A stretch of 61,053 nt of DNA. Origin: Candidatus Cloacimonadota bacterium (GTDB lineage Bacteria > Cloacimonadota > Cloacimonadia > Cloacimonadales > Cloacimonadaceae). The DNA is taken from NCBI GenBank assembly GCA_018433885.1, contig JAHDQK010000022.1, forward strand, positions 1 through 61,053, given 5' to 3'. The notes under the pieces are model-generated. The model was not told the origin of the DNA and made no database searches. It saw only the letters and a program-made list of their open reading frames with translations. Every line of letters begins with the position of its first letter. The first letter of the stretch is position 1. Positions 1 through 61,053 of the stretch are shown one piece after another. A program made the translations under genes and the position numbers.

Positions 1-83
1 AAACGTTGTACAATGGCACTGCGAGCGTCCTTTGACTGCAGCCGCTGGACGCCATATCCTTGCTCTGACTTAATCTTGTCCAT
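1..83 (-). CDS. N-terminus of an unidentified protein, cut by the window edge
   Basis: A leftward gene begins with ATG at 83-81 behind a strong AAGGAG ribosome binding site at about 91-97. The 27 visible codons begin MDKIKSEQGYGVQRLQSK and stay open to base 1. They are charged and hydrophilic, with no signal peptide or membrane segment, so the product looks cytosolic. I do not recognise the family from so short a piece. The gene is divergent from the secreted protein at 156, and the 72 bases between them must hold both promoters. Confidence 0.6.
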   Translation of the reverse strand, partial: MDKIKSEQGYGVQRLQSKDARSAIVQR

Positions 84-155
84 AAGAGTCTCCTTTTTTG
101 ATAGCTTACTCCTGTGGTCATATGATACAAACTTAAAATAAGGAAACTCCCGGGG

Positions 156-1352
156 ATGCAGAAAAGCTTGCTGATCACTCTGTGTGTAATACTGATAGGG
201 AGCTTGCTTTTCGCTACAGATCCCTGGGGGGAGCCGGTATATTATCCCGGCAGTATGACGGTTATGGCGCAGGTGAGCATCAACGGCTCACCTGCCGCTT
301 CCGGAGATGTTCTGGGTGCTTTTGTTTATGTGAATGGAGATCCTGAGCTGAGAGGCAAAGCAAGCGTGATGGTCATCAACGACATTTCCGGATGCATTCT
401 ACAAGTGTTTTGCCCTGCAAACGGAGAGATAATCCACTTCAGGGTCTGGGATGAAGATGTTCAACTTGAATATCACATTCTGGAGACTGTGAATAGTGTG
501 GTAAACGGCGAGATCGGCTCGTATCCGGATGATCTGTACCAGATCAACGTCGAGGCAGGGGAGCTCTTGGCTCCAGAGATTTCACCTCCAGGGGGCGTGT
601 TTCATGAAGCTCAAACTGTGAGCATCACAAGCCCTACGGCGGGAGCCGTGATACGCTACAGCTTGAACGGTGCGGATCCCACCCAGAGTTCCAGTCTCTA
701 TAGTTCCCCGATCGTGATCCACCAAAGCTGTGTTCTAAAAGCTAGGGCGTTTTTACCAGGATGGGATCCGGGACCCGTTGCCAGCGCAGAGTTTAGCATC
801 ATCAACCAAGTGGCAAACCCGGTCTTCACACCGGCTGCAGGCAGCTACAACTATCCTATCGTACTACAAATGTTTTGCGCCACTTCCGGAGCAACAATTC
901 ACTACAGCCTTGATGGTAGCGATCCCGGCGAGGAAACAGCTATCTATACAGGCCCAATGCTAATCTCGCAGACTACCCTGGTAAAAGCCAGAGCCTACTT
1001 GAATGACTGGTTTCCAAGCGAGGTGACCAGCGCACACTATAGCTTGCCATCAGCAACTGAAGAAGAAGTAGTACAAAATCCCGAACCGGGGATACTGTCG
1101 ATTTACCCCAACCCTTTTAACCGGGAAGCCACCATCGAATTACACGGAAAAGGCTACGAACAGGCGTATTACTTCAGGATATATAACCTGAAGGGACAGT
1201 GTGTGTTCAGCACATCGGGGCTTGCTTCGGGAACCTTCAACATTGTTTGGGATGGCAAGGATGCTATGGGTATCAGGCTACCCCGGGGGATGTATTTTGC
1301 CAGCTTTAGCCAAGGAGATCTCCGATTTGTACGTAAGCTGATATTACATTGA
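156..1352 (+). CDS. secreted protein with chitobiase-type C-terminal repeats and FlgD/T9SS-type sorting domain
   Basis: 398 residues. A signal peptide covers about residues 1-20 (MQKSLLITLCVILIGSLLFA) and is followed by DPWGEPVYYPGSMTVMAQV, the start of an Ig-like N-terminal domain of about 120 residues. Two tandem repeats of about 80 residues follow (about 140-215 and 220-295). They carry the pattern P-x-GG/AGSY...I-x-YSL-x-G-x-DP...I...KARAY, as in CHB_HEX_C_1 (chitobiase/beta-hexosaminidase C-terminal) domains. The last 85 residues (YPNPFN, YNLKGQ, WDGKD, G-M-Y, RKLIL) match a FlgD-Ig/type IX sorting domain, which implies outer-membrane secretion and cleavage or anchoring. No catalytic domain is visible. 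ATG 156 follows AAGGAAA. A damaged paralogue lies at 7078-8015, and this intact copy shows what that one lost. Confidence 0.85.
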   Translation: MQKSLLITLCVILIGSLLFATDPWGEPVYYPGSMTVMAQVSINGSPAASGDVLGAFVYVNGDPELRGKASVMVINDISGCILQVFCPANGEIIHFRVWDEDVQLEYHILETVNSVVNGEIGSYPDDLYQINVEAGELLAPEISPPGGVFHEAQTVSITSPTAGAVIRYSLNGADPTQSSSLYSSPIVIHQSCVLKARAFLPGWDPGPVASAEFSIINQVANPVFTPAAGSYNYPIVLQMFCATSGATIHYSLDGSDPGEETAIYTGPMLISQTTLVKARAYLNDWFPSEVTSAHYSLPSATEEEVVQNPEPGILSIYPNPFNREATIELHGKGYEQAYYFRIYNLKGQCVFSTSGLASGTFNIVWDGKDAMGIRLPRGMYFASFSQGDLRFVRKLILH

Positions 1353-1385
1353 TCTCTGGCTAGTATTGTTCAGAGAATTTTTCTG
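1353..1385 (+). terminator. probable weak rho-independent terminator
   Basis: Directly after the stop codon, TCTCTG (1353-1358) pairs with CAGAGA (1371-1376), followed by ATTTTTCT. The stem is only 6 bp, so termination may be partial before the aminopeptidase gene. Confidence 0.45.
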
Positions 1386-1451
1386 GACATATCCTCCGCA
1401 TATCAGAAAATGACTTCTCGACAACATCAATAATGAACAATGGAGTATATA

Positions 1452-2678
1452 ATGAAACCAGAGATCGTAAGTCCCCGTCGTGAGAAGCTTCTGAGCTCTC
1501 TGCAGGATATGGATGCGGTGATCCTGTTTGCCGCCAGAGAAGCCAAACTGGAGAAATTTAGCCAGGAAAACAACTTTTTGTATCTTACCGGATTAGAAAC
1601 TCCTAATGCTATATATTTTGGGATTAAAAGCAACCATTCCAACGTAGAATACCTCTTTATTCAACGTTCCGATCCCGAACGTGAAGTATGGGAGGGTAAG
1701 AAAACGACCCCGGAAGAAGCCAAAGCCCAGAGTGGCATCACAAACGTGGTGTTTCTGGATGAATTCGACGGTATAATCAGTAATTGGTGCCCTGCCATCA
1801 ACAGGATATACTCGAATATTGGACATCAAGCTATCAATGCACCGCTATCCTATGCGATGTTTCGTTTAAAACCGATAAAAGAGCGCTATCCGCAGATCGC
1901 CATCCAGTGCATCACCGAGAAGATATCTCCCCTGCGCAAGATTAAAAGCGAGTGGGAGATCATGCAGCTTCAGAAAGCTATCGATGTAACAGGAAAAGGC
2001 ATCCTGGATATCTGGGAGAACGCGCAGGCTGGAATGATGGAATATGAACTGGAAGCGATGCTTTTTTACCGAATCCAGAGAAGCGGATTGAAACATTGGG
2101 GTTTTGCGCCCATCATCGCTTCCGGAATCAACGCAGCTACCTTGCACTATGAGAAGAACGACTGTCAGATAGGCACCAATGATCTCGTATTGATGGATGT
2201 TGGGGCGTCCTACATGAACTATTCCGCAGACATCAGCCGCACCTTCCCGATTAGCGGAGTCTTCAGTGAACGGCAAAAGGATGTTTATTCCGCGGTGCTC
2301 AGAGTGCAAAAGGAAATCATCAGCATGATCCACCCGGGAGTGTCTCTTATGGACTTGCAGAAGAGGACTCGGGAGTTGATCGCACAGGAGCTAATCGAAC
2401 TAAAGCTGATAACCGAGGCATCCGAGGTAGGCAAGTACTATATGCACGGGGTGAGTCATTTTCTGGGGATGGATACCCACGATGTGGGTGGACGCACAGC
2501 CATCCTGGAACCTGGCAATGTGATAACTGTAGAGCCCGGCATCTATATTCCGGAAGAACGCATTGGCGTGCGGATCGAGGACGATGTGCTGGTAACCGAA
2601 GAAGGTTATTGCGTGCTGAGCCAGAACATCCCCAAAGAGATATCAGAGATCGAAGAAATCCTCAAGGCACGTCAATGA
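1452..2678 (+). CDS. pepP: Xaa-Pro aminopeptidase (M24B family)
   Basis: 408 residues; removes N-terminal residues that precede proline, in the cytosol. An AMP_N-type N-terminal domain (about 1-165) is followed by the pita-bread M24 domain. The metal ligands are visible in order: first Asp in VLMDVGASYMNYSADISR (both Asp), then the HGVSHFLGMDTHDVGG histidine, EPGIYI glutamate and RIEDDVLV glutamate. The frame is open from an ATG at 1440, but GGAG at 1442-1445 lies inside those extra codons and sits 6 bases before ATG 1452, so 1452 (MKPEIV) is preferred. Its TGA overlaps the coaD ATG as ATGA, so the two are co-translated. Confidence 0.93.
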   Translation: MKPEIVSPRREKLLSSLQDMDAVILFAAREAKLEKFSQENNFLYLTGLETPNAIYFGIKSNHSNVEYLFIQRSDPEREVWEGKKTTPEEAKAQSGITNVVFLDEFDGIISNWCPAINRIYSNIGHQAINAPLSYAMFRLKPIKERYPQIAIQCITEKISPLRKIKSEWEIMQLQKAIDVTGKGILDIWENAQAGMMEYELEAMLFYRIQRSGLKHWGFAPIIASGINAATLHYEKNDCQIGTNDLVLMDVGASYMNYSADISRTFPISGVFSERQKDVYSAVLRVQKEIISMIHPGVSLMDLQKRTRELIAQELIELKLITEASEVGKYYMHGVSHFLGMDTHDVGGRTAILEPGNVITVEPGIYIPEERIGVRIEDDVLVTEEGYCVLSQNIPKEISEIEEILKARQ

Positions 2679-3148
2679 AGGCGATCTATCCCGGAACCTT
2701 TGATCCCATTACCTTCGGGCATCTGAACATCCTGGAAAAAGCATCCCGGATGTTCAGCGAAGTGATCTTGGCAGTGGCGGATTATACTGCCAAACAGAAC
2801 TACTTCAATCTGGAAGAGCGGGTACGCTTGTGCAAGGAATGCAGCAGCCATTTACCGAATGTGCAAGTGATGAGTTTTTCCGGATTGGTGGTGGATTTTG
2901 CCAAAGAGCAGGAAAGCACGGTCATGATCCGCGGAATGCGGGCGGTTTCTGATTTTGAGTATGAACTGTCGCTCGCGCTCACAAATACCAAACTGAATCC
3001 TGGAATTGAGACTGTGTTTTTGGTGCCCAGCTTGCGCTATATGTATCTCTCATCGTCGATGATCCGCCAATTGGCAGAACTCAAGGCGGATCTCACGGAT
3101 TTTGTACCGCCCCAGGTAGCCATGTCACTAAAGAATAAGTTTCACTAG
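2675..3148 (+). CDS. coaD: phosphopantetheine adenylyltransferase
   Basis: 157 residues, the normal size. Catalyses the penultimate step of coenzyme A synthesis (4-phosphopantetheine + ATP to dephospho-CoA). The nucleotidyltransferase signature GTFDPITFGHLNI begins at residue 6, RGMRAVSDFEYE follows mid-protein, and the C-terminal SSSMIRQLAE corresponds to the ISSTxxR motif. The frame is open further upstream, but those codons lie inside pepP and encode nothing family-like. The start at 2675 gives the expected MKAIYPGTFDP and a 4-base ATGA overlap with pepP. Confidence 0.96.
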   Translation: MKAIYPGTFDPITFGHLNILEKASRMFSEVILAVADYTAKQNYFNLEERVRLCKECSSHLPNVQVMSFSGLVVDFAKEQESTVMIRGMRAVSDFEYELSLALTNTKLNPGIETVFLVPSLRYMYLSSSMIRQLAELKADLTDFVPPQVAMSLKNKFH

Positions 3149-3161
3149 GAATCGGAACCAC

Positions 3162-4535
3162 ATGGCTAAGAAACAAACAGACACAGAACAGATCAGCATA
3201 TCAGAACGGAAATTGCCCCATGACATCAATGCGGAAGCCGCGGTTCTTTCCGCTATGATCATCGATTCCGATGTGATCAGCAAAGGTATCGAGAAGCTTC
3301 AAGAATCCTATTTCTTCAGGATGAGCCACCGCTTGATCTTTCGGAACATTTGCGAACTCTTCAACGATGGCATCGAGGTGGATATCCTAACCTTGATCAA
3401 TAGGTTGGAACGCAACAATCAATTGGAAAAAACCGGAGGAAAAGCCTATCTCAGCGAGATCGCGGATATCGTGGTATCCAGCGCAAACTTCGATTATCAC
3501 TTAAACATTGTAATAGAACAAGCGCTACTGAGGCACCTGATCGTAGCGTGCAACGGTATTATAGAATCCTGTTACAGCTCCACAGCACCGGTTAAAACGG
3601 TAGTGGACGAAGCGGAACAAGCCATATTTTCCATTGCTGAAATGCCGCATCATCAGGGGTTTATCAGAATCGATCAGATATCCGGAGAGGTGCTGCACAA
3701 TATCGATCAGATCGCATCCACCAAAACCCCAGTGACGGGCATCGGGAGCGGATTTGGAGATCTGGACCGCTTAACTGGCGGTTTTCGCCCCGGCCAATTC
3801 ATTATCATCGCAGCACGTCCGGCGATGGGTAAGACATCCCTGGCTTTGAACATCGCAACTCACGCATCGGTAAACCTCAAAAAACGGGTCGGGATCTTCA
3901 CCATGGAAATGGCAGCGGATGAAGTGATCATGAGGATGTTTTCTTCCGCCTCGGAAGTTAATATGGATAGCATGCTAAAAGGTTATGGCATGAACGAAGA
4001 AAAGCTGACCCGCATCATGCAAGCCTCCGAAGTATTGAGCACGAAACACATTTACATAGATGAATCCGGAACCAACACTCCCTTGGATATCCGCGCCAAG
4101 ACCAGACGTCTGGCAGCGGAATTGGGAGGCTTGGATCTTATCCTGATCGATTATCTGCAACTGATGGGGTTATCCAAAGAGCGGGATAATCGCCAACAGG
4201 AGATTTCTGAGATATCGCGAGCATTGAAAGTTCTGGCAAAGGACATGAAGATTCCGGTGATAGCGCTTTCTCAGCTAAACCGCATGCTGGAAAATCGAGA
4301 AGATAAAAGACCCCGCTTGGCAGACCTTCGGGAATCTGGCGCTATCGAACAGGACGCTGACCTCGTGATGTTCATCTATCGGGACGAATATTACTACCCG
4401 GAGAAGACAGAGAAGCCCGGAATCGCGGAGATCATCATCGGCAAAAACAGGCATGGCTCGACCGGTTCTGTGGATCTTGGTTTCGATAAAGAGTTTACCC
4501 TGTTCAGATCCTTGGATTTAAGCGAAGACCGTTGA
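3162..4535 (+). CDS. dnaB: replicative DNA helicase DnaB
   Basis: 457 residues. Hexameric helicase that unwinds DNA at the replication fork. The N-terminal helical domain (DINAEAAVLSAMIID, residues about 20-120) is followed by the RecA-like ATPase domain. Walker A is ARPAMGKTS (about 219-227), Walker B is LILIDYLQLM, then SQLNR and the DLRESGAIEQDAD motif with an arginine finger region (GKNRHG). No intein is present. The gene follows coaD by 13 bases and is followed after one base by the permease gene, so it belongs to the same transcript. Confidence 0.97.
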   Translation: MAKKQTDTEQISISERKLPHDINAEAAVLSAMIIDSDVISKGIEKLQESYFFRMSHRLIFRNICELFNDGIEVDILTLINRLERNNQLEKTGGKAYLSEIADIVVSSANFDYHLNIVIEQALLRHLIVACNGIIESCYSSTAPVKTVVDEAEQAIFSIAEMPHHQGFIRIDQISGEVLHNIDQIASTKTPVTGIGSGFGDLDRLTGGFRPGQFIIIAARPAMGKTSLALNIATHASVNLKKRVGIFTMEMAADEVIMRMFSSASEVNMDSMLKGYGMNEEKLTRIMQASEVLSTKHIYIDESGTNTPLDIRAKTRRLAAELGGLDLILIDYLQLMGLSKERDNRQQEISEISRALKVLAKDMKIPVIALSQLNRMLENREDKRPRLADLRESGAIEQDADLVMFIYRDEYYYPEKTEKPGIAEIIIGKNRHGSTGSVDLGFDKEFTLFRSLDLSEDR

Positions 4536-4536
4536 T

Positions 4537-5286
4537 ATGTTTGCAGAAGTGTTTGCCGGGATCGGAGAATATAGCATATTCGTAAGCAGGAGCTTGCTGA
4601 GCGCGGCAGCCCTTCCCAAGAGACGCTTGGAATTCCTGATTCAGTTCAAACGCATTGGCTACGATTCGCTATTCCTGATAATGCTTACAGCGGCATTCAC
4701 CGGTTTGGTGACGGCATTGCAGGCGGTGTATCAATCCAAGGGTTACATCCCGTTAAATCTGTTGAGCGTATTGATCGGAAAATCTACGATGGTGGAACTT
4801 GCCCCGGTGCTTACTGGGCTTGTTCTGACTGGAAAGATCGGAGCTGCGATGGCCGCAGAGATCGGTTCCATGAAGGTAAGCGAACAGATCGACGCCCTGC
4901 ATAGCATGAACATCGATCCCCACGAGTTTCTCTATATGCCCAGAATCCTAGCGGGAGTGATCGCCTTTCCCCTTATCACCATCTTCGCCAATGCCGTCAG
5001 CATCCTTTGCGCTTGGTATTTCTCTTATGTCAGATACGGCTTGCATTACTACACTTTCTTTAGTAATATGCGAGCCTATTTCGAGCCCTTCGACCTCTGG
5101 AGCGGGCTTGTAAAATCCACTGTCTTTGGCTTCATAATTACCTCTCTGGCGTGCTATTTTGGAGATCGCAGCTACGGCGGCGCTGAGGGGGTGGGTCGCT
5201 CCACTACCCAAACGGTGGTTTATAGCTCCGTAGCTATTCTGATTATGGATTTCATCGTTGCCTGGATCCTCTTTGGAGCGATGTGA
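4537..5286 (+). CDS. MlaE/YrbE-family ABC transporter permease
   Basis: 249 residues, slightly shorter than the usual 255-265. Inner-membrane permease of the MCE/Mla lipid-transport type with about five hydrophobic segments. The family region LTAAFTGLVTALQA, the ELAPVLTGLVLTGKIGAAMAAEIGSMKV block (about 88-115) and the EGVGRSTTQTVV block near the C-terminus are all present. In most genomes mlaF (ATPase) and mlaD (MCE protein) follow at once. Here neither does; the next gene is a solute-binding lipoprotein overlapping by 4 bases. The partners are therefore elsewhere, or this permease works in a different arrangement. Confidence 0.88.
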   Translation: MFAEVFAGIGEYSIFVSRSLLSAAALPKRRLEFLIQFKRIGYDSLFLIMLTAAFTGLVTALQAVYQSKGYIPLNLLSVLIGKSTMVELAPVLTGLVLTGKIGAAMAAEIGSMKVSEQIDALHSMNIDPHEFLYMPRILAGVIAFPLITIFANAVSILCAWYFSYVRYGLHYYTFFSNMRAYFEPFDLWSGLVKSTVFGFIITSLACYFGDRSYGGAEGVGRSTTQTVVYSSVAILIMDFIVAWILFGAM

Positions 5287-6311
5287 GAAATCTTCTGCTT
5301 TTGATCCTTCTTGTGCTAAGCGCTTGTAAGCCTGCGCAGAACTTGCCGCAAAACAGCAACCAAACAGCATCTAGCCTGACGCTCTTCGCCACGGAGGAAT
5401 TTCGTTCCTCGGGTTTGGAAGCTACTATTGTGCCGGATTTTGAGAAGGAGATGAAGTGCAAGATAAACATCCGTCTCTTCAGTGATCCGGCTTTGATGTT
5501 GCGCGCTTTTGTAGAAGCTGGGGATAGTGTAGATATCGTTATCGGTATCCCGAATGGATTTGTATCATCCGATTCGCTTCAGCCATACTTTCGCCCCTAT
5601 CAACCTACTGCTGTGGCAGATCTGAACAAAGATTGCATCGCAGATTCGCAGTTTCGCATCATCCCTTATGGTTTCAGTTATCTTGGTTTGTTATACAACA
5701 AAGAAGTGCTAGGCACGCCCCCCGCATCTTTTGGAGAACTGCAAGACGAGAGATTTCTGAATCAAATGGCATTAATAAGCCCCGAAACCAGCGCTGCAGG
5801 GCGAGCCATGCTTCATTTTAGCATCGCACTTTTTGGTCAGGAAGGTTTTGAACAGATGCTGCGCGCTCTACGCAAGAATGTTTATCGGGAATACCCTTCC
5901 GTGCAACAAGCTTTGGCAGCCGTGAACAGCGGAGAAAGCGTCATGATGCCGGGTCCGGTGACACTCGCCGCTTGGCAACGTGAACTTTCGGGCAGCGAAA
6001 GCAAGCTGGAGTTTGCTCTTTTTGACGAAGGTGCATATCTTTATTCCGAATGCATGGGCATCGCCCAAAATAGTGTCAATGCCTCTCTGGCAGAGTCTTT
6101 TATAGATTTTGTGCTGAAGCCTTCCTCACAGAAGATGGTGATATATAAAAAAGGTCTATTCCCTTCCAATCGCAAGACGATCCTGCCCAGTTCCTTCGAG
6201 AAAGTTCCCTTCTCGCCGTGGTTGGTGAACAGCAAAATGAGGGCAAACATTTCTTCTGAACAAAGCGAGATCTGGCTGAGGACTTGGGCGCAAGTGTTTC
6301 AATCCTTTTAG
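5283..6311 (+). CDS. ABC transporter solute-binding lipoprotein, thiamine-binding (TbpA/ThiB)-like
   Basis: 342 residues. A GTG start overlaps the upstream TGA (GTGA). The lipoprotein signal peptide ends at the lipobox LSAC (Cys 15), so the protein is lipid-anchored. The mature part has the periplasmic-binding-protein fold of the thiamine/iron/spermidine class. LTLFATEEF near the start, DIVIGIPN, the IPYGFSYLGLLYNKEVL strand and SPETSAAGRAML resemble TbpA in order and spacing. Substrate assignment is inferred from this resemblance only. No cognate ThiP-type permease or ATPase is next to it; the neighbour is an MlaE-type permease, which normally does not use such proteins. Confidence 0.75.
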   Translation: MRNLLLLILLVLSACKPAQNLPQNSNQTASSLTLFATEEFRSSGLEATIVPDFEKEMKCKINIRLFSDPALMLRAFVEAGDSVDIVIGIPNGFVSSDSLQPYFRPYQPTAVADLNKDCIADSQFRIIPYGFSYLGLLYNKEVLGTPPASFGELQDERFLNQMALISPETSAAGRAMLHFSIALFGQEGFEQMLRALRKNVYREYPSVQQALAAVNSGESVMMPGPVTLAAWQRELSGSESKLEFALFDEGAYLYSECMGIAQNSVNASLAESFIDFVLKPSSQKMVIYKKGLFPSNRKTILPSSFEKVPFSPWLVNSKMRANISSEQSEIWLRTWAQVFQSF

Positions 6312-6680
6312 AACCAGAAGATATAGTAGTCCCGAATCCGTGATTTCAGTGAAAAATGCAACTTATATGCTGGAAGTATAGCAGCCGTAGGACTTTCGCT
6401 TTTGAACCCCGAACCACGAGATAGGGCAGCATTGATAGTGCTTTGTAAGCTACCAAATCAAAGCAATCAACACTCTACCCCATTCAGCGCAGGAATCCCG
6501 ATGGAGCCTTGTAGCAGTCCACACTGCAGGGAGACCGCAGGGAGGCTGCTTTGGGCAATGGGGATGGGTATTATTGAAATGGATAGCTCAAATCTAACTT
6601 TATTTATCGCATGTATATGATGCTTGTATTCGACAATCCGATGGCACAGGGGGTTCTTGCTCTACACACTATCTCAAGGC

Positions 6681-6702
6681 TTTGTGTCGCCCGCGAAGGG
6701 CT
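6681..6702 (+). repeat. copy of a 22-base dispersed intergenic repeat
   Basis: The 22 bases here match those at 52847-52868 except at two adjacent positions (20 of 22 identical). The core is TTTGTGTCGCCC then GAAGGGCT, and GCCC/GGGC can pair as a hairpin. Related inverted pieces (GGGCGACACAAG) occur at 52521-52532 and, with one change, at 52956-52967. Confidence 0.65.
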
Positions 6703-6770
6703 CTGGAAACTTGTAAACCGGAATACGTGGGGCTCCGCTAAAGCTACGCCCCCTCGCTATGAACAGTGTC

Positions 6771-6790
6771 GCCCCGTTGGGGCTTTTTTA
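6771..6790 (+). terminator. rho-independent terminator (possibly part of a repeat)
   Basis: GCCCC-GTT-GGGGC (6771-6783) is followed by six T and an A. It lies 460 bases after the solute-binding protein gene, which is far for its terminator, so it may belong to the repeat cluster at 6681-6790. It would still stop rightward transcripts before the convergent minus-strand genes. Confidence 0.6.
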
Positions 6791-7077
6791 TGTGGACGCG
6801 GCATCCTGCCGCGCCTATTTGAATAACGCACCAATGTGATGTGATGATGGCAAGAGCATAGAGTTTAAAAAACCATTACCCAGTCTCAAGTTTACCTCTT
6901 GTTTCGCGGTTTTTTGGACTTCATGCGTTGTTTCTCGCTGCTTCTGCTGTTGGAAATCCAGGCCGGCTACATATTTACCTGTAAATGAATAGCTTATCAT
7001 GCCGGCTTGAACTCCAAAGCAAGAATGCCATTTCGTAGTCTTGTGCCACCCCCAAGCCCTTTGGGACAGGATAATTT

Positions 7078-8015
7078 TTAACGGATAACTACTTTCCGGG
7101 TGCTGATTTCTGTACCTGTAATCAAGCGTAGCAGATATACTCCGGAGGGAAGCCTTTGGCCCCGGGAGTCTTTCCCATCCCACGCGATTTCAAACACGCC
7201 ATTGCGCCTGCCATTCTGAGTGTGCAGACATTCACCTTTAAGGTTGTAAACTTTGAACTGGTAGCTTTCTGCGAGGTTTGTAACGCTAAGTTTCACAGTC
7301 AGATCATCCCGGAAAGGGTTTGGATATATCTGGAGAATCTCACTAATGCTGGGTACATGTTGTGCATCCGGGAGTTCTACCGGAAGGCCGTAGGTTGCCA
7401 GCGAGATAGGGCTGGTTGCCCAGTTCATAAGATATGCTCTGGCTTTGATGGTGGTGGTTTGCGAGATGTTAAGCGGTGTGTGGTACATCTCGGATTCGGG
7501 AACAGGATCGCTACCATCGGTAGTATAGTAAATTGTGGCACCGGGAGTGCTGCAGATGATCGCTACACTTTGGCTTGTTTCATAGTTTCCCGGGGGAGGA
7601 TCGAAGGTGGGGAGCGCCACGGTTCCTGTGATGATGTATTCCGCACTACTGATGCCGCTGGACAGCCATCCGTTACGATATGCCCGGGCAGTTACCACAG
7701 TGCTTTCCAGGATCTGGATTGGAACGCTATAGAGATGGGAATCCGGAAGAGGTTCGCTGCCATCGGTGGTAAAGCGTATCGTAGCTTCCGGTATTATACA
7801 GGAAATCTCCACGTTTAGAGCCGCACTGTAAGAGCCTCCCGGGGGATCGAAAATGGGGGAGGGGATCATGCCATGGATGCTGGTACATCCTCTATCCATA
7901 CCTCTGCCATCACGGTCATACTTCCAGCCATCAGCACGGGATCTCCCCAAGGGTCAAGCGCGCATAACATCGAGCCGGTAATTATGAATAGCAAGATCAG
8001 GTAAATCTTTGCCAC
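7078..8015 (-). pseudogene. damaged paralogue of the 156-1352 secreted sorting-domain protein (internal deletion with frameshift)
   Basis: The start is GTG at 8015 behind GGAGG (about 8020-8024). The first 49 codons give a signal peptide and LDPWGDPVLMAGSMTVMAEV, closely matching the mature N-terminus of the 156-1352 protein. That frame then stops (TGA, at about 7866-7868). A different frame, open from before this point, carries IPSPIFDPPGGSY and the rest: two chitobiase-type repeats and a complete sorting domain (IYPNPF, YNLKGE, WDGKDSRGQ, GVYLLR, RKVVIR). Compared with the intact copy, about 100 residues of the N-terminal Ig-like domain are missing at the junction, and the deletion length is not a multiple of three. 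The only long open frame here has an artefactual N-terminus (MGRSRADGW...). The gene sits 10 bases after the C10 protease and is likely co-transcribed with it. Confidence 0.8.
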
Positions 8016-8025
8016 ATGTCCTCCG

Positions 8026-11000
8026 TTACTTGCTTAGTACTATCCTTGCCGTCTGGCGATAAGTTCCTGCGTTGAATTCCAGGATATAGATTCCGGAACC
8101 AAGCCCTTCCGCGTTCCAGATTGCCGAATATGTGCCTCTATCGTAGTTGTCGTCTATCAAACGGGAAATCTTCTGCCCTTTCATGTTGTAAACCGATAAT
8201 CTAACCGGGCAATCATCTTCAGAGATGCCAAAGGTAATGGTTGTGCTTGGGTTGAAGGGATTGGGGAAGGTGGCTATCAGCTCGTTTGCGATTACTGGGT
8301 CTTTATAAGAGGAATCCTTCACCAATTCCATAAATGCAGGATACTCTCCCAAGATGCCATTGGGTTGGCTTGCAAAGCGGTTTGCCACCGGGAGTAGCGA
8401 GCCGTCTGGTTTCATGATCCACAGTGATATCTCTTCGCCGGCATCATCACAAAATATCTGGATCAGGGTCGCGGGGAAACCTTCCAGATCTTTCAGTTCT
8501 TCAGCACCGCGTAATTCATCACCGGATTTTGCGATCAGGATGTCTCCCGGGTTTGCCCAGTCACAACGTGCCAGGAGGGTCATGCTAAATGGTTTTGTGA
8601 CCACTTGAGGCAGGTTCCCGGGTGATGATTTGGTTTCTGCCAGATCTCCCCTGGTAGGATAGATGAGTTGGGGCGTGCCGGAGACTTGGATCCAATATCC
8701 TCTGCCGGGGTACATCGTGGTCAGAGACGAATAGGGATTGCCGGGAATATATACCCCGTCTGCGCCTTTCACCTGATTCAGCCAAGGGCTTATGTTCTGG
8801 AGGGCAAATGTAGGTTGCATCCCGATTTGGGGCAAGTAGGCTGCCAGATTCCAGCCATAATTCAGCTGGATTGGAGTGTTTGCGGGGATCGGTGTTCCGC
8901 TCACGCTCCAGATCGCCTCATCGTTCATCTTAATGTTATAAGCCTTGCCATCGCTAAGTTCCGTAAGGCTGGAATAAGGATTTCCGGCAAGATACACTCC
9001 ATCGGTGCCTTTGATTTGGACAACGGAATCCGAGATACTTCCCAAGACATCCGGAAGATTGGGGTTGGCAGGCGTTACATTCAATGAAACCAGATTCCAG
9101 CCTGATGAAAGTGAGACCTGTTGTGTATTTGGGCTACCGCCATGAGTATGCACGCTGAAATCATCCACATAGAAAACAAAGGCATCGTAGGACATACAGC
9201 GGATGCCAATAAACACCTGTTGATTGTCCCAAGCGGATAGATCGTATGAGAATTCTGTCCATTCTGTGGGAGCCTCTACGTAGGTATCTCCCGAGATATA
9301 GACGAAGCCCTGCGTGATAGTAGTGGGCAAGGTGGAGACTCCAACTTTGAAACGTTCCAAACCATAAAGGTTGGTGTGGCTTCTCGCATAGAACTTCAGG
9401 ATGCTTTCGTCTCCTAAATTCAAGCGGGGAGTAATCAACCAATCGCTATTTGGAGCCATGATACTAGCTAAGCTGGCTGCCATCTTGGAGCCTGCATGGG
9501 GTACAGGATTCGTAAGAGGGGGAGTGGTAGCGCTGGGATTGAAGACAATGTAAGCCATTTCGGCTTCGCTATTGGGAAATGTGACATCACTAAAACCATA
9601 GGTGGAAGATAGATCCTGATCGATCAATGTCCAGGGTGGCATAGTAAGGCTGAAATCAGGATGATCCTCAAAACCATCCGTGAAGATCGCCGGAGCTATC
9701 TGCCAGGATACCGTTACCTGGATCGTAGCTGGGCTGGATTCATCCTGACCGTAGCAGGCTGTAACTCCATAGCTGTAGTTTCCATTGGGGAGATTGCTAT
9801 CTTGATATGTTACGATATCAGGGTTATTGATACTTTCTATCAAATTGCCATCCCGGTAGATCCGATATCCCGTTAATGATCGATGGGGTCTGGGAAATGC
9901 AATGGGACGCGCTACCAGTGTAGCGGTGGGAGTGCTTCTGGGAGATTCTGAAAGCTCCTGGAGCTGTATGTTTTTGAATGAAGAATTGAAAGTTACCAAG
10001 CCCTGAATCAACCAATTGTAGCTTAGTATGCTACTGATCTGAGCCAAGGTGGTCCAACCACCGAAATTCATGAGGTTACCTTTGCCTTCCACTTGGGGAC
10101 CAGAATCGCAACCAGCGGGATATCCACCTTGGGTGTTTACTTCGTAACCGATCCACAACCGAGTGTCTGGGATTGGTATCGGAGTAACCAGCACATGCAT
10201 GTTCCATTCTCCCGCCACCACATTCTGAGCAACGGATGAATAGACCAAAGATCCAGGACTCGTGGCAGTGCCATCGGTCCATACTTTTACTGTGTAGATA
10301 CAATCCTGGTAGGATGGCAAGAACTTTACTCTTGTAAGATAGCCTCCCTGATAGGCTGCAAGATCAGTAGCATCATACATGTGCGCCACATCAAAGGTGC
10401 TAACGTCTCCTGTTCCTATACTATTATCCAGCACATCGTTGTTGCTCCAGGAAATCCACTCTCCATCTTGAGGTGGAGCGGGACTTACCCAGCTCAAGCT
10501 CACATCGTTTTGACTCACGCTGGCAAACAGATCTGTGGGTGGATCAAACTGAACTGACATATTAAGGTCGAAATTTAAAGTTGTTGTCTGCCCGGCAGTA
10601 AGAGTGGTAGTTTGGGTGGAGGTTTCATAACCTGTTTTTTGCGCAGTTACTTGATATGTTCCTGCCGGTAATCCGCTGATGGAATAGCTGCCGGAGGGGT
10701 TGGTTTGAGCAGTGTAGGAAGTTCCCACCACGCTGATAGTGGCATCTAGCAAACCAACACCTTCGGAGCTAACTATCCCGGTAAGGCTGGTTTGACTTTG
10801 GGGATACAAGTTCATCAGAGCCGCCTGTCCCTGAGTGAAGCTATAGCTGCCCGGGTTTAGGTTTGTAAGCGCAAAGTAGCCATTGTAGTACCCGCTCCAA
10901 CCCCAGTTAAAGTGAAAGTTCGAGCTACCTTGATATCCGTCCAACACGAAGGCATGGCCGCCATCATGTCCTTGTCCGGAATAATAAACCGGTTTGCCTT

Positions 11001-11895
11001 GGTCGAGATCGTTGCGGATCATGGTAGCCCAATATGAGGCGGTGTAGCTGGATGCTTGGCGGAACTGCGCGGCAGCGTTGTAGCCAAAGTATGTAACCAT
11101 AGCGTAGCGGACATCGCTGGAATACGCTCCGCTGGCTTCCGCGCCGTATTGCATATCTACCGCAACTCCACAGTGATACAATAAGGTAGCGATGTTTTGG
11201 TTGAAGGAACTTATGCTATTTGGCATGGCAGCCCAATTGTAGGTGGTTCCGGCAAAGTTTGCCGTCTGGGTTCCGTAGCCAGTGGCGTAGTATGAGTGGG
11301 AGTAGTTCCCAGTGGTGGGATAACTCCATTTTTTCATCACCTGACCCATCGCGGTAGCAACGCACCCGGCATAGACATGACCTCCGGGACCATCAACATC
11401 GGATGGGCAGAGTGCGTTGTAGGGATAATCTTGATCCCAGGTTGTATTTAGCAATGGTGAAACATCTCGTTGAATCTCAAATCCCGAAAAATCTCCATTG
11501 CGCATGGCTGCCCAATTTGCGTCGATTGCCCAATCCGGATTGGCTCTTATCTCACGTATCGCACGGGAATAGAAATCCAGATACCAACGCACATGATCCG
11601 GCACATTGCCTTCAGGAAAAGTATTTGTAAGAGAGTATCCCAAGATAGGGATGGATTGTTCTTCGGCAGCTAGCAGTACAAATCCCTGTGGCTCGAACCG
11701 CAGGATATAAAAATCCGGATCTCCCTGAGAATGGCTACCAATGTACGCTTCGGAGCTACGGAAGGTAAAACCTGAATTTCCCAGAGAACTGATGAAATCG
11801 GTTCCTAGTTGCGTGGCTTCGCTTTGAGTAACCGTAGCTGTATAGCCACATTGCAAGAGAATCAAAATGAATAAAACTAAGCAAATGCGCTTCAT
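8026..11895 (-). CDS. large secreted C10 (streptopain-type) cysteine protease with sorting domain
   Basis: 1289 residues. A signal peptide (about 1-20) is followed by a Spi-like propeptide and the C10 catalytic domain (about 145-365). Cys178 lies in VYAGCVATAMGQVMKKW and His314 in GGHAFVLDGY; FNWGWSGYYNGYF is the usual following motif. Next come a carboxypeptidase-regulatory-like beta domain (about 372-445: SGLPAGTYQVTAQKTGY), fibronectin III-like sequence, a choice-of-anchor-J/cleaved-adhesin domain (about 760-930: DGFED...WLITPRL...FYVDDFSV), two copies of a GWNL...GNPYSSLT module, and a C-terminal sorting domain (TFPNPFNPSTTI...GSGIYILEF). It is probably exported, activated by propeptide removal and used to degrade extracellular protein. 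The genes downstream and far upstream share the same sorting tail. Confidence 0.9.
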   Translation of the reverse strand: MKRICLVLFILILLQCGYTATVTQSEATQLGTDFISSLGNSGFTFRSSEAYIGSHSQGDPDFYILRFEPQGFVLLAAEEQSIPILGYSLTNTFPEGNVPDHVRWYLDFYSRAIREIRANPDWAIDANWAAMRNGDFSGFEIQRDVSPLLNTTWDQDYPYNALCPSDVDGPGGHVYAGCVATAMGQVMKKWSYPTTGNYSHSYYATGYGTQTANFAGTTYNWAAMPNSISSFNQNIATLLYHCGVAVDMQYGAEASGAYSSDVRYAMVTYFGYNAAAQFRQASSYTASYWATMIRNDLDQGKPVYYSGQGHDGGHAFVLDGYQGSSNFHFNWGWSGYYNGYFALTNLNPGSYSFTQGQAALMNLYPQSQTSLTGIVSSEGVGLLDATISVVGTSYTAQTNPSGSYSISGLPAGTYQVTAQKTGYETSTQTTTLTAGQTTTLNFDLNMSVQFDPPTDLFASVSQNDVSLSWVSPAPPQDGEWISWSNNDVLDNSIGTGDVSTFDVAHMYDATDLAAYQGGYLTRVKFLPSYQDCIYTVKVWTDGTATSPGSLVYSSVAQNVVAGEWNMHVLVTPIPIPDTRLWIGYEVNTQGGYPAGCDSGPQVEGKGNLMNFGGWTTLAQISSILSYNWLIQGLVTFNSSFKNIQLQELSESPRSTPTATLVARPIAFPRPHRSLTGYRIYRDGNLIESINNPDIVTYQDSNLPNGNYSYGVTACYGQDESSPATIQVTVSWQIAPAIFTDGFEDHPDFSLTMPPWTLIDQDLSSTYGFSDVTFPNSEAEMAYIVFNPSATTPPLTNPVPHAGSKMAASLASIMAPNSDWLITPRLNLGDESILKFYARSHTNLYGLERFKVGVSTLPTTITQGFVYISGDTYVEAPTEWTEFSYDLSAWDNQQVFIGIRCMSYDAFVFYVDDFSVHTHGGSPNTQQVSLSSGWNLVSLNVTPANPNLPDVLGSISDSVVQIKGTDGVYLAGNPYSSLTELSDGKAYNIKMNDEAIWSVSGTPIPANTPIQLNYGWNLAAYLPQIGMQPTFALQNISPWLNQVKGADGVYIPGNPYSSLTTMYPGRGYWIQVSGTPQLIYPTRGDLAETKSSPGNLPQVVTKPFSMTLLARCDWANPGDILIAKSGDELRGAEELKDLEGFPATLIQIFCDDAGEEISLWIMKPDGSLLPVANRFASQPNGILGEYPAFMELVKDSSYKDPVIANELIATFPNPFNPSTTITFGISEDDCPVRLSVYNMKGQKISRLIDDNYDRGTYSAIWNAEGLGSGIYILEFNAGTYRQTARIVLSK

Positions 11896-12460
11896 GATAC
11901 CTCCGGAAATGTATCGATTTGGGCAGATAAACCATGAGATCGGTGAATTCGCACTAATTTTGGAATCACGGGAGCCAAAGGACTCTGGGGCCCTCTAAAG
12001 GAGACCGAGCAAAAAAAAGCCTTGATGTATTGCATCATGTTTACCTTCAGCGGATGGTTTGTAGAAAAACCAAGCTTAGCTGATTTCTACATATGATTCC
12101 CCTATGTCAAGAAAAATCTTTAATAATTCCCGAGGTCACTAAAGAACATTTATCGACAACAGTAAATTTGGTATTGAGTAAACTCATGGTTCTGGCTCTT
12201 ATATCAAGATTTCTTGGACTATTTGCGTTAGGTACATTGTGGAATTCCAACTACATATAGCGGTATTCATTTGGGTAGACGGTGGAGCCCATTAAATGCG
12301 GGTCACATCATTTTAGCTTGGGGCTTTCGAAAGTTCCCAAACCATCCAGTTCTTCGCAGTGAAGGATGTTGCCAGGTCATCCTGACCTAGTATCCCCATA
12401 TGTGCACACTAAAACAATATTCTTGCCTTATTGAAATGCCAATGATTCCGTTTTGCTATA
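11896..12460. other. 565-base intergenic gap between the protease gene and the end of the dcw cluster
   Basis: No credible gene. On the minus strand a TTGACA hexamer at about 12113-12118 could be a -35 element for the protease gene, but I see no good -10 at the right distance. A near-perfect 23-base inverted repeat lies at 12318-12340 (TTGGG outer arm, CTTTCGAAAG inner palindrome, CCCAA outer arm). It could be an operator or a small structured RNA end; its role is unknown. Confidence 0.5.
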
Positions 12461-12501
12461 AGAAAAGGATCTCCGGAAGGGGGGAAGACCGAAGATCCTT
12501 T
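12461..12501 (-). terminator. rho-independent terminator of the dcw cluster
   Basis: Read on the minus strand, AAAGGATCT (12501-12493) pairs perfectly with AGATCCTTT (12472-12464), extended by a GG/CC pair region, with a run TTTTCTT after the stem. It lies 66 bases beyond the ftsZ stop codon and should end the whole mraZ-ftsZ transcript. A second hairpin, GCTCTT-GGGGGG-AAGAGC, sits between it and ftsZ at about 12518-12535; both loops contain a run of six G/C. Confidence 0.8.
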
Positions 12502-12566
12502 GTTATTTACGCAGAATTTTGCTCTTGGGGGGAAGAGCGTGATTCTACATGGTTGTCATAAATTTA

Positions 12567-13751
12567 TTAGTCCAGAGCTTTTAAAAAACTGGGCACATCT
12601 GTTCTTAGGGTCTTGTTGTTTGCTGGTTCATCACTCATGCTACCGAGTCTTTCCTCACTGTTGCCCTTACTGAGCCCCAAGGTCTTAAAGATGCCTTTGA
12701 TATCTTCATCGATGTCGGTTTGTTTAATGGCTTCTTTTGGGCTTTCTTTAGGGGTTTCGTAGCCGGGGAATTCCAGAATCTTGTTTTCATTATTAGCTTT
12801 ATCCAGTCCGGTGGCAATGATGGTAACCGATATCTTGCCGGTCATGTTGGGATCCAATATTGCGCCCATGATGATGTTTGCAGATTTTCCGGTCTCGTTT
12901 ACGATAACGTTTGAGACATCGGCAAACTCGTTCATCAGGATGTCTTCACCGCAAGTTACGTTAAGTAGCAAGGATTGGCATCCGGCGAGGCTTACATCGG
13001 AGAGCAGCGGGTTGCTGATTGCGAGGCGGGCGGCGTTGATCGCACGGTTTTCGCCTTCAGCGACGCCGGTGCCCATCAGAGCATAGCCCATGTTTTGCAT
13101 TACGGTCTTCACATCGGCAAAATCTACGTTGATCAGGCCGGTGATGGTGATGATGTCGCTAACGGCTTTTGCGGCTTCGTAAAGCACGTTATCTGCATTG
13201 TTAAAAGCTGCTTTCAGCGTGGCATTGCCATATATTTCGCAGAGTCTTTCATTGGGGATCACGATCAAGGTATCCACATACTCGCTGAGGTGTCTGATGC
13301 CATGGTCTGCATTTTCTTCGCGCTTTTTTCCTTCGAAGGGGAAGGGAGTGGTAACGATTCCCAAAGTGAGGATGCCCATTTCCCTAGCTATCTTAGCGAT
13401 CACGGGAGTAGCTCCGGTACCGGTTCCCCCACCCATACCTGCAGCCAAGAAGATCATATCTGCACCATCGAGGTGAGATTTGATCTCATCTTTGGATTCT
13501 TCCGCGCTCCGTGATCCGATTTCCGGATTAGCTCCGGTCCCAAGACCCCGAGTGAGTTTCTTTCCCAGCTGCAGTTTCATCTTGGCGCGGCTCTTGGTGA
13601 GGTCGTCCGCATCAGTATTGGCAGCGATGAACTCAACGCCGTTGAGTTCGTTTTCGATCATGGTATTGATCGCGTTTCCACCTGCTCCGCCGACTCCGAT
13701 AATCTTGATGTTTGTTCCGATCTGTGCTGGTCTTTCGTCGTATTCTATCAT
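12567..13751 (-). CDS. ftsZ: cell division protein FtsZ
   Basis: 394 residues. Tubulin-like GTPase that forms the cytokinetic ring. The nucleotide-binding sequence [13 protein letters not shown] is at about residues 20-32, and the tubulin signature [15 protein letters not shown] at about 106-120. The T7-loop region [11 protein letters not shown] follows. The last ten residues ([10 protein letters not shown]) are the conserved tail that binds FtsA and other partners. It is the last gene of the cluster, 10 bases after ftsA, and is followed by a terminator. All hallmark parts are intact. Confidence 0.98.
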
Positions 13752-13761
13752 GGTATCCCCC

Positions 13762-15033
13762 TTAGGTAAAGTCCTTAATAATCTTTTTTAGTTTATCTAC
13801 GAATTTGCTGTTTCCCAAGTCTCCCAGGTTAAAGCTCCGCGCTTGAGGTTCGTGTTCGAATCCCATAGCATAATATAGTATTCCAACGGCAGTGGCAAAG
13901 GCAGGATCATCCAGCCGGGAAGTGCTTCCTTCCAGTTTGCTGAGATCCGGTTTAGCGATTTTTACTTGCAAGTTGAAAGCATTGGTGATGGAATTGGATA
14001 TCCCCTCCAGCTTGGCGCTACCACCGGTAAGGATGATGCCCGCGGTAACCAGTTCCGGAGTGTAAGAATCCTTGCTGCGGTTATAACACATGGCGAGCAT
14101 CTCTTCCACACGGTGCTGGATTACATGGCTTACAAGATATTGCGGACGGCGGGTGCCAGCTCTACCGCTGATACCTTCCACCTCGATTTCCAGAGTCTGA
14201 TCCACATCGCTGGCAATGGCATTGCCAAATTGGGTCTTGATATATTCCGCGCTAGCGAGGGTGGTCTTCAGGCCGATGGCTAGATCTTCCGTGATGGCTT
14301 TACCAGCCATGGGGATCACCAGGACTTTTTCCAGAGCTCCGCGATTGTAGATGGAGATATCGCAGGAACCTCCACCGATGTCCATCAGGATCGCGCCCAA
14401 TCGCCGTTCATCTTCAGAAAGAACGCTGTGGCTCAAAGCTACGTGACTCAACACATAGTTTTCCTGATCCATTTCGTATCCGGAGAGTTCGATGCACTTG
14501 GTGAGATTCCGAAGTGGAGTAAGTTCGGAAAGCACCGTCAATACCTTCGCTGTGAGGTGAAATCCGTTCATATTCACGGGATTTCGAATGTCGTCCTGAG
14601 AGTCGATTATATAATCGTGTGGGATTCCGTGAAGTATTTTATGGCGTTCGAAACCCTTTTGAATCTTCACGCTGTTTTTAGCGTCGTTGATTACCTGCTC
14701 TACGTGTTCGATAGAGATTTCTCCGGGTTCGTTTGGTATTTCGGTGGGGATGGCAATCCTGCCATCACCCAGCTGGGTGCGGATGTGTTCGCCGGTGATA
14801 TTGGCATAGATGTTTACAGCATCTGTATCGGCTGCGGTTTCCGCTTGTTCGAGGGAGATCCGTACCTGATTCGACAGAGCTTGAATATCCTTCACAATGC
14901 CGCGTTCGATACCTTCGGAGGGGCATTCACCAATACCCATAATTTCCAGACGACCGTTCGCCAAAGTCTTGGCAATTACGGATCTAACCATCGTGGAGCC
15001 AATATCCAGGGCTGTGATTATGTTGTTCTTCAT
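13762..15033 (-). CDS. ftsA: cell division protein FtsA
   Basis: 423 residues. Actin-like ATPase that tethers FtsZ to the membrane. DIGSTMVRSVIA (phosphate 1) is at about residue 10, the SHS2/1C domain follows, then LMDIGGGSCDISIY (phosphate 2) and IILTGGSAKLEGI (adenosine motif). The C-terminus (FVDKLKKIIKDF) is basic and amphipathic, as expected for the membrane-targeting helix. The start overlaps the ftsQ stop (ATGA). Confidence 0.96.
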   Translation of the reverse strand: MKNNIITALDIGSTMVRSVIAKTLANGRLEIMGIGECPSEGIERGIVKDIQALSNQVRISLEQAETAADTDAVNIYANITGEHIRTQLGDGRIAIPTEIPNEPGEISIEHVEQVINDAKNSVKIQKGFERHKILHGIPHDYIIDSQDDIRNPVNMNGFHLTAKVLTVLSELTPLRNLTKCIELSGYEMDQENYVLSHVALSHSVLSEDERRLGAILMDIGGGSCDISIYNRGALEKVLVIPMAGKAITEDLAIGLKTTLASAEYIKTQFGNAIASDVDQTLEIEVEGISGRAGTRRPQYLVSHVIQHRVEEMLAMCYNRSKDSYTPELVTAGIILTGGSAKLEGISNSITNAFNLQVKIAKPDLSKLEGSTSRLDDPAFATAVGILYYAMGFEHEPQARSFNLGDLGNSKFVDKLKKIIKDFT

Positions 15034-15785
15034 TTGTTACCTGCCTTTACTACTACCTGGTTATCGAACCGCAGGTCCACAATACTGCGGCGGGCGATAT
15101 TGCCGTTGTCCTGCACAAACTGATAGCGCCTCAATTGGTTGGCTATGTCCGTTTCTCCAGGTATAATACGAGTGCCATATCGGGCATCGATGATGTTGAT
15201 GGTGTCGTCTATCATGTAATATTCTGAGATTATCGGTAGGTATTCCGGAGCGTCCTGGATGATTCTAAGATGCATCTTAAGGATTCTGGCAAGGTCTTTC
15301 TTGGCGAGTTTTACTCCGGGCTTGAGTTGAGAATCTTTGTAGTAGGAACTGTAAATGGGAATGTCTTCCCGATACACGGGTGTGTAACGCTCCATCACGA
15401 TGGCGTCCTGATCGATGGGATACAGATTGCCTTCGTAGCTTTTCACATAAAGGATTCCACTGCGTTCACTGATGATTATTTTGATGGAATTGGGCAAATG
15501 CCGCTTGATCTTCACGGTGCGGATGCGCGAGATCTTGGATATCGTATCCTGCAATTCTGCTTTTGGAAGCTTGAAGAGATTGGTTCCCATGTAGGGTCTG
15601 CATATACTGAGAATCAGGGAATCCGGCACGGCGGTATTGCCTTCCAAGCTGAACTTTTGAACTTGCAAATAGGGAAGGTGGCTAAGCGCGTACCAAGTAC
15701 CGACCCCCAAGGCGATTACGCCCAAGAGGCACAGACTGAAAAACAGATAATATCTGCTGTTTCCTCTACGCTTGCGTTCCTTCAT
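15030..15785 (-). CDS. ftsQ: cell division protein FtsQ/DivIB
   Basis: 251 residues. A short cytoplasmic basic tail (MKERKRRGNSR) leads into one membrane helix (about 12-34), then a POTRA domain (LPYLQVQKFSLEGNTAVPDSLI...) and the FtsQ beta domain (RHLPNSIKIIISERSGILYV). It bridges early and late divisome proteins in the periplasm. In many clusters murB and/or ddl lie between murC and ftsQ; here only 86 bases separate murC from ftsQ, and neither gene is present. Confidence 0.88.
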   Translation of the reverse strand: MKERKRRGNSRYYLFFSLCLLGVIALGVGTWYALSHLPYLQVQKFSLEGNTAVPDSLILSICRPYMGTNLFKLPKAELQDTISKISRIRTVKIKRHLPNSIKIIISERSGILYVKSYEGNLYPIDQDAIVMERYTPVYREDIPIYSSYYKDSQLKPGVKLAKKDLARILKMHLRIIQDAPEYLPIISEYYMIDDTINIIDARYGTRIIPGETDIANQLRRYQFVQDNGNIARRSIVDLRFDNQVVVKAGNK

Positions 15786-15871
15786 TTTAGTACCTTATTG
15801 ATATTCATGCACATAGAGCCGTGTGTGCCGAAAATTGAAAAGCAGCAAAAGGCTCATAAGTTACTACATTT

Positions 15872-17266
15872 TTAAACTTTACTGTTTGTGTCAACACTTT
15901 TCTTGAGTTCTTTCAGAATTTCTTCGCCATATTGCCAGATGTTTCCCGCGCCTATGGTTATCAGGATATCTTCCGGTTTTAAAAGCGCGATGGTTTCTTG
16001 AACGATGCGGGAGTTATCCGATATCGTATGTACTTGGTGGTGACCGCTTTGAATTGCCACATCCGCGATCAACTGAGAGCTGACTCCGGGGATCGGCAGT
16101 TCTCTGGCAGGATATATGGGTGCCAGAATCAGGCAATCGCAACTAAAGAATGCCTTGCCGAATTTTTCATAGAGATCCCTGGTGCGGGAAAACAAATGCG
16201 GTTGAAACAGTGCCACAATGCGGCGATCCACGCTATCTTTGAACCCTTCTAATGTAGCGATGATCTCGGTGGGATGATGGGCATAGTCGTCGTAAACAGT
16301 TATCCCTTGTTCTTCGCCCTTGAGTTCAAATCTGCGGTACACGCCGCTGAAGGCAGCCATACCGTCCTGAATGCTTTTGAAGGGTAGATCCAGTTCAAGA
16401 CCTATGGTGGCAGCCAATAGTGAATTCTGGATGTTGTGTTTACCGGTCACATGCATGGAGATTTTACCTAATTTATAACCTTTGTAGGCAAGATCGTAGC
16501 TGGCGGTGAAGTTCTTCATTTCGATGTTCAGAGCTTGCACATCAGCCTGCCGGGAAAGTCCGTAAGTTACAATCTTCTTGTTTATGTGGGGTAAAATGGC
16601 TTGCACGCCAGGATCGTCCAAACAGGCGATGACGCTTCCAAAGAAGGGAACTTTGTTGGCATATTCTATAAAGGCACCTTTGATATCGTCCAAGTTCCGA
16701 TAGCAATCCAGGTGATCTTCATCTACGTTTGTGATACCGGCGATGCAGGGGGTGAGGGAGAGGAATGAATGGTCGTATTCATCAGCTTCCACCACGATGT
16801 ATTTGCCGGAGCCCATTACGTTGTTCGAACCGAAATTCTTCACCTTTCCGCCCACTATGATGGTGGGGTTCAAGCCAGCGGCTTCCAAGACCATGCCTGC
16901 CATGGACGTCGTGGTGGTCTTGCCATGGGTACCGGAGATGCCTATCGAAAAGCTCATACGTGTGATTTCTGCCAGCATTTCAGCCCGGCGGATAACCGGG
17001 ATCTTCATCGCTCTTGCAGCCACGATTTCGGGATTATCGTCTTTTACCGCGGAGGATTTTACCACCACATCCGCATCGCGGATCAATTCGGGATCATGTC
17101 CCTCGGTTACTTTGATGCCCAGGCTTTCCAGGTGGGCTGTGAGATCCGTTTTCTTCATGTCGGATCCCGAAATCTCCAGACCCTGATTGAACAGAAATTC
17201 GGCGATTCCGCTCATGCCGATGCCGCCAATTCCGATAAAATGAATCTTTTTTGTTCTACCGAGCAT
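15872..17266 (-). CDS. murC: UDP-N-acetylmuramate--L-alanine ligase
   Basis: 464 residues. Adds L-Ala to UDP-MurNAc, the first amino acid of the peptide stem. The N-terminal Rossmann motif HFIGIGGIGMSGIAE is at about residues 9-23, the ATP loop GISGTHGKTTTT at about 110-120, and the C-terminal DDYAHHPTEI and FQPHLFSRT motifs are present. ATG 17266 has an AAAGGAG ribosome binding site. It follows murG by 10 bases. Confidence 0.97.
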   Translation of the reverse strand: MLGRTKKIHFIGIGGIGMSGIAEFLFNQGLEISGSDMKKTDLTAHLESLGIKVTEGHDPELIRDADVVVKSSAVKDDNPEIVAARAMKIPVIRRAEMLAEITRMSFSIGISGTHGKTTTTSMAGMVLEAAGLNPTIIVGGKVKNFGSNNVMGSGKYIVVEADEYDHSFLSLTPCIAGITNVDEDHLDCYRNLDDIKGAFIEYANKVPFFGSVIACLDDPGVQAILPHINKKIVTYGLSRQADVQALNIEMKNFTASYDLAYKGYKLGKISMHVTGKHNIQNSLLAATIGLELDLPFKSIQDGMAAFSGVYRRFELKGEEQGITVYDDYAHHPTEIIATLEGFKDSVDRRIVALFQPHLFSRTRDLYEKFGKAFFSCDCLILAPIYPARELPIPGVSSQLIADVAIQSGHHQVHTISDNSRIVQETIALLKPEDILITIGAGNIWQYGEEILKELKKSVDTNSKV

Positions 17267-17276
17267 ATAGTCTCCT

Positions 17277-18326
17277 TTAATACAAAGCCAAGATGTCTTT
17301 CACGATCATTTCTGCGGCACTGTTTACTGGCAGGGCAAGCAGGCGGGATCGCATGGCTTCGCGGTCCATGGTTTTAATGGTGGTAAGTAAATTTTGGGGG
17401 CTGAGGTCCTTCTGGGGAATCAGCTCTGCCACCCCTTTTTGTTTCTGAGCAAGTGCGTTGTAGTATTGGTGATTTTCCGCAGCTGTGGGCAAGGGGATCA
17501 GGATTGCCGGCAGGGCGGCAGATTCCAGCTCGGCGATAGTCATCGCTCCAGCGCGGGTGATGGCAAGATCTGCACGCAGCATCATCGATGCCAGATCCGG
17601 GCTGAAATCAAAGAGGTGGACTCCTTGAGTAGCGTGGTGCTTGGCATGGAACTTGCGATATGTAGTCCCGCCTGTCTGCCACAGTATCTGCCATCCATCG
17701 GCGATCAGGATGTCCAAGATTGTAGAAATAGCAGAATTAATGGCCAGAGAACCCTGGGAACCACCGGTAATCAACAGGCAGGGTTTGGATTCATCCAAAC
17801 CATACAGTCCTAGATCTGGGCGCTTATGCTCCTTCTTTTGGATAGGAATTCCAAAGTTAAACGCTTTCACTCCAGGCAGATACTTGCGCGCATCTTCGAA
17901 AGATATATAAAGCCGGGAAAGGCGTTTTGCCAAGTGTCTGGTGGTTAGCCCGGGATATGAATTGCTTTCATGCAGGAAACAGGGCAGCTTCAAGAGGATG
18001 GCGGCTATCGCTACCGGTCCTGCCACAAAGCCGCCAGTAGTGATTACTCCATCAATTTTACCTTCTTTGAGTATTCTGATGGAGTGGAAAATGCTGGAGA
18101 TCAAATGAATAGGGAAGAGCAGGTTATCTGGCTTGAAGCTACGGTAGAGTTTTTGCACTTTGATCCTATGGAAAGGGATTCCGGCTTGCATTGCCATGCG
18201 TTCCTCCATGCTGTGTGCGTTCCCGATAAAAATGCATTCATGTCCCTGCATAGAAAGTTCTTTTGCTAAAGCCAGGGCAGGAACGATGTGCCCACCGGTT
18301 CCGCCGGCACCCATTGCGAATCTCAC
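17277..18326 (-). CDS. murG: undecaprenyldiphospho-muramoylpentapeptide N-acetylglucosaminyltransferase
   Basis: 349 residues. Converts lipid I to lipid II on the inner face of the membrane. GAGGTGGHIVPALAL is at residues 6-20 and LLITGGSQGSLAIN in the second domain; the donor-binding ITRAGAMTIAELESAALPAILIP follows. The start is a GTG that overlaps the ftsW TGA (GTGA), with AAGGAG 5-10 bases before it. Confidence 0.96.
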   Translation of the reverse strand: MRFAMGAGGTGGHIVPALALAKELSMQGHECIFIGNAHSMEERMAMQAGIPFHRIKVQKLYRSFKPDNLLFPIHLISSIFHSIRILKEGKIDGVITTGGFVAGPVAIAAILLKLPCFLHESNSYPGLTTRHLAKRLSRLYISFEDARKYLPGVKAFNFGIPIQKKEHKRPDLGLYGLDESKPCLLITGGSQGSLAINSAISTILDILIADGWQILWQTGGTTYRKFHAKHHATQGVHLFDFSPDLASMMLRADLAITRAGAMTIAELESAALPAILIPLPTAAENHQYYNALAQKQKGVAELIPQKDLSPQNLLTTIKTMDREAMRSRLLALPVNSAAEMIVKDILALY

Positions 18327-19465
18327 AACACTCTCCTTCGGGCACTGATGTTCAGAATTACACCCACAGCGATGCTATCCATCAGAAGTGCGCTGCCTCC
18401 GTAGCTGATAAAGGGCAGTGTGTTGCCGGTGGGGGGAAGGATGCTCATCGCGACTCCGGTGTTTACCAAAACGTTGCAATACACATTCATCGCCATCCCG
18501 GCAGCCAGTAATTTCAGATATAGGTCTTCTTGTTTTTCCGCCATCTTCAAAGCGGCAAAAAACAGGGTGGAATGGAGCAGAAACACCAGCATCGCCCCCA
18601 GATATCCTGTTTCTTCGCCAATAATGGTATATACATAGTCTGTTCTGGCTTCGGGAAGATAATAGTGTTTTGCTCGTCCCCGAGACATGCCTGTGCCCAA
18701 AAGCCCACCACTGGTGAGGGCTGTAAGGCTTTCCCGCACCTGGTAATCTGCATCTCCAGAATCCGAAAGATCCCGTTCCGGGAAGAATAGACTATACTTT
18801 TTGTAGGTTCGCATTCGTTGCATTCGGAAGCTATCACCTTGAGTAATGATCAGGATTCCGGTAATCAAGCCAATCCCCATGATGATCAAGAGGATGCGTT
18901 TGCGGATACCCGCGTAGAATAGCATCCCCACTAGGGTCATGCCTCCTATGATGATGGCAGAGAGGTGTTTTCCCACGAAGATCAAGCCAAATACTACAAT
19001 CGAGAGTATCGTAAGCTCTGGGAAGTTCTGGGGGAAGTTCAAGATATTCTTGGTATCCCTAAGCAGTTGCTGTTTCTTTTCCAGCACATTGGCAAAGAAG
19101 AAAACCATGGCAATACGGGCAAAGAACGAGGGTTGAAAACTAAACAAGCCAAAGTTCAATTGCCGGGTAGCGCCCTTGATTGTAGAGCCTTTTACCAGCA
19201 CCCAAATCAGCATGAAGATTGCGATGTAAACCAGCCAGGTGTTTGTGAACCGTAGCTTAGGTAAATCGAAGAAATAGAGGATAAAGATGGTGGCGGTGGC
19301 AGATATGGCAAGAAAGATCAAGTGCCGATAGAAGTATGCCATCGAGCTTTGCACGGAGGTGATATCCACCATTACTATCAGTCCGATCAGGCATAGTAAC
19401 AAATAACTGTAAAAGACGGTTTGGTCGAAACCGACGATGTATGTGCTAAGCCTGTTCCTTTTCAC
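18323..19465 (-). CDS. ftsW: SEDS peptidoglycan polymerase FtsW
   Basis: 380 residues with about ten membrane helices. Septal lipid II polymerase partnered with FtsI. Diagnostic sequences are EARTDYVYTIIGEETGYLGA and LPPTGNTLPFISYGGSALL. The start used is GTG 19465 within the last codons of murD (20-base overlap); MKRNRLSTYIVGFDQTVFYSYLLL gives a normal short cytoplasmic tail. No strong ribosome binding site is visible, so translation is probably coupled to murD. Confidence 0.94.
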   Translation of the reverse strand: MKRNRLSTYIVGFDQTVFYSYLLLCLIGLIVMVDITSVQSSMAYFYRHLIFLAISATATIFILYFFDLPKLRFTNTWLVYIAIFMLIWVLVKGSTIKGATRQLNFGLFSFQPSFFARIAMVFFFANVLEKKQQLLRDTKNILNFPQNFPELTILSIVVFGLIFVGKHLSAIIIGGMTLVGMLFYAGIRKRILLIIMGIGLITGILIITQGDSFRMQRMRTYKKYSLFFPERDLSDSGDADYQVRESLTALTSGGLLGTGMSRGRAKHYYLPEARTDYVYTIIGEETGYLGAMLVFLLHSTLFFAALKMAEKQEDLYLKLLAAGMAMNVYCNVLVNTGVAMSILPPTGNTLPFISYGGSALLMDSIAVGVILNISARRRVL

Positions 19466-20792
19466 TCTTTAGTTTCCTTACGATCTCTTTAAAAGTGTTT
19501 CCCCGGTGTTCAAAATTGCGGAATTTGTCGAAACTTGCACAAGCTGGACTCAAGACGATGCTATCGCCCATGGTGGATTCTTCCAGAGCCAAGCGGATGC
19601 ATTCTTCAAAATCCTCAACGAGAGCCAGCGGAACCTTGCCCAGCCAGGCTTGTTGCATCTTGTAACGGCTGTCCCCTGTTATATAAGCTCGAATAGCGTG
19701 TTGTTGGAGGTCGTCTGTGATCTCCGAATAATCCTCTCCTTTATCCGAACCACCCAATATGATGCGGATCGGTTTATCGAATGAGGTAAGTGCACTCCTT
19801 ACGGAATCCGTGTTTGTAGCCTTGGAGTCGTTGTAAAAACTAACTCCGTTCACACTATCCACATACTCTAAGCGATGGGGAAGAGATCTGAAGCTCTTCA
19901 CTGCCTTCATGGAGCTGCTGATATCCTGTTCCAGGGCTTGCATGCAAAGCAGTGCAGCCATGGTGTTTAGCTGATTGTGTGGTCCCATGATGGGGAGATC
20001 GTAGATTGAAAGCCGGTTATCACCCATAACGATGAACTTGCCATCCAGATGGGCGGGGGCGTTTATCGCGTTCAAACTGAAGTATAATTTCCATGCCTTG
20101 AGGTTGCCGTCTCTACGGGTGATTTCCGGGGAGTCCAAGTGCAGGATAGCGAAATCCTGCGGACTTTGATAACGGAATATGTTCATCTTGCTGGCGCAGT
20201 AGTCTGCAAATCCATTGTAGCGATTCAGGTGATCAGGGCTTATATTCAAGAGGATCGCCACATGCGGGGCGAAACTCTGGATCAAATCCAATTGGAAGCT
20301 GCTGATTTCCAGCACAATATATTCTATACCCGGCTGGTGAATGGGAAATCCACAGAAGGCATCTCCGATATTTCCGGCGAGGATGCATTTCTTGCCGGAT
20401 TCACAGAGAATGTGATAGATCAGGCTAGCGGTAGTGCTCTTTCCGTTAGAGCCGGTTACAGCGATTACTACGCTGTCTTCAGCTTTGATTTGCCAGCCAA
20501 ACTCGATCTCGGAGATCATTTTGATGCCCGCTGCTTTACCTTTTTGGATGATCGGAGCGTTGAGGGGAATTCCTGGGCTCACTATCCAAGTATCGCATTC
20601 CAGGAGCTTATCTGTGTGTCCACCAAATTCGCAGTCAAAATCCTGGCAAAGTTGATCCGCAGATGCGATCTTATCGCGGCTTTGTAAATCACTTAAAAAG
20701 GCATTGCCACCCAGTTCCCGGATCTTGTAAGCGGCGGCGATTCCACTGCGGGCCATGCCCAAAATGCCATATTTTAAAGAAGCATCAAACAT
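19446..20792 (-). CDS. murD: UDP-N-acetylmuramoylalanine--D-glutamate ligase
   Basis: 448 residues. Adds D-Glu to UDP-MurNAc-L-Ala. The N-terminal GILGMARSGIAAAYKI motif binds the uridine part, the ATP loop is AVTGSNGKSTTASLI (about 112-126), and the LEISSFQLD and NISPDHLNRY motifs and the C-terminal YNDSKATNTDS and LSPACASFDKFRNFEHRG motifs are all present. It lies 13 bases after mraY. Confidence 0.97.
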   Translation of the reverse strand: MFDASLKYGILGMARSGIAAAYKIRELGGNAFLSDLQSRDKIASADQLCQDFDCEFGGHTDKLLECDTWIVSPGIPLNAPIIQKGKAAGIKMISEIEFGWQIKAEDSVVIAVTGSNGKSTTASLIYHILCESGKKCILAGNIGDAFCGFPIHQPGIEYIVLEISSFQLDLIQSFAPHVAILLNISPDHLNRYNGFADYCASKMNIFRYQSPQDFAILHLDSPEITRRDGNLKAWKLYFSLNAINAPAHLDGKFIVMGDNRLSIYDLPIMGPHNQLNTMAALLCMQALEQDISSSMKAVKSFRSLPHRLEYVDSVNGVSFYNDSKATNTDSVRSALTSFDKPIRIILGGSDKGEDYSEITDDLQQHAIRAYITGDSRYKMQQAWLGKVPLALVEDFEECIRLALEESTMGDSIVLSPACASFDKFRNFEHRGNTFKEIVRKLKSEKEQA

Positions 20793-20805
20793 TGCATATC
20801 CTTGA

Positions 20806-21909
20806 TTATCGAAGTTTAATGGTGGAGAGTCCGATAGCCACCAGCAAAATGGCCACGATATAGAAACGGATCACGATCTTGGTTTCGTGAATTCCCTTGA
20901 GTTCGAAGTGATGGTGAATAGGGGCACAAAGAAACACTCTTCTACCAGCGCCGTACTTCTTTTTCGTGTATTTGAACCAATATCTTTGAATGATGACGCT
21001 GAAAGTTTCCAGAATATAGATGAAACCGATGATGACGAGAAATATCTGTTCTTTGAGGAGTACAGAGATCACCGCCAGGATGCCACCTAAAGCTAGAGAA
21101 CCTGTATCTCCCATAAACACTTGAGCGGGGTAGCTATTGTACCACAGAAATCCGATCAAAGCTCCCATCAGGGCAGAAATGAAAACCGTTAGTTCACCTG
21201 CATTTTGGATGAATTCCAAGTTCAGATAGTCTGCCGCGATGTAGTTTCCCTTCAAATAGCTCATGATTCCCAAGCCTAATGCGGAAAACGCCAATGTGCC
21301 GGCGGCAAGGCCGTCCAGACCATCAGCCAGATTCACCGCGTTCGAACTTCCCGTGATCATGAATACCACAAAGGGGATGAATAGCCAGCCTAGAGGCAAG
21401 ATCAGGTCTTTGAAAAAAGGTATCTGCAGATTCGTGATTTGATCCGCTGGAGAAGAGCTGTAATAGATGGAAAGCGTAAGGATCAGCGCAATGGAGATCT
21501 GTCCCCAAAGCTTATACTTGGGAACCAAGCCCTTTTTGGCTTTCACGAAGTTCTTCAGATAATCGTCCAAGAAGCCAAGAATACCCAGCCACAAGGTACT
21601 GAGATACATCATTAGAATCGCGTAGTTCGTAAGGATATTCCACATAAGAGATGCAGCCAACAGGGCTACCAAGATTATCACTCCACCCATAGTGGGTGTA
21701 CCTGCCTTGATTCTGTGTTTTTCCGGCATATCCTCATCGATGCTTTCCACAGCGGATTTGCTTTTTAACATCCGGATAAAGGGCGGGCCAAACACCAACG
21801 TGAACAGCAAGGCTGTGATAAAAGCTCCGATGGATCTAAAGGTAACATAACGAAACACGTTGAATAAAATCGAGTAGTCTGCCAAGGGGTATAAAAGATG
21901 ATACAGCAT
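20806..21909 (-). CDS. mraY: phospho-N-acetylmuramoyl-pentapeptide transferase
   Basis: 367 residues, polytopic membrane enzyme that makes lipid I. Family motifs: KSGTPTMGG-like KAGTPTMGG, FLDDYLK, NAVNLADGLDGLAAG (magnesium/uridine site) and APIHHHFELKG. The start ATG shares its A with the TGA of the murE-murF gene, so the two are translationally coupled. Confidence 0.97.
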   Translation of the reverse strand: MLYHLLYPLADYSILFNVFRYVTFRSIGAFITALLFTLVFGPPFIRMLKSKSAVESIDEDMPEKHRIKAGTPTMGGVIILVALLAASLMWNILTNYAILMMYLSTLWLGILGFLDDYLKNFVKAKKGLVPKYKLWGQISIALILTLSIYYSSSPADQITNLQIPFFKDLILPLGWLFIPFVVFMITGSSNAVNLADGLDGLAAGTLAFSALGLGIMSYLKGNYIAADYLNLEFIQNAGELTVFISALMGALIGFLWYNSYPAQVFMGDTGSLALGGILAVISVLLKEQIFLVIIGFIYILETFSVIIQRYWFKYTKKKYGAGRRVFLCAPIHHHFELKGIHETKIVIRFYIVAILLVAIGLSTIKLR

Positions 21910-24707
21910 CAGATCTCTCCTCTTAGTTTCGGCAGGATTTTTTCCAGATGTACGGAGTGGGATCCTTTCACGAGAATCACACAGTCGTCGGGAATCTTAG
22001 GGAAATCGGCCAAAAGTAAATCTACATTATCGTAATGATGAGCAGATGCAACCTGATAGAATTTGGAGAATGAGCCGATGGTAATGATCTGCTCTTCGCT
22101 CATATCCGCGATTATGGCCCCGATCATTCTGTGGTATAACTCAGAGCTTTCGCCTAGTTCCAGCATATCGCCCAAGAAGGCGATGTGAGGTGACCCATAT
22201 TGAAGGTTGTGCCAGAATTCTATCGCGGATTGCATGGATACGGGATTTGCGTTGTAACAATCAACGATGAGCGTTTTCCCACCATAGTTCTCTATCTGCA
22301 TCCGCATATCCAGATCCAGCGGAGTAGAAAGTGCGGCCTGGATATCTTCCGGGATTAATCCCAAACGCATGGCGGTCACGATCGCAAAAGCACTGTTCAT
22401 CACAAAGTGCCGCGCTGAGTATGGAATAGACCAGTGCATGCTGCCCAAGTCAAAGCTAAGAGATGCTGCTTGTTGATCCAGGTTGGTGATCCGGTAGTCG
22501 GATTTCTCGTTGAATCCGATCCCAAACGCATCCTGCTTGAATATCTCAAAACGTGCATCGTCGGCAGGATACAGCCTTAGATCAAGAGGACGGTTAAATA
22601 GCTCGCTTTTCTCCTTGAATACTCCGTTTTCGTCTCCAAAATACTCCAAATGCGAGGGACCGATATTCAGAATGATACCCGCATCAGGTGTGATCGTATC
22701 CGCCAATCGGGAGATTTCTCCAAAATGATTGGTACCGATCTCAAACACAGCGTATTTGTGCCGGGGTTCCAACCTCAGGATAGTCTTGCAGAGCCCAATT
22801 ATGTTGTTTTCGTTCTTCGCTGTTTTCAGTACTTCTGCTTTGTAAGATAACACCTTGGCGAGCAACTCTTTGCTACTGGTCTTGCCGGTGGAACCGGTAA
22901 TGGCAATCTTGTAAACAGAGAACATCTGGAGATACTTTCTAAGAAGACTTGCCATCACAAGTTCAGGATTTTCGGAGATTAGGCGTCTGGGATTATCTGA
23001 AACTCCTGCGGAAGATACTGCCATCACGGAGGAATCTTCCAGCACGGTGGAAACAAACTGGTTGCCGTCGAAATTCTCCCCCTTCAGGGCAAAAAAGACG
23101 GAGCCCGGCTTGATCATCCGGCTATCCGTGCTTATGTATCTGTAGAGCTGGGGCTCGTGGTAGGAATCATCAAATCCTACGTTATCTAACAACATCCTTA
23201 TCAAGAGAGGGTCAATGCCCAGCACGAGCTCGTCGTCAGATTTGTTGAAGGGAGGGGCATGCAGTGCGGTTTCCGCCCATTGGCGGTCAGAAAACTCGTG
23301 GCGAATGCCTCGAATTTCCTGATATGTCTCATGGCCTTTACCGCAGATCAATACCACATCATTTGGCAAAGCTAGATTGATCGCCGCTTCGATGGCTTTT
23401 GCCCGGTCCCGGATTATCCACCAAGGCAAAGCCCAATCGGAATCCCGGACAATATCGTGAATGATCTTGTCCGGATTTTCGGAGCGGGGGTTGTCGTCTG
23501 TAACGATTACGGCGTCGCTGTGACTCAAGGCAGCTTTCAGCATCAGGGGACGTTTCCCCTGATCCCTGTCACCTCCCGCGCCAAACACTGTTATTATCCG
23601 GTTGTGAGGCAACTTCTCCACGCTCTTGAGCAGATTATCCAAAGCGTCTGGGCTATGGGCATAATCTACGTAGACGCCGATACCTTTGGAGTTTGGGATC
23701 GCTTCTATTCTTCCGGGAACTGGTTGAAGCCCTGCTACGAGGGCGGGCAAATCTTCCGGCTTTATTCCGGATTGCACAAGTGCACCGCAGGCAAGGGCGA
23801 GGTTATCTACGTTAAAATCTCCCACCAAGGGGCTTAGAATATCACATGTTTCCTGATTATGCAACCTAAGCCGAAACTTGGAGCCGTCCAGACGCACTTC
23901 AGGATCCTCTATCCGTAGAGATGATTCCACATCACGTCCCACTACCAAGCAATCCCCACTATCATTAGCTATTCGCTTTATGATCATTCTTCCATGAGCA
24001 TCGTCACCGTTGATTATGCACTTGCCGGAACTAGCCACTGCTCTCTCGAAGAGTAGGTATTTCGCCTCAAAATAGTCGTCCATGTCCCTGTGGAAATCCA
24101 GATGATCCCTGCTGAGATTAGTGAACAGGCAATAATCATAATCAACTCCATATACTCTATCCAGCGTAAGCGCGTGGGATGATACTTCCATCACCACGTG
24201 AGTTACTCCTTGATTGCGCATATCAGCAAAGATGGAGTTTAGCTGCAGGATATCCGGAGTAGTATGTTTGGTAGCATAGTGTGCTTCCAGTATCTTGTAT
24301 CCCAAAGTCCCGATCCAAGCTGCCCGATAACCAAGACGCAACAGCATCTGATATAGCATCAGCGAGCTTGTGGTCTTGCCATTTGTGCCTGTAACACCAT
24401 ACATGGTCATGTGTTGAGAGGGATCTCCGTAGTAAAGTTTGGCATATAGCGCGGCGGCTTTCCGGCTGTCCGAGACCACGATGTGCGCTTTTTCACTCTC
24501 TCCGATAGTCAATGCCGCGCCGGCTTTTAGTGCACCTGGAAGGAAAGAATTGCCATCGAAATTCGCTCCCCTGATGGCGATGAAACAATCTCCGCGCTTC
24601 AGCTCCCGATTGTCTGTAACCGGATGGGGGAGGGGCAGATCATGGGGGAAGTTGTGTTTCAGTAATATCCGATGCTCTTCAAACAATCTTATCAAATTCT
24701 GAGTCAT
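21909..24707 (-). CDS. murEF: fused MurE-MurF: UDP-MurNAc-tripeptide synthetase / UDP-MurNAc-pentapeptide synthetase
   Basis: 932 residues, one continuous frame. The N-terminal half (about 1-485) is MurE: ATP loop GVTGTNGKTT (about 104-113), EVSSHALTLDR, a carbamoylated-lysine region FEAKYLLF and the specificity motif DNPR (about 405-408), which marks meso-diaminopimelate ligases. The C-terminal half (about 495-932) is MurF: ISTDSRMIKPGSVFFALKG, P-loop AITGSTGKTSS (about 602-612), EIGTNHFGEI and DCYNANPVSM. The fusion would hand the tripeptide directly to D-Ala-D-Ala addition. The frame is open 7 codons further upstream, but GGAGG lies 7 bases before ATG 24707, and that ATG overlaps the ftsI stop (ATGA). 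Confidence 0.96.
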   Translation of the reverse strand: MTQNLIRLFEEHRILLKHNFPHDLPLPHPVTDNRELKRGDCFIAIRGANFDGNSFLPGALKAGAALTIGESEKAHIVVSDSRKAAALYAKLYYGDPSQHMTMYGVTGTNGKTTSSLMLYQMLLRLGYRAAWIGTLGYKILEAHYATKHTTPDILQLNSIFADMRNQGVTHVVMEVSSHALTLDRVYGVDYDYCLFTNLSRDHLDFHRDMDDYFEAKYLLFERAVASSGKCIINGDDAHGRMIIKRIANDSGDCLVVGRDVESSLRIEDPEVRLDGSKFRLRLHNQETCDILSPLVGDFNVDNLALACGALVQSGIKPEDLPALVAGLQPVPGRIEAIPNSKGIGVYVDYAHSPDALDNLLKSVEKLPHNRIITVFGAGGDRDQGKRPLMLKAALSHSDAVIVTDDNPRSENPDKIIHDIVRDSDWALPWWIIRDRAKAIEAAINLALPNDVVLICGKGHETYQEIRGIRHEFSDRQWAETALHAPPFNKSDDELVLGIDPLLIRMLLDNVGFDDSYHEPQLYRYISTDSRMIKPGSVFFALKGENFDGNQFVSTVLEDSSVMAVSSAGVSDNPRRLISENPELVMASLLRKYLQMFSVYKIAITGSTGKTSSKELLAKVLSYKAEVLKTAKNENNIIGLCKTILRLEPRHKYAVFEIGTNHFGEISRLADTITPDAGIILNIGPSHLEYFGDENGVFKEKSELFNRPLDLRLYPADDARFEIFKQDAFGIGFNEKSDYRITNLDQQAASLSFDLGSMHWSIPYSARHFVMNSAFAIVTAMRLGLIPEDIQAALSTPLDLDMRMQIENYGGKTLIVDCYNANPVSMQSAIEFWHNLQYGSPHIAFLGDMLELGESSELYHRMIGAIIADMSEEQIITIGSFSKFYQVASAHHYDNVDLLLADFPKIPDDCVILVKGSHSVHLEKILPKLRGEI

Positions 24708-26881
24708 AGAGAAGCCTCCAACACGCAAACGCTACCTCCACTGATGCGGGAGCCGGGTAACAAGGATTGTTTGCGTACAATCCCACTTCCAGCGATGCGA
24801 ATGGGCACTCCTTGGTCGGATGCCGCTTTAACGGCTTTACGCAGCGTCATACCTACCAAGTTTGGCATTACTCCTTTTCCGATGGAATGCTGCGGGCTTG
24901 GTCCCTCACCTTTGCCCAGCTTCAGGGTGATGGGATGGTTTTTATCCACCGAGATGCCTGCTTTAGGGAATTGATCCACAACCACCGAGGCGCTGTCTGG
25001 ACCCTCAATCTTATATAAAAAGCCATAACGGTTAAGGTTACGTTCCGCGTTGTGAATGCTCATGCCGATCAGATCGGGCATTTTCAACGATGTTTGAAGC
25101 AAACGCTCATTATAAGGTAGAATCTGGCAATCGGGCATAAATAAAACGTTTTCCACGATTTTCTTGAAGGTGGGTGCCGCGCTCATCGAGCCAAACCGAT
25201 AGTAGTGAGAAGGTTCGTCGTAGAAAACCACCACCACCATTTGGGGATCTTCCATGGGGAACATTCCGGCAAAAACTGCGTTGTATTTGCCGCTGGAGTA
25301 GCCGCGGGTGCCTTCTACGTTTTTTTCTGCGGTACCAGTCTTTCCGCCCACGCTTATGTAGTCCATTCTGATATGGCGGGCGGTGCCGTCGTCCACTACT
25401 TCCTGGATGTAGGAGAGCATGGTGTCGCAGGCTGCTTTGCTGGATATCTGGCGCAATACGGACGGCTCAAAACTCTCTACAGTGTTTCCGCTCTCGTCCC
25501 GGAAACTATCGATGATGTGTGGTTTCATCATCTTGCCACCATTTGCCATGGCACTATAGGCGGCAGCCAGTTGAATGGATGTAACCGAGATAGCCTGTCC
25601 AAACGATAGTGAATGCAAGCTATAGCCATCCCAGTTTTCCAGCTTGGCAAAGATACCGCTGGATTCTCCAAACAGGTTCAGAGCACTTTTTTGTCCGAAA
25701 CCCATCGAGATGAATTCTTCATAGAGCCGGGTTTTGCCGATTCTCTCCGCGAGCTTGGCAACTCCCACATTGCTAGATTTTGCGATAATCCCTCTGGGGG
25801 TAAGCGGACCATAATCATGCGTATCGCGAATCACACGGCGTCCCACCTGATAGCGTCCACACTCGATTCTCTCGGTTGGTTTTACCAATTTGTGCTCCAA
25901 TGCCGAGAGAATGCTAAGGGGTTTCATCGTACTGCCAGGCTCAAACATAAAGCTTGCCGGGATGTTGGATTTTGTCCTTACGATGTTAGGATCGTCGATA
26001 AGATCCTGGTTCGAAACACCCGCCAGAGCCAGAACTCTCCCGGTTTTGGGGTCCATCACAACCGCACCACCGTGAGCCGCGCCATATTTTTCTACGCCCT
26101 CATAAAGTGCGTTTTCAACCACTTCTTGGATATTGGCGTCGATGGTGAGATATATATTACGTCCGTTGTTTGGCTTTTTTTCGTGAAGGTCGGGATACGG
26201 CACCCGGTTACCGTTTGCGTCCAGAACTATCTCGCGCCAGCCATAATCTCCGCTCAGAACCTTATCGTAGGTAGCTTCAATTCCGCAGATGCCGGATAGT
26301 TTGTATAGGGATTTACTGTCGGTGACGGGGTCGTAGCCGTTGGATTCTTCGCTTACGGCACCCATCAATCTTGCTGCCAGGATTCCCTTGGAGTAGATCC
26401 TGCGCATGGATGCAAAATTGTGGATCAAACCGGGCAGTTTCTGTTCTCTGAACTCATGAATCACCTTATCCAGTTCTGCTTCGCTGATACGATTACTGAT
26501 CTGAATCGAGGTATTCTTTTTTCCCAGATTCAACCTGCGCAATACGTTCTCTTTGCTCAGCGAGCTGTGCTTGGAAATCGCCCTGGCTACCAGTTCAAAA
26601 GCTTCCTGTTGTTTTTTATCGTTACGTTCCGCCCAAGTGCTCACTGCGCCGCGGTCGATGTCCAGTTGATAGTAGCTGACGCTCGAAGCCAGAAGATTTC
26701 CCTTCGCATCGTAGATTCCACCGCGCTGAGGGATCAGGATTTCCTTGCGGGGAATGTAGCGGACTCTTCTTAAATGAGCGAAATTGAAGGGATCCAATAT
26801 CTGGATGCCAAACAGATATGCACTCCACAACAGTGTTGTGGCGCCAAATATGAGAAGCAGCTGATAGTAGCGGGAGCGCAT
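24704..26881 (-). CDS. ftsI: septal peptidoglycan transpeptidase FtsI/PBP2-type with two C-terminal PASTA domains
   Basis: 725 residues. An N-terminal membrane helix (about 8-27) is followed by the dimerisation domain (RGGIYDAKGNLLA) and the transpeptidase domain. The catalytic SxxK is FEPGSTMKPLS (about 313-323), SxN is SSNVG and KTG is GGKTGTAEK. Two PASTA repeats close the protein (MPDLIGMSIHNAERNLNRYG and MPNLVGMTLRKAVKAASDQG), giving a SpoVD/PBP2x-like architecture seen in Gram-positives and in several FCB lineages. It cross-links septal peptidoglycan with FtsW. Confidence 0.93.
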   Translation of the reverse strand: MRSRYYQLLLIFGATTLLWSAYLFGIQILDPFNFAHLRRVRYIPRKEILIPQRGGIYDAKGNLLASSVSYYQLDIDRGAVSTWAERNDKKQQEAFELVARAISKHSSLSKENVLRRLNLGKKNTSIQISNRISEAELDKVIHEFREQKLPGLIHNFASMRRIYSKGILAARLMGAVSEESNGYDPVTDSKSLYKLSGICGIEATYDKVLSGDYGWREIVLDANGNRVPYPDLHEKKPNNGRNIYLTIDANIQEVVENALYEGVEKYGAAHGGAVVMDPKTGRVLALAGVSNQDLIDDPNIVRTKSNIPASFMFEPGSTMKPLSILSALEHKLVKPTERIECGRYQVGRRVIRDTHDYGPLTPRGIIAKSSNVGVAKLAERIGKTRLYEEFISMGFGQKSALNLFGESSGIFAKLENWDGYSLHSLSFGQAISVTSIQLAAAYSAMANGGKMMKPHIIDSFRDESGNTVESFEPSVLRQISSKAACDTMLSYIQEVVDDGTARHIRMDYISVGGKTGTAEKNVEGTRGYSSGKYNAVFAGMFPMEDPQMVVVVFYDEPSHYYRFGSMSAAPTFKKIVENVLFMPDCQILPYNERLLQTSLKMPDLIGMSIHNAERNLNRYGFLYKIEGPDSASVVVDQFPKAGISVDKNHPITLKLGKGEGPSPQHSIGKGVMPNLVGMTLRKAVKAASDQGVPIRIAGSGIVRKQSLLPGSRISGGSVCVLEASL

Positions 26882-26885
26882 GACT

Positions 26886-27242
26886 TTAATCTAGCATGAT
26901 ATTTACGTTAGCCGCTTCCGCTCTGGTTGCGATGAGGTCTATAATGCAATATGCATTTTTCTCCTGCGCTGGGGATGGCTCATGCACATAGATGATGCTG
27001 CCTTGCTCGTTGTCCGGAATAAACTGGCTCATTTCCACTCTCACCAATGAAGCGATGTGTCTGCCACTTCTCAGATCGTCGTGTTCCACCAGAAGTTCGG
27101 TATTGATGTTCTTCTCCGCGTTATAGGTCTTCTCCACCACGGAGAGACGGCGGGTATAGCTAACCACCCGGTTGTTGTTGAAAAAGCTAAAAAAAACACA
27201 AATTGTTGTCAGGATGATCAATACGATGATGCGTCCTCTCAT
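26886..27242 (-). CDS. ftsL: FtsL-like divisome protein
   Basis: 118 residues with one membrane helix (about 4-23, IIVLIILTTICVFFSFF) and a following heptad-like helical segment (RLSVVEKTYNAEKNINTELLVEHDDLRS). Sequence conservation in FtsL is weak; the call rests on topology and on the position between rsmH and ftsI. The frame is open four codons upstream, but ATG 27242 overlaps the rsmH stop (ATGA) and has GGGGG in front, so it is preferred. Confidence 0.75.
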   Translation of the reverse strand: MRGRIIVLIILTTICVFFSFFNNNRVVSYTRRLSVVEKTYNAEKNINTELLVEHDDLRSGRHIASLVRVEMSQFIPDNEQGSIIYVHEPSPAQEKNAYCIIDLIATRAEAANVNIMLD

Positions 27243-28174
27243 TGTTTCCCCCATTTCTTTTCTGCTGCGCGCAGTTTTGCGCTACGCGAGCGGACATTCT
27301 GCGATATTTCTGCCGGATCTGCAGTTATCGGTTTTCTGGTAAGCATCTTGATCTTGCTACGATGTGAACATATGCAGGTGATAATCGCCGGAGGGCAGAT
27401 GCAATCTGTCTCAGCGTCCTTGAAAGTGTTTTTTACGATCCTATCTTCCAGAGAATGGTAGCTCATCACCACGATCCTTCCTCCGGGATTCAATAAATTG
27501 ATCGCATCGTTCAAGGCAGAGGATAGTGCTGCGAGTTCGTCGTTCACACATATCCTCAATGCCTGAAAGATTCGCACCTTGGTCTTAAGTGATTCCTTGC
27601 TTCCTACACCGACCACGCTTTCGATGATTTTGGCAAGCTCCAAAGTGCTGCTGATATGGTGTTTCTCTCTTTCACGTTCCACAGCCCGGGCGATTCTGCC
27701 CGAGGCTTGCTCTTCACCATATTCTTTGAATATTCTTTTAAGTTCTTCAAAACTGTATTCGTTGATAATTGTCTCGGCGGTAATGCCGGATTCCCGGTTC
27801 ATGCGCATATCCAGTTTGGCATCTCGATCGAAACTGAAGCCCCGTTCGGTTTCATCCAGCTGATGGGAGCTTACTCCCAAGTCAAATAGAATGCCATCGA
27901 TTCCTTTCACTTTGCGAAATGCCAATTGAGTTCTCAGATCTCGGAAATTTGCCTGGATCAGCGTTGCGTTGTATCCGGAAAGTACATGATGAGCTTCATT
28001 GATGGCTTCCACATCCTGATCAAAAGCAAAAAGCTTGATCTCAGGCTCCTGTTGCAGCATGGCAAGCGAGTGTCCACCCCCGCCCAGAGTTGCATCGACA
28101 TACACTTTCCCTGCCTGAAGATTCAGATAGTTCAGGCATTTGCCGATCATCACCGGGCTGTGGAATTCGCTCAT
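27239..28174 (-). CDS. rsmH: 16S rRNA (cytosine1402-N4)-methyltransferase
   Basis: 311 residues. Methylates C1402 of 16S rRNA with S-adenosylmethionine. Starts with the typical EFHSPVMIGKCLNYL, then the SAM motif YVDATLGGGGHSLAML (about 24-39), DGILFDLGVSSHQLDETERGFSF and VMSYHSLEDRIVKNTF. Start and stop overlap mraZ and ftsL as ATGA, typical of the cluster. Confidence 0.97.
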   Translation of the reverse strand: MSEFHSPVMIGKCLNYLNLQAGKVYVDATLGGGGHSLAMLQQEPEIKLFAFDQDVEAINEAHHVLSGYNATLIQANFRDLRTQLAFRKVKGIDGILFDLGVSSHQLDETERGFSFDRDAKLDMRMNRESGITAETIINEYSFEELKRIFKEYGEEQASGRIARAVEREREKHHISSTLELAKIIESVVGVGSKESLKTKVRIFQALRICVNDELAALSSALNDAINLLNPGGRIVVMSYHSLEDRIVKNTFKDAETDCICPPAIITCICSHRSKIKMLTRKPITADPAEISQNVRSRSAKLRAAEKKWGKQ

Positions 28175-28611
28175 AGTTGGTAATCCTCACTGGTGAAGCT
28201 CTCACGGTGCGTTTTTAGCTTGCTCTGGCGCACTCTGGCATATACTTCCGGATTCCAAAGGCTGATGTAGTGTCCTTCACCTTTGATGATTACGCTATCT
28301 ACAATGCCTACTTCCGTAAGCAGAAGTTCGTGGATTCGGACTCTGCCGGGACCCTCGAGTTCCTGTTCCATCATGGCAAAGTCGATCAATTGGGTGCGCA
28401 AGCGTTTTGCCTTGTCGTCACCTTCTTTCAAGCGTTCAAGCGTACTCTTCCAGCTATCCAAAGGATATATCGCGATAGTATCTGAATGCCCCAAGGTTAC
28501 TACAACCGAGCGCATCGCCTCCTCGGCAAATTTCTTCTTGAAACTTGCCGGGATGATCACCCGTTGCTTGTGCACCGAATTTTCGAAGATACCTAAAAAT
28601 TCACCGGACAT
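28171..28611 (-). CDS. mraZ: MraZ, transcriptional regulator of the dcw cluster
   Basis: 146 residues, the normal size, with the double AbrB-like fold. GEFLGIFENSVHKQRVIIPASFK and GPGRVRIHELLL are the two half-sites. In well-studied MraZ proteins each half carries a DxxxR DNA-contact motif; here the corresponding residues appear to be V-x3-R and E-x3-R, and the usual IP of the second half is IH. Known MraZ proteins repress their own operon by binding tandem repeats upstream; such repeats are present at 28708-28748. The start is ATG 28611 behind AAGAAGGA; the open frame continues upstream only with unlike sequence. Confidence 0.93.
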   Translation of the reverse strand: MSGEFLGIFENSVHKQRVIIPASFKKKFAEEAMRSVVVTLGHSDTIAIYPLDSWKSTLERLKEGDDKAKRLRTQLIDFAMMEQELEGPGRVRIHELLLTEVGIVDSVIIKGEGHYISLWNPEVYARVRQSKLKTHRESFTSEDYQL

Positions 28612-28707
28612 TTGCGTTCCTTCTTTTGTGCGATTCCTGTTATCTTGAGCGGAAGAGCGATACATCGCCGTCCCACGCTGGCTATTATGAGATTATTTGA
28701 ACATTTC

Positions 28708-28761
28708 TGAGACTTTCTGACATCCAATGACACCTTTATGACATCCCACTTTTCTTGTCAA
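28708..28761 (-). promoter_or_regulatory. mraZ promoter overlapped by tandem 10-11-base repeats, probable MraZ operator
   Basis: On the minus strand TTGACA (28761-28756) is a consensus -35. A weak -10, TAAAGG (28738-28733), follows after 17 bases. Four imperfect head-to-tail units of consensus TnGGATGTCA lie at 28748-28739, 28738-28728, 28727-28718 and 28717-28708. Three end in TGTCA and one in TCTCA; the first begins TGGGA, the core of the E. coli MraZ box. They run through the -10, so binding would block transcription. The rest of the gap (28762-29024) shows no gene. Confidence 0.7.
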
Positions 28762-29024
28762 GCGTAAAATCCAGGAATTTGCATTTTTTGGATGGGAAGA
28801 ACTCCACAATATGCCAAAAACCCTTTTCCATTGGGCACGATGGGGCATTAGAGATATGTGAAATAAGCGATAGTATGTGAGCTCAATAGCAAAAACGAAC
28901 GGTAAATCTATGTAAAAATGGGGGTAACTGGGGGTTGGAGAAATGTGCTGGAATCTAAGAAGAGTATTGGGAGTAATCGCAGAACAGAGTGCCTCTCCGC
29001 GAATGTGGAAGTAAATGCTTTATC

Positions 29025-30881
29025 CTATCTCAGGGTATATTTTAGCCTCAGGCTTACATCTCGCCCTGGGGCGGGATAGCCATACTCGCTCTGATAGTTG
29101 GAATCCAGGATGTTACTGAACTCCAGATTCAGTTCCAAGTTACGGATTTCTTTAGACACTCCTGCATTCAGTACATGGTATTGGGGAAGATCTCGGAATA
29201 TCCCAACTCCATCCTGAGACTTCCGATCACTTTTCCAGATCAGCCCCAAGGATGCTCCCCAGCTTTTGGGTAGATCAATACCATTCATGAATTCCACGCT
29301 GTGGGGAGCACTATCGCTAAGGGAATAATCCCCCAGACACTCCAACCAGGAATATTGAAGAGTGGAATCCCAAAACTTGGCGAGTTTACCATTTAGTGCG
29401 ATTTCTGTGCCATAGGTCTGTACTTGATATATGTTTTGATATTGGTCAACCTGGCGGTCGATCAAGTTTTTTACATCGTTGTAGAACAAGCTGATATCCA
29501 CGATGCTGTATCTGCTCAGAGATCTTTTGTGACTTATCTCGCTCTTCCAAGCTGAGGAAGCCTTCAGGCTGGGATTCCCGTTTTCCGCGGAAAACAGCTG
29601 GCGCATGGTTGGTACGGCGCTGTTGATGCCTGTGGAGAGCATTGTTGAACCCCCGTCGTTGTGTTCCAGACTGATGGCTACGGAGGGTTCGGGATACAAT
29701 CTTGTATGTTCAGATTTACTATGCCCAAAGAACGCCAAGCCCAAGCTTGCAGAGAGCGTGTATCTTTCCCCCAGCGGGCGTTCATATTGCGAAAACACAT
29801 TGCCTACAAATGCGTGATTACCCGTCCACTCTTGATAATTGTTGTTGTCTTTGCGCTTAACCTTGCGGAACTCCATCCTGCTGCCGCTGGTCAGAATCCC
29901 TTTGTTGCGCAGTTCATAGGCAGGCGCAAAGCCGATATTTATGGATTCCATACGAGAGGAAAGCTCCTGCTGTTGATGTCCGGGATCCCGGAAACGCTCA
30001 AAAGTATCTCCCGCGGCATCGAAGTACAATTGCCCCCGGAGGTTGCTATTTACTGTGCTATAATAATCGAAGCTGATACCCGCGTTTGCCCGATACCAAT
30101 CTCTATAGATACCATAATCCCAAGAATAAAGCGACGAGGGAATCTCCTTATATGGAATCCGGGAAAATCCAGCGTTGAATCCGATCTCGTGAATATCTGC
30201 CAAAATAAAATCCAAGCCCAGGTCTGCATGCCAGGATTCTTGATAAAAGTGATCCCGCAGTTTTCCGTTTTCGAAGACTGTAGGCTTGAATCTCTGAGAT
30301 AGGGGGAAGGGGCGTCGTTCATCTCGCATAAGGCTCAGCTTGTAGCGAAATCCCCCAAAACCCCGGGACGAGGATAACCTCTGAGAATTTACCAGATTGC
30401 GGGATATTCTGCTTTCCAGGCTGACAAGATGATCTTCCTTTTGGGTGATGATGTTTACCACACCCCCCATGGTGGAAGTTCCGTAAAGTGCGGAAGCCGG
30501 ACCTTTCACGATGCGGATCTCTGCGATGTTGTCCGCCAAGATTTTCGAGATATCCACATTCCCAAAATATCCGCTATTCAGAGGGCGTCCATCGATCAAG
30601 ACGAGGTTCTCGTTTTTCCTAAACCCACGGATCCTCAGGTTGCTTTCGTCGCGGGAACCATAGGTGACACTAATGCCGGGAGCGTTTTTGACGGTTTCGG
30701 AAAGAGTCTCCAGGTTGGGTGGGCGAAGCACGCTCTGCACCGCTCCGATGCTGGATTGAGCTCCTTCTGCTACCACTCTTACGGGGTGCAGATGGTATTT
30801 TTTCAGGCTGTCCGCTTCAGCCTTGATACCAAAGATCAGCACGGGGAACAACCCCATGCTGATCAATAAGAGTTTTATCAA
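29025..30881 (-). CDS. TonB-dependent outer-membrane receptor
   Basis: 618 residues, on the small side for the family. A signal peptide (to about residue 23) is followed by the plug domain (about 35-145: ETVKNAPGISV, NLRIRGFRKNENLVLIDGRPLN, EIRIVKGPASALYGTSTMGGVVNIIT) and a 22-strand-type barrel ending in LRLKYTLR with the usual C-terminal aromatic/Arg pattern. It resembles vitamin B12/siderophore receptors, but the ligand cannot be read from sequence. The TTG start at 30881 overlaps the upstream lipoprotein stop (TTGA) and gives the complete signal peptide; an ATG at 30857 is the alternative. No ribosome binding site is visible, so coupling to the lipoprotein gene is likely. Confidence 0.9.
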   Translation of the reverse strand: MIKLLLISMGLFPVLIFGIKAEADSLKKYHLHPVRVVAEGAQSSIGAVQSVLRPPNLETLSETVKNAPGISVTYGSRDESNLRIRGFRKNENLVLIDGRPLNSGYFGNVDISKILADNIAEIRIVKGPASALYGTSTMGGVVNIITQKEDHLVSLESRISRNLVNSQRLSSSRGFGGFRYKLSLMRDERRPFPLSQRFKPTVFENGKLRDHFYQESWHADLGLDFILADIHEIGFNAGFSRIPYKEIPSSLYSWDYGIYRDWYRANAGISFDYYSTVNSNLRGQLYFDAAGDTFERFRDPGHQQQELSSRMESINIGFAPAYELRNKGILTSGSRMEFRKVKRKDNNNYQEWTGNHAFVGNVFSQYERPLGERYTLSASLGLAFFGHSKSEHTRLYPEPSVAISLEHNDGGSTMLSTGINSAVPTMRQLFSAENGNPSLKASSAWKSEISHKRSLSRYSIVDISLFYNDVKNLIDRQVDQYQNIYQVQTYGTEIALNGKLAKFWDSTLQYSWLECLGDYSLSDSAPHSVEFMNGIDLPKSWGASLGLIWKSDRKSQDGVGIFRDLPQYHVLNAGVSKEIRNLELNLEFSNILDSNYQSEYGYPAPGRDVSLRLKYTLR

Positions 30882-31696
30882 TTGTCGGTAAGGTCGATAA
30901 CAGTAGAGTTATAGCTATCGTAGTGTTCTGGGAACTGGATGCTCAAATCCGTGGTCGTGGAATCAGCGTTTGTATATTGACCGTTTGAGGCAGAGAGATC
31001 GATATCAAGCACCAATTTATTCACATATTTGAACTTCTTAAGGCTGTTGGTCATCGTAGCGTTGAAAGTGGGGAAGGTGGTGCGTTCGCTATCCAGCAGG
31101 AAGTAGCCGTCGTCGATCTGTTCCGGAGTATAACTTCTGGCAAAGCCGTCGATGGATTCCAGCAGGATCATGGTGTAGCCACTTACACCTGTCAGCATAT
31201 CGCTTAGTTTGATCGCGTCTTCGTTTACTCCATCCCAGTTTGGTACGCTATGGATGGGGAGGGCGTGCAATTCTTTGTAATAGCTGTTTCCCAGGGTATC
31301 CTGTACCACGATTCGGCGATACAAACGGATGGAGCTTGCCTCTTTAACTTCGAAGGCACCAGGAGTAGTCTCATCCAGGAAAACAGTGCTGTTCTCGTCC
31401 GCGGGAACCTTATAACCCGTTTTAAACACTAACCAATCCAGATCATAACCGGCGGTAGTTACTCGGTTGCGTGGGCTGTAGCCATCAGCTGCAACGATCT
31501 CATAATTGTAGAGCCCGCGAAAATCCAAGGAATCATCATCGGCGGGGTCTGTAAGATCGTGAATTACGTTTTGATCTACAAATTGCTCCAAAAGATAGCC
31601 CAGAATCTGGGGTTCTGTGCTGTTGTCATCCTCACTGCAACCACTGATGCCGAAGAGGATGGCTAGGCAAAGAAGTACATACAAGTAGTTTTTCAA
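30878..31696 (-). CDS. lipoprotein paired with the TonB-dependent receptor
   Basis: 272 residues from TTG 31696, which has GGAGG 9 bases upstream. The open frame extends to 31762, but those codons place a charged, Pro-rich stretch before the signal peptide. The signal sequence MKNYLYVLLCLAILFGISGC ends in lipobox ISGC, so Cys20 would be lipidated. The mature part is acidic and beta-rich with no domain I recognise. By position it is a surface or periplasmic ligand-capture partner of the receptor, as HmuY is for HmuR, but resemblance to HmuY itself was not established. Confidence 0.75.
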   Translation of the reverse strand: MKNYLYVLLCLAILFGISGCSEDDNSTEPQILGYLLEQFVDQNVIHDLTDPADDDSLDFRGLYNYEIVAADGYSPRNRVTTAGYDLDWLVFKTGYKVPADENSTVFLDETTPGAFEVKEASSIRLYRRIVVQDTLGNSYYKELHALPIHSVPNWDGVNEDAIKLSDMLTGVSGYTMILLESIDGFARSYTPEQIDDGYFLLDSERTTFPTFNATMTNSLKKFKYVNKLVLDIDLSASNGQYTNADSTTTDLSIQFPEHYDSYNSTVIDLTDN

Positions 31697-31852
31697 GGTT
31701 CGTAACCTCCACATTTTTTTTGGTTTTGGGGAGGCAGACGGATGCTCCATCAGCCTTTCCAACGGGAGGCATGAAAGTTTCCAATCATACCCTATCGGTG
31801 TTCAGCGCATGCTGGAAATCCCAGTTTAGCATCAAACACTCGGCTTGTGTGC

Positions 31853-31881
31853 AGTATTGGATACCTGATGTTTTCTGTCAA
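31853..31881 (-). promoter_or_regulatory. probable promoter of the lipoprotein/receptor operon
   Basis: Minus-strand TTGACA (31881-31876), a 17-base spacer and AATACT (31858-31853). This would give a leader of about 150 bases before the lipoprotein start. The leader has short self-complementary parts but matches no riboswitch I know; in particular the cobalamin-box signature is not seen. Confidence 0.5.
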
Positions 31882-31973
31882 GCAGAACTGCATCCCAGAA
31901 TCTCCATATATCTCGCTCCGTGGGGCTTTTTTCCTGTTCCGCTACAAACCCTCAATGAAAACTTCAAATCTCA

Positions 31974-32347
31974 TTATCTCAGAAAGCTCTTTGCTCTCAT
32001 ACCCACCTGTTTCGCCCACTTGGAGGCAAGCATGCCATTGGCAGCCCGTTCCCAGTCTCCGGCTTTGATAAACGCCAGGGTGTTCTTGAACTCCAGGAGT
32101 CCCTTGAAGCTAGAGTACTCACCAAGTGGGAGGAGATATTTCAGCGAAACTGATATCTGACTTGATTCCAGATTGATCATAATCTGTGTAAATCCGTTCG
32201 ATCTGCGTCATCTGCGTGCTATAAAAGAACGAGATTGCGGCCGATACCAATGGTCAGCTTACCAGCAGTACAGCGGTATGGCTTAAGCCTCAGACCTTCG
32301 TGTCTGACCAGTTGTTCTTTGATGCGTTCCAGTAGTGTGGTTTCCAT
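31974..32347 (-). pseudogene. relic of a phage T4-type lysozyme (endolysin)
   Basis: The N-terminal piece starts at ATG 32347 behind AAAGGAG and reads METTLLERIKEQLVRHEGLR then KPYRCTAGKLTIGIGRNL before a TAG at 32221-32219. This is the front of a T4-lysozyme-like (GH24-type) enzyme, including the catalytic Glu of HEGLR. The C-terminal piece, open at 32180-31974, reads LAFIKAGDWERAANGMLASK then WAKQVGMRAK, the usual helical C-terminal lobe. About 70 residues between them are missing or scrambled, and a one-base slip after MRAK hides the family ending (E-L-S-E-I-M-R). The gene is dead by several lesions and marks past phage DNA here. Confidence 0.8.
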
Positions 32348-32648
32348 CGAATCTCCTTTCGAGTAGTATTGGATACTGTCTCTGGAGCAAGGAAGCCACT
32401 ACCCTATATTAACACAAATACGGATGCATAAGGATGCGACAGAACTTGGTAATTGTTTTTTTATTTGCTTTTTCTCGGCTTTGGGTTACTTTAGTTTTAA
32501 TAAATTGATGAGGTCTGCCATGTGGAACTGGATTTAGTTAAATGACACCCAGAGTTTTGTTTGAAAATATTAGGTTTTAGACGATTATTGGGGTATGAGT
32601 GTACCCTTATGGTATTAAAAAAATAGAACAACGTACATTGGAGTGATT
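32348..32648. other. intergenic gap with a 12-base exact repeat
   Basis: No gene seen. AGTATTGGATAC at 32365-32376 is identical to 31853-31864, which includes the -10 of the lipoprotein promoter; it lies just upstream of the lysozyme relic. The copy may be a shared promoter piece or a remnant of recombination. The rest is AT-rich. Confidence 0.4.
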
Positions 32649-34214
32649 ATGCTGAAAATAGTAATTTTTTTGGTCTTTTGCAGTTTCGCAGGGTCCGTTT
32701 TTTCGCAAACTCCAATGCAAATATTGGCATCTATTGAATCTCCCTTTGTTAGTGATACAAATAGCTGGGGTGGGAGTATTAAAGGCAATGGAGATATAAA
32801 TGGCGATGGATACAATGATATTGTGTTGGTTGGCCAGCCTCTAGGAAGTGGAAATGGACGTAGAGATGTATATATCTACATGGGAGGAAGCACTTTAAAC
32901 TCAGTCCCCGATTACATCATCACTGATCCTTCATATCCGGGACCTTATAAAGCTTTTGGTTCAGCAATAGCCTATAATGGTGATCTGAATGGAGATGGAT
33001 ATTGCGATTTAGTAATTTCCGAACCTCATTATGGTTACGATAATTGGGGCAGAGTTCTTATTTACTTCGGGGGACCAAGCTTTGATACAATTCCAGACTT
33101 AATCTTTGATGGATTGGAATATGGGATCATACCCTATGGACTTGAGTTTGGCTCTAACATAGACATCTCCGGAGACTTTAACGGAGACGGATATTATGAT
33201 TTGGTGATATCATCCCAACATTCAAATTTAAGCCATTATGGGCAGGTGAATATTTTCTTCGGAGGACCAGACATAGACAGTACTTGTGATTGGTTTAATT
33301 ATGGAGTGATGGAGGAAGATTTTGGGATTTCCCTTTCAGTGGGTGATATAAATGGTGACGGTTTTAGCGATCTTGCGGTTTGTTCTCTGAACTCTACTCA
33401 GATCAACAATCAAAGGATAAAGCTCTTTTTTGGGGGGGCTGACTTTGATAATATTTGTGATGCAACCTACGGAGAATTTGACCCTTATGAAGTTCTAACA
33501 CTACTCATGGAAGAAGACGTAAATAATGATTCTTATGATGATTTAGCTATCTTTCGCGGTAATGAATTTTATATATGTTGGGGATCTGATACTGCTGTCC
33601 TGGAGTTTGAACTATGGCACACTGCGCCTCAAACGAATATTTGGTCAGCATATTATGCAAGATTTGAGAACAGCAGATACTTGTGCTATGGAACCCCGCA
33701 ACTCGAGACTTTCAATTTCTACCGATGGGATAACGCAGATGGATTGGTATTGGATTATGCAATTAACGAAAATTACAACCCTTATGCAGCAAAACAGGTG
33801 TCCTACTATTTAGGTGATGTAAATGGGGACGGACACAGCGAGATTCTACTATCCAACCGCACAAGTAGTCCGATCTTATTTAAAGTATTTACTACTCAGT
33901 ATAGTAGCAATTCATCGGATGACATCGTCTTAACATCTCCTTTGCATCTAACCGCTTATCCAAATCCCTTTGCTCAAGGTGTTTCGTTGACTTATGAATT
34001 GAAGGAGCCAGGAATGATCGGGCTTTCTGTTTTCAATATAAAGGGGCAATTAGTTGCTAGGCTTTATGAAGGCTACAAGAGGGCAGGGCAAAACTCTGTT
34101 AACTGGAATGGAATGGATAATTTGGGGAGAAAACTACCTTCAGGAATCTATCTCGTTAAGTTAAGATTAGGTGATAAGTTTATATTATGTAAAAAAGTAA
34201 CGCTGTGTTACTAA
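32649..34214 (+). CDS. secreted FG-GAP/integrin-like beta-propeller protein with sorting domain
   Basis: 521 residues. ATG 32649 has GGAG 5 bases upstream; a GTG two codons earlier lies inside that site and is rejected. After a signal peptide (to about residue 20) come about six FG-GAP-type repeats with calcium-binding D-x-N-G-D-G-x-x-D loops (DINGDGYNDIVLVG, DLNGDGYCDLVIS, DFNGDGYYDLVIS, DINGDGFSDLAV, a degenerate DVNNDSYDDLAI, and DVNGDGHSEILLS), forming a propeller. The C-terminal 85 residues are a sorting domain (AYPNPFAQ, FNIKGQ, WNGMDNLGRKLPSGIY, CKKVTL). The DNA is clearly more AT-rich than the flanking housekeeping genes. Probably a surface adhesin-type or structural protein; no enzyme domain is seen. 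Confidence 0.85.
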   Translation: MLKIVIFLVFCSFAGSVFSQTPMQILASIESPFVSDTNSWGGSIKGNGDINGDGYNDIVLVGQPLGSGNGRRDVYIYMGGSTLNSVPDYIITDPSYPGPYKAFGSAIAYNGDLNGDGYCDLVISEPHYGYDNWGRVLIYFGGPSFDTIPDLIFDGLEYGIIPYGLEFGSNIDISGDFNGDGYYDLVISSQHSNLSHYGQVNIFFGGPDIDSTCDWFNYGVMEEDFGISLSVGDINGDGFSDLAVCSLNSTQINNQRIKLFFGGADFDNICDATYGEFDPYEVLTLLMEEDVNNDSYDDLAIFRGNEFYICWGSDTAVLEFELWHTAPQTNIWSAYYARFENSRYLCYGTPQLETFNFYRWDNADGLVLDYAINENYNPYAAKQVSYYLGDVNGDGHSEILLSNRTSSPILFKVFTTQYSSNSSDDIVLTSPLHLTAYPNPFAQGVSLTYELKEPGMIGLSVFNIKGQLVARLYEGYKRAGQNSVNWNGMDNLGRKLPSGIYLVKLRLGDKFILCKKVTLCY

Positions 34215-34230
34215 ATATCAAGGAGGAAGG

Positions 34231-34733
34231 ATGAGACGAGTTATTGTTGTTTAGCTATCTTGACATTAGTTGCCAAAGCGATAGCGGTAAGTAGCAGTGT
34301 AAGTTTTGGCATGTCAGATCTTCAATTCTCAACCGGAGAAAGAGGGTATGACTCAGTTAGGATGAATGGTTTAGAAAACATTAGAGTAGTAGGGGCTCCT
34401 CAGGAGCCAGTAAAGCTGTTGAACTTTATAATACCCACTGGGATGGATATTGATAACATATCAATTGTTTCCAATACTCAAACACTTGCAAATACGTATA
34501 ACTTAATCCCAGTTCAACCACTTATCCCCACATCAGAGGATTGGCAACCGGGGCCATTCATAGAACCTGATAGCACTTTCTACACCATGTTGGTTTACCC
34601 ACCGACATCAGTTGAAGTGATGAATCATGGTTATTTCGATGGAAATGCACGAATAGCAACTATCGCAGTATATCCTCTCCAATATATGCCACAATCTCAG
34701 CAGGTAATATTGACTAACCCTGGATTGATATAA
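34231..34733 (+). pseudogene. gingipain-type (C25) protease gene reduced to signal peptide and propeptide
   Basis: A strong AAGGAGGAAGG site leads to ATG 34231, giving MRRVIVV and then a TAG at 34252-34254. A one-base slip at about 34247-34252 would continue into LAILTLVAKAIAVSSSVSFG, completing a signal peptide. The open part (34260-34733) reads like a C25 propeptide: VKLLNFIIPTGMDIDNISIV, LIPVQPLIPTSEDW, FYTMLVYPPTSVEVM and IATIAVYPLQYMPQSQQVIL. The gene then ends; the caspase-like catalytic domain and sorting tail are absent. Its last 20 bases overlap the convergent ABC exporter, so the 3' part was probably replaced when that block arrived. Confidence 0.7.
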
Positions 34734-36360
34734 CCTCATCCGCAATCTGGCGTGTTTCATTTTTGTGCGATATCATGATGATGAACATATCCTTGGGTAA
34801 GGATCTGATCGTATTATGTATCATGGCTTCACTGATGGAGTCAATGTTCGAAGTGGGTTCATCAAGGATCATCACACGAGGGTTTTTCAGCAACGCGCGA
34901 GCTATGGCGATACGTTGTTTTTGCCCTGTCGAAAGGTTGATGCCTTTAGCGCCCAGTAATGTCCGATATTTATCCGGAAGCTTGTTAACAAATTCAAAAA
35001 CATTAGCCAGTTCTGCTACTCTGCACACATCTTCTTCTGTTGCACTAGGATTGCCCAGCAGGATATTTTCGTAGATGCTATCATCGATCATGAGCGGCTC
35101 TTGCTCAACATAGGATGATTGCTTTCTCATGCTGTATATATGTTCTTTATTAAGCTCTATCCCATCAATGACTATCTGCCCTTTCTGGGGAAGGTAGATC
35201 CCCATCAACAACATAGCCAGCGTGGTTTTGCCGGTTCCGGAATTGCCGCTTACCAAGTAGATAAAACCTGGTTTGATAGTGTAGCTGAAATCCTGTATAA
35301 TTGGGCTTTCCATTTGATAGGCAAATGAAACACCGCGAAACTCAATCTCCCTGGCGATGGATATCCCGGCACCGTTATGCCTTAAGCACTCGGATTCCAG
35401 GTTCAAATACTCATGCAGCCGCATAAACAGCGGTACGTTCTTGTGAAAGTTCACCAAATTCATTACCAATCGGTTAATAGGGCTGTTAATCAATTGAAAT
35501 AGGGCAAGATATGCAAACAGCCCGCCGATCGTGAATTTACCGGTCATGATGGCATATCCTCCCCCAACATATATCAGGGACCTGCAAAACTCCTGGATGG
35601 AAAGCGTATAAGTATACTGTCTGTAAGTTTTTAAAACGAATTTAACATAAACTTCATAATACTGCTTGAAAGAACTGAACAAACGGGTCGCAAACCTGTA
35701 TTGCAGATCGTAGATCTTCACCAGAAAGGTGGCTGAGACAGACTCCTGGAGCCTACTGTTATGTATGGTATAATGTTCCAGTATTTGTGCTTGAAGTTTT
35801 GCCAGGATAGCACCCCAGCGTTGAGATATGAGGGCGTTGATAAACAACAGCAATACGACTGCAAAAGTCAGGTAGACATTCAACATCGCGATAAAAACGG
35901 CTCCAACCGCTATCATGACAACCTCGTTGACTATCCTGACGGCGGAGCTCATAAAAGTTTCCAATACCATTACGGTATCGTTGTTAATCCGGTTGAATAT
36001 ATATGAGCCAGATTGATGGTAATACTCCTGAAGGGGCATGTTGTGCACGCGTTTCACCAAATCCTTCCGCATGGTAATCATCACCAGGAAATTAAGCCTG
36101 GCTAGTATGAACTCCTGATAATAGCTGAGTATGGTAGTCAATACGATAAGTATGAAGTACAAAGCCGCAGCCGCCACCAATAATCCCGTTTTGTTGGATG
36201 GGATAGCTTTATCAATTATATAGCGGCTTATATAGGGCATTCCCATCGACACGACTGACACAGCCAGCATAATACAGAAAGCTAAGAGGATCTTTTTTCT
36301 GTAGCGATAGAAATACTTTCTTAACAAACCATAGATCAACCCCAACTCATCTTTCTTCAT
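34714..36360 (-). CDS. ABC exporter (fused membrane and ATPase domains), probable peptide exporter
   Basis: 548 residues from ATG 36360, with GGGGG a few bases upstream. The frame is open to 36447, but that part lies inside the preceding SPASM reading frame. A type-I exporter domain with six helices (about 20-290) is followed by the ATPase: Walker A SGNSGTGKTTLAML (about 355-370), Q-loop YVEQEP, signature LSTGQKQRIAIA, Walker B RVMILDEPTS and switch His in MISHKNE. There is no N-terminal C39 peptidase domain, so any leader removal must be done by another protein. Its start overlaps the radical SAM remnant by 14 bases, and the same strand carries the RRE-like and Cys-peptide genes, so RiPP export is the likely original role. 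Confidence 0.85.
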   Translation of the reverse strand: MKKDELGLIYGLLRKYFYRYRKKILLAFCIMLAVSVVSMGMPYISRYIIDKAIPSNKTGLLVAAAALYFILIVLTTILSYYQEFILARLNFLVMITMRKDLVKRVHNMPLQEYYHQSGSYIFNRINNDTVMVLETFMSSAVRIVNEVVMIAVGAVFIAMLNVYLTFAVVLLLFINALISQRWGAILAKLQAQILEHYTIHNSRLQESVSATFLVKIYDLQYRFATRLFSSFKQYYEVYVKFVLKTYRQYTYTLSIQEFCRSLIYVGGGYAIMTGKFTIGGLFAYLALFQLINSPINRLVMNLVNFHKNVPLFMRLHEYLNLESECLRHNGAGISIAREIEFRGVSFAYQMESPIIQDFSYTIKPGFIYLVSGNSGTGKTTLAMLLMGIYLPQKGQIVIDGIELNKEHIYSMRKQSSYVEQEPLMIDDSIYENILLGNPSATEEDVCRVAELANVFEFVNKLPDKYRTLLGAKGINLSTGQKQRIAIARALLKNPRVMILDEPTSNIDSISEAMIHNTIRSLPKDMFIIMISHKNETRQIADEVISIQG

Positions 36361-36625
36361 ATGCCCCCGCTTGATAGTGAAGCTGTTCTTCCCTGGCACG
36401 GTCTGCTTTGAGGCATGTTCCCTCATATAGCGAAACAAGGCTGCCATTGTATATCATATTATAAGCCAGGCACCTGACACAATACTCCGAAGAACCGCAG
36501 GTAACGCATATGTCGAAGACATGGCCACTATTCACGGTTCTTATGTAATCCAGTTCGTCATTCTTATTCCATATCTCAGTAATCCGCCTATGATGGAGAT
36601 TCCGTATGGGATTCAATAAAACCAA
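36347..36625 (-). pseudogene. SPASM-domain remnant of a radical SAM peptide maturase
   Basis: The open frame reads N-L-H-H-R-R-I-T-E-I-W-N and then a cysteine pattern C40-x2-C43-x5-C49-x2-C52-x18-C71 (ICVTCGSSEYCVRCLAYN). It ends in KADRAREEQLHY. This is how the auxiliary-cluster (SPASM) C-terminus of RiPP radical SAM enzymes looks, including the -IW- element before the first Cys. The SAM-binding CxxxCxxC core, about 250-300 residues that should precede it, is absent: only 28 bases separate it from the RRE-like frame. The frame opens with TTG and no ribosome binding site. It overlaps the exporter start by 14 bases. Confidence 0.7.
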
Positions 36626-36652
36626 TCTCTATAAGGAAATGGATGAAATGCT

Positions 36653-36835
36653 TCATGGCAGCGCCATGTTCCATGGATTGATAATGATCAGGGCACGATC
36701 CAGGCTGGTCTCCAATATCCGGTCCCTAAGATCGCGAAGAAGCTTATAGCCATTTTCGGCCATGTATGTTTTTTTGCCGTTGGTTATAACCAAATAGTCA
36801 TACAACCTATAGAACGTATAAGATGGATTGAACAT
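36653..36835 (-). CDS. small protein resembling a PqqD-like RiPP recognition element (RRE), probably truncated
   Basis: 60 residues from ATG 36835 with GGAG 5 bases upstream. The visible part, SYTFYRLYDYLVITNGKKTY then MAENGYKLLRDL, matches the strand-strand-helix pattern of PqqD/RRE domains. After about residue 50 the frame goes out of register: an overlapping frame (from about 36668) continues with MEHGAAMKHFIHFLIEIGFI, which looks like the missing last helix (L-x-x-x-G-F-I). One slip therefore seems to have split the domain. It was either a free-standing RRE or the N-terminus of the radical SAM enzyme whose stub follows. Assignment is by pattern and context only. Confidence 0.5.
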   Translation of the reverse strand: MFNPSYTFYRLYDYLVITNGKKTYMAENGYKLLRDLRDRILETSLDRALIIINPWNMALP

Positions 36836-36873
36836 ATTTTCTCCTGATAATGGGTTGGAAGGCTGAGGTGTCG

Positions 36874-37017
36874 TTACTTAGGATCTAGCGGGCAATTCAC
36901 CAGATTCATGGGTTTGGCGCAGTCTCCGGTTGTAGTGCCATCGCAGTCTGGAAGTGTCTTTAGGCCTTTTGGATCTTCGGGTTCTATGGTTACTTCGAAT
37001 ATTAGGATGTTATCCAT
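36874..37017 (-). CDS. 47-residue three-cysteine peptide, candidate RiPP precursor
   Basis: ATG 37017 has an excellent AAAAAAGGAG site (GGAG 37028-37025, 7-base spacing). The product begins MDNILIFEVTIEPEDPKGLK, an acidic leader-like half without a signal peptide. It ends in a Cys/Thr/Pro/Gly-rich half with Cys at 25, 33 and 42 (PDCDGTTTGDCAKPMN). This layout suits sactipeptide or ranthipeptide precursors, whose cysteines are thioether-linked by radical SAM/SPASM enzymes. The RRE-like gene starts 38 bases downstream, then the SPASM remnant and exporter follow on the same strand. I do not recognise the peptide itself. Confidence 0.6.
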   Translation of the reverse strand: MDNILIFEVTIEPEDPKGLKTLPDCDGTTTGDCAKPMNLVNCPLDPK

Positions 37018-37283
37018 ATTTATTCTCCTTTTTTGTGGATTCGCCTTCCCACTCCTTTTTTATGTATTTTTTCTTTGACATAGCGTTACTATATGGGGTC
37101 TGGATATCCCAGTTACAAATTGCGGTGCTAGGCGCTATTGTGATACCACCTATAACCGTTTGACAGGCAGCAACTATGGCCGCAATCTTGTTCCGCGAAT
37201 AAACGAATTTACCATTCAACTATTATCATTTCTCTTGCGATTTAGCTAGTAAGTTTTATGAGTTCGTAACTGCATTACCGAGT
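37018..37283. other. gap upstream of the Cys-peptide gene; weak open frames only
   Basis: A minus-strand frame (37219-37010) with a hydrophobic stretch IAAIVAACQTVIGGITIA and two Cys runs into the start of the Cys-peptide gene. Its only upstream start is a TTG directly after an in-frame stop and it lacks a ribosome binding site, so it is not called. It could be the tail of a second precursor that lost its front. Confidence 0.35.
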
Positions 37284-37342
37284 TGAGTCCCAGATGCTGG
37301 TGTAAAATCCAGCTCATTGTTTCTCAGATCATTTGAGGACAT
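37256..37342 (-). CDS. 28-residue open frame starting inside the dispersed repeat
   Basis: ATG 37342 follows an ACGAGGA site with about 6 bases spacing. The peptide is hydrophilic (begins MSSNDLRNNELDFTPASG). The paralogous position in the right-edge repeat gives a 19-residue frame that begins MFSNNLRNNELEFTPTFG. Differences between the two copies are not concentrated at third codon positions, so coding is doubtful. It may be a leader peptide or the front of a lost precursor gene. Confidence 0.3.
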   Translation of the reverse strand: MSSNDLRNNELDFTPASGTQLGNAVTNS

Positions 37343-37397
37343 TCTTATAATCCTCGTTTCAACACTCTATACTAAACCTTGTAACCAATTGCATTAT
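37284..37397 (-). repeat. copy 1 of a roughly 110-base dispersed repeat
   Basis: About 110 bases align with 60917-61028 at roughly 75-80 percent identity by eye, in the same orientation. The best parts are TCATTGTTTCTCAG, the ACGAGGA-ATG region and ACCAATTGCATT. Both copies lie upstream of minus-strand genes and contain a ribosome binding site plus ATG, so the unit may be a mobile promoter/leader segment. Confidence 0.7.
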
Positions 37398-37470
37398 TTT
37401 GCTTCTTGTTTCTGTGTCAAGCGCTATTTTTTTAATTGGCATTCCCTCATTTATTAATCGATGTTGATAA

Positions 37471-37802
37471 GGTCATTATGAATCTCCCGGATGCACTGGT
37501 ATCGAGGAAGAGATCAACTCCTCAATCAGTGGCCTCCAGTTAACAAACTACACCAATCCCTTCAATCCAGAGACTACAATCAGATATGGCGTCCCAGTTG
37601 ATGGCAATGTAACACTAATAATCTATAACGCCAGGGGCCAACCGATCAACACTCTGGTGAATGAGTACCAAAACATTGGCAATTATCAAGTGGTCTGGAC
37701 TGGGAAGGACTCGAGTGGCAATCGTGCCGCTTCCGGTTTGTATTTCACCCGTTAGTGTCTGGAGGCAAATCCATTAGCAAGAAAATGTTGCTAATGAAGT
37801 AG
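37471..37802 (+). pseudogene. C-terminal fragment of a sorting-domain secreted protein with a one-base frameshift
   Basis: The open frame lacks any start and reads TNYTNPFNPETTIRYGVP, then NVTLIIYNARGQPINTLV, WTGKDSSGNRAASGLYF and a TAG at 37753-37755. Shifting by one base after Arg (CGT at 37750-37752) restores L-V-S-G-G-K-S-I-S-K-K-M-L-L-M-K followed by a stop at 37800-37802, the canonical FlgD/T9SS-type ending. The rest of the protein is missing upstream. It is the tail of a deleted secreted protein. Confidence 0.8.
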
Positions 37803-37834
37803 TATCAATGAGATTGTCTAATTTCAATAGGTAA

Positions 37835-38155
37835 TTACACAGAGAGAATGGTCATCGTCCTACACTTCCAATGAAATGGCGGGAACGGTGTATGCGCTCC
37901 AGAGACACCTACCGGGTTCATCTCTGAGTCGTATTCGATCTGATCATCTTTGATCCAGGGTGCCAGTGCTTTGATGTAGTCTCTGGCATCATCCAGGCTG
38001 TTGGACTTGGTATCAAGAGCCATCAGGTTATCCATCACTTCCAGGGCATCGTTTAGAGGATAGATCTTATCTTGGGCAGCCAACGCCCGGCAGATATCAC
38101 AGGTGCGTTCATCCGGTAGCATCCTTGCTGTCCATTTGTTTCGTATTATGCGGGA
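37835..38155 (-). pseudogene. C-terminal fragment of a phage head morphogenesis protein (Mu gpF/SPP1 gp7-like)
   Basis: The frame reads W-T-A-R then MLPDERTCDICRALAAQDK, and ends near HTPFPPFHWKCRTM. The D-E-R-T-C-x-x-C and P-P-F-H-x-x-C-R motifs are the metal-binding-type end of phage minor head proteins. The family-like W-T-A-R lies before the only ATG (38122), so that ATG is internal and the fragment is open back to a TGA at 38158-38156. About two thirds of the normal protein is gone. It is a second phage trace besides the lysozyme relic. Confidence 0.7.
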
Positions 38156-38446
38156 TCAGCATGATGCTCAAGATATTGAAGCCCGGGTGCTTAGTTAGCT
38201 TTTCTACCAAGCCGCTTTAGCCCAAACAATGCTTTGAAGTTCATATCATCGAAGCTTTATGTATAGATAATGATAAGTTACGGAGTATATATCTTACTAT
38301 GGATCACAACGAATTGAAATGGGGGAGATTGCATCAATTCATGCTAAAGCGGTTTGGAAAAAATTTTTGCTTAGGTGCTATCGGGTTTTTTGCTTGCCAG
38401 ATTGACGCCTTTAAAAACAATGGCGAAAAAATAACGGGAGTTTATT

Positions 38447-38785
38447 ATGACAACGAAAGATAATAATATCAATCCTGCAGAACACGTTCACGAATGTGAA
38501 GGTGAAGATTGCGATTGCGACCATGAATCCAACATCATTACCTTGGATATGGAAGACGGTAGCCAAAAAGACTTTATGGTGCTGGATATGATCCAGGAAG
38601 ATGGTGGAAATTACATCGCTCTCTCCGAAGTAGGAGCCATGGAATACGACATTCTGCGTTTCGAAGAAATCGAGGACAATCTTGAACTCAGCATTATCGA
38701 AGATGATGAGGAATACAACCGGATCGCCAAGGTCTTTGAAGAGCGTTTTGCTTCCGTGATGGATATCGACGACGACGAAGAATAA
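38447..38785 (+). CDS. DUF1292 (YrzB-like) protein
   Basis: 112 residues, strongly acidic. The core NIITLDMEDGSQKDFMVLDM, YIALSEVGAMEYDILRFEE and the acidic tail fit DUF1292, a small cytosolic family of unknown function common in Firmicutes. The N-terminal extension HECEGEDCDCDHE carries three Cys and several His/Asp and could bind a metal. ATG has GGGAG 8 bases upstream. The gene stands alone, flanked upstream by debris and downstream by its own terminator. Confidence 0.8.
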   Translation: MTTKDNNINPAEHVHECEGEDCDCDHESNIITLDMEDGSQKDFMVLDMIQEDGGNYIALSEVGAMEYDILRFEEIEDNLELSIIEDDEEYNRIAKVFEERFASVMDIDDDEE

Positions 38786-38809
38786 ATCTAATAGGATAAG
38801 ATAAAATCT

Positions 38810-38835
38810 CCGGTTCTACGGAACCGGTTTTTTTT
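38810..38835 (+). terminator. strong rho-independent terminator
   Basis: CCGGTTC (38810-38816) and GAACCGG (38821-38827) form a perfect 7-bp stem closed by a TACG loop of the stable UNCG type, followed by eight T. It ends the DUF1292 transcript. Confidence 0.9.
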
Positions 38836-38948
38836 ATATCATCCCCATTTCTCGAAAGAATGGCGCTGCGGTGTTCTTGCGGTGGAAACTGCATGGAAAC
38901 AGCAGGGACACTGCTTTGCCATTCTTTTGGGCAAAGGGCAAGAGATAG

Positions 38949-40298
38949 TTATCTCAGACTGGGCAGAAACACCCCGATCACGGAAGCCAGCACCAAAAGT
39001 GCTGTAGGCGATAGATATAGTAGGGCGTTCAGGCTTTGTTTGCGCTCGCTATCTCCCAGGCAGATTTTAAGACCCACATTCACGATAGACCACGAAACAA
39101 CCGTTAATAGGAGCATCAAGAGCCCGAACTGCAAATATGCGCCTTCTTTCAGTAAAGCCGTGGCGATGAAAAACTTGCTGGTAAACAGAGGTGAAGGGGG
39201 TAAACCGATGATCATCATGGAGCTTATCAGCCAAAGCCAAGCGCTACCCCGATTGATCTTGAGCAACGAGCCCAAGTTTTCGTAGTTCTTATCCTCATAT
39301 ATAAAGAGTGCGTTACCGGCAGTCAGGAAGAAGGCTGCTTTCACCAGGGAATGCCCCAGGATGTGCAAATACGCGGCTTGATGGGCAAAAGAGCCGATCC
39401 CGAAGGCGATCAGGATGAGCCCCATGTTTTCGATGGAAGAATATGCCAGGATTCGTTTGAAATCCTTGGTTTTTAGCACAAATACAGCCGCGATGAATAC
39501 GCTAAGAAATCCCATCAGTAGATAGAGTTCCTTAGCCACTTCCCCCAATCCGCTGTTTCGCATCAACCTATCCACTCTTAGAATGGGGATCAAGGCAACG
39601 TTCAACAAAGCTCCGGAGAGCAGCGCGGAAATGGGAGCTGGAGCTTCGGAATGAGCATCCGGCAACCAGAAATGCAGAGGTGCGAGCCCCATCTTGGTGC
39701 CGAAACCGATCAAAATGAAAACAAACGAGATCTTCAGCCAAAATGGTGAAATGGCAGCGACATCGATTCTATTCACCAAAAGAGTGGGGTTCTGGGGTTG
39801 GGATATCACCAACAGCAAGATTCCAGCAAACGCCAAAGCGATGCCCACACTGCAGATGAAGAGATACTTCCAAGCTGCCTCCAGAGAGCTTTTCCGGTTG
39901 TAATAGTTCACCAGCATCGCCGAGGCAATCGTGGTGGCTTCGATGAAAATCCAGATTACACCCAGGTCTTTGGCTATCGTTGCGGCATCCATCGCCATCA
40001 CGAAAATCATCAGGAAGACAGAGTGGACGCGGTAGTCTTTTACACTATGCTCATCCTTGTAGCCAAGCCGGTAAAACGCTACGGCGCAATATAGTACGGA
40101 AAGGATCAAGAACATGAACAAACCGAGATCATCGATCCCCAAGAGGCTATTGCGGTTTACATAACTGTGGATTCCTAATCCGATATGCAACAGCGAATGC
40201 AAGAGCACCAGGATATCGATCCTGCGGCGGGACGAAAGCAGCATGGTGAATACAATCGCCAAGAGAGGATAGAGAAAGAGGATTATGCCTGATCTCAT
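38949..40298 (-). CDS. antiporter-like membrane subunit of an energy-converting complex (HyfF/NuoN-type)
   Basis: 449 residues, about 13-14 membrane helices. The proton-channel consensus is GTKMGLAPLHFWLPDAHSEA then PAPISALLSG (about 197-225), with a conserved Lys in TM8-like KTKDFKRILAYSSIENMG and HSLVKAAFFLTAGN. Best fit is hydrogenase-4 subunit F. It is the last gene of the six-gene operon running 45889 to 38949, and its start overlaps the previous stop (ATGA), with GAGGGAAAG upstream. Confidence 0.9.
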   Translation of the reverse strand: MRSGIILFLYPLLAIVFTMLLSSRRRIDILVLLHSLLHIGLGIHSYVNRNSLLGIDDLGLFMFLILSVLYCAVAFYRLGYKDEHSVKDYRVHSVFLMIFVMAMDAATIAKDLGVIWIFIEATTIASAMLVNYYNRKSSLEAAWKYLFICSVGIALAFAGILLLVISQPQNPTLLVNRIDVAAISPFWLKISFVFILIGFGTKMGLAPLHFWLPDAHSEAPAPISALLSGALLNVALIPILRVDRLMRNSGLGEVAKELYLLMGFLSVFIAAVFVLKTKDFKRILAYSSIENMGLILIAFGIGSFAHQAAYLHILGHSLVKAAFFLTAGNALFIYEDKNYENLGSLLKINRGSAWLWLISSMMIIGLPPSPLFTSKFFIATALLKEGAYLQFGLLMLLLTVVSWSIVNVGLKICLGDSERKQSLNALLYLSPTALLVLASVIGVFLPSLR

Positions 40299-40927
40299 CT
40301 TTCCCTCAAGGTTTGCGGGCTATCAGCATCGTCGAAAGTGGAGCGGATGCGTTTGATAAATAATACCGCGATAAGCACCGAGAGCATGATATCCAGGGAT
40401 ACTCCCAAGCTTACGATATAGGGGAGATGACTCCCGGCGGAAAGCGAGAGCAGGAAGATGCCGTTTTCCATGATCAGATATCCCATCAGATGAGTGATAA
40501 GCTTTTTGTTTGCAATGATTACAAACATCCCTTTGAGGATCGTGGCAAAGGCAATGCCAAACTCCAGGGGAAAAACCTTCAGCGACCATACCGGCGCGGA
40601 AGCGGCAAGAGCAAAACTAAGAACAAAGATCAGGCTCATCAATGCCAGAGAAAAGAAGTTCGAGACCGAAGCATCCACCTCTCTGCGTGTCTGGTTATGC
40701 TTTATCGTATCGTCGATGAACCAGGGTATCAAAATCGCTTTAAAAATCAAGGTCTCGAGTGCTATCAGGCTGAAGCTGAGCCAATTGATATGGTTTGTTT
40801 TAAGTAGAGTAATACCAAACAGGATAATGCCTTGCACTACCAGAATCTTGATCACCGTGCCCAACATATTCGTTATAGACGCCCAAAGCAGAGTAAGACC
40901 AAATAATACGATTAAAATCTCAGACAT
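40295..40927 (-). CDS. HyfE-type membrane subunit of the complex
   Basis: 210 residues, six or seven helices. LKTNHINWLSFSLIALETLIFKAILIPWF and HLMGYLIMENGIFLLSL follow the HyfE/NuoK-like pattern with buried acidic residues (ALE, MEN). The open frame extends to 40984, but ATG 40927 overlaps the preceding stop as TAATG and gives MSEILIVLFG, a normal membrane start, so it is used. Confidence 0.85.
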   Translation of the reverse strand: MSEILIVLFGLTLLWASITNMLGTVIKILVVQGIILFGITLLKTNHINWLSFSLIALETLIFKAILIPWFIDDTIKHNQTRREVDASVSNFFSLALMSLIFVLSFALAASAPVWSLKVFPLEFGIAFATILKGMFVIIANKKLITHLMGYLIMENGIFLLSLSAGSHLPYIVSLGVSLDIMLSVLIAVLFIKRIRSTFDDADSPQTLRER

Positions 40928-41826
40928 TACCAGGCTCCCATATTCTTTGCCAACAACACTGCGAGGGTGAGTAGAGCTATGCAAAATGGTACCAGCACAA
41001 GTTCCAGATTACGGTTCATGCGAAAACGTGCCATGAGGGATTCCAGCACTCCAGTAAAGAGATAGATGAAGATGAGGATGCCAAGATACCACCAGATGTT
41101 GTTTGCCGGAACCGCCAAGTGGGCGATTAGCGAAGCATAGATAAACATCTTCAAGGCAGAAGTGTAGTGGATCAAAGCCATGCTGAAACCACTGAAATCC
41201 AGAACCATAACCTCGTGGATCATAGTTAATTCCAGATGTGTGCTAGGGTCGTCGAAAGGAACTCTGCAACTTTCTACCAGTAGCATGATGTATAACGCCA
41301 CTGCGATAAACAGGCTGGCAAACACATCCCAAATCCTTAGATATGTAATGCTCTGACGGGCAAAGAGTTCAGAAATACTTCCGGTACCTACGCTGAAAAT
41401 GATGGCGGCAATGATCAGAAAAAAGGCGGGCTCCAGAAAAGCCGTGAAACTCAGCTCCCGGCTGGTACCCATGCCCTGGAAACTGCTTCCGCTATCCAGA
41501 GCAGCCAGAACCATCATTCCCTTTGCCAAGCTGAGCAGATATACCACCATGATGTAATCCCCACGGAAACTCAGCACGGAATTGCTGTTTACAAAAGGCA
41601 CGAACAACGCAGCACAAATGGTGGCAGCTAAAGCCCCGGCAGGTGCGACCCTGCTGATCAGAGTGGCGTTTGTACTTATTACTTCATCTTTGCGCAGTAA
41701 CTTAAGGAAATCCCGCATATTTTGACTTATTGGCTTTCCCTTTCTGCCCACCATTATTGCTTTCACCCGGTGGATGATGCCCATAAATAACAGAGGGAAG
41801 ATTATGAAAAAGAGAATGTTAATCAT
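40927..41826 (-). CDS. HyfC/NuoH-type membrane subunit of the complex
   Basis: 299 residues, about eight helices. This subunit anchors the soluble arm. MGRK-like GRKGKPISQNMRDFLKLLRKDEV near the start, LAALDSGSSFQGMGTSRELSF and VESCRVPFDDPSTHLELTMIHEVM carry the acidic residues typical of NuoH/HyfC quinone- or ferredoxin-linked subunits. ATG 41826 overlaps the preceding TGA (ATGA); the longer frame to 41877 only reads through the end of the neighbouring gene. Confidence 0.9.
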   Translation of the reverse strand: MINILFFIIFPLLFMGIIHRVKAIMVGRKGKPISQNMRDFLKLLRKDEVISTNATLISRVAPAGALAATICAALFVPFVNSNSVLSFRGDYIMVVYLLSLAKGMMVLAALDSGSSFQGMGTSRELSFTAFLEPAFFLIIAAIIFSVGTGSISELFARQSITYLRIWDVFASLFIAVALYIMLLVESCRVPFDDPSTHLELTMIHEVMVLDFSGFSMALIHYTSALKMFIYASLIAHLAVPANNIWWYLGILIFIYLFTGVLESLMARFRMNRNLELVLVPFCIALLTLAVLLAKNMGAW

Positions 41827-43733
41827 CTGAACCCCGCTACCCAGATCAGCATCAGAACCAGAAAGGCGAGCGCCCAAGCGATATAGCTGTTGGTTCTGCC
41901 ATTATGAATTCCGGAAAACAACAGGAGCATACGTGAAAGTAGTTTGCTGAGGGGGGTCACGATCATTTCCCAAACTTGATCCGGATGCTCTTCGGAATAA
42001 TCCACTTGTTCAGGAAAAGCTCCCGGTTGTTTCATCACGCTGCTTTTCTTGATCATGAAGGGTTTCAAGAAGTATGCCAGAGGCTGTACAAAGGTGATCG
42101 AACTGGATTGCATTTTACGGTTCACACGCGGATATCCACAAGCCCAAGTGGCGGAGGATTTCTCTTTTACACATACCCGCCGCAAAACATATAGAAGAAG
42201 GAATAGTGCGATCAAAATCACATACACATAGGTGATCTGCAATCCAAGAATTTGTAATTCCCGATAGTAGTGCATATCGAGATCAAACCAGCGTAGTAGC
42301 GGCTTTACGAAGCGTAAAGGTATATTGGGGAATATTCCCGTGATTAGGATCCCCAAACTAAGGATGAAGATGGGCATTCTCAAGCCCAGCTTGGCTTCAG
42401 TTGCCATATCCGCTCGCGCACTGCGCGCCGCACCCAGGAAAGCAATCCCATAGAATCTAAAGAATGCGATCATCGCCAGGGCTCCGATGAACGCCAAGGA
42501 TGCCAGAATCAACAGGCTGGGCAACAGATGCGTAAGCATCACCGCATCCGAGGCTTCCAGTGCGGCTTTGAAAATGTTAAACTCGCTAAAAAAACCATTT
42601 GTGAGGGGAATTGCACTGATGGTCATTACTCCCAACAGAGTGAAGACCGCCGTTTTGGGCATCTTTTTTGCCAATCCGCCCAGGTTATCGATATCCAGCC
42701 CTCCACCGCCGTGCATGATGTTGCCACTATTGTAGAAGAGCTGTGCCTTGAAGATGGAGTGGAAAAAGATATGCAGAAAGGCACCACAAAAACCCATCAA
42801 AGCCATTCCCGGGAGTTTTGCATGAGCGCCCAATAGCCCCAGACACATGCCCATCCCTGCGATTCCCACGTTTTCTATGGTGGAAAACGCCAAGATGCGT
42901 TTGAGATTACGTTCGTTCAGCATGTGGCTAACAGCCCAGAATGCGGATATACAGAAGATCAAGCTCATCGCGATAATTTCCCTAAGCGAAAACCGGTTTG
43001 CACTTACGATTACCAAAAAGCCGTAGAAGCCGGTCTTCACAAGCATGGAACTCATGATTCCGGATACATGGGATGGGGCCACGGGATGCGCTTGGGGCAA
43101 CCAGGAAGCAAAGGGGAAGACGCCTGCTTTGAAGGCAAAACCTACAAGAATGAGGAACATCGGGAGCGGATTCATATCCTCAAATCCGCTGAAGTTGAAG
43201 GTGCCGGATTGAAGATAAGATAAACCGAAACCCGCAATCAGGAATGCTGCTCCCACTTGCATCATGATCAGATAATTCAGCCCCGGCTTCAAGTTCTCTT
43301 GTTTGGAAAACAGAACACAGAAGAAACTGGATAAACTCATCAGCTCCCACACCATCAAAAAGACGAGGCTGTGGCGGATCCATAACAATCCATGCATGCT
43401 CAGCCCCATTATCCCCAGCCAGAAAAGATGTGAGCGCAACGCTTCGCTGGCATGTTCTTTCAGGTAAAAATGGCCGTAGAGCATTCCCAGAGGCAATCCT
43501 AGCGAGAAGATCACCCCGAAAAAGGCAGAGAGCTTGTTCAGCCCTATATGGATATCTCCCAAAGGGAGCGGCATCGAGAGCAGATAATCCTGCACCGCGC
43601 GGGAATAGAGCACTTCCATATATTCAAAAGCCAAAAATGCGGAACCCAGAAACCAAAGGATCACAAAAGTGCCGGATCTCTTCCAGAGGGCGGGTACGAT
43701 GGCGATGAGTAAAATCAAAATACCGATGCTCAT
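41823..43733 (-). CDS. HyfB/NuoL-type antiporter-like subunit of the complex
   Basis: 636 residues, about 15-16 helices. Proton_antipo_M domain with WLGIMGLSMHGLLWIRHS, ELMSLSSFFCVLF, AFKAGVFPFASWLPQAHPVAPSHVSGIMSS and the TM8-type lysine in NERNLKRILAFSTIENVGIAGMG. The C-terminal 150 residues form a HyfB-like extension with a soluble loop. With the HyfF-type subunit this gives two ion-channel modules. Start overlaps the previous stop (ATGA). Confidence 0.92.
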   Translation of the reverse strand: MSIGILILLIAIVPALWKRSGTFVILWFLGSAFLAFEYMEVLYSRAVQDYLLSMPLPLGDIHIGLNKLSAFFGVIFSLGLPLGMLYGHFYLKEHASEALRSHLFWLGIMGLSMHGLLWIRHSLVFLMVWELMSLSSFFCVLFSKQENLKPGLNYLIMMQVGAAFLIAGFGLSYLQSGTFNFSGFEDMNPLPMFLILVGFAFKAGVFPFASWLPQAHPVAPSHVSGIMSSMLVKTGFYGFLVIVSANRFSLREIIAMSLIFCISAFWAVSHMLNERNLKRILAFSTIENVGIAGMGMCLGLLGAHAKLPGMALMGFCGAFLHIFFHSIFKAQLFYNSGNIMHGGGGLDIDNLGGLAKKMPKTAVFTLLGVMTISAIPLTNGFFSEFNIFKAALEASDAVMLTHLLPSLLILASLAFIGALAMIAFFRFYGIAFLGAARSARADMATEAKLGLRMPIFILSLGILITGIFPNIPLRFVKPLLRWFDLDMHYYRELQILGLQITYVYVILIALFLLLYVLRRVCVKEKSSATWACGYPRVNRKMQSSSITFVQPLAYFLKPFMIKKSSVMKQPGAFPEQVDYSEEHPDQVWEMIVTPLSKLLSRMLLLFSGIHNGRTNSYIAWALAFLVLMLIWVAGFR

Positions 43734-44455
43734 TTGATCCCCATGATCTGAGTAATTGCGCTAACGATGCTAAGCGGATGCGCAGGGCAACCAGGGATGA
43801 ACAGGCACGCTTCCCAATGCTTCAAAAAGGCTCTATCGATGGCGGGAGACTCCGCAAATATCCCCCCGCTGATGGCGCAAGCTCCGGCAAGGATCAGGTA
43901 TCTGGGCTCGGGGATGGCTTGCCAGGTTTCTGCCAAAGCGCTTGCCATACTTCTGCTGATGGGGCCGGTGAGGATCAAAGCGTCCGCATGGCGCGGCGAA
44001 GCTACCATCTCTATGCCGTAGCGGCTGATATCGAAATTTACGTTGTTGCAGGCAGCAAGCTCCATTTCGCAAGCGTTGCAACCTCCAGCGCATACATTTC
44101 GAATCGTGAATGATCTGCGAAACTGCGAAGGCAAACGGAACTCAATCGGAGCAAGCGAGTTTGCCCCAGGAGCCATTATCAGTTTTTGCCGATCATCACT
44201 TGCCATCTTAAAATCGTTGCTAAAGTGAATCATATGGGGGAATTTTCGCTCACATGCTCCGCAGAAGATGCATTTACCAAGATCACATCCCTGTTCGGAA
44301 AAAGCATTTGTGGGGCAGACCCCATTGAGAAGCTCGAAATCCATCTGTTTATCAAGCACTGGTAAGCCCGGAAAGGCAGGATCCATGCCAGCTTTCAAGG
44401 GATTGGGGATGGCTTGATAACCATGCCGGAAGCGGGCTTTGAAAAGCTCAAACAT
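43730..44455 (-). CDS. fused ferredoxin (HyfH-like) and 20-kDa (HyfI/NuoB-like) subunit
   Basis: 241 residues. The N-terminal 110 residues carry Cys47 (VCPTNA) and C62-x2-C65-x2-C68 (KCIFCGACERKFP), enough for one [4Fe-4S] cluster. The position of the usual fourth Cys of the second set is Phe72 and the first CxxCxxC set is absent, so the second ferredoxin cluster is lost. The C-terminal part is NuoB/hydrogenase small subunit: C126-x2-C129-E (GCNACEME), C193 (GACAISGGIF) and C223 (PGCPAHP) bind the N2-type cluster. HyfH and HyfI are normally separate proteins. The gene starts directly after the large-subunit stop. Confidence 0.88.
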   Translation of the reverse strand: MFELFKARFRHGYQAIPNPLKAGMDPAFPGLPVLDKQMDFELLNGVCPTNAFSEQGCDLGKCIFCGACERKFPHMIHFSNDFKMASDDRQKLIMAPGANSLAPIEFRLPSQFRRSFTIRNVCAGGCNACEMELAACNNVNFDISRYGIEMVASPRHADALILTGPISRSMASALAETWQAIPEPRYLILAGACAISGGIFAESPAIDRAFLKHWEACLFIPGCPAHPLSIVSAITQIMGIK

Positions 44456-45889
44456 CTAAAGGTCACTCCCACAATAGGATAAATCAAAGCTCTTGTTGCA
44501 CAGGGGAAAATCCGAGACCTGCTCGTCCTGAACCGCGAGGCTGAGGGCAAGCCAGTTCACCATTGATGGATCATATATCTTGTACCAAAGTGCAGTACTT
44601 TCATCTTTACTCTTGGCGATGTGCAACACTCTTCCGCGAGCACCTTCCACAATGGATACCGCGATCTGGTTTGGCGAAAACGAAGCGGTCTCGGTGCATA
44701 TGGGACTTTGCGGATCAATTCTCTTTAGCAATTCTTGAATGATGTCCAGAGATTGCATCGCCTCTACATAGCGGAGATGAGCCCTGGCAAAGACATCCCC
44801 GGTGGATTCTGTTTGCACCAAAAATGCAGGATATTGCCAGTTTGGGAAATCGACTCTGGAATCTATGGGAACGCCGCTCGCTTTGGCACTTATGCCGGTA
44901 AAACCATAGCGAATTACGTCTTCTGTACTTACTTTTCCAGTGTCGTCGAAGCGGGAGAGCAAGCTGGTGCTGGCAAACATGGCTTCCGCAGTGTTCTGGA
45001 TCTGAAGAGCGCAGTATTTCATCTTGGTCTTAAGTGCTTCGATCAAATCTTGCGTAAGGGCGTAGTTCACTCCCCCCGGGCAAAGGGCGCGCTTACCAAA
45101 CCTGCTTCCGCATATACTGAGGGTAGAGTTTATCACCGTGGTTCTGATGGCGGCAAAGAGATTCTGGCTCATGATGTAAGCAACGTCCCCAGCAAGGGCG
45201 GATAATGTGGAGAGATGCATCGCCACCCGCTCCATTTCCAGAAGTAGAGTGCGGATATGCTTTGCCCTGGCTTCTGTTCCGGAAAGACACTCCACAATTC
45301 CACAAAACGCTGTGCCGTGGGCGATAACACTATCCCCGGCGATGCTTTCAGCAATATACATCTTTTGAGCAAGAGCACCATCACAGAGCATCGCGCAGAT
45401 CCCCCGATGTTGCCAGCCAAGCTGAATCTCCAAGTGTTCTACTATCTCACCCCGCATCAGAAACCGGAAGTGTCCCGGCTCGATAACTCCTGCATGAACC
45501 GGACCCACACCCACTTCGTGGATGAGCGGGGATTCGCTTGCCAGAAAAGGGTAGTCTTCGATCGCGGGTTGGGTATTTACGGGGTGCCGTACACTCTTCA
45601 GCCAAGGGTGACGGATGGGCACAATGCCATATTCTTCAAACAACTCTCGTTCAAAGATCTGAAATGCAGGGAAATCTATGCTAAGAGAGGGATACCTGCC
45701 CGCGGGAGGGAAGGGGCAGCAAGCAAGCTCAAGCTCTCCGGCTTTGCCCATCAGACAGTATATAAACGCTTCACAGGTGCCAAAAAAGGCAAACGGTTGA
45801 AATCCGCGGGAAAGGCTCTCCCGGATCCACTTGAGAAATGTATCCAGCTCCGGATACAGCACTGGGGTCATCAACATCGGTAGTAACAT
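44456..45889 (-). CDS. large (NuoCD/HycE-type) subunit lacking the [NiFe] cysteines
   Basis: 477 residues. Residues about 1-120 are a 30-kDa NuoC-like domain (FERELFEEYGIVPIRHPWLK); the rest is the 49-kDa/large-subunit fold (HEVGVGPVHAGVIEPGHFRF, LEIQLGWQHRGI). In [NiFe] enzymes this is followed by ERxCGxC; here the aligned sequence is AESIAGDSVIAHG (about 180-192), without Cys. The C-terminal DPCxxC is replaced by SFDLSYCGSDL. All four metal ligands are therefore absent, as in complex I NuoD and the Ehr group. GTG 45892 and ATGs at 45880 and 45874 are alternative starts; no clear ribosome binding site is seen. Confidence 0.9.
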   Translation of the reverse strand: MLLPMLMTPVLYPELDTFLKWIRESLSRGFQPFAFFGTCEAFIYCLMGKAGELELACCPFPPAGRYPSLSIDFPAFQIFERELFEEYGIVPIRHPWLKSVRHPVNTQPAIEDYPFLASESPLIHEVGVGPVHAGVIEPGHFRFLMRGEIVEHLEIQLGWQHRGICAMLCDGALAQKMYIAESIAGDSVIAHGTAFCGIVECLSGTEARAKHIRTLLLEMERVAMHLSTLSALAGDVAYIMSQNLFAAIRTTVINSTLSICGSRFGKRALCPGGVNYALTQDLIEALKTKMKYCALQIQNTAEAMFASTSLLSRFDDTGKVSTEDVIRYGFTGISAKASGVPIDSRVDFPNWQYPAFLVQTESTGDVFARAHLRYVEAMQSLDIIQELLKRIDPQSPICTETASFSPNQIAVSIVEGARGRVLHIAKSKDESTALWYKIYDPSMVNWLALSLAVQDEQVSDFPLCNKSFDLSYCGSDL

Positions 45890-45924
45890 CACAGCTAAAT
45901 TCGTGCTTTCTTAGATAATCGGGA

Positions 45925-46200
45925 TCAAACTCCGAACTGTTCCATCAGACCGCTCATCATACCCACCATCGTACTAAGAAGCAACATCCAGATCACGATC
46001 ATTACGGCAATTACTATGATCTGAGCTATTGCCCAGTTCTTGCGGTTGGGGTTGTCACTATTTCCAAAACCCCAAATCACGAGCATTACGACGTTGACGA
46101 TCGGGATTGCCATGATCAACATGGTGATTAACCACTGGCCAACGCTCATCGCTGGTGCTAAGTGCTGATTAGATGTAAAATCACGATTTTCCAGTTCCAA
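45925..46200 (-). CDS. small two-helix membrane protein
   Basis: 91 residues from TTG 46200. The AAAGGAGG site at about 46206-46213 is exact and sits inside the codons of a longer ATG frame (from 46227), so the TTG is preferred. Two membrane helices (about 20-42 and 57-80) flank a short loop SDNPNRKNWAIAQ, typical of small bacterial membrane proteins that share an NPNRxNWA motif. No function is known to me. It lies 35 bases upstream of the large-subunit gene on the same strand and may be part of that operon or an assembly factor. Confidence 0.7.
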   Translation of the reverse strand: MELENRDFTSNQHLAPAMSVGQWLITMLIMAIPIVNVVMLVIWGFGNSDNPNRKNWAIAQIIVIAVMIVIWMLLLSTMVGMMSGLMEQFGV

Positions 46201-46616
46201 GGGATCCTCCTTTCTATATTTGCACAACTAAAAGTCGTTAAGGCTTCATGTCAAGCAAAATTCCCTGCGCTCATTTCTCAGATATCAACATTCAGGGGGA
46301 TTTGCATGGTGAAACTGGAAGCGAGATGCGCTATCTTGCCGCGAATTACTGTGAAAAAAACCTGATCGAAGGTTAAGCCATCAAGGACTTTCAGCAAGGA
46401 AGATATTAGGGGGGGATGGCATAAACACCAGATTTATATCGATTCGCGAAAAAAGCTTATCCTCAAATCATGGATCAAGAAAGCGGCGATTTGGAGTTAA
46501 AGATCTGCAGGGATGTACTTTCAAACAAAAGGATTGACACCTATCAGGATATCAAAAATATGGATCACCAGCTAAGAATTTTCGGTAAAAAATGAGATAA
46601 ACATACGAGGAAGAAC
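46201..46616. other. 416-base divergent intergenic region
   Basis: Separates the minus-strand complex operon from the plus-strand EF-G operon, so it must hold two promoters; no textbook pair of hexamers stands out. A plus-strand frame from ATG 46469 to 46594 (41 codons, reading MDQESGDLELKICRDVLS...) looks protein-like and is open upstream to about 46424, but has no ribosome binding site. It may be the tail of a lost gene. Confidence 0.4.
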
Positions 46617-48674
46617 ATGAAAGAATACTCATTCAAGAAGTTACGCAACCTGATGTTGGTCGGTTCCAGCGGTGCCGGCAAGACAACTTTGGCAGAACAG
46701 ATCTTTTTTCTAACTAAAAGCTCCAACCGCCTTGGAAAAATTGATGAAGGAAATACCATACTGGATTTTGATCCCGAAGAGACCGCCAAGAAGATGTCTC
46801 TTGGGCTTGCAATCGGTTATGTAAATCATAAAGATCACAAGATCAATCTCTTGGACGCTCCCGGTTATCCGGATTTTGTAGGTGACACCGTAGTGGCGCT
46901 GCCGGCGGTGGAGAACGCAGTAGTCGTGGCAAACGCGGCAGGCGGCTTCGAAGTAGGTCTTGAGCTCGCTTTGGAACAGCTTGAACAACACAAGAAAGGC
47001 AAAGTCGTTCTGGTAAACCGCATGGATAACGAGCATGCGGATTATGAGAAGACTCTGGAAGCCATCCACGAAAATGCGGGCATAAATCCCATCAGCGTTC
47101 ACATCCCAATCGGTAAAGAAGGTGCTTTTGAGGGAGTGGTGGATCTGATTCGCCAAAAAGCCTTTACTGCGGCAGGCGAAGTGGATGTTCCTGCCAATAT
47201 GACCGACGCCATGGAAGAAGCCCGTTTGCATCTGATGGAAGCTGTTGCCGAGACGGATGAGGAATTGCTTAATGAGTTCTTGGAGAACATGGAGTTATCT
47301 CAGGAGAATCTCATTCGTGGTTTGCGCAAAGCAATCGCCAACGGTGAGATATGTCCTGCCTTTGTGTGCTCCGCTGGAACCGGCGTTGGCGTACTTGCCT
47401 TCTTGCAGGCTGTGATCGATTATCTGCCTTCTCCCGAAGACTGTAAGGTAATGGAACTCGTGGATGGGGACAAGAACAAGGAATTTATCTGTAGCCCGGA
47501 TGGCGAGCTATTGGGTTACATCTTTAAACTGTATGCGGATCCCAGCATGGGCGATTTTGCTTATGTAAGGATGTTCTCCGGTACTCTTAAAACCGGGACT
47601 GAGTTCTACACTCCGGAACGAGAAGCCAAGGACAAAGCAGGAAACATGTATTTCATGCTTGGTAAAAACCGTCACGACTGTTCCGAAATCCATGCTGGAG
47701 AAATTGGCGCGTTAGTTAAGCTGAAAAACTCCAAAGTGATGAGCAGCATCGTGGCTCCGAATGCCCGTCATGCGGTGAAGCCGGTGATCTTGCCCTCTGC
47801 CACATCCTGGCAGGCGATCAAGGCCGTAAACCAGTCTGATGAAGACAAGATCGGTTCCAGCTTGCAAAGAGTTATCGCAGAAGATCCTACAATCAGGTAC
47901 GATCTGAACGTGGAAACCCACGAGAATGTGTTATCTGGAATGGGAGACCAACAGCTACAGCTAGTTTTGAAAAAGCTGAAAAACCGTTATAAAGTGGAAG
48001 CTGAATTGAAAGCTCCCCGCATTCCTTACAAAGAAACTATCACCGCTGGCGCCGAGAGTCAGTATCGTCACAAAAAGCAATCCGGTGGACGCGGTCAATA
48101 TGGTGAAGTGTATTTCCGCATCAAACCTACCGAGCGCGGAGAAGGGTTCCAGTTCATCAATGCCATCGTTGGCGGTGTGATTCCTTCGAACTTCATCCCT
48201 GCCATCGAGAAGGGCTTGGTAGAAACCATGGAGAAGGGAATCATCGCCGGTTATCAGGTGGTGGACGTAGCGGTTGAAGTTTATTATGGAAGCTATCATG
48301 ATGTGGATAGCTCTGAAATGGCTTTCAAGATAGCTTCTTCCATGGCGTTGAAGGAAGGCTTCAAGAAATGCAAACCGATTCTTCTGGAGCCGATTCATAA
48401 CCTTGTAATCATCGTACCAAACGAGTATATGGGCGACGTGATGGGTGATATTTCCACCCGCAGAGGCCGCATCATGGGTATGGAACAACATGGCAAGAAA
48501 CAGCACCTTTCAGCACAGATGCCTTTGGCAGAAATGTTTGCTTATTATCCCGCGTTGAAGTCCTTTACTCAGGGCAGAGGTCGTTTTACCCAGGAATTTT
48601 CGCATTACGAGAGAGTGCCGGAAGACATCACGCAGAAAGTGGTTGCTGCCTGGCAGGATAACGACTTACAATAG
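46617..48674 (+). CDS. EF-G-like translational GTPase paralogue
   Basis: 685 residues, five EF-G domains in order. G1 is GSSGAGKTTL (about 16-25) where classical EF-G has AHIDAGKTTT; G3 is DAPGYPDF (about 80-87) instead of DTPGHVDF; G4 is NRMD (134-137) instead of NKMD. Domain IV begins near ETITAGAESQYRHKKQSGGRGQYGEV, and the C-terminal domain has RRGRIMGM. These departures are typical of the EF-G-II/FusA2-like group, whose roles (ribosome recycling, stress, or unknown) vary. It heads a plus-strand operon with yebC and ruvC. ATG 46617 follows GAGGAAG. Confidence 0.88.
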   Translation: MKEYSFKKLRNLMLVGSSGAGKTTLAEQIFFLTKSSNRLGKIDEGNTILDFDPEETAKKMSLGLAIGYVNHKDHKINLLDAPGYPDFVGDTVVALPAVENAVVVANAAGGFEVGLELALEQLEQHKKGKVVLVNRMDNEHADYEKTLEAIHENAGINPISVHIPIGKEGAFEGVVDLIRQKAFTAAGEVDVPANMTDAMEEARLHLMEAVAETDEELLNEFLENMELSQENLIRGLRKAIANGEICPAFVCSAGTGVGVLAFLQAVIDYLPSPEDCKVMELVDGDKNKEFICSPDGELLGYIFKLYADPSMGDFAYVRMFSGTLKTGTEFYTPEREAKDKAGNMYFMLGKNRHDCSEIHAGEIGALVKLKNSKVMSSIVAPNARHAVKPVILPSATSWQAIKAVNQSDEDKIGSSLQRVIAEDPTIRYDLNVETHENVLSGMGDQQLQLVLKKLKNRYKVEAELKAPRIPYKETITAGAESQYRHKKQSGGRGQYGEVYFRIKPTERGEGFQFINAIVGGVIPSNFIPAIEKGLVETMEKGIIAGYQVVDVAVEVYYGSYHDVDSSEMAFKIASSMALKEGFKKCKPILLEPIHNLVIIVPNEYMGDVMGDISTRRGRIMGMEQHGKKQHLSAQMPLAEMFAYYPALKSFTQGRGRFTQEFSHYERVPEDITQKVVAAWQDNDLQ

Positions 48675-48689
48675 TTTAAAGAGGTTTAT

Positions 48690-49439
48690 ATGTCCGGACA
48701 CAATAAGTGGAGCACGATTAAACACAAAAAAGCCGCTACCGATGCCAAACGTGGTAAGATATATACACGCATTGTAAAAGAAATCATTCTCGCCGCGAAA
48801 AGTGGTGGCGGGGATGCGGATACCAACCCCCGGCTCAGAACTGCGATATTAGCCGCGAAAGCTGCCAATATGCCGCGGGAAAACATCGAACGTGCCGTAA
48901 AACGCGGAACCGGAGAGATCGAAGGCGCAAGCTACGAAGAGATCACCTACGAAGGTTATGGCCACAACGGGGTGGGAATCGTGGTGGATGTGATGACCGA
49001 TAACAAGAACCGCACTGTTGCCGAGCTGAGGCACACCTTCTCCAAATACGGGGGAAACCTGGCGGAATCCGGCGCAGTATCTTGGAACTTCGAATTGAAG
49101 GGATTCTTCAATGTTCCAGCCGCTGGCTTGGACGAAGAGGAGTTTATGATGCAAGCTCTGGAAGCTGGTGCGGATGATGTGGAGATGGGTGAGGAGTTTT
49201 TTGATATATACACTTCTCCCACCGAGTTTCACACCGTCTTGGGAAACATGGAAGCGCTTGGTTTTCCCATCGAAAACGCAGAGCTCACCAGAGTGCCCAA
49301 GACAACCGTAAATGCGGACGACGTAGCTCCCAAACTCATGAAGCTGATAGACATGCTTGAAGATCTGGACGATGTACAAAAGGTCTATGCCAATTTTGAA
49401 TTCTCCGACGAGGTAATGGCAGAGCTTAACCAGGATTAA
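48690..49439 (+). CDS. yebC: YebC/PmpR/TACO1-family protein
   Basis: 249 residues, full length. MSGHNKWSTIKHKKAATDAKRGKIYTRI, GGDADTNPRLRTAILAAKAANMP and YEGYGHNGVGIVVDVMTDNKNRT are diagnostic. Members act as transcription regulators or, in other systems, help translation of proline-rich stretches. It sits 15 bases after the EF-G paralogue (with GAGG before the ATG) and 6 bases before ruvC, the common yebC-ruvC pairing. Confidence 0.95.
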   Translation: MSGHNKWSTIKHKKAATDAKRGKIYTRIVKEIILAAKSGGGDADTNPRLRTAILAAKAANMPRENIERAVKRGTGEIEGASYEEITYEGYGHNGVGIVVDVMTDNKNRTVAELRHTFSKYGGNLAESGAVSWNFELKGFFNVPAAGLDEEEFMMQALEAGADDVEMGEEFFDIYTSPTEFHTVLGNMEALGFPIENAELTRVPKTTVNADDVAPKLMKLIDMLEDLDDVQKVYANFEFSDEVMAELNQD

Positions 49440-49445
49440 GCTCCC

Positions 49446-49931
49446 ATGATGATCATTGGCATTGATCCCGGCAGCCGCTATTGCGGTTATGGGCTCATCC
49501 AGACCGAAGGATTTAAAGTAGTTGCCGCGGGTTGCGATGTGATAGACGTAACCCGCGAAACAACTTTGGGAGGCAGATTGCGCTTGTTGCACTCTACTCT
49601 TTGCAAGGTTTTGGAAGAATACCATCCGGATTGCGCTGCGGTGGAATCCATGTTTTTTCAGAAACATATCAAGAGTGTCTTTACTCTGGGGCATGCCAGA
49701 GGTGTGATTCTATTGGCTTTGGCACAACATGATATCCCGATGCTGGAATACAGCCCCCGGGAAGTAAAAAAAGCCGTGGTGGGAACAGGTAGCGCCAGCA
49801 AGGCTCAGGTGCGGTATATGATCGATCAGCTCTACAATCTGAAGGCTTCCGCTCACCGAGATGATGCTTATGATGCCTTAGCTATAGCCACCACACATTT
49901 TAACCGCGTCAAATGGGATAAAAAGAAATGA
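49446..49931 (+). CDS. ruvC: crossover junction endodeoxyribonuclease RuvC
   Basis: 161 residues. Resolves Holliday junctions. The acidic catalytic residues are visible: Asp7 in GIDPGSRYCGYG, Glu67 in AAVESMFF and the HRDDAYDALAIA aspartates near residues 138-145. The stop overlaps the ruvA start (ATGA). Either Met at 1 or 2 could be the start. Confidence 0.96.
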   Translation: MMIIGIDPGSRYCGYGLIQTEGFKVVAAGCDVIDVTRETTLGGRLRLLHSTLCKVLEEYHPDCAAVESMFFQKHIKSVFTLGHARGVILLALAQHDIPMLEYSPREVKKAVVGTGSASKAQVRYMIDQLYNLKASAHRDDAYDALAIATTHFNRVKWDKKK

Positions 49932-50530
49932 TTCATCACATCAAGGGAATCTTAATGCACAAAAGCCCCGTCCTGGCGGTGATCGAGACCATGGGTATCG
50001 GCTGGGAGATAAAAATCCCGGTATCCACCTATGAAACACTTCCCGCCGAGGGCAACCAATGCTCGCTATTCACTTATCTTAGCATATCTCAAGATGATGT
50101 GCGCGTCTATGGCTTCTCCAGCGTGGCAGAACGTGAACTTTTCACCCAGCTTACCCGGATCAGCGGAATAGGCCCCAAGATAGCGATATCGATACTTTCC
50201 ACGCTTAGCATACCCGCCTTCGTGAAGAGCATCATGAGCTCGGAAGAGGGACTTCTTACCAGAGTCCCCGGGATCGGCAAGAAGAGCGCGCAACGCTTGA
50301 TCGTGGAGCTGAAGGACAAAGTACATGCGCTGCTGGATTATGTGGATTCTGCAGATCAAACTATCGCAGAAGGTACGGTGCAGGAAGCTGAAACCGCACT
50401 CATTGCCCTGGGGTTCAACACTCAGGCTATCCAACGTGAACTTCGCCTGCTAAACCCGGAAGACCTCCAACTGCCTTCCGAGCAACTCATCAAGGAAATC
50501 ATCAAACGGCTTTATCAGAGGGCAAAATGA
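49928..50530 (+). CDS. ruvA: Holliday junction branch migration protein RuvA
   Basis: 200 residues. N-terminal OB domain (MIHHIKGILMHKSPVLAVIET, about 1-62), two helix-hairpin-helix motifs (FTQLTRISGIGPKIA, LLTRVPGIGKKSAQRLIVELK) and the C-terminal RuvB-binding domain (EAETALIALGF). RuvB, the usual next gene, is absent here; rsmB follows with an ATGA overlap. Confidence 0.96.
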   Translation: MIHHIKGILMHKSPVLAVIETMGIGWEIKIPVSTYETLPAEGNQCSLFTYLSISQDDVRVYGFSSVAERELFTQLTRISGIGPKIAISILSTLSIPAFVKSIMSSEEGLLTRVPGIGKKSAQRLIVELKDKVHALLDYVDSADQTIAEGTVQEAETALIALGFNTQAIQRELRLLNPEDLQLPSEQLIKEIIKRLYQRAK

Positions 50531-51843
50531 ATTTTCGTGAAGAAGCCTACAACACGATCCTGAAAGTATTGAAGAACAACGAATTCTCGGATGCACTTCT
50601 GCAACAGCGGGCAAAGAAGCTGAAACATGATGGAGAGGACATCCGTTTGTTCTACAATTCGGTGAAAGGCGTGATCAAGATGAAGCAAAAGCTGGATCAC
50701 ATCCTAAGCCATTACACCGACCCCAAAAAGTACGCCGCTACTGATCTGAAGATCAAGATCATGCTGTATCTGGGTTTATATCAGATCATTTATCTGGATA
50801 CGATTCCAGAGCATGCCGCGGTGAACGAAACCGTAGAACTAAGCAAAAAGCTGCTTTCCGAACCAGTTGCGGATTTTGTGAATGCCGTTTTGCGCGAGTA
50901 TCTTCGGGAAGACCGCACTGTGTATCCAGAAGATCCCGCTCTGCGCATTGCGTTTGAACACTCCTATCCTCCGGAATTGATCCAGACCTGGATTCAGCTT
51001 TGGGGAGAGGAATCCACGGAGTATATGGCGATGTATTTCAACGAAAATCCAGCCTTGCACATCCGGGTAAACTCCACTGCCACAAACCCTGAAAAGCTTT
51101 TGAATTACTTCTCAAGAAGAGAGATCGAGATCATCCCCAGCCCTGCCAGTAAAATGATGTTTTATACCCATCAGAGCGCGGAAGTTCTGGACGAAGTGGC
51201 TTTTTCCGAAGGATATTTCTCGGTGCAAGATACCTCCGCCGCGATGGTGGTGGAACTACTTGATCCCCAGCCAGATCAATCTGTTTTGGATCTCTTTGCC
51301 GCCCCCGGAGGGAAGTGTACCTACATCTCCGAAAGAATGGGCAATAGCGGCGAAATAGTTGCTGTGGATAAGATCCCCAAAAAGATGAAGCTGCTCAAGC
51401 AAGCCGCTGACCGGCTGCAACTTACAAATATCATCCAAGTTACTACAGACGCCCTCAAATATGGTCCGGTAGCCCCTGCCTATCACAGGGTTTTGGTAGA
51501 TGCTCCATGTTCCGGGTGGGGAGTATTTTCCCGCAAGGCGGATCTGCGTTGGCAAGCGCACAACGACATCCCTGAGCTGATCAAATTGCAGGAAAAAGCG
51601 CTGGAACACGCAGCAAATTTCGTAGCTCCGGAAGGTTTTCTGGTTTATTCCACATGCACGATGAATCCCCACGAAAACGAAGAACAAATCGCCAGATTTC
51701 TTGCCAAAAACCCTAAATTCAAGCTGGTATCAGCAGATACCATCATTCCCAAAGAATACACCGAAAACGGATTCTTGAAGACAATACCCTTCAAACACCA
51801 TATGGACGGCGCTTTTGCCGCAAAAATGCAGAAGACGAAATAG
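50527..51843 (+). CDS. rsmB: 16S rRNA (cytosine967-C5)-methyltransferase
   Basis: 438 residues. An N-terminal NusB-like helical domain (about 1-135, LYLGLYQIIYLDTIPEHAAVNETVEL) is followed by the Rossmann methyltransferase. SAM site is VLDLFAAPGGKCTYISE; catalytic motif IV is VDAPCSGWGVFSRKADLRW and motif VI, with the nucleophilic Cys, is YSTCTMNPHENE. Its start overlaps ruvA (ATGA). Confidence 0.95.
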   Translation: MNFREEAYNTILKVLKNNEFSDALLQQRAKKLKHDGEDIRLFYNSVKGVIKMKQKLDHILSHYTDPKKYAATDLKIKIMLYLGLYQIIYLDTIPEHAAVNETVELSKKLLSEPVADFVNAVLREYLREDRTVYPEDPALRIAFEHSYPPELIQTWIQLWGEESTEYMAMYFNENPALHIRVNSTATNPEKLLNYFSRREIEIIPSPASKMMFYTHQSAEVLDEVAFSEGYFSVQDTSAAMVVELLDPQPDQSVLDLFAAPGGKCTYISERMGNSGEIVAVDKIPKKMKLLKQAADRLQLTNIIQVTTDALKYGPVAPAYHRVLVDAPCSGWGVFSRKADLRWQAHNDIPELIKLQEKALEHAANFVAPEGFLVYSTCTMNPHENEEQIARFLAKNPKFKLVSADTIIPKEYTENGFLKTIPFKHHMDGAFAAKMQKTK

Positions 51844-51851
51844 GAGACACA

Positions 51852-52427
51852 ATGCAAAACTATAGCGCAAAGCAGTGGGGATATATGATCGGAATCGGTC
51901 TGGGTATCGTGTTTGTTACCGCCTTTATCACCAGCCAGCTTGTTCTGCCGTTGGTGTTTGGCAGGCCGGATACCATTCAAACCCCAGAGGTGATCGGGTT
52001 GTCTCTTACTCAAGCAAAACGCATTCTGCAAGAAGAAAAACTGCATGTAGTAGTAAAGGATTCCCTTTATAGCGAGACAGACAGAGTGGACGCGGTTTTG
52101 GATCAATCTCCTGCTCCGGGAGACAAGATAAAGGAAGATGGCACCGTTTTTCTGGTGATCAGCAAGGGCAGTAAAATGGTGAAGGTACCAAATGTGCTTG
52201 GCGCTTCTTTCCAGGACGCCATGATCACTCTGCGCAATAGCGATCTGCGTAGCGCAATAGTGGATTCCGTATATAGTGAAAGCACTTCTCGCAATATGGT
52301 TCTGAGATCCTCCCCCTCGCCAAACAGCAGAGTAGAAAAGCGTACTCTCGTAAAGCTGACTCTGAGTAGAGGTCCGGAACCTCTGCCGGATAGTTTGTCT
52401 TTCCTAAGCGACGATAGCGGCATCTGA
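51852..52427 (+). CDS. membrane-anchored protein with two PASTA domains
   Basis: 191 residues. One membrane helix (about 10-33) is followed by two PASTA domains (TPEVIGLSLTQAKRILQEEK and VPNVLGASFQDAMITLRNSD), each ending in the V-L/T-L-x-x-S-K/R-G pattern. No kinase or transpeptidase domain is attached. PASTA domains bind peptidoglycan fragments or serve as spacers. ATG 51852 has AGGAG 7 bases upstream, and the gene is 8 bases after rsmB, so it ends this operon. Confidence 0.85.
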   Translation: MQNYSAKQWGYMIGIGLGIVFVTAFITSQLVLPLVFGRPDTIQTPEVIGLSLTQAKRILQEEKLHVVVKDSLYSETDRVDAVLDQSPAPGDKIKEDGTVFLVISKGSKMVKVPNVLGASFQDAMITLRNSDLRSAIVDSVYSESTSRNMVLRSSPSPNSRVEKRTLVKLTLSRGPEPLPDSLSFLSDDSGI

Positions 52428-52804
52428 TTTAGAATAACTCCTTAAGCCCGCCTCCCCTAAAGCTGGTTTCGCTGGGGGATATTGAGTTCAATGCGCTTGA
52501 AGTGTAATGGATTAGCTCCGGGGCGACACAAGACCACATAAAAAAAAGGCGGAGGAAATTCACCCCCCCCCCCGCCGTGGAACCATACACCATCCCCAGC
52601 GGAAGGGGGCATATCGTCTTAGCGAGCAGCGGTACATTTTCCGAATGAGCGGTTCTTGTATCCGCCCATTGCAAATTGCATCCCCCACACCCATTCCCCG
52701 AAGGAGTCGCCATGCTTCTTTGATGCAGTGGGCACTGCATGGACAGCGCATGGCAATAGCTTTTAGAAATGGGCTGGGATAGTAAAGGAAATGTTGTTTT
52801 CCAT

Positions 52805-52827
52805 AATGTTATTTATCGAATAACATT
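52805..52827. repeat. perfect 9-bp inverted repeat
   Basis: AATGTTATT (52805-52813) and AATAACATT (52819-52827) are exact complements around TATCG. The arms are AT-only apart from one G/C pair and lack a T-run, so a protein-binding site or mobile-element end is more likely than a terminator. Confidence 0.6.
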
Positions 52828-52846
52828 GATGTGGTTAGGATATGGA

Positions 52847-52868
52847 TTTGTGTCGCCCAAGAAGGGCT
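52847..52868 (+). repeat. second copy of the 22-base dispersed intergenic repeat
   Basis: Matches 6681-6702 at 20 of 22 positions (TTTGTGTCGCCC, two variable bases, GAAGGGCT). A further match to the segment after 6702 occurs in inverted form at about 52890-52920 (GGGGCTTCGCT and CCCTCG pieces). Confidence 0.65.
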
Positions 52869-52961
52869 TTGTGGGGGGGGGTGCACTCAACGAGGGTGCG
52901 TAGCGTAGCGAAGCCCCTCGTAACTGGTTATACAAAACAATTTAGAGCCCCACGCGGGTGA

Positions 52962-53246
52962 CACAAGACATCACTCAGCCCTTATGATGAAGAAATAGAA
53001 GCACTTAGGAAGTATTGCAAGGAATCCACCCGTCCCAATGGAAAGCCCCAAAACTTTCCTGATGAGATTCGCAAGGCATATCGACGGCACGCCGCAGCCA
53101 TCCGCAGACTCTTCACCAAAGCAGAAAAAGCGGGACATCGGGAAGCGGTGGAGATTGTGAAACGGAGCCTGAAGCCTGGGTACTACAGCGTTCTCGAGGT
53201 AGATTTCGGTGGTGAATCTTCTGGCTGTTCCAATTTGGACTCGTAA
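52962..53246 (+). pseudogene. startless open frame of unknown family upstream of secA
   Basis: 95 codons open from a TGA at 52959-52961 to TAA 53244-53246, with no ATG at a sensible place and no ribosome binding site. The product looks protein-like: YDEEIEALRKYCKESTRPNG, EIRKAYRRHAAAIRRLFTKA, then EAVEIVKRSLKPGYYSVLEV. It is basic and helical. I do not recognise it. The front end coincides with the repeat edge (52956-52967), so the repeat cluster probably replaced its 5' part. Confidence 0.4.
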
Positions 53247-53400
53247 TATATATCCCACGGCGCTTGGTAAAGCTCCATTATTGACCGGGGAAGACACAAA
53301 ATTATTTGACACATTTGGCGACTGTGTTTTTGTGACAGTCAGGGAAATATCAATGTCCGGTGTATTACCCCAAGCATTGCCGGCAAAAATAGGAAGGATA

Positions 53401-56400
53401 ATGCTCGAAAAGATTTTAAGAAAGCTGTTCGGAGATAAATCTAGCCAGGATCTCAAGCGCTATGAGCCGCTTGTAGCAGAGATCAACAAGATCTATGAAG
53501 GTCTGGCACAATATGAAGATGAACAACTGATAGACCGAGTTCAGGAAATCAAGCGCGAGATCGCGGAGAAATTGGATCCCGTTCGCAACGAACTGGAAGA
53601 GCTGCAGAGAGAATTCCGGGAATCCGTGGATGATGCCGAGCGGAATCGCATCGACAATCAGATCGATAGCCATAAGAAGAAACTAAGCGCGATGAACAAG
53701 GAGATTTTGGACGACTATCTGCCAGAAGTCTTTGCCATCGTTAAAGATACCTGCCGCCGCATGGTGGGCAAAGAATTTATGGTAAAAGGGCATCCCTTGC
53801 GCTGGAACATGGTGCCATTTGACGTCCAGCTAATAGGCGGGATGGTTTTGCACGACGGTAAGATAGCGGAAATGGCAACCGGAGAAGGTAAGACCTTGGT
53901 AGCCACTCTGCCGCTGTTCCTGAACGCGCTATTGGGCAGGGGAGCGCATCTGGTTACGGTGAACGACTATCTCGCCAGTCGCGATGCCGAGTGGATGAGC
54001 CCTATCTTCAATTTCCATGGCATGGAAGTAGGTTGCATCACCACGGGCATGGATCATGATTCCCGCCGCGAAGCGTATGCCAAGGACGTTACTTATGGCA
54101 TGAACAGCGAATTTGGCTTCGACTACCTGCGGGATAACATGGCAGTTAGCCCTCAACAATTGGTGCAACGAGATTTCTATTTTGCGATCGTGGATGAAGT
54201 CGATAGCATTTTGATCGATGAAGCCAGGACGCCGCTAATCATCAGCGGACCGATTGCCCAGGACAAGAATTTCTACCCCGAACTGCGTCCCGGAATAGCA
54301 GCATTGGTTCAGGCGCAAAACAGCCTGATTAGCCGATTTCTGAGCGAGATTCGCGATGATCTGAACGAAAATAATCCGCAAGCTTCAGACAGTCGATTGG
54401 CAAAGAACCTGCTTTTGGTACGGCGTGGAGCTCCGAAGAACAAAGCCTTCCAAAAACTCATGCAGGATGCTTCTCTGAAACGCCTGGTTCAAGATACCGA
54501 GGGAGTGTATCTGTGCGATAAAAACATGCATGAATTGGACGATATGCTCTTTTACGTGGTGGAAGAACGCCAAAACAGCGTTGATCTTTGCGAGAAAGGC
54601 AGGGATCTGCTCAGCCGAAAAGAGCCGGATCTTTTTGTAGTACGCACTTTGGACGAGATCTTGGCAGAGATCGATTTGCGGGAAGATCTTAGTGAAGAAA
54701 AAAAAGCGCAGGAGCGTGAGATAGCCACCGGCAAGTTCATGGATAAAAGCGAGAAGCTCCATAATATCAATCAACTCTTAAAAGCCTTCACGCTCTTTGA
54801 AAACAACCAGGAATATGTGGTGATCGATAACAAAGTGATCATCGTGGACGAGTTCACGGGAAGACAAATGCCCGGTCGCCGCTTCTCAGACGGCTTGCAT
54901 CAAGCATTGGAAGCGAAAGAAAACGTGGCGATCGAAGCGGGAACTCAGACATTTGCTACCATTACCCTGCAAAACTATTTCCGCATGTTCGAAAAACTCG
55001 CGGGTATGACGGGTACTGCCGTTACCGAAGAATCTGAATTCATGGAGATATATAAACTTCCAGTGGTGGCTATCCCCACCAACGTTCCCATTACCCGCAT
55101 CGATCACGATGATGAGATCTACCTTACCAAGAACGAGAAATATCAAGCGATCATCGATGAAATCATCTATTGGCACAAACAACGCAAGCCGGTATTGGTG
55201 GGCACGGTAAGCGTTGAAGTATCCGAGATTCTTTCCCGTTTGCTTCGGCGTCATGCCATTCCGCACAATGTGTTGAATGCGCGGCAACATCAGCGCGAAG
55301 CCGAGATCATCACCTCCGCAGGCGCACCAGGAGCCGTAACTATTGCCACCAACATGGCGGGGCGCGGAACGGATATCAAGCTGGGCGAAAGTGTGGTCAC
55401 TCAATCCGTAGAGAGTTATCGGGGATTGCCCAAAACCAGAACTGAACAATATCCCTATGGGCTGCCGCTCGACGGTCTGCATGTGATCGGTAGTGAGCGG
55501 CATGAAAGCCGACGCATAGACCGCCAGTTGCGGGGCAGAGCGGGGCGTCAGGGAGATCCTGGCACATCCCGGTTTTTCCTTTCCTTGGAAGATGATCTGA
55601 TGCGTTTGTTCGGTTCCGACAGAATGGCTTCGGTTCTGCAAAAGATCGGGCTGAAACAAGGCGAATCCATCCGGCATCCGATGATGACCAGTGCGGTGGA
55701 AAAAGCTCAGACCAGAGTGGAAGAACACAACTTTGAGATCCGCAAAAACCTGATTAAGTACGATGAGGTAATGAATCAACAACGTGAGGTGATCTACAGC
55801 TATCGTCGCAGTGTACTCAAGGGTTACAACCTCAAAGGCGAGATCAAGGAGATGATCGAAGAGAGCATCTTACGCGCGATCGAGGAAGTATGTTCCGCCT
55901 CAAATTATCCCGAGGAATGGGAGCTGGGTAAGCTATGTAACTACTTGCGCACCTTGAACATCGTGGTACATCCGGAGGATCTGGATAGCGATCATCTAAA
56001 CAAAGAGCTGTTGATCCATACTGTTACCGAGATAGCCGGGGATGCCTATGCCCGCCGCGAAGCTCAGTTTGGCGCAGAGGTGATGCGAGACATCGAACGG
56101 AGATCGCTATTGGAAGTAGTGGATAGCGAATGGCGGGATCATCTGCATGAGATGGATCTGCTGAAAGAAGGCGTGCATCTTAGGTCTTATGCAAATAAAG
56201 ATCCCTTGATCGAATATAAAAAAGAGAGCTTTGCCCTTTTTGAAGGATTAATCACCAGAATTCAAGAAAACGTAACCAAGCGAGTGTTTACTACCTATCT
56301 CTTGAGCCGAGAGCAAATGAAAGATATGCAGGAAATGTTGAAAGGGGCGCAGATGACCCATGAAGCCATCGACAGTTTCCTTTCCAGCCGAGCTCAACAA

Positions 56401-56562
56401 TACCAAAGCTCCGCTACTCCTCCTCCAGATTTTGGTGCTACAGAATTGAAGGCACGTCCCGTTCAGGTCGCGCCAAAAGTGGGTAGAAACGATCCCTGTC
56501 CCTGCGGCAGCGGTAAAAAATACAAAAAATGCTGTGGCATTCACGAGAGTGAGGTGGAATAA
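53401..56562 (+). CDS. secA: protein translocase ATPase SecA
   Basis: 1053 residues, longer than the about 900 of E. coli. Drives export through SecYEG. Walker A is [15 protein letters not shown], Walker B region [21 protein letters not shown], followed by an enlarged segment of about 100 residues ([13 protein letters not shown] ... [14 protein letters not shown] ... [14 protein letters not shown]) as in Bacteroidetes Sec[15 protein letters not shown] and [13 protein letters not shown] are motifs V-VI. The C-terminus has the zinc SEC-C motif [16 protein letters not shown]. The frame is open to 53209, but the extra 64 residues are unlike SecA, and AGGAAGGA lies 4 bases before ATG 53401. Confidence 0.97.
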
Positions 56563-58781
56563 TGGCAAAGAATCTGATCATTGTGGAATCTCCCGCCAAA
56601 GCCAATACTATCAGTAAGTTCTTGAAGAATCAATTCATCGTAAAGGCATCGATGGGACACATCCGGGATCTGCCTGCGCACGACTTGGGTGTGGATGTGA
56701 ACAAAGATTTCTCACCAAAGTATGAAATCGACAAAAAGAAAAGCAAGATCATCGCGGAATTGCGCGAAGCTGCCGGAAAAGCGGATACCATCTATCTGGC
56801 AAGCGACCACGACCGTGAAGGGGAAGCGATAGCCTGGCACCTAAGCAAGGTTCTGGAAAAAGAAGCCAAAGATAAAACCATCTATCGCATCGTGTTCAAC
56901 GAGATCACCTCCTCTGCCATCAACAAAGCGATCTCTAGCCCCGGGGCAATTGATCAGGCAAAAGTGGACGCCCAACAAGCCAGAAGGATCCTGGATCGGG
57001 TGGTGGGATACAGCATTTCGCCGCTTCTGTGGAAGGTGATAGCCAAAGACCTCTCCGCGGGACGCGTACAATCCGTAGCACTCAGGTTGATTTGCGAACG
57101 CGAAGCGGAGATATTGGCGTTTGTTCCCAAAGAGTTCTGGCGCATCGAAGCAGATTTCTGGAGGGATGAACTGCCCAAATTCAAAGCCAACCTGGAGAAG
57201 ATCGATGGTAAGAAATTCGAGATCCCGAACCAAGAGGAAGCGGATACGCTACTTGCCAACCTGAAAAATGAGGATGCTATCCTGGAAGCGATCAAACGCA
57301 CAACCCGCAGTGTAGAGCCTCCGCCTCCGTTTATCACCAGCACTCTGCAACAAGAAGCATCCAAACTTCTGTCGTTTCAAGCTCAACGTACGATGAGCAT
57401 TGCCCAACAACTCTATGAAGGCATCGATATCGGTGGCGAAAGCACTGGTTTGATCACATATATGCGTACCGATAGCACCCGGATATCGGATGAAGCCGTA
57501 GTTGCCTGTAAAGAAGCGATCAGCGCACGCTTCGGCGAAGATATGGTAAACCCCGGTCTTCGCGTGTATAAAAGCAGACAAGGCGCGCAGGACGCGCATG
57601 AAGCGATACGTCCCACCGATCCCAAACGCAGCCCGGAAAGCATCGAGAACTACCTCTCCAAAGAGCAGCTTAAGCTCTATACCCTGATCTGGCAACGCTT
57701 TCTTGCCACTCAGATGAAGGGCGCAAAGGTACTAGCAACCACCGCCACGATCCAAGTGGGCAACGCTACCTTCATCGCCACAGGTAACCAGATCAGTTCC
57801 GAGGGATTCCTGAAATGCTATCCCCACGTGAATATCCCCTTAGGTGAGAAGATTCATAAGGATTATAGCGAAACGAACGCTCTTGAACACAGTCCGCTCA
57901 AGAAATCTCAACACTTCACATCCCCGCCTTCCCGTTTTACGGAAGCCTCGCTGATCAAAGAGCTGGAAGCCAAGGGCATCGGCAGACCTTCTACCTATGC
58001 CGCCATTATCAGCACCATCCGCAACCGTAAATATGTGAATCTGGAGAAGAAGAGCTTTATCCCAACCCCTCTGGGCAAAGATGTCAACGGCTTCTTGGTG
58101 GATAAATTTGATAAACTGTTCAACGTAAAATTCACCGCTGGGATGGAAGATAAACTGGATGAAGTAGAATATGGCAAAGTAATATGGCACAAGCTGGTAA
58201 AGGAGTATTACGACGATATGCAAGCGCTGATCTCCAAAGTGGATGTCCGCAAGGAAAAACAAGCCATGGTGGTTGATTCCGGCATTGCCTGCGATCTTTG
58301 CAAGGTAGGCAAGATGGTGATCAAGCGCAGCCGAAATGGTGAGTTCCTTTCTTGCGATCAATATCCCCAATGCAAAAACAGCAAGAGCTTTGTGCGGGAA
58401 GAAGATGGCTCGATCAAGATCGTAGTACCTCAGACCCTGGACGAGAAATGCCCCACGTGTGGGAGTCCCTTGGTGGAACGAACCGGCAAATTTGGCGCGT
58501 TTATCGCCTGTAGCACTTACCCTAAATGTAAGTTCGCCAGACCCAAGACCCTGGGCATCAAATGCCCGGAATGCAAGACCGGAGAGGTGGTATCCCGCCG
58601 TAGCAAAAAAGGCAGTATGTTCTATGCCTGTTCTGGGTATCCGGATTGTAAATGGATCTCGAACGACAAACCCGTTCCACAACGCTGTCCCAACTGTGGC
58701 AACGAATATATCTCCGAGAAGTATAACAAGGACAAGGGGCATTACCTGCAGTGTCCCCAATGCAAGCATATCGTGGAGTAG
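56562..58781 (+). CDS. topA: DNA topoisomerase I
   Basis: 739 residues. Type IA enzyme that relaxes negative supercoils. TOPRIM domain IVESPAKANTISKFL ... ASDHDREGEAIAWHL; catalytic Tyr in TGLITYMRTDSTRIS (about residue 305). Four C-terminal zinc ribbons are visible: CDLCKVGKMV...CDQYPQC, CPTCGSPLVE...CSTYPKC, CPECKTGEVV...CSGYPDC and CPNCGNEY...CPQC. Its ATG shares a base with the secA stop (TAATG), so the two are co-translated. Confidence 0.97.
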   Translation: MAKNLIIVESPAKANTISKFLKNQFIVKASMGHIRDLPAHDLGVDVNKDFSPKYEIDKKKSKIIAELREAAGKADTIYLASDHDREGEAIAWHLSKVLEKEAKDKTIYRIVFNEITSSAINKAISSPGAIDQAKVDAQQARRILDRVVGYSISPLLWKVIAKDLSAGRVQSVALRLICEREAEILAFVPKEFWRIEADFWRDELPKFKANLEKIDGKKFEIPNQEEADTLLANLKNEDAILEAIKRTTRSVEPPPPFITSTLQQEASKLLSFQAQRTMSIAQQLYEGIDIGGESTGLITYMRTDSTRISDEAVVACKEAISARFGEDMVNPGLRVYKSRQGAQDAHEAIRPTDPKRSPESIENYLSKEQLKLYTLIWQRFLATQMKGAKVLATTATIQVGNATFIATGNQISSEGFLKCYPHVNIPLGEKIHKDYSETNALEHSPLKKSQHFTSPPSRFTEASLIKELEAKGIGRPSTYAAIISTIRNRKYVNLEKKSFIPTPLGKDVNGFLVDKFDKLFNVKFTAGMEDKLDEVEYGKVIWHKLVKEYYDDMQALISKVDVRKEKQAMVVDSGIACDLCKVGKMVIKRSRNGEFLSCDQYPQCKNSKSFVREEDGSIKIVVPQTLDEKCPTCGSPLVERTGKFGAFIACSTYPKCKFARPKTLGIKCPECKTGEVVSRRSKKGSMFYACSGYPDCKWISNDKPVPQRCPNCGNEYISEKYNKDKGHYLQCPQCKHIVE

Positions 58782-58783
58782 AA

Positions 58784-60058
58784 TTGCATTTCGGGGATGC
58801 CATCCGCAGTGCCTTGGTGAGCATAGCTTCTCACAAGATGCGGAGCTTGCTTACAACGATCGGCATCGTGATCGGAGTTATGGCGGTGGTTACGATGTTT
58901 TCCAGCGTCTATGCCCTCAAATCCGTAATCACCAAGAACATGGAGGGTATGGGATGGAACTACTCGATCCTCATCACCAATGGCAATCCCGACGCAGATA
59001 TCGACTATCAGCGCGCCGCGGTTCAAGCTCAACGTAGAGCACGGCAGATGCCACGTCAGCTTGATCTCACCGATTATCAGGAGCTTAAGGATAAGTTATC
59101 CTACAAAGGCATCTATGGCATGACGGAGACGAGCAGCCTACAGCGGATTGGAAACGAAGATAACTATATCTCGCTAAAAGCTACGGAAAACTACTTCTTC
59201 AAGAGCAAAAGCTACGATATCTCGCAAGGAAGACTGTTTAGTGTGGTAGAATCGGTTCAGGGACATCCAGTGGCTATCGTGGGTTATAAATTCGCCGAAA
59301 AATACTATCCTGGTAAAGATATCCTGGGTGAGACTCTGATCATGGGAGATCACCGTTTTCGGGTAATCGGTATCCTGGGTTCGGATAAGCTGAACAGTGA
59401 AAATGGGATGCACTTCAATCCCTGGGAGCGGGATCGGGAACTTCAGGCGGTATATGTTCCCCTGCAATATGGAGCCAATCGCTTCACAGCCGGAAGACAA
59501 GTGCCGATGATATATCTGCAGGCTGAGGATGAAGCATCTTTGGCGGCTCTTAAGACTCACGCGCGGCAGATCCTGCTATCCAGACGCAATATGTATCCCA
59601 GCTTCCAGTTCATGGATATCGGTTCGATGATGTTGCAGATTACGGCTGAGATCGATTCTCAGATGAAGAAATGGAACATCACCCTTATTGCGATCGCATC
59701 CATTTCGCTCATTGTAGGAGGTATTGGCTTGTTCTCCACCCTCTTGATCTCGATCCAGGAACGCATGACGGAGATCGGCATCCGCAAGAGCATTGGTGCC
59801 AGCGATAGCGATATCTTCTTCTATTTTATCTTCGAAGCGCTGAGTCTGGCTTTTGTAGGAGCTGTTCTGGGGATCATGATTGCCTGGGTGATTCTCAGCC
59901 TGATCGGATCAGCCCTCAAATTCCCCTTGTATCTGCCTCTTCCGGGAGTATTGGTGGGGATGTTCTTCTCTTTGGTGATAGGTTTCATTTCCGGATTATA
60001 TCCAGCCATCAAAGCGGCAGGGATAGATCCCATCAAAGCGATATATTATCTGGACTAA
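58784..60058 (+). CDS. MacB-type ABC transporter permease
   Basis: 424 residues from TTG 58784, two bases after the topA stop and 5 bases after GTGGAG. The frame is also open from ATG 58760 inside topA, but that start has no ribosome binding site. AIRSALVSIASHKMRSLLTTIGIVIGVMAVV is the standard first segment with TM1; a periplasmic MacB_PCD domain follows (about 40-290) with IVGYKFAEKYYPGKDILGETL; three C-terminal helices form the FtsX domain (RMTEIGIRKSIGASDSDIFFYFIFEAL). Neither the ATPase nor a MacA partner is adjacent, so they must be elsewhere. Confidence 0.87.
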   Translation: MHFGDAIRSALVSIASHKMRSLLTTIGIVIGVMAVVTMFSSVYALKSVITKNMEGMGWNYSILITNGNPDADIDYQRAAVQAQRRARQMPRQLDLTDYQELKDKLSYKGIYGMTETSSLQRIGNEDNYISLKATENYFFKSKSYDISQGRLFSVVESVQGHPVAIVGYKFAEKYYPGKDILGETLIMGDHRFRVIGILGSDKLNSENGMHFNPWERDRELQAVYVPLQYGANRFTAGRQVPMIYLQAEDEASLAALKTHARQILLSRRNMYPSFQFMDIGSMMLQITAEIDSQMKKWNITLIAIASISLIVGGIGLFSTLLISIQERMTEIGIRKSIGASDSDIFFYFIFEALSLAFVGAVLGIMIAWVILSLIGSALKFPLYLPLPGVLVGMFFSLVIGFISGLYPAIKAAGIDPIKAIYYLD

Positions 60059-60138
60059 ATTCTCAACGTGCGTTTAGTAATCCCGCTAGCGAAAGCATCG
60101 GGAATCGCTTATAATTTCAAAAATAACCAGGAGGAACA

Positions 60139-60477
60139 ATGAAACAGATACTGATGATAATCGTGATGACCGTGGCTCTTGGCGCACTGATGGCGCATCC
60201 TGCGGGCAATGTAAAACCCACCTTCGATAAAGGCAGTTCGCTTCTTAGCGTGAGTTTTGCTCACAAGGTAAGGGATGCCGCGGATCACTATATCAACCAT
60301 GTAGAGATCAAAGTAAATGGCAAAGATGCCATCGTTCACAAATTGAGCCTTCAGGAGAGTTTGGAGGGCGGATCTTTGGTCTATAAGCTTCCGGCGCTGA
60401 AAAAAGGAGATAAAATCAACGTTCTTACTAAATGCAACAAGGGCGGCGATAAAAGCTCCACCATCACTGTCCCCTAA
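60139..60477 (+). CDS. secreted superoxide reductase/desulfoferrodoxin-like protein with altered iron site
   Basis: 112 residues. Signal peptide to about residue 19 (cleavage after LMA). The mature 93 residues look like the neelaredoxin beta-fold: SFAHKVRDAADHYINHVEIKV fits the HP...HHIxWIxV strand and VLTKCNKGGDKSS fits the C-N-x-H-G-xW end. The Cys ligand and at least two His are kept, but the His of C-N-x-H is Gly (CNKGG). Iron binding and superoxide reduction are therefore doubtful. ATG has AGGAGGAA immediately upstream. Moderate confidence in the fold, low in activity. Confidence 0.55.
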   Translation: MKQILMIIVMTVALGALMAHPAGNVKPTFDKGSSLLSVSFAHKVRDAADHYINHVEIKVNGKDAIVHKLSLQESLEGGSLVYKLPALKKGDKINVLTKCNKGGDKSSTITVP

Positions 60478-60878
60478 GGGAAACGAATCAACTGGACGTC
60501 GATCCCATCCGGATATCTTCTGCCCAGGCTGAAGACCTGCTTGGAGCTGAATTCTGTCTGAACTGGGTTCTTTAGATTTCCCTGAGGCGGGGTTTTGTAA
60601 ACTCCGGAAAGGGTGGCGGTCGTCCTTTTTCTATTATGTGGCCCGGGAATATCTTCCATAGAGTGGATGATCACCTCTTCGATTTTGTAACTGATCGTAT
60701 TCGCAGGGAGATTGAAGTATTTCTGGGCCATTTGTGAGTTTGCATAGTGCAGAATGGCTTTACAATGCTCCGGAGCATCCACAGTCTGGGGAGGGCGGTC
60801 GAGATAAGGCAACACCGTCGTGTAACAAAAGACTGCCAGAATCACGATTAGCACCAGCCATAAGATCCTGTTTACCAT
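60474..60878 (-). CDS. membrane-anchored protein of unknown family
   Basis: 134 residues. One N-terminal helix (about 4-22, ILWLVLIVILAVFCYTTVL) acts as a signal anchor, followed by a soluble extracytoplasmic domain with no motif I recognise (PPQTVDAPEHCKAILHYANS ... GRRYPDGIDVQLIRFP). ATG 60878 has an exact AAGGAG site. It converges on the upstream small protein with a 4-base overlap of the ends. The dispersed repeat at 60917-61028 forms its upstream region. Confidence 0.7.
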   Translation of the reverse strand: MVNRILWLVLIVILAVFCYTTVLPYLDRPPQTVDAPEHCKAILHYANSQMAQKYFNLPANTISYKIEEVIIHSMEDIPGPHNRKRTTATLSGVYKTPPQGNLKNPVQTEFSSKQVFSLGRRYPDGIDVQLIRFP

Positions 60879-60916
60879 TATTTCTCCTTCCTTGATGATT
60901 CTGTAACATCATAATG

Positions 60917-61028
60917 TTAAGTCCCAAATGTTGGTGTAAATTCCAACTCATTGTTTCTCAGGTTATTTGAGAACATCTTATAGTCCTCGTTTCTCACATT
61001 CTATGTTAGGCCAAGCGACCAATTGCAT
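60917..61028 (-). repeat. copy 2 of the roughly 110-base dispersed repeat
   Basis: Aligns with 37284-37397 (see there). On the minus strand it has an ACGAGGA site and ATG 60976, giving a 19-codon frame that stops at 60919-60917. It lies directly upstream of the 60878 gene. The window ends 25 bases beyond, so its outer end may extend further. Confidence 0.7.
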
Positions 61029-61053
61029 TCTTTCCAATCTCATTCCAGTGGTC

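Follow-up and report, generated by a model that had tools for sequence, protein, structure and literature searches.

What is the run of four frames on one strand of this DNA, does it still work, and why does it lie between phage genes? In the window, by which we mean the whole analyzed stretch of 61,053 nucleotides, ORFs read from the sequence give, in order on the minus strand, a 47-codon ORF, a 60-aa frame, a five-Cys frame and an ABC exporter. A preliminary description had taken them for a decayed RiPP cassette comprising a precursor gene, a separate RRE-like gene, a SPASM stub and the exporter. All four frames are present as described, and their homology to a cassette in another genome goes beyond chance. 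We consider it likely that the locus is what remains of a RiPP cassette, now defunct, which a prophage carried in a cargo slot.

An intact relative and a broken maturase gene

Across 125 genomes of the phylum, the SPASM frame had a single strong match outside its own genome, in a member of the same genus (G008; Candidatus Cloacimonadota bacterium, contig JASKKR010000037.1). The matched protein is a 446-aa enzyme with about 45–46% identity to the frame (E 6e-18). At this locus (L047), a 55-aa precursor with three Cys residues (777-944) is followed by the enzyme (1029-2369), the exporter (2356-4026) and finally a 709-aa protein whose start resembles a signal peptide. The preliminary description had proposed looking in related genomes for the same order with a full radical SAM gene, and G008 shows it, with precursor, enzyme and exporter all intact. 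No intact enzyme or exporter of the window type was found in viral contigs, and among genome contigs that of G008 alone came close. With one intact close relative found in 125 phylum genomes, the family of such peptides is so far very small.

The G008 enzyme carries the radical SAM motif CxxxCxxC as CNFDCVFC and matches the Pfam models Radical_SAM (1e-19) and SPASM PF13186 (1e-8). Its nearest solved peptide maturase is SkfB (6efn). In length and domain order, with an N-terminal region of ~120 aa followed by the radical SAM and SPASM parts, it resembles maturases of the SkfB/StsB/AlbA type that possess an N-terminal leader-binding domain; a small Cys-containing precursor and an exporter also occur in G008, and the likeness extends to sequence matches with SkfB 6efn and StsB. 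It departs from this type in that its NCBIfam scores lie far below the family cut-offs, the precursor matches no family and the RRE is only putative, and in the window the copy is broken. Ranthipeptide systems such as freyrasin/PapB likewise pair a radical SAM/SPASM enzyme with a precursor that contains Cys; however, the precursor here has three Cys residues only and lacks CX3D repeats, and the weak PapB score of the G008 enzyme is exceeded by those of other models. In sactipeptides, a thioether connects Cys to an alpha carbon, whereas in ranthipeptides Cys is bound to another carbon.

Compared with the G008 enzyme, the window retains colinear pieces of a single radical SAM/SPASM maturase gene (36347..36850, minus strand): an N-terminal region (~36850-36612) and a SPASM end, with the core between them missing. 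Residues 1-23 and 70-91 are matched in different frames, and residues 361-425 (36607-36413) at 46% identity. When frameshifts were allowed, 36850-36612 aligned to G008 residues 1-84 with a score of 55, as opposed to 32 +/- 5.5 for shuffled sequences; none of 150 shuffles did as well, but the best reached 54, hence the significance is only moderate. The first frame of this N-terminal, possibly RRE, part is the 60-aa frame (36653..36835, minus strand). The five-Cys SPASM part (36347..36607 in a frame open from 36625, minus strand) gave weak NCBIfam matches, mostly to radical SAM/SPASM models. Judged by where the N-terminal match ends and the SPASM match starts, the core was lost at approximately 36591..36612 (minus strand), taking with it ~residues 90-360. 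On the evidence of the alignments, the gene is thus frameshifted near 36680 and has lost ~270 residues by deletion. The size agrees with the 250–300 residues claimed previously; the junction lies nearer 36591-36612 than in the interval 36625-36670 given for it.

The colinearity of the pieces and the frameshift-aware alignment indicate that the RRE-like frame and the SPASM stub of the preliminary description are two ends of one gene. The decayed cassette that it proposed therefore stands as a remnant of precursor, radical SAM/SPASM enzyme and exporter with the core missing. A separate RRE gene was rejected as a candidate, the 60-aa frame aligning as the N-terminus of the enzyme, and the PqqD/RRE identity assigned to that frame found no support in Pfam, where no PqqD/RRE model recognizes the N-terminal region of the enzyme. 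By analogy with known maturases, this region may nevertheless act as an RRE. A single-sequence structure prediction of the G008 enzyme had a mean pLDDT of 32. In Pfam and NCBIfam searches, the three small frames of the window gave no match above cut-off, and Pfam by itself made no SPASM call on the stub. The CxxxCxxC core seen in the G008 enzyme is absent from the window cassette, which marks the latter as a remnant and not a working member of the radical SAM/SPASM RiPP loci. With the enzyme gene frameshifted and its catalytic core lost, the cassette's enzyme is no longer able to produce the window peptide; the precursor and exporter frames still appear whole.

Precursor, exporter and a second junction

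The precursor ORF (36874..37017, minus strand) encodes 47 aa with Cys at residues 25, 33 and 42 and is preceded by the ribosome binding site AAGGAG (37025..37030, minus strand), of which a near-identical version, AAAGGAGAATAAA, lies ahead of the G008 precursor. Both peptides contain three Cys residues, and their position and ribosome binding site region match. In a gapless comparison from Met to the first Cys (residue 25), the two leaders share six identities, equaled by 18 of 20,000 shuffles, or by 186 of 20,000 with the Cys omitted. The gapped comparison over the whole length was weaker (61 of 2000 shuffles equal). Taken together, the sequence evidence for homology of the precursors is good but not final. 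A search in 60 relatives yielded no homolog of the precursor, and in Pfam and NCBIfam the window peptide matched no family.

The exporter (34714..36360, minus strand; most likely start 36360) is a 548-aa protein with ABC_membrane and ABC_tran domains in Pfam and intact Walker A, signature and Walker B motifs. It shares 46% identity with its G008 counterpart, and in both genomes the exporter frame overlaps that of the enzyme. PDB comparison identified the PCAT1 type as the closest bacterial transporters. The match to the PCAT1-type bacteriocin transporter 4ry2 covers nearly the full length but begins only at residue 168 of 4ry2, so that the earlier assignment of an exporter without a C39 domain is upheld. 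The part absent is presumably the N-terminal C39 protease of the PCAT1 type. Two further exporters were noted in other genomes. One (L048 7428-9101, G021:C35), 66% identical to that of G008, is an orphan with neither enzyme nor precursor adjoining, perhaps another decayed cassette. The other (L050 2384-6343, G042:C123), 33% identical to that of the window, is located ~2 kb downstream of the end of a SPASM-like gene on the same strand at a contig edge.

The precursor and exporter genes bear on what the enzyme would have modified. In NCBIfam, the G008 enzyme scored best with the models for heme b synthase, WgkB and MoaA. These scores, which all fall far short of cut-off, could point to an enzyme that makes a cofactor-type product or modifies a larger protein, with the small Cys ORF not being its substrate. 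We find this very unlikely: in both genomes a Cys ORF with a good ribosome binding site and a conserved leader directly precedes the enzyme, the overlapping exporter is related to peptide transporters, and StsB and SkfB are also among the matches of the G008 enzyme. For a RiPP cassette in its intact form, the SkfB, StsB and PapB systems suggest by analogy that the N-terminal domain of the radical SAM/SPASM enzyme would bind a short precursor whose leader is hydrophobic. With SAM and iron-sulfur clusters, the enzyme would then join core Cys residues to other residues, and the cross-linked product would leave through the ABC exporter without a C39 protease.

At its C-terminus, the window exporter is 8-10 residues shorter than its relatives, and its end abuts a truncated C25 peptidase gene (34711..34716). 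DNA homology to the cargo of another prophage locus, L133, runs through the neighboring FG-GAP gene and the start of the C25 peptidase gene and ends at 34711. This end point and the short exporter together argue for a second deletion that joined the exporter end to the peptidase gene. The enzyme frameshift, this second deletion and the prophage-cargo setting had been overlooked in the preliminary description.

The genome is a draft of 91 contigs, and one might ask whether misjoined ends or a collapsed region in the contig hide a cassette that is intact in the true genome. Such an artefact is very improbable in our assessment, because the enzyme gene has both a frameshift and a deletion, with the second junction 1.9 kb off. 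The missing core was found nowhere else in the genome, which is rated 99.87% complete; the sole matches there are radical SAM proteins at 27-32% identity over part of the query. Furthermore, the flanking cargo and lysozyme gene are decayed too, as expected for an old prophage relic. We keep to the reading of a decayed cassette.

Phage borders and the cargo slot

The cassette remnant is bordered by a broken phage lysozyme gene (31974..32347, minus strand) on one side and by the end of a phage minor head (gp7/Mu F-like) gene (37841..38122, minus strand) on the other. Between them also lies earlier prophage cargo. An FG-GAP protein with a type IX secretion tail (32643..34214, plus strand), recognized by Pfam, is related to L133 cargo at 58% protein and, in pieces, ~80% DNA identity. 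It is followed by the N-terminal remnant of a C25-type peptidase (34260..34711, plus strand; Propeptide_C25; 79% DNA identity to L133). Beside the head gene, what is left of a further gene for type IX-secreted cargo (37423..37849, plus strand) shares 92% DNA identity with the corresponding position of viral contig L191, where the counterpart is also a pseudogene. As a side observation, a 120-bp stretch at 37282-37400 recurs at 72-79% identity just ahead of genes for cargo or secreted proteins in L176 and L164, and also near the slot border in L139 of the window's own genome; it is perhaps a promoter region.

Head gene and lysozyme gene border cassettes alike in the window, in G008 and in a third genome, G010. 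The cassettes of the window and G008 share the strand of the phage genes, unlike most slot cargo. Their head-gene flanks have 92% DNA identity over 107 bases, compared with 46% identity for the exporters, which suggests that the two genomes probably acquired related cassettes separately instead of inheriting one insertion.

The slot between the gp7 head gene and lysozyme varies in content across prophages of the bacterial family (L126-L141) and 57 IMG/VR loci (L167-L223). In 54 of the 57 viral loci, the head gene comes directly after terminase. The space from head gene to lysozyme measures 3.9-9.9 kb where both ends are visible, and ~90% of slot coding in the viral loci is on the strand opposite to the phage genes. 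For a census, we considered viral slots with at least 5 kb and assigned their content by similarity to a fixed query set, with overlapping categories; counts are for this reason lower bounds. Among the 42 readable slots, 26 had defense genes, 10 had C25/FG-GAP genes and three (L195, L217 and L218) had radical SAM genes resembling peptide maturases. PADLOC profiles of example slots included Gabija with type I R-M, type I R-M, type III R-M, type II methylases and type IIG R-M, while copies of the slot in the window's own genome held a Dnd-like set (L138, G000:C67) and BREX (L139, G000:C88). RND efflux was also observed among the cargo (L126-L141, L167-L223).

These data allow an assessment of whether a chromosomal RiPP locus came to lie near prophage debris by chance, without having been phage cargo. 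The window prophage is only a relic, and the G008 contig breaks off within the head-gene flank, both of which leave room for such a coincidence. Against it, RiPP cassettes are flanked by this pair of phage genes in three genomes, and the viral contigs L195, L217 and L218 have such cassettes between the same genes with terminase adjoining. Chance proximity thus seems highly improbable to us, and we retain prophage cargo as the explanation.

Other RiPP-like cassettes and their possible role

Apart from the window/G008 type, several other RiPP-like cassettes occupy the slot or lie near it; the maturase names given here for G010, L195, L218 and G072 are best matches below curated cut-offs. The G010 slot (L051 605-8206, G010:C76) encodes a sigma-like protein, a small secreted protein, a TIGR04463-like maturase, a 63-aa precursor with eight Cys residues, a 732-aa protein related to the G008 709-aa protein, and an exporter. 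Viral contig L217 (10963-18158) follows the same plan, with a 71% identical sigma-like protein and a 64-aa Cys-rich precursor; its radical SAM gene was recognized from its motif and neighbors, without a family model. The L195 slot combines a TIGR04463-like maturase with a 50-aa Cys-rich candidate precursor. In the viral slot of L218 (8589-15757), two CcpM-like radical SAM maturases, one encoded on each strand, are accompanied by several unnamed small genes, which may encode their substrates. A geopeptide-like maturase, a 39-aa candidate precursor with two Cys residues, ABC-2 transporter genes and a protein of the 709-aa family are present in G072 (L158 1822-8419, G072:C3) with a lysozyme relic adjoining. 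G010 has one more cassette type elsewhere, with no phage border within the stretch read.

The 709-aa family adjoins radical SAM cassettes in G008, G010 (twice), G072 and L217. It was tried as a cassette marker and rejected as not specific, being found in 86 of the 125 phylum genomes. At E 1e-8, the G008 gene had no match in the genome of the window.

Several known systems resemble parts of this arrangement. The antiviral hotspots of P2/P4 phages (PMC9122126) are likewise small variable loci between two conserved phage genes that accommodate many unrelated defense systems. The slot described here differs in belonging to another phage family, in Cloacimonadota, in its position between minor head gene and lysozyme, in its larger cargo of 3.9-9.9 kb and in holding surface peptidases and RiPP cassettes; bacteriocins are not mentioned in the main text of that study. 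Lanthipeptide clusters have been reported close to restriction-modification genes (PMC12715929), but as a statistical association within 40 kb, whereas here peptide and defense cassettes alternate in one phage slot. A prophage that carries genes for a secreted modified peptide to the benefit of the lysogen is exemplified by the sublancin cassette on SPbeta (PMC6391423). Sublancin differs as a glycocin from a Gram-positive host and is not a radical SAM peptide. To our knowledge, its slot is not shared with defense systems. Any benefit to a Cloacimonadota lysogen, whether from a weapon that kills rivals, a signal or defense, is conjecture and draws on the parallels with SPbeta sublancin and the phage antiviral hotspots (PMC6391423, PMC9122126).

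The window cassette takes its place among radical SAM RiPP loci with a precursor that has no name yet, and the new element is the link between RiPP cassettes and the phage slot. In the open-access literature, as far as its incomplete coverage goes, we found no paper on RiPPs in Cloacimonadota and none, by title, on the slot between head gene and lysozyme. More broadly, and at somewhat less than an even chance, we suggest that a widespread family of Cloacimonadota phages uses one slot whose content alternates between anti-phage systems, surface peptidases and radical SAM RiPP cassettes of several unrelated kinds, such that peptides, including at least one new precursor family of the window/G008 type, are a standard prophage benefit. 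The window itself is a pseudogene locus, yet it leads to intact, testable cassettes in G008, G010 and viral contig L217, and the slot provides a ready list of defense systems and peptide cassettes in Cloacimonadota. The slot cassettes widen the range of prophage-borne modified peptides beyond Gram-positive sublancin, in the same slot as antiviral systems. If the broader reading is true, secreted modified peptides directed against rival bacteria or rival phages would be a standard benefit of prophages in this mostly uncultured phylum.
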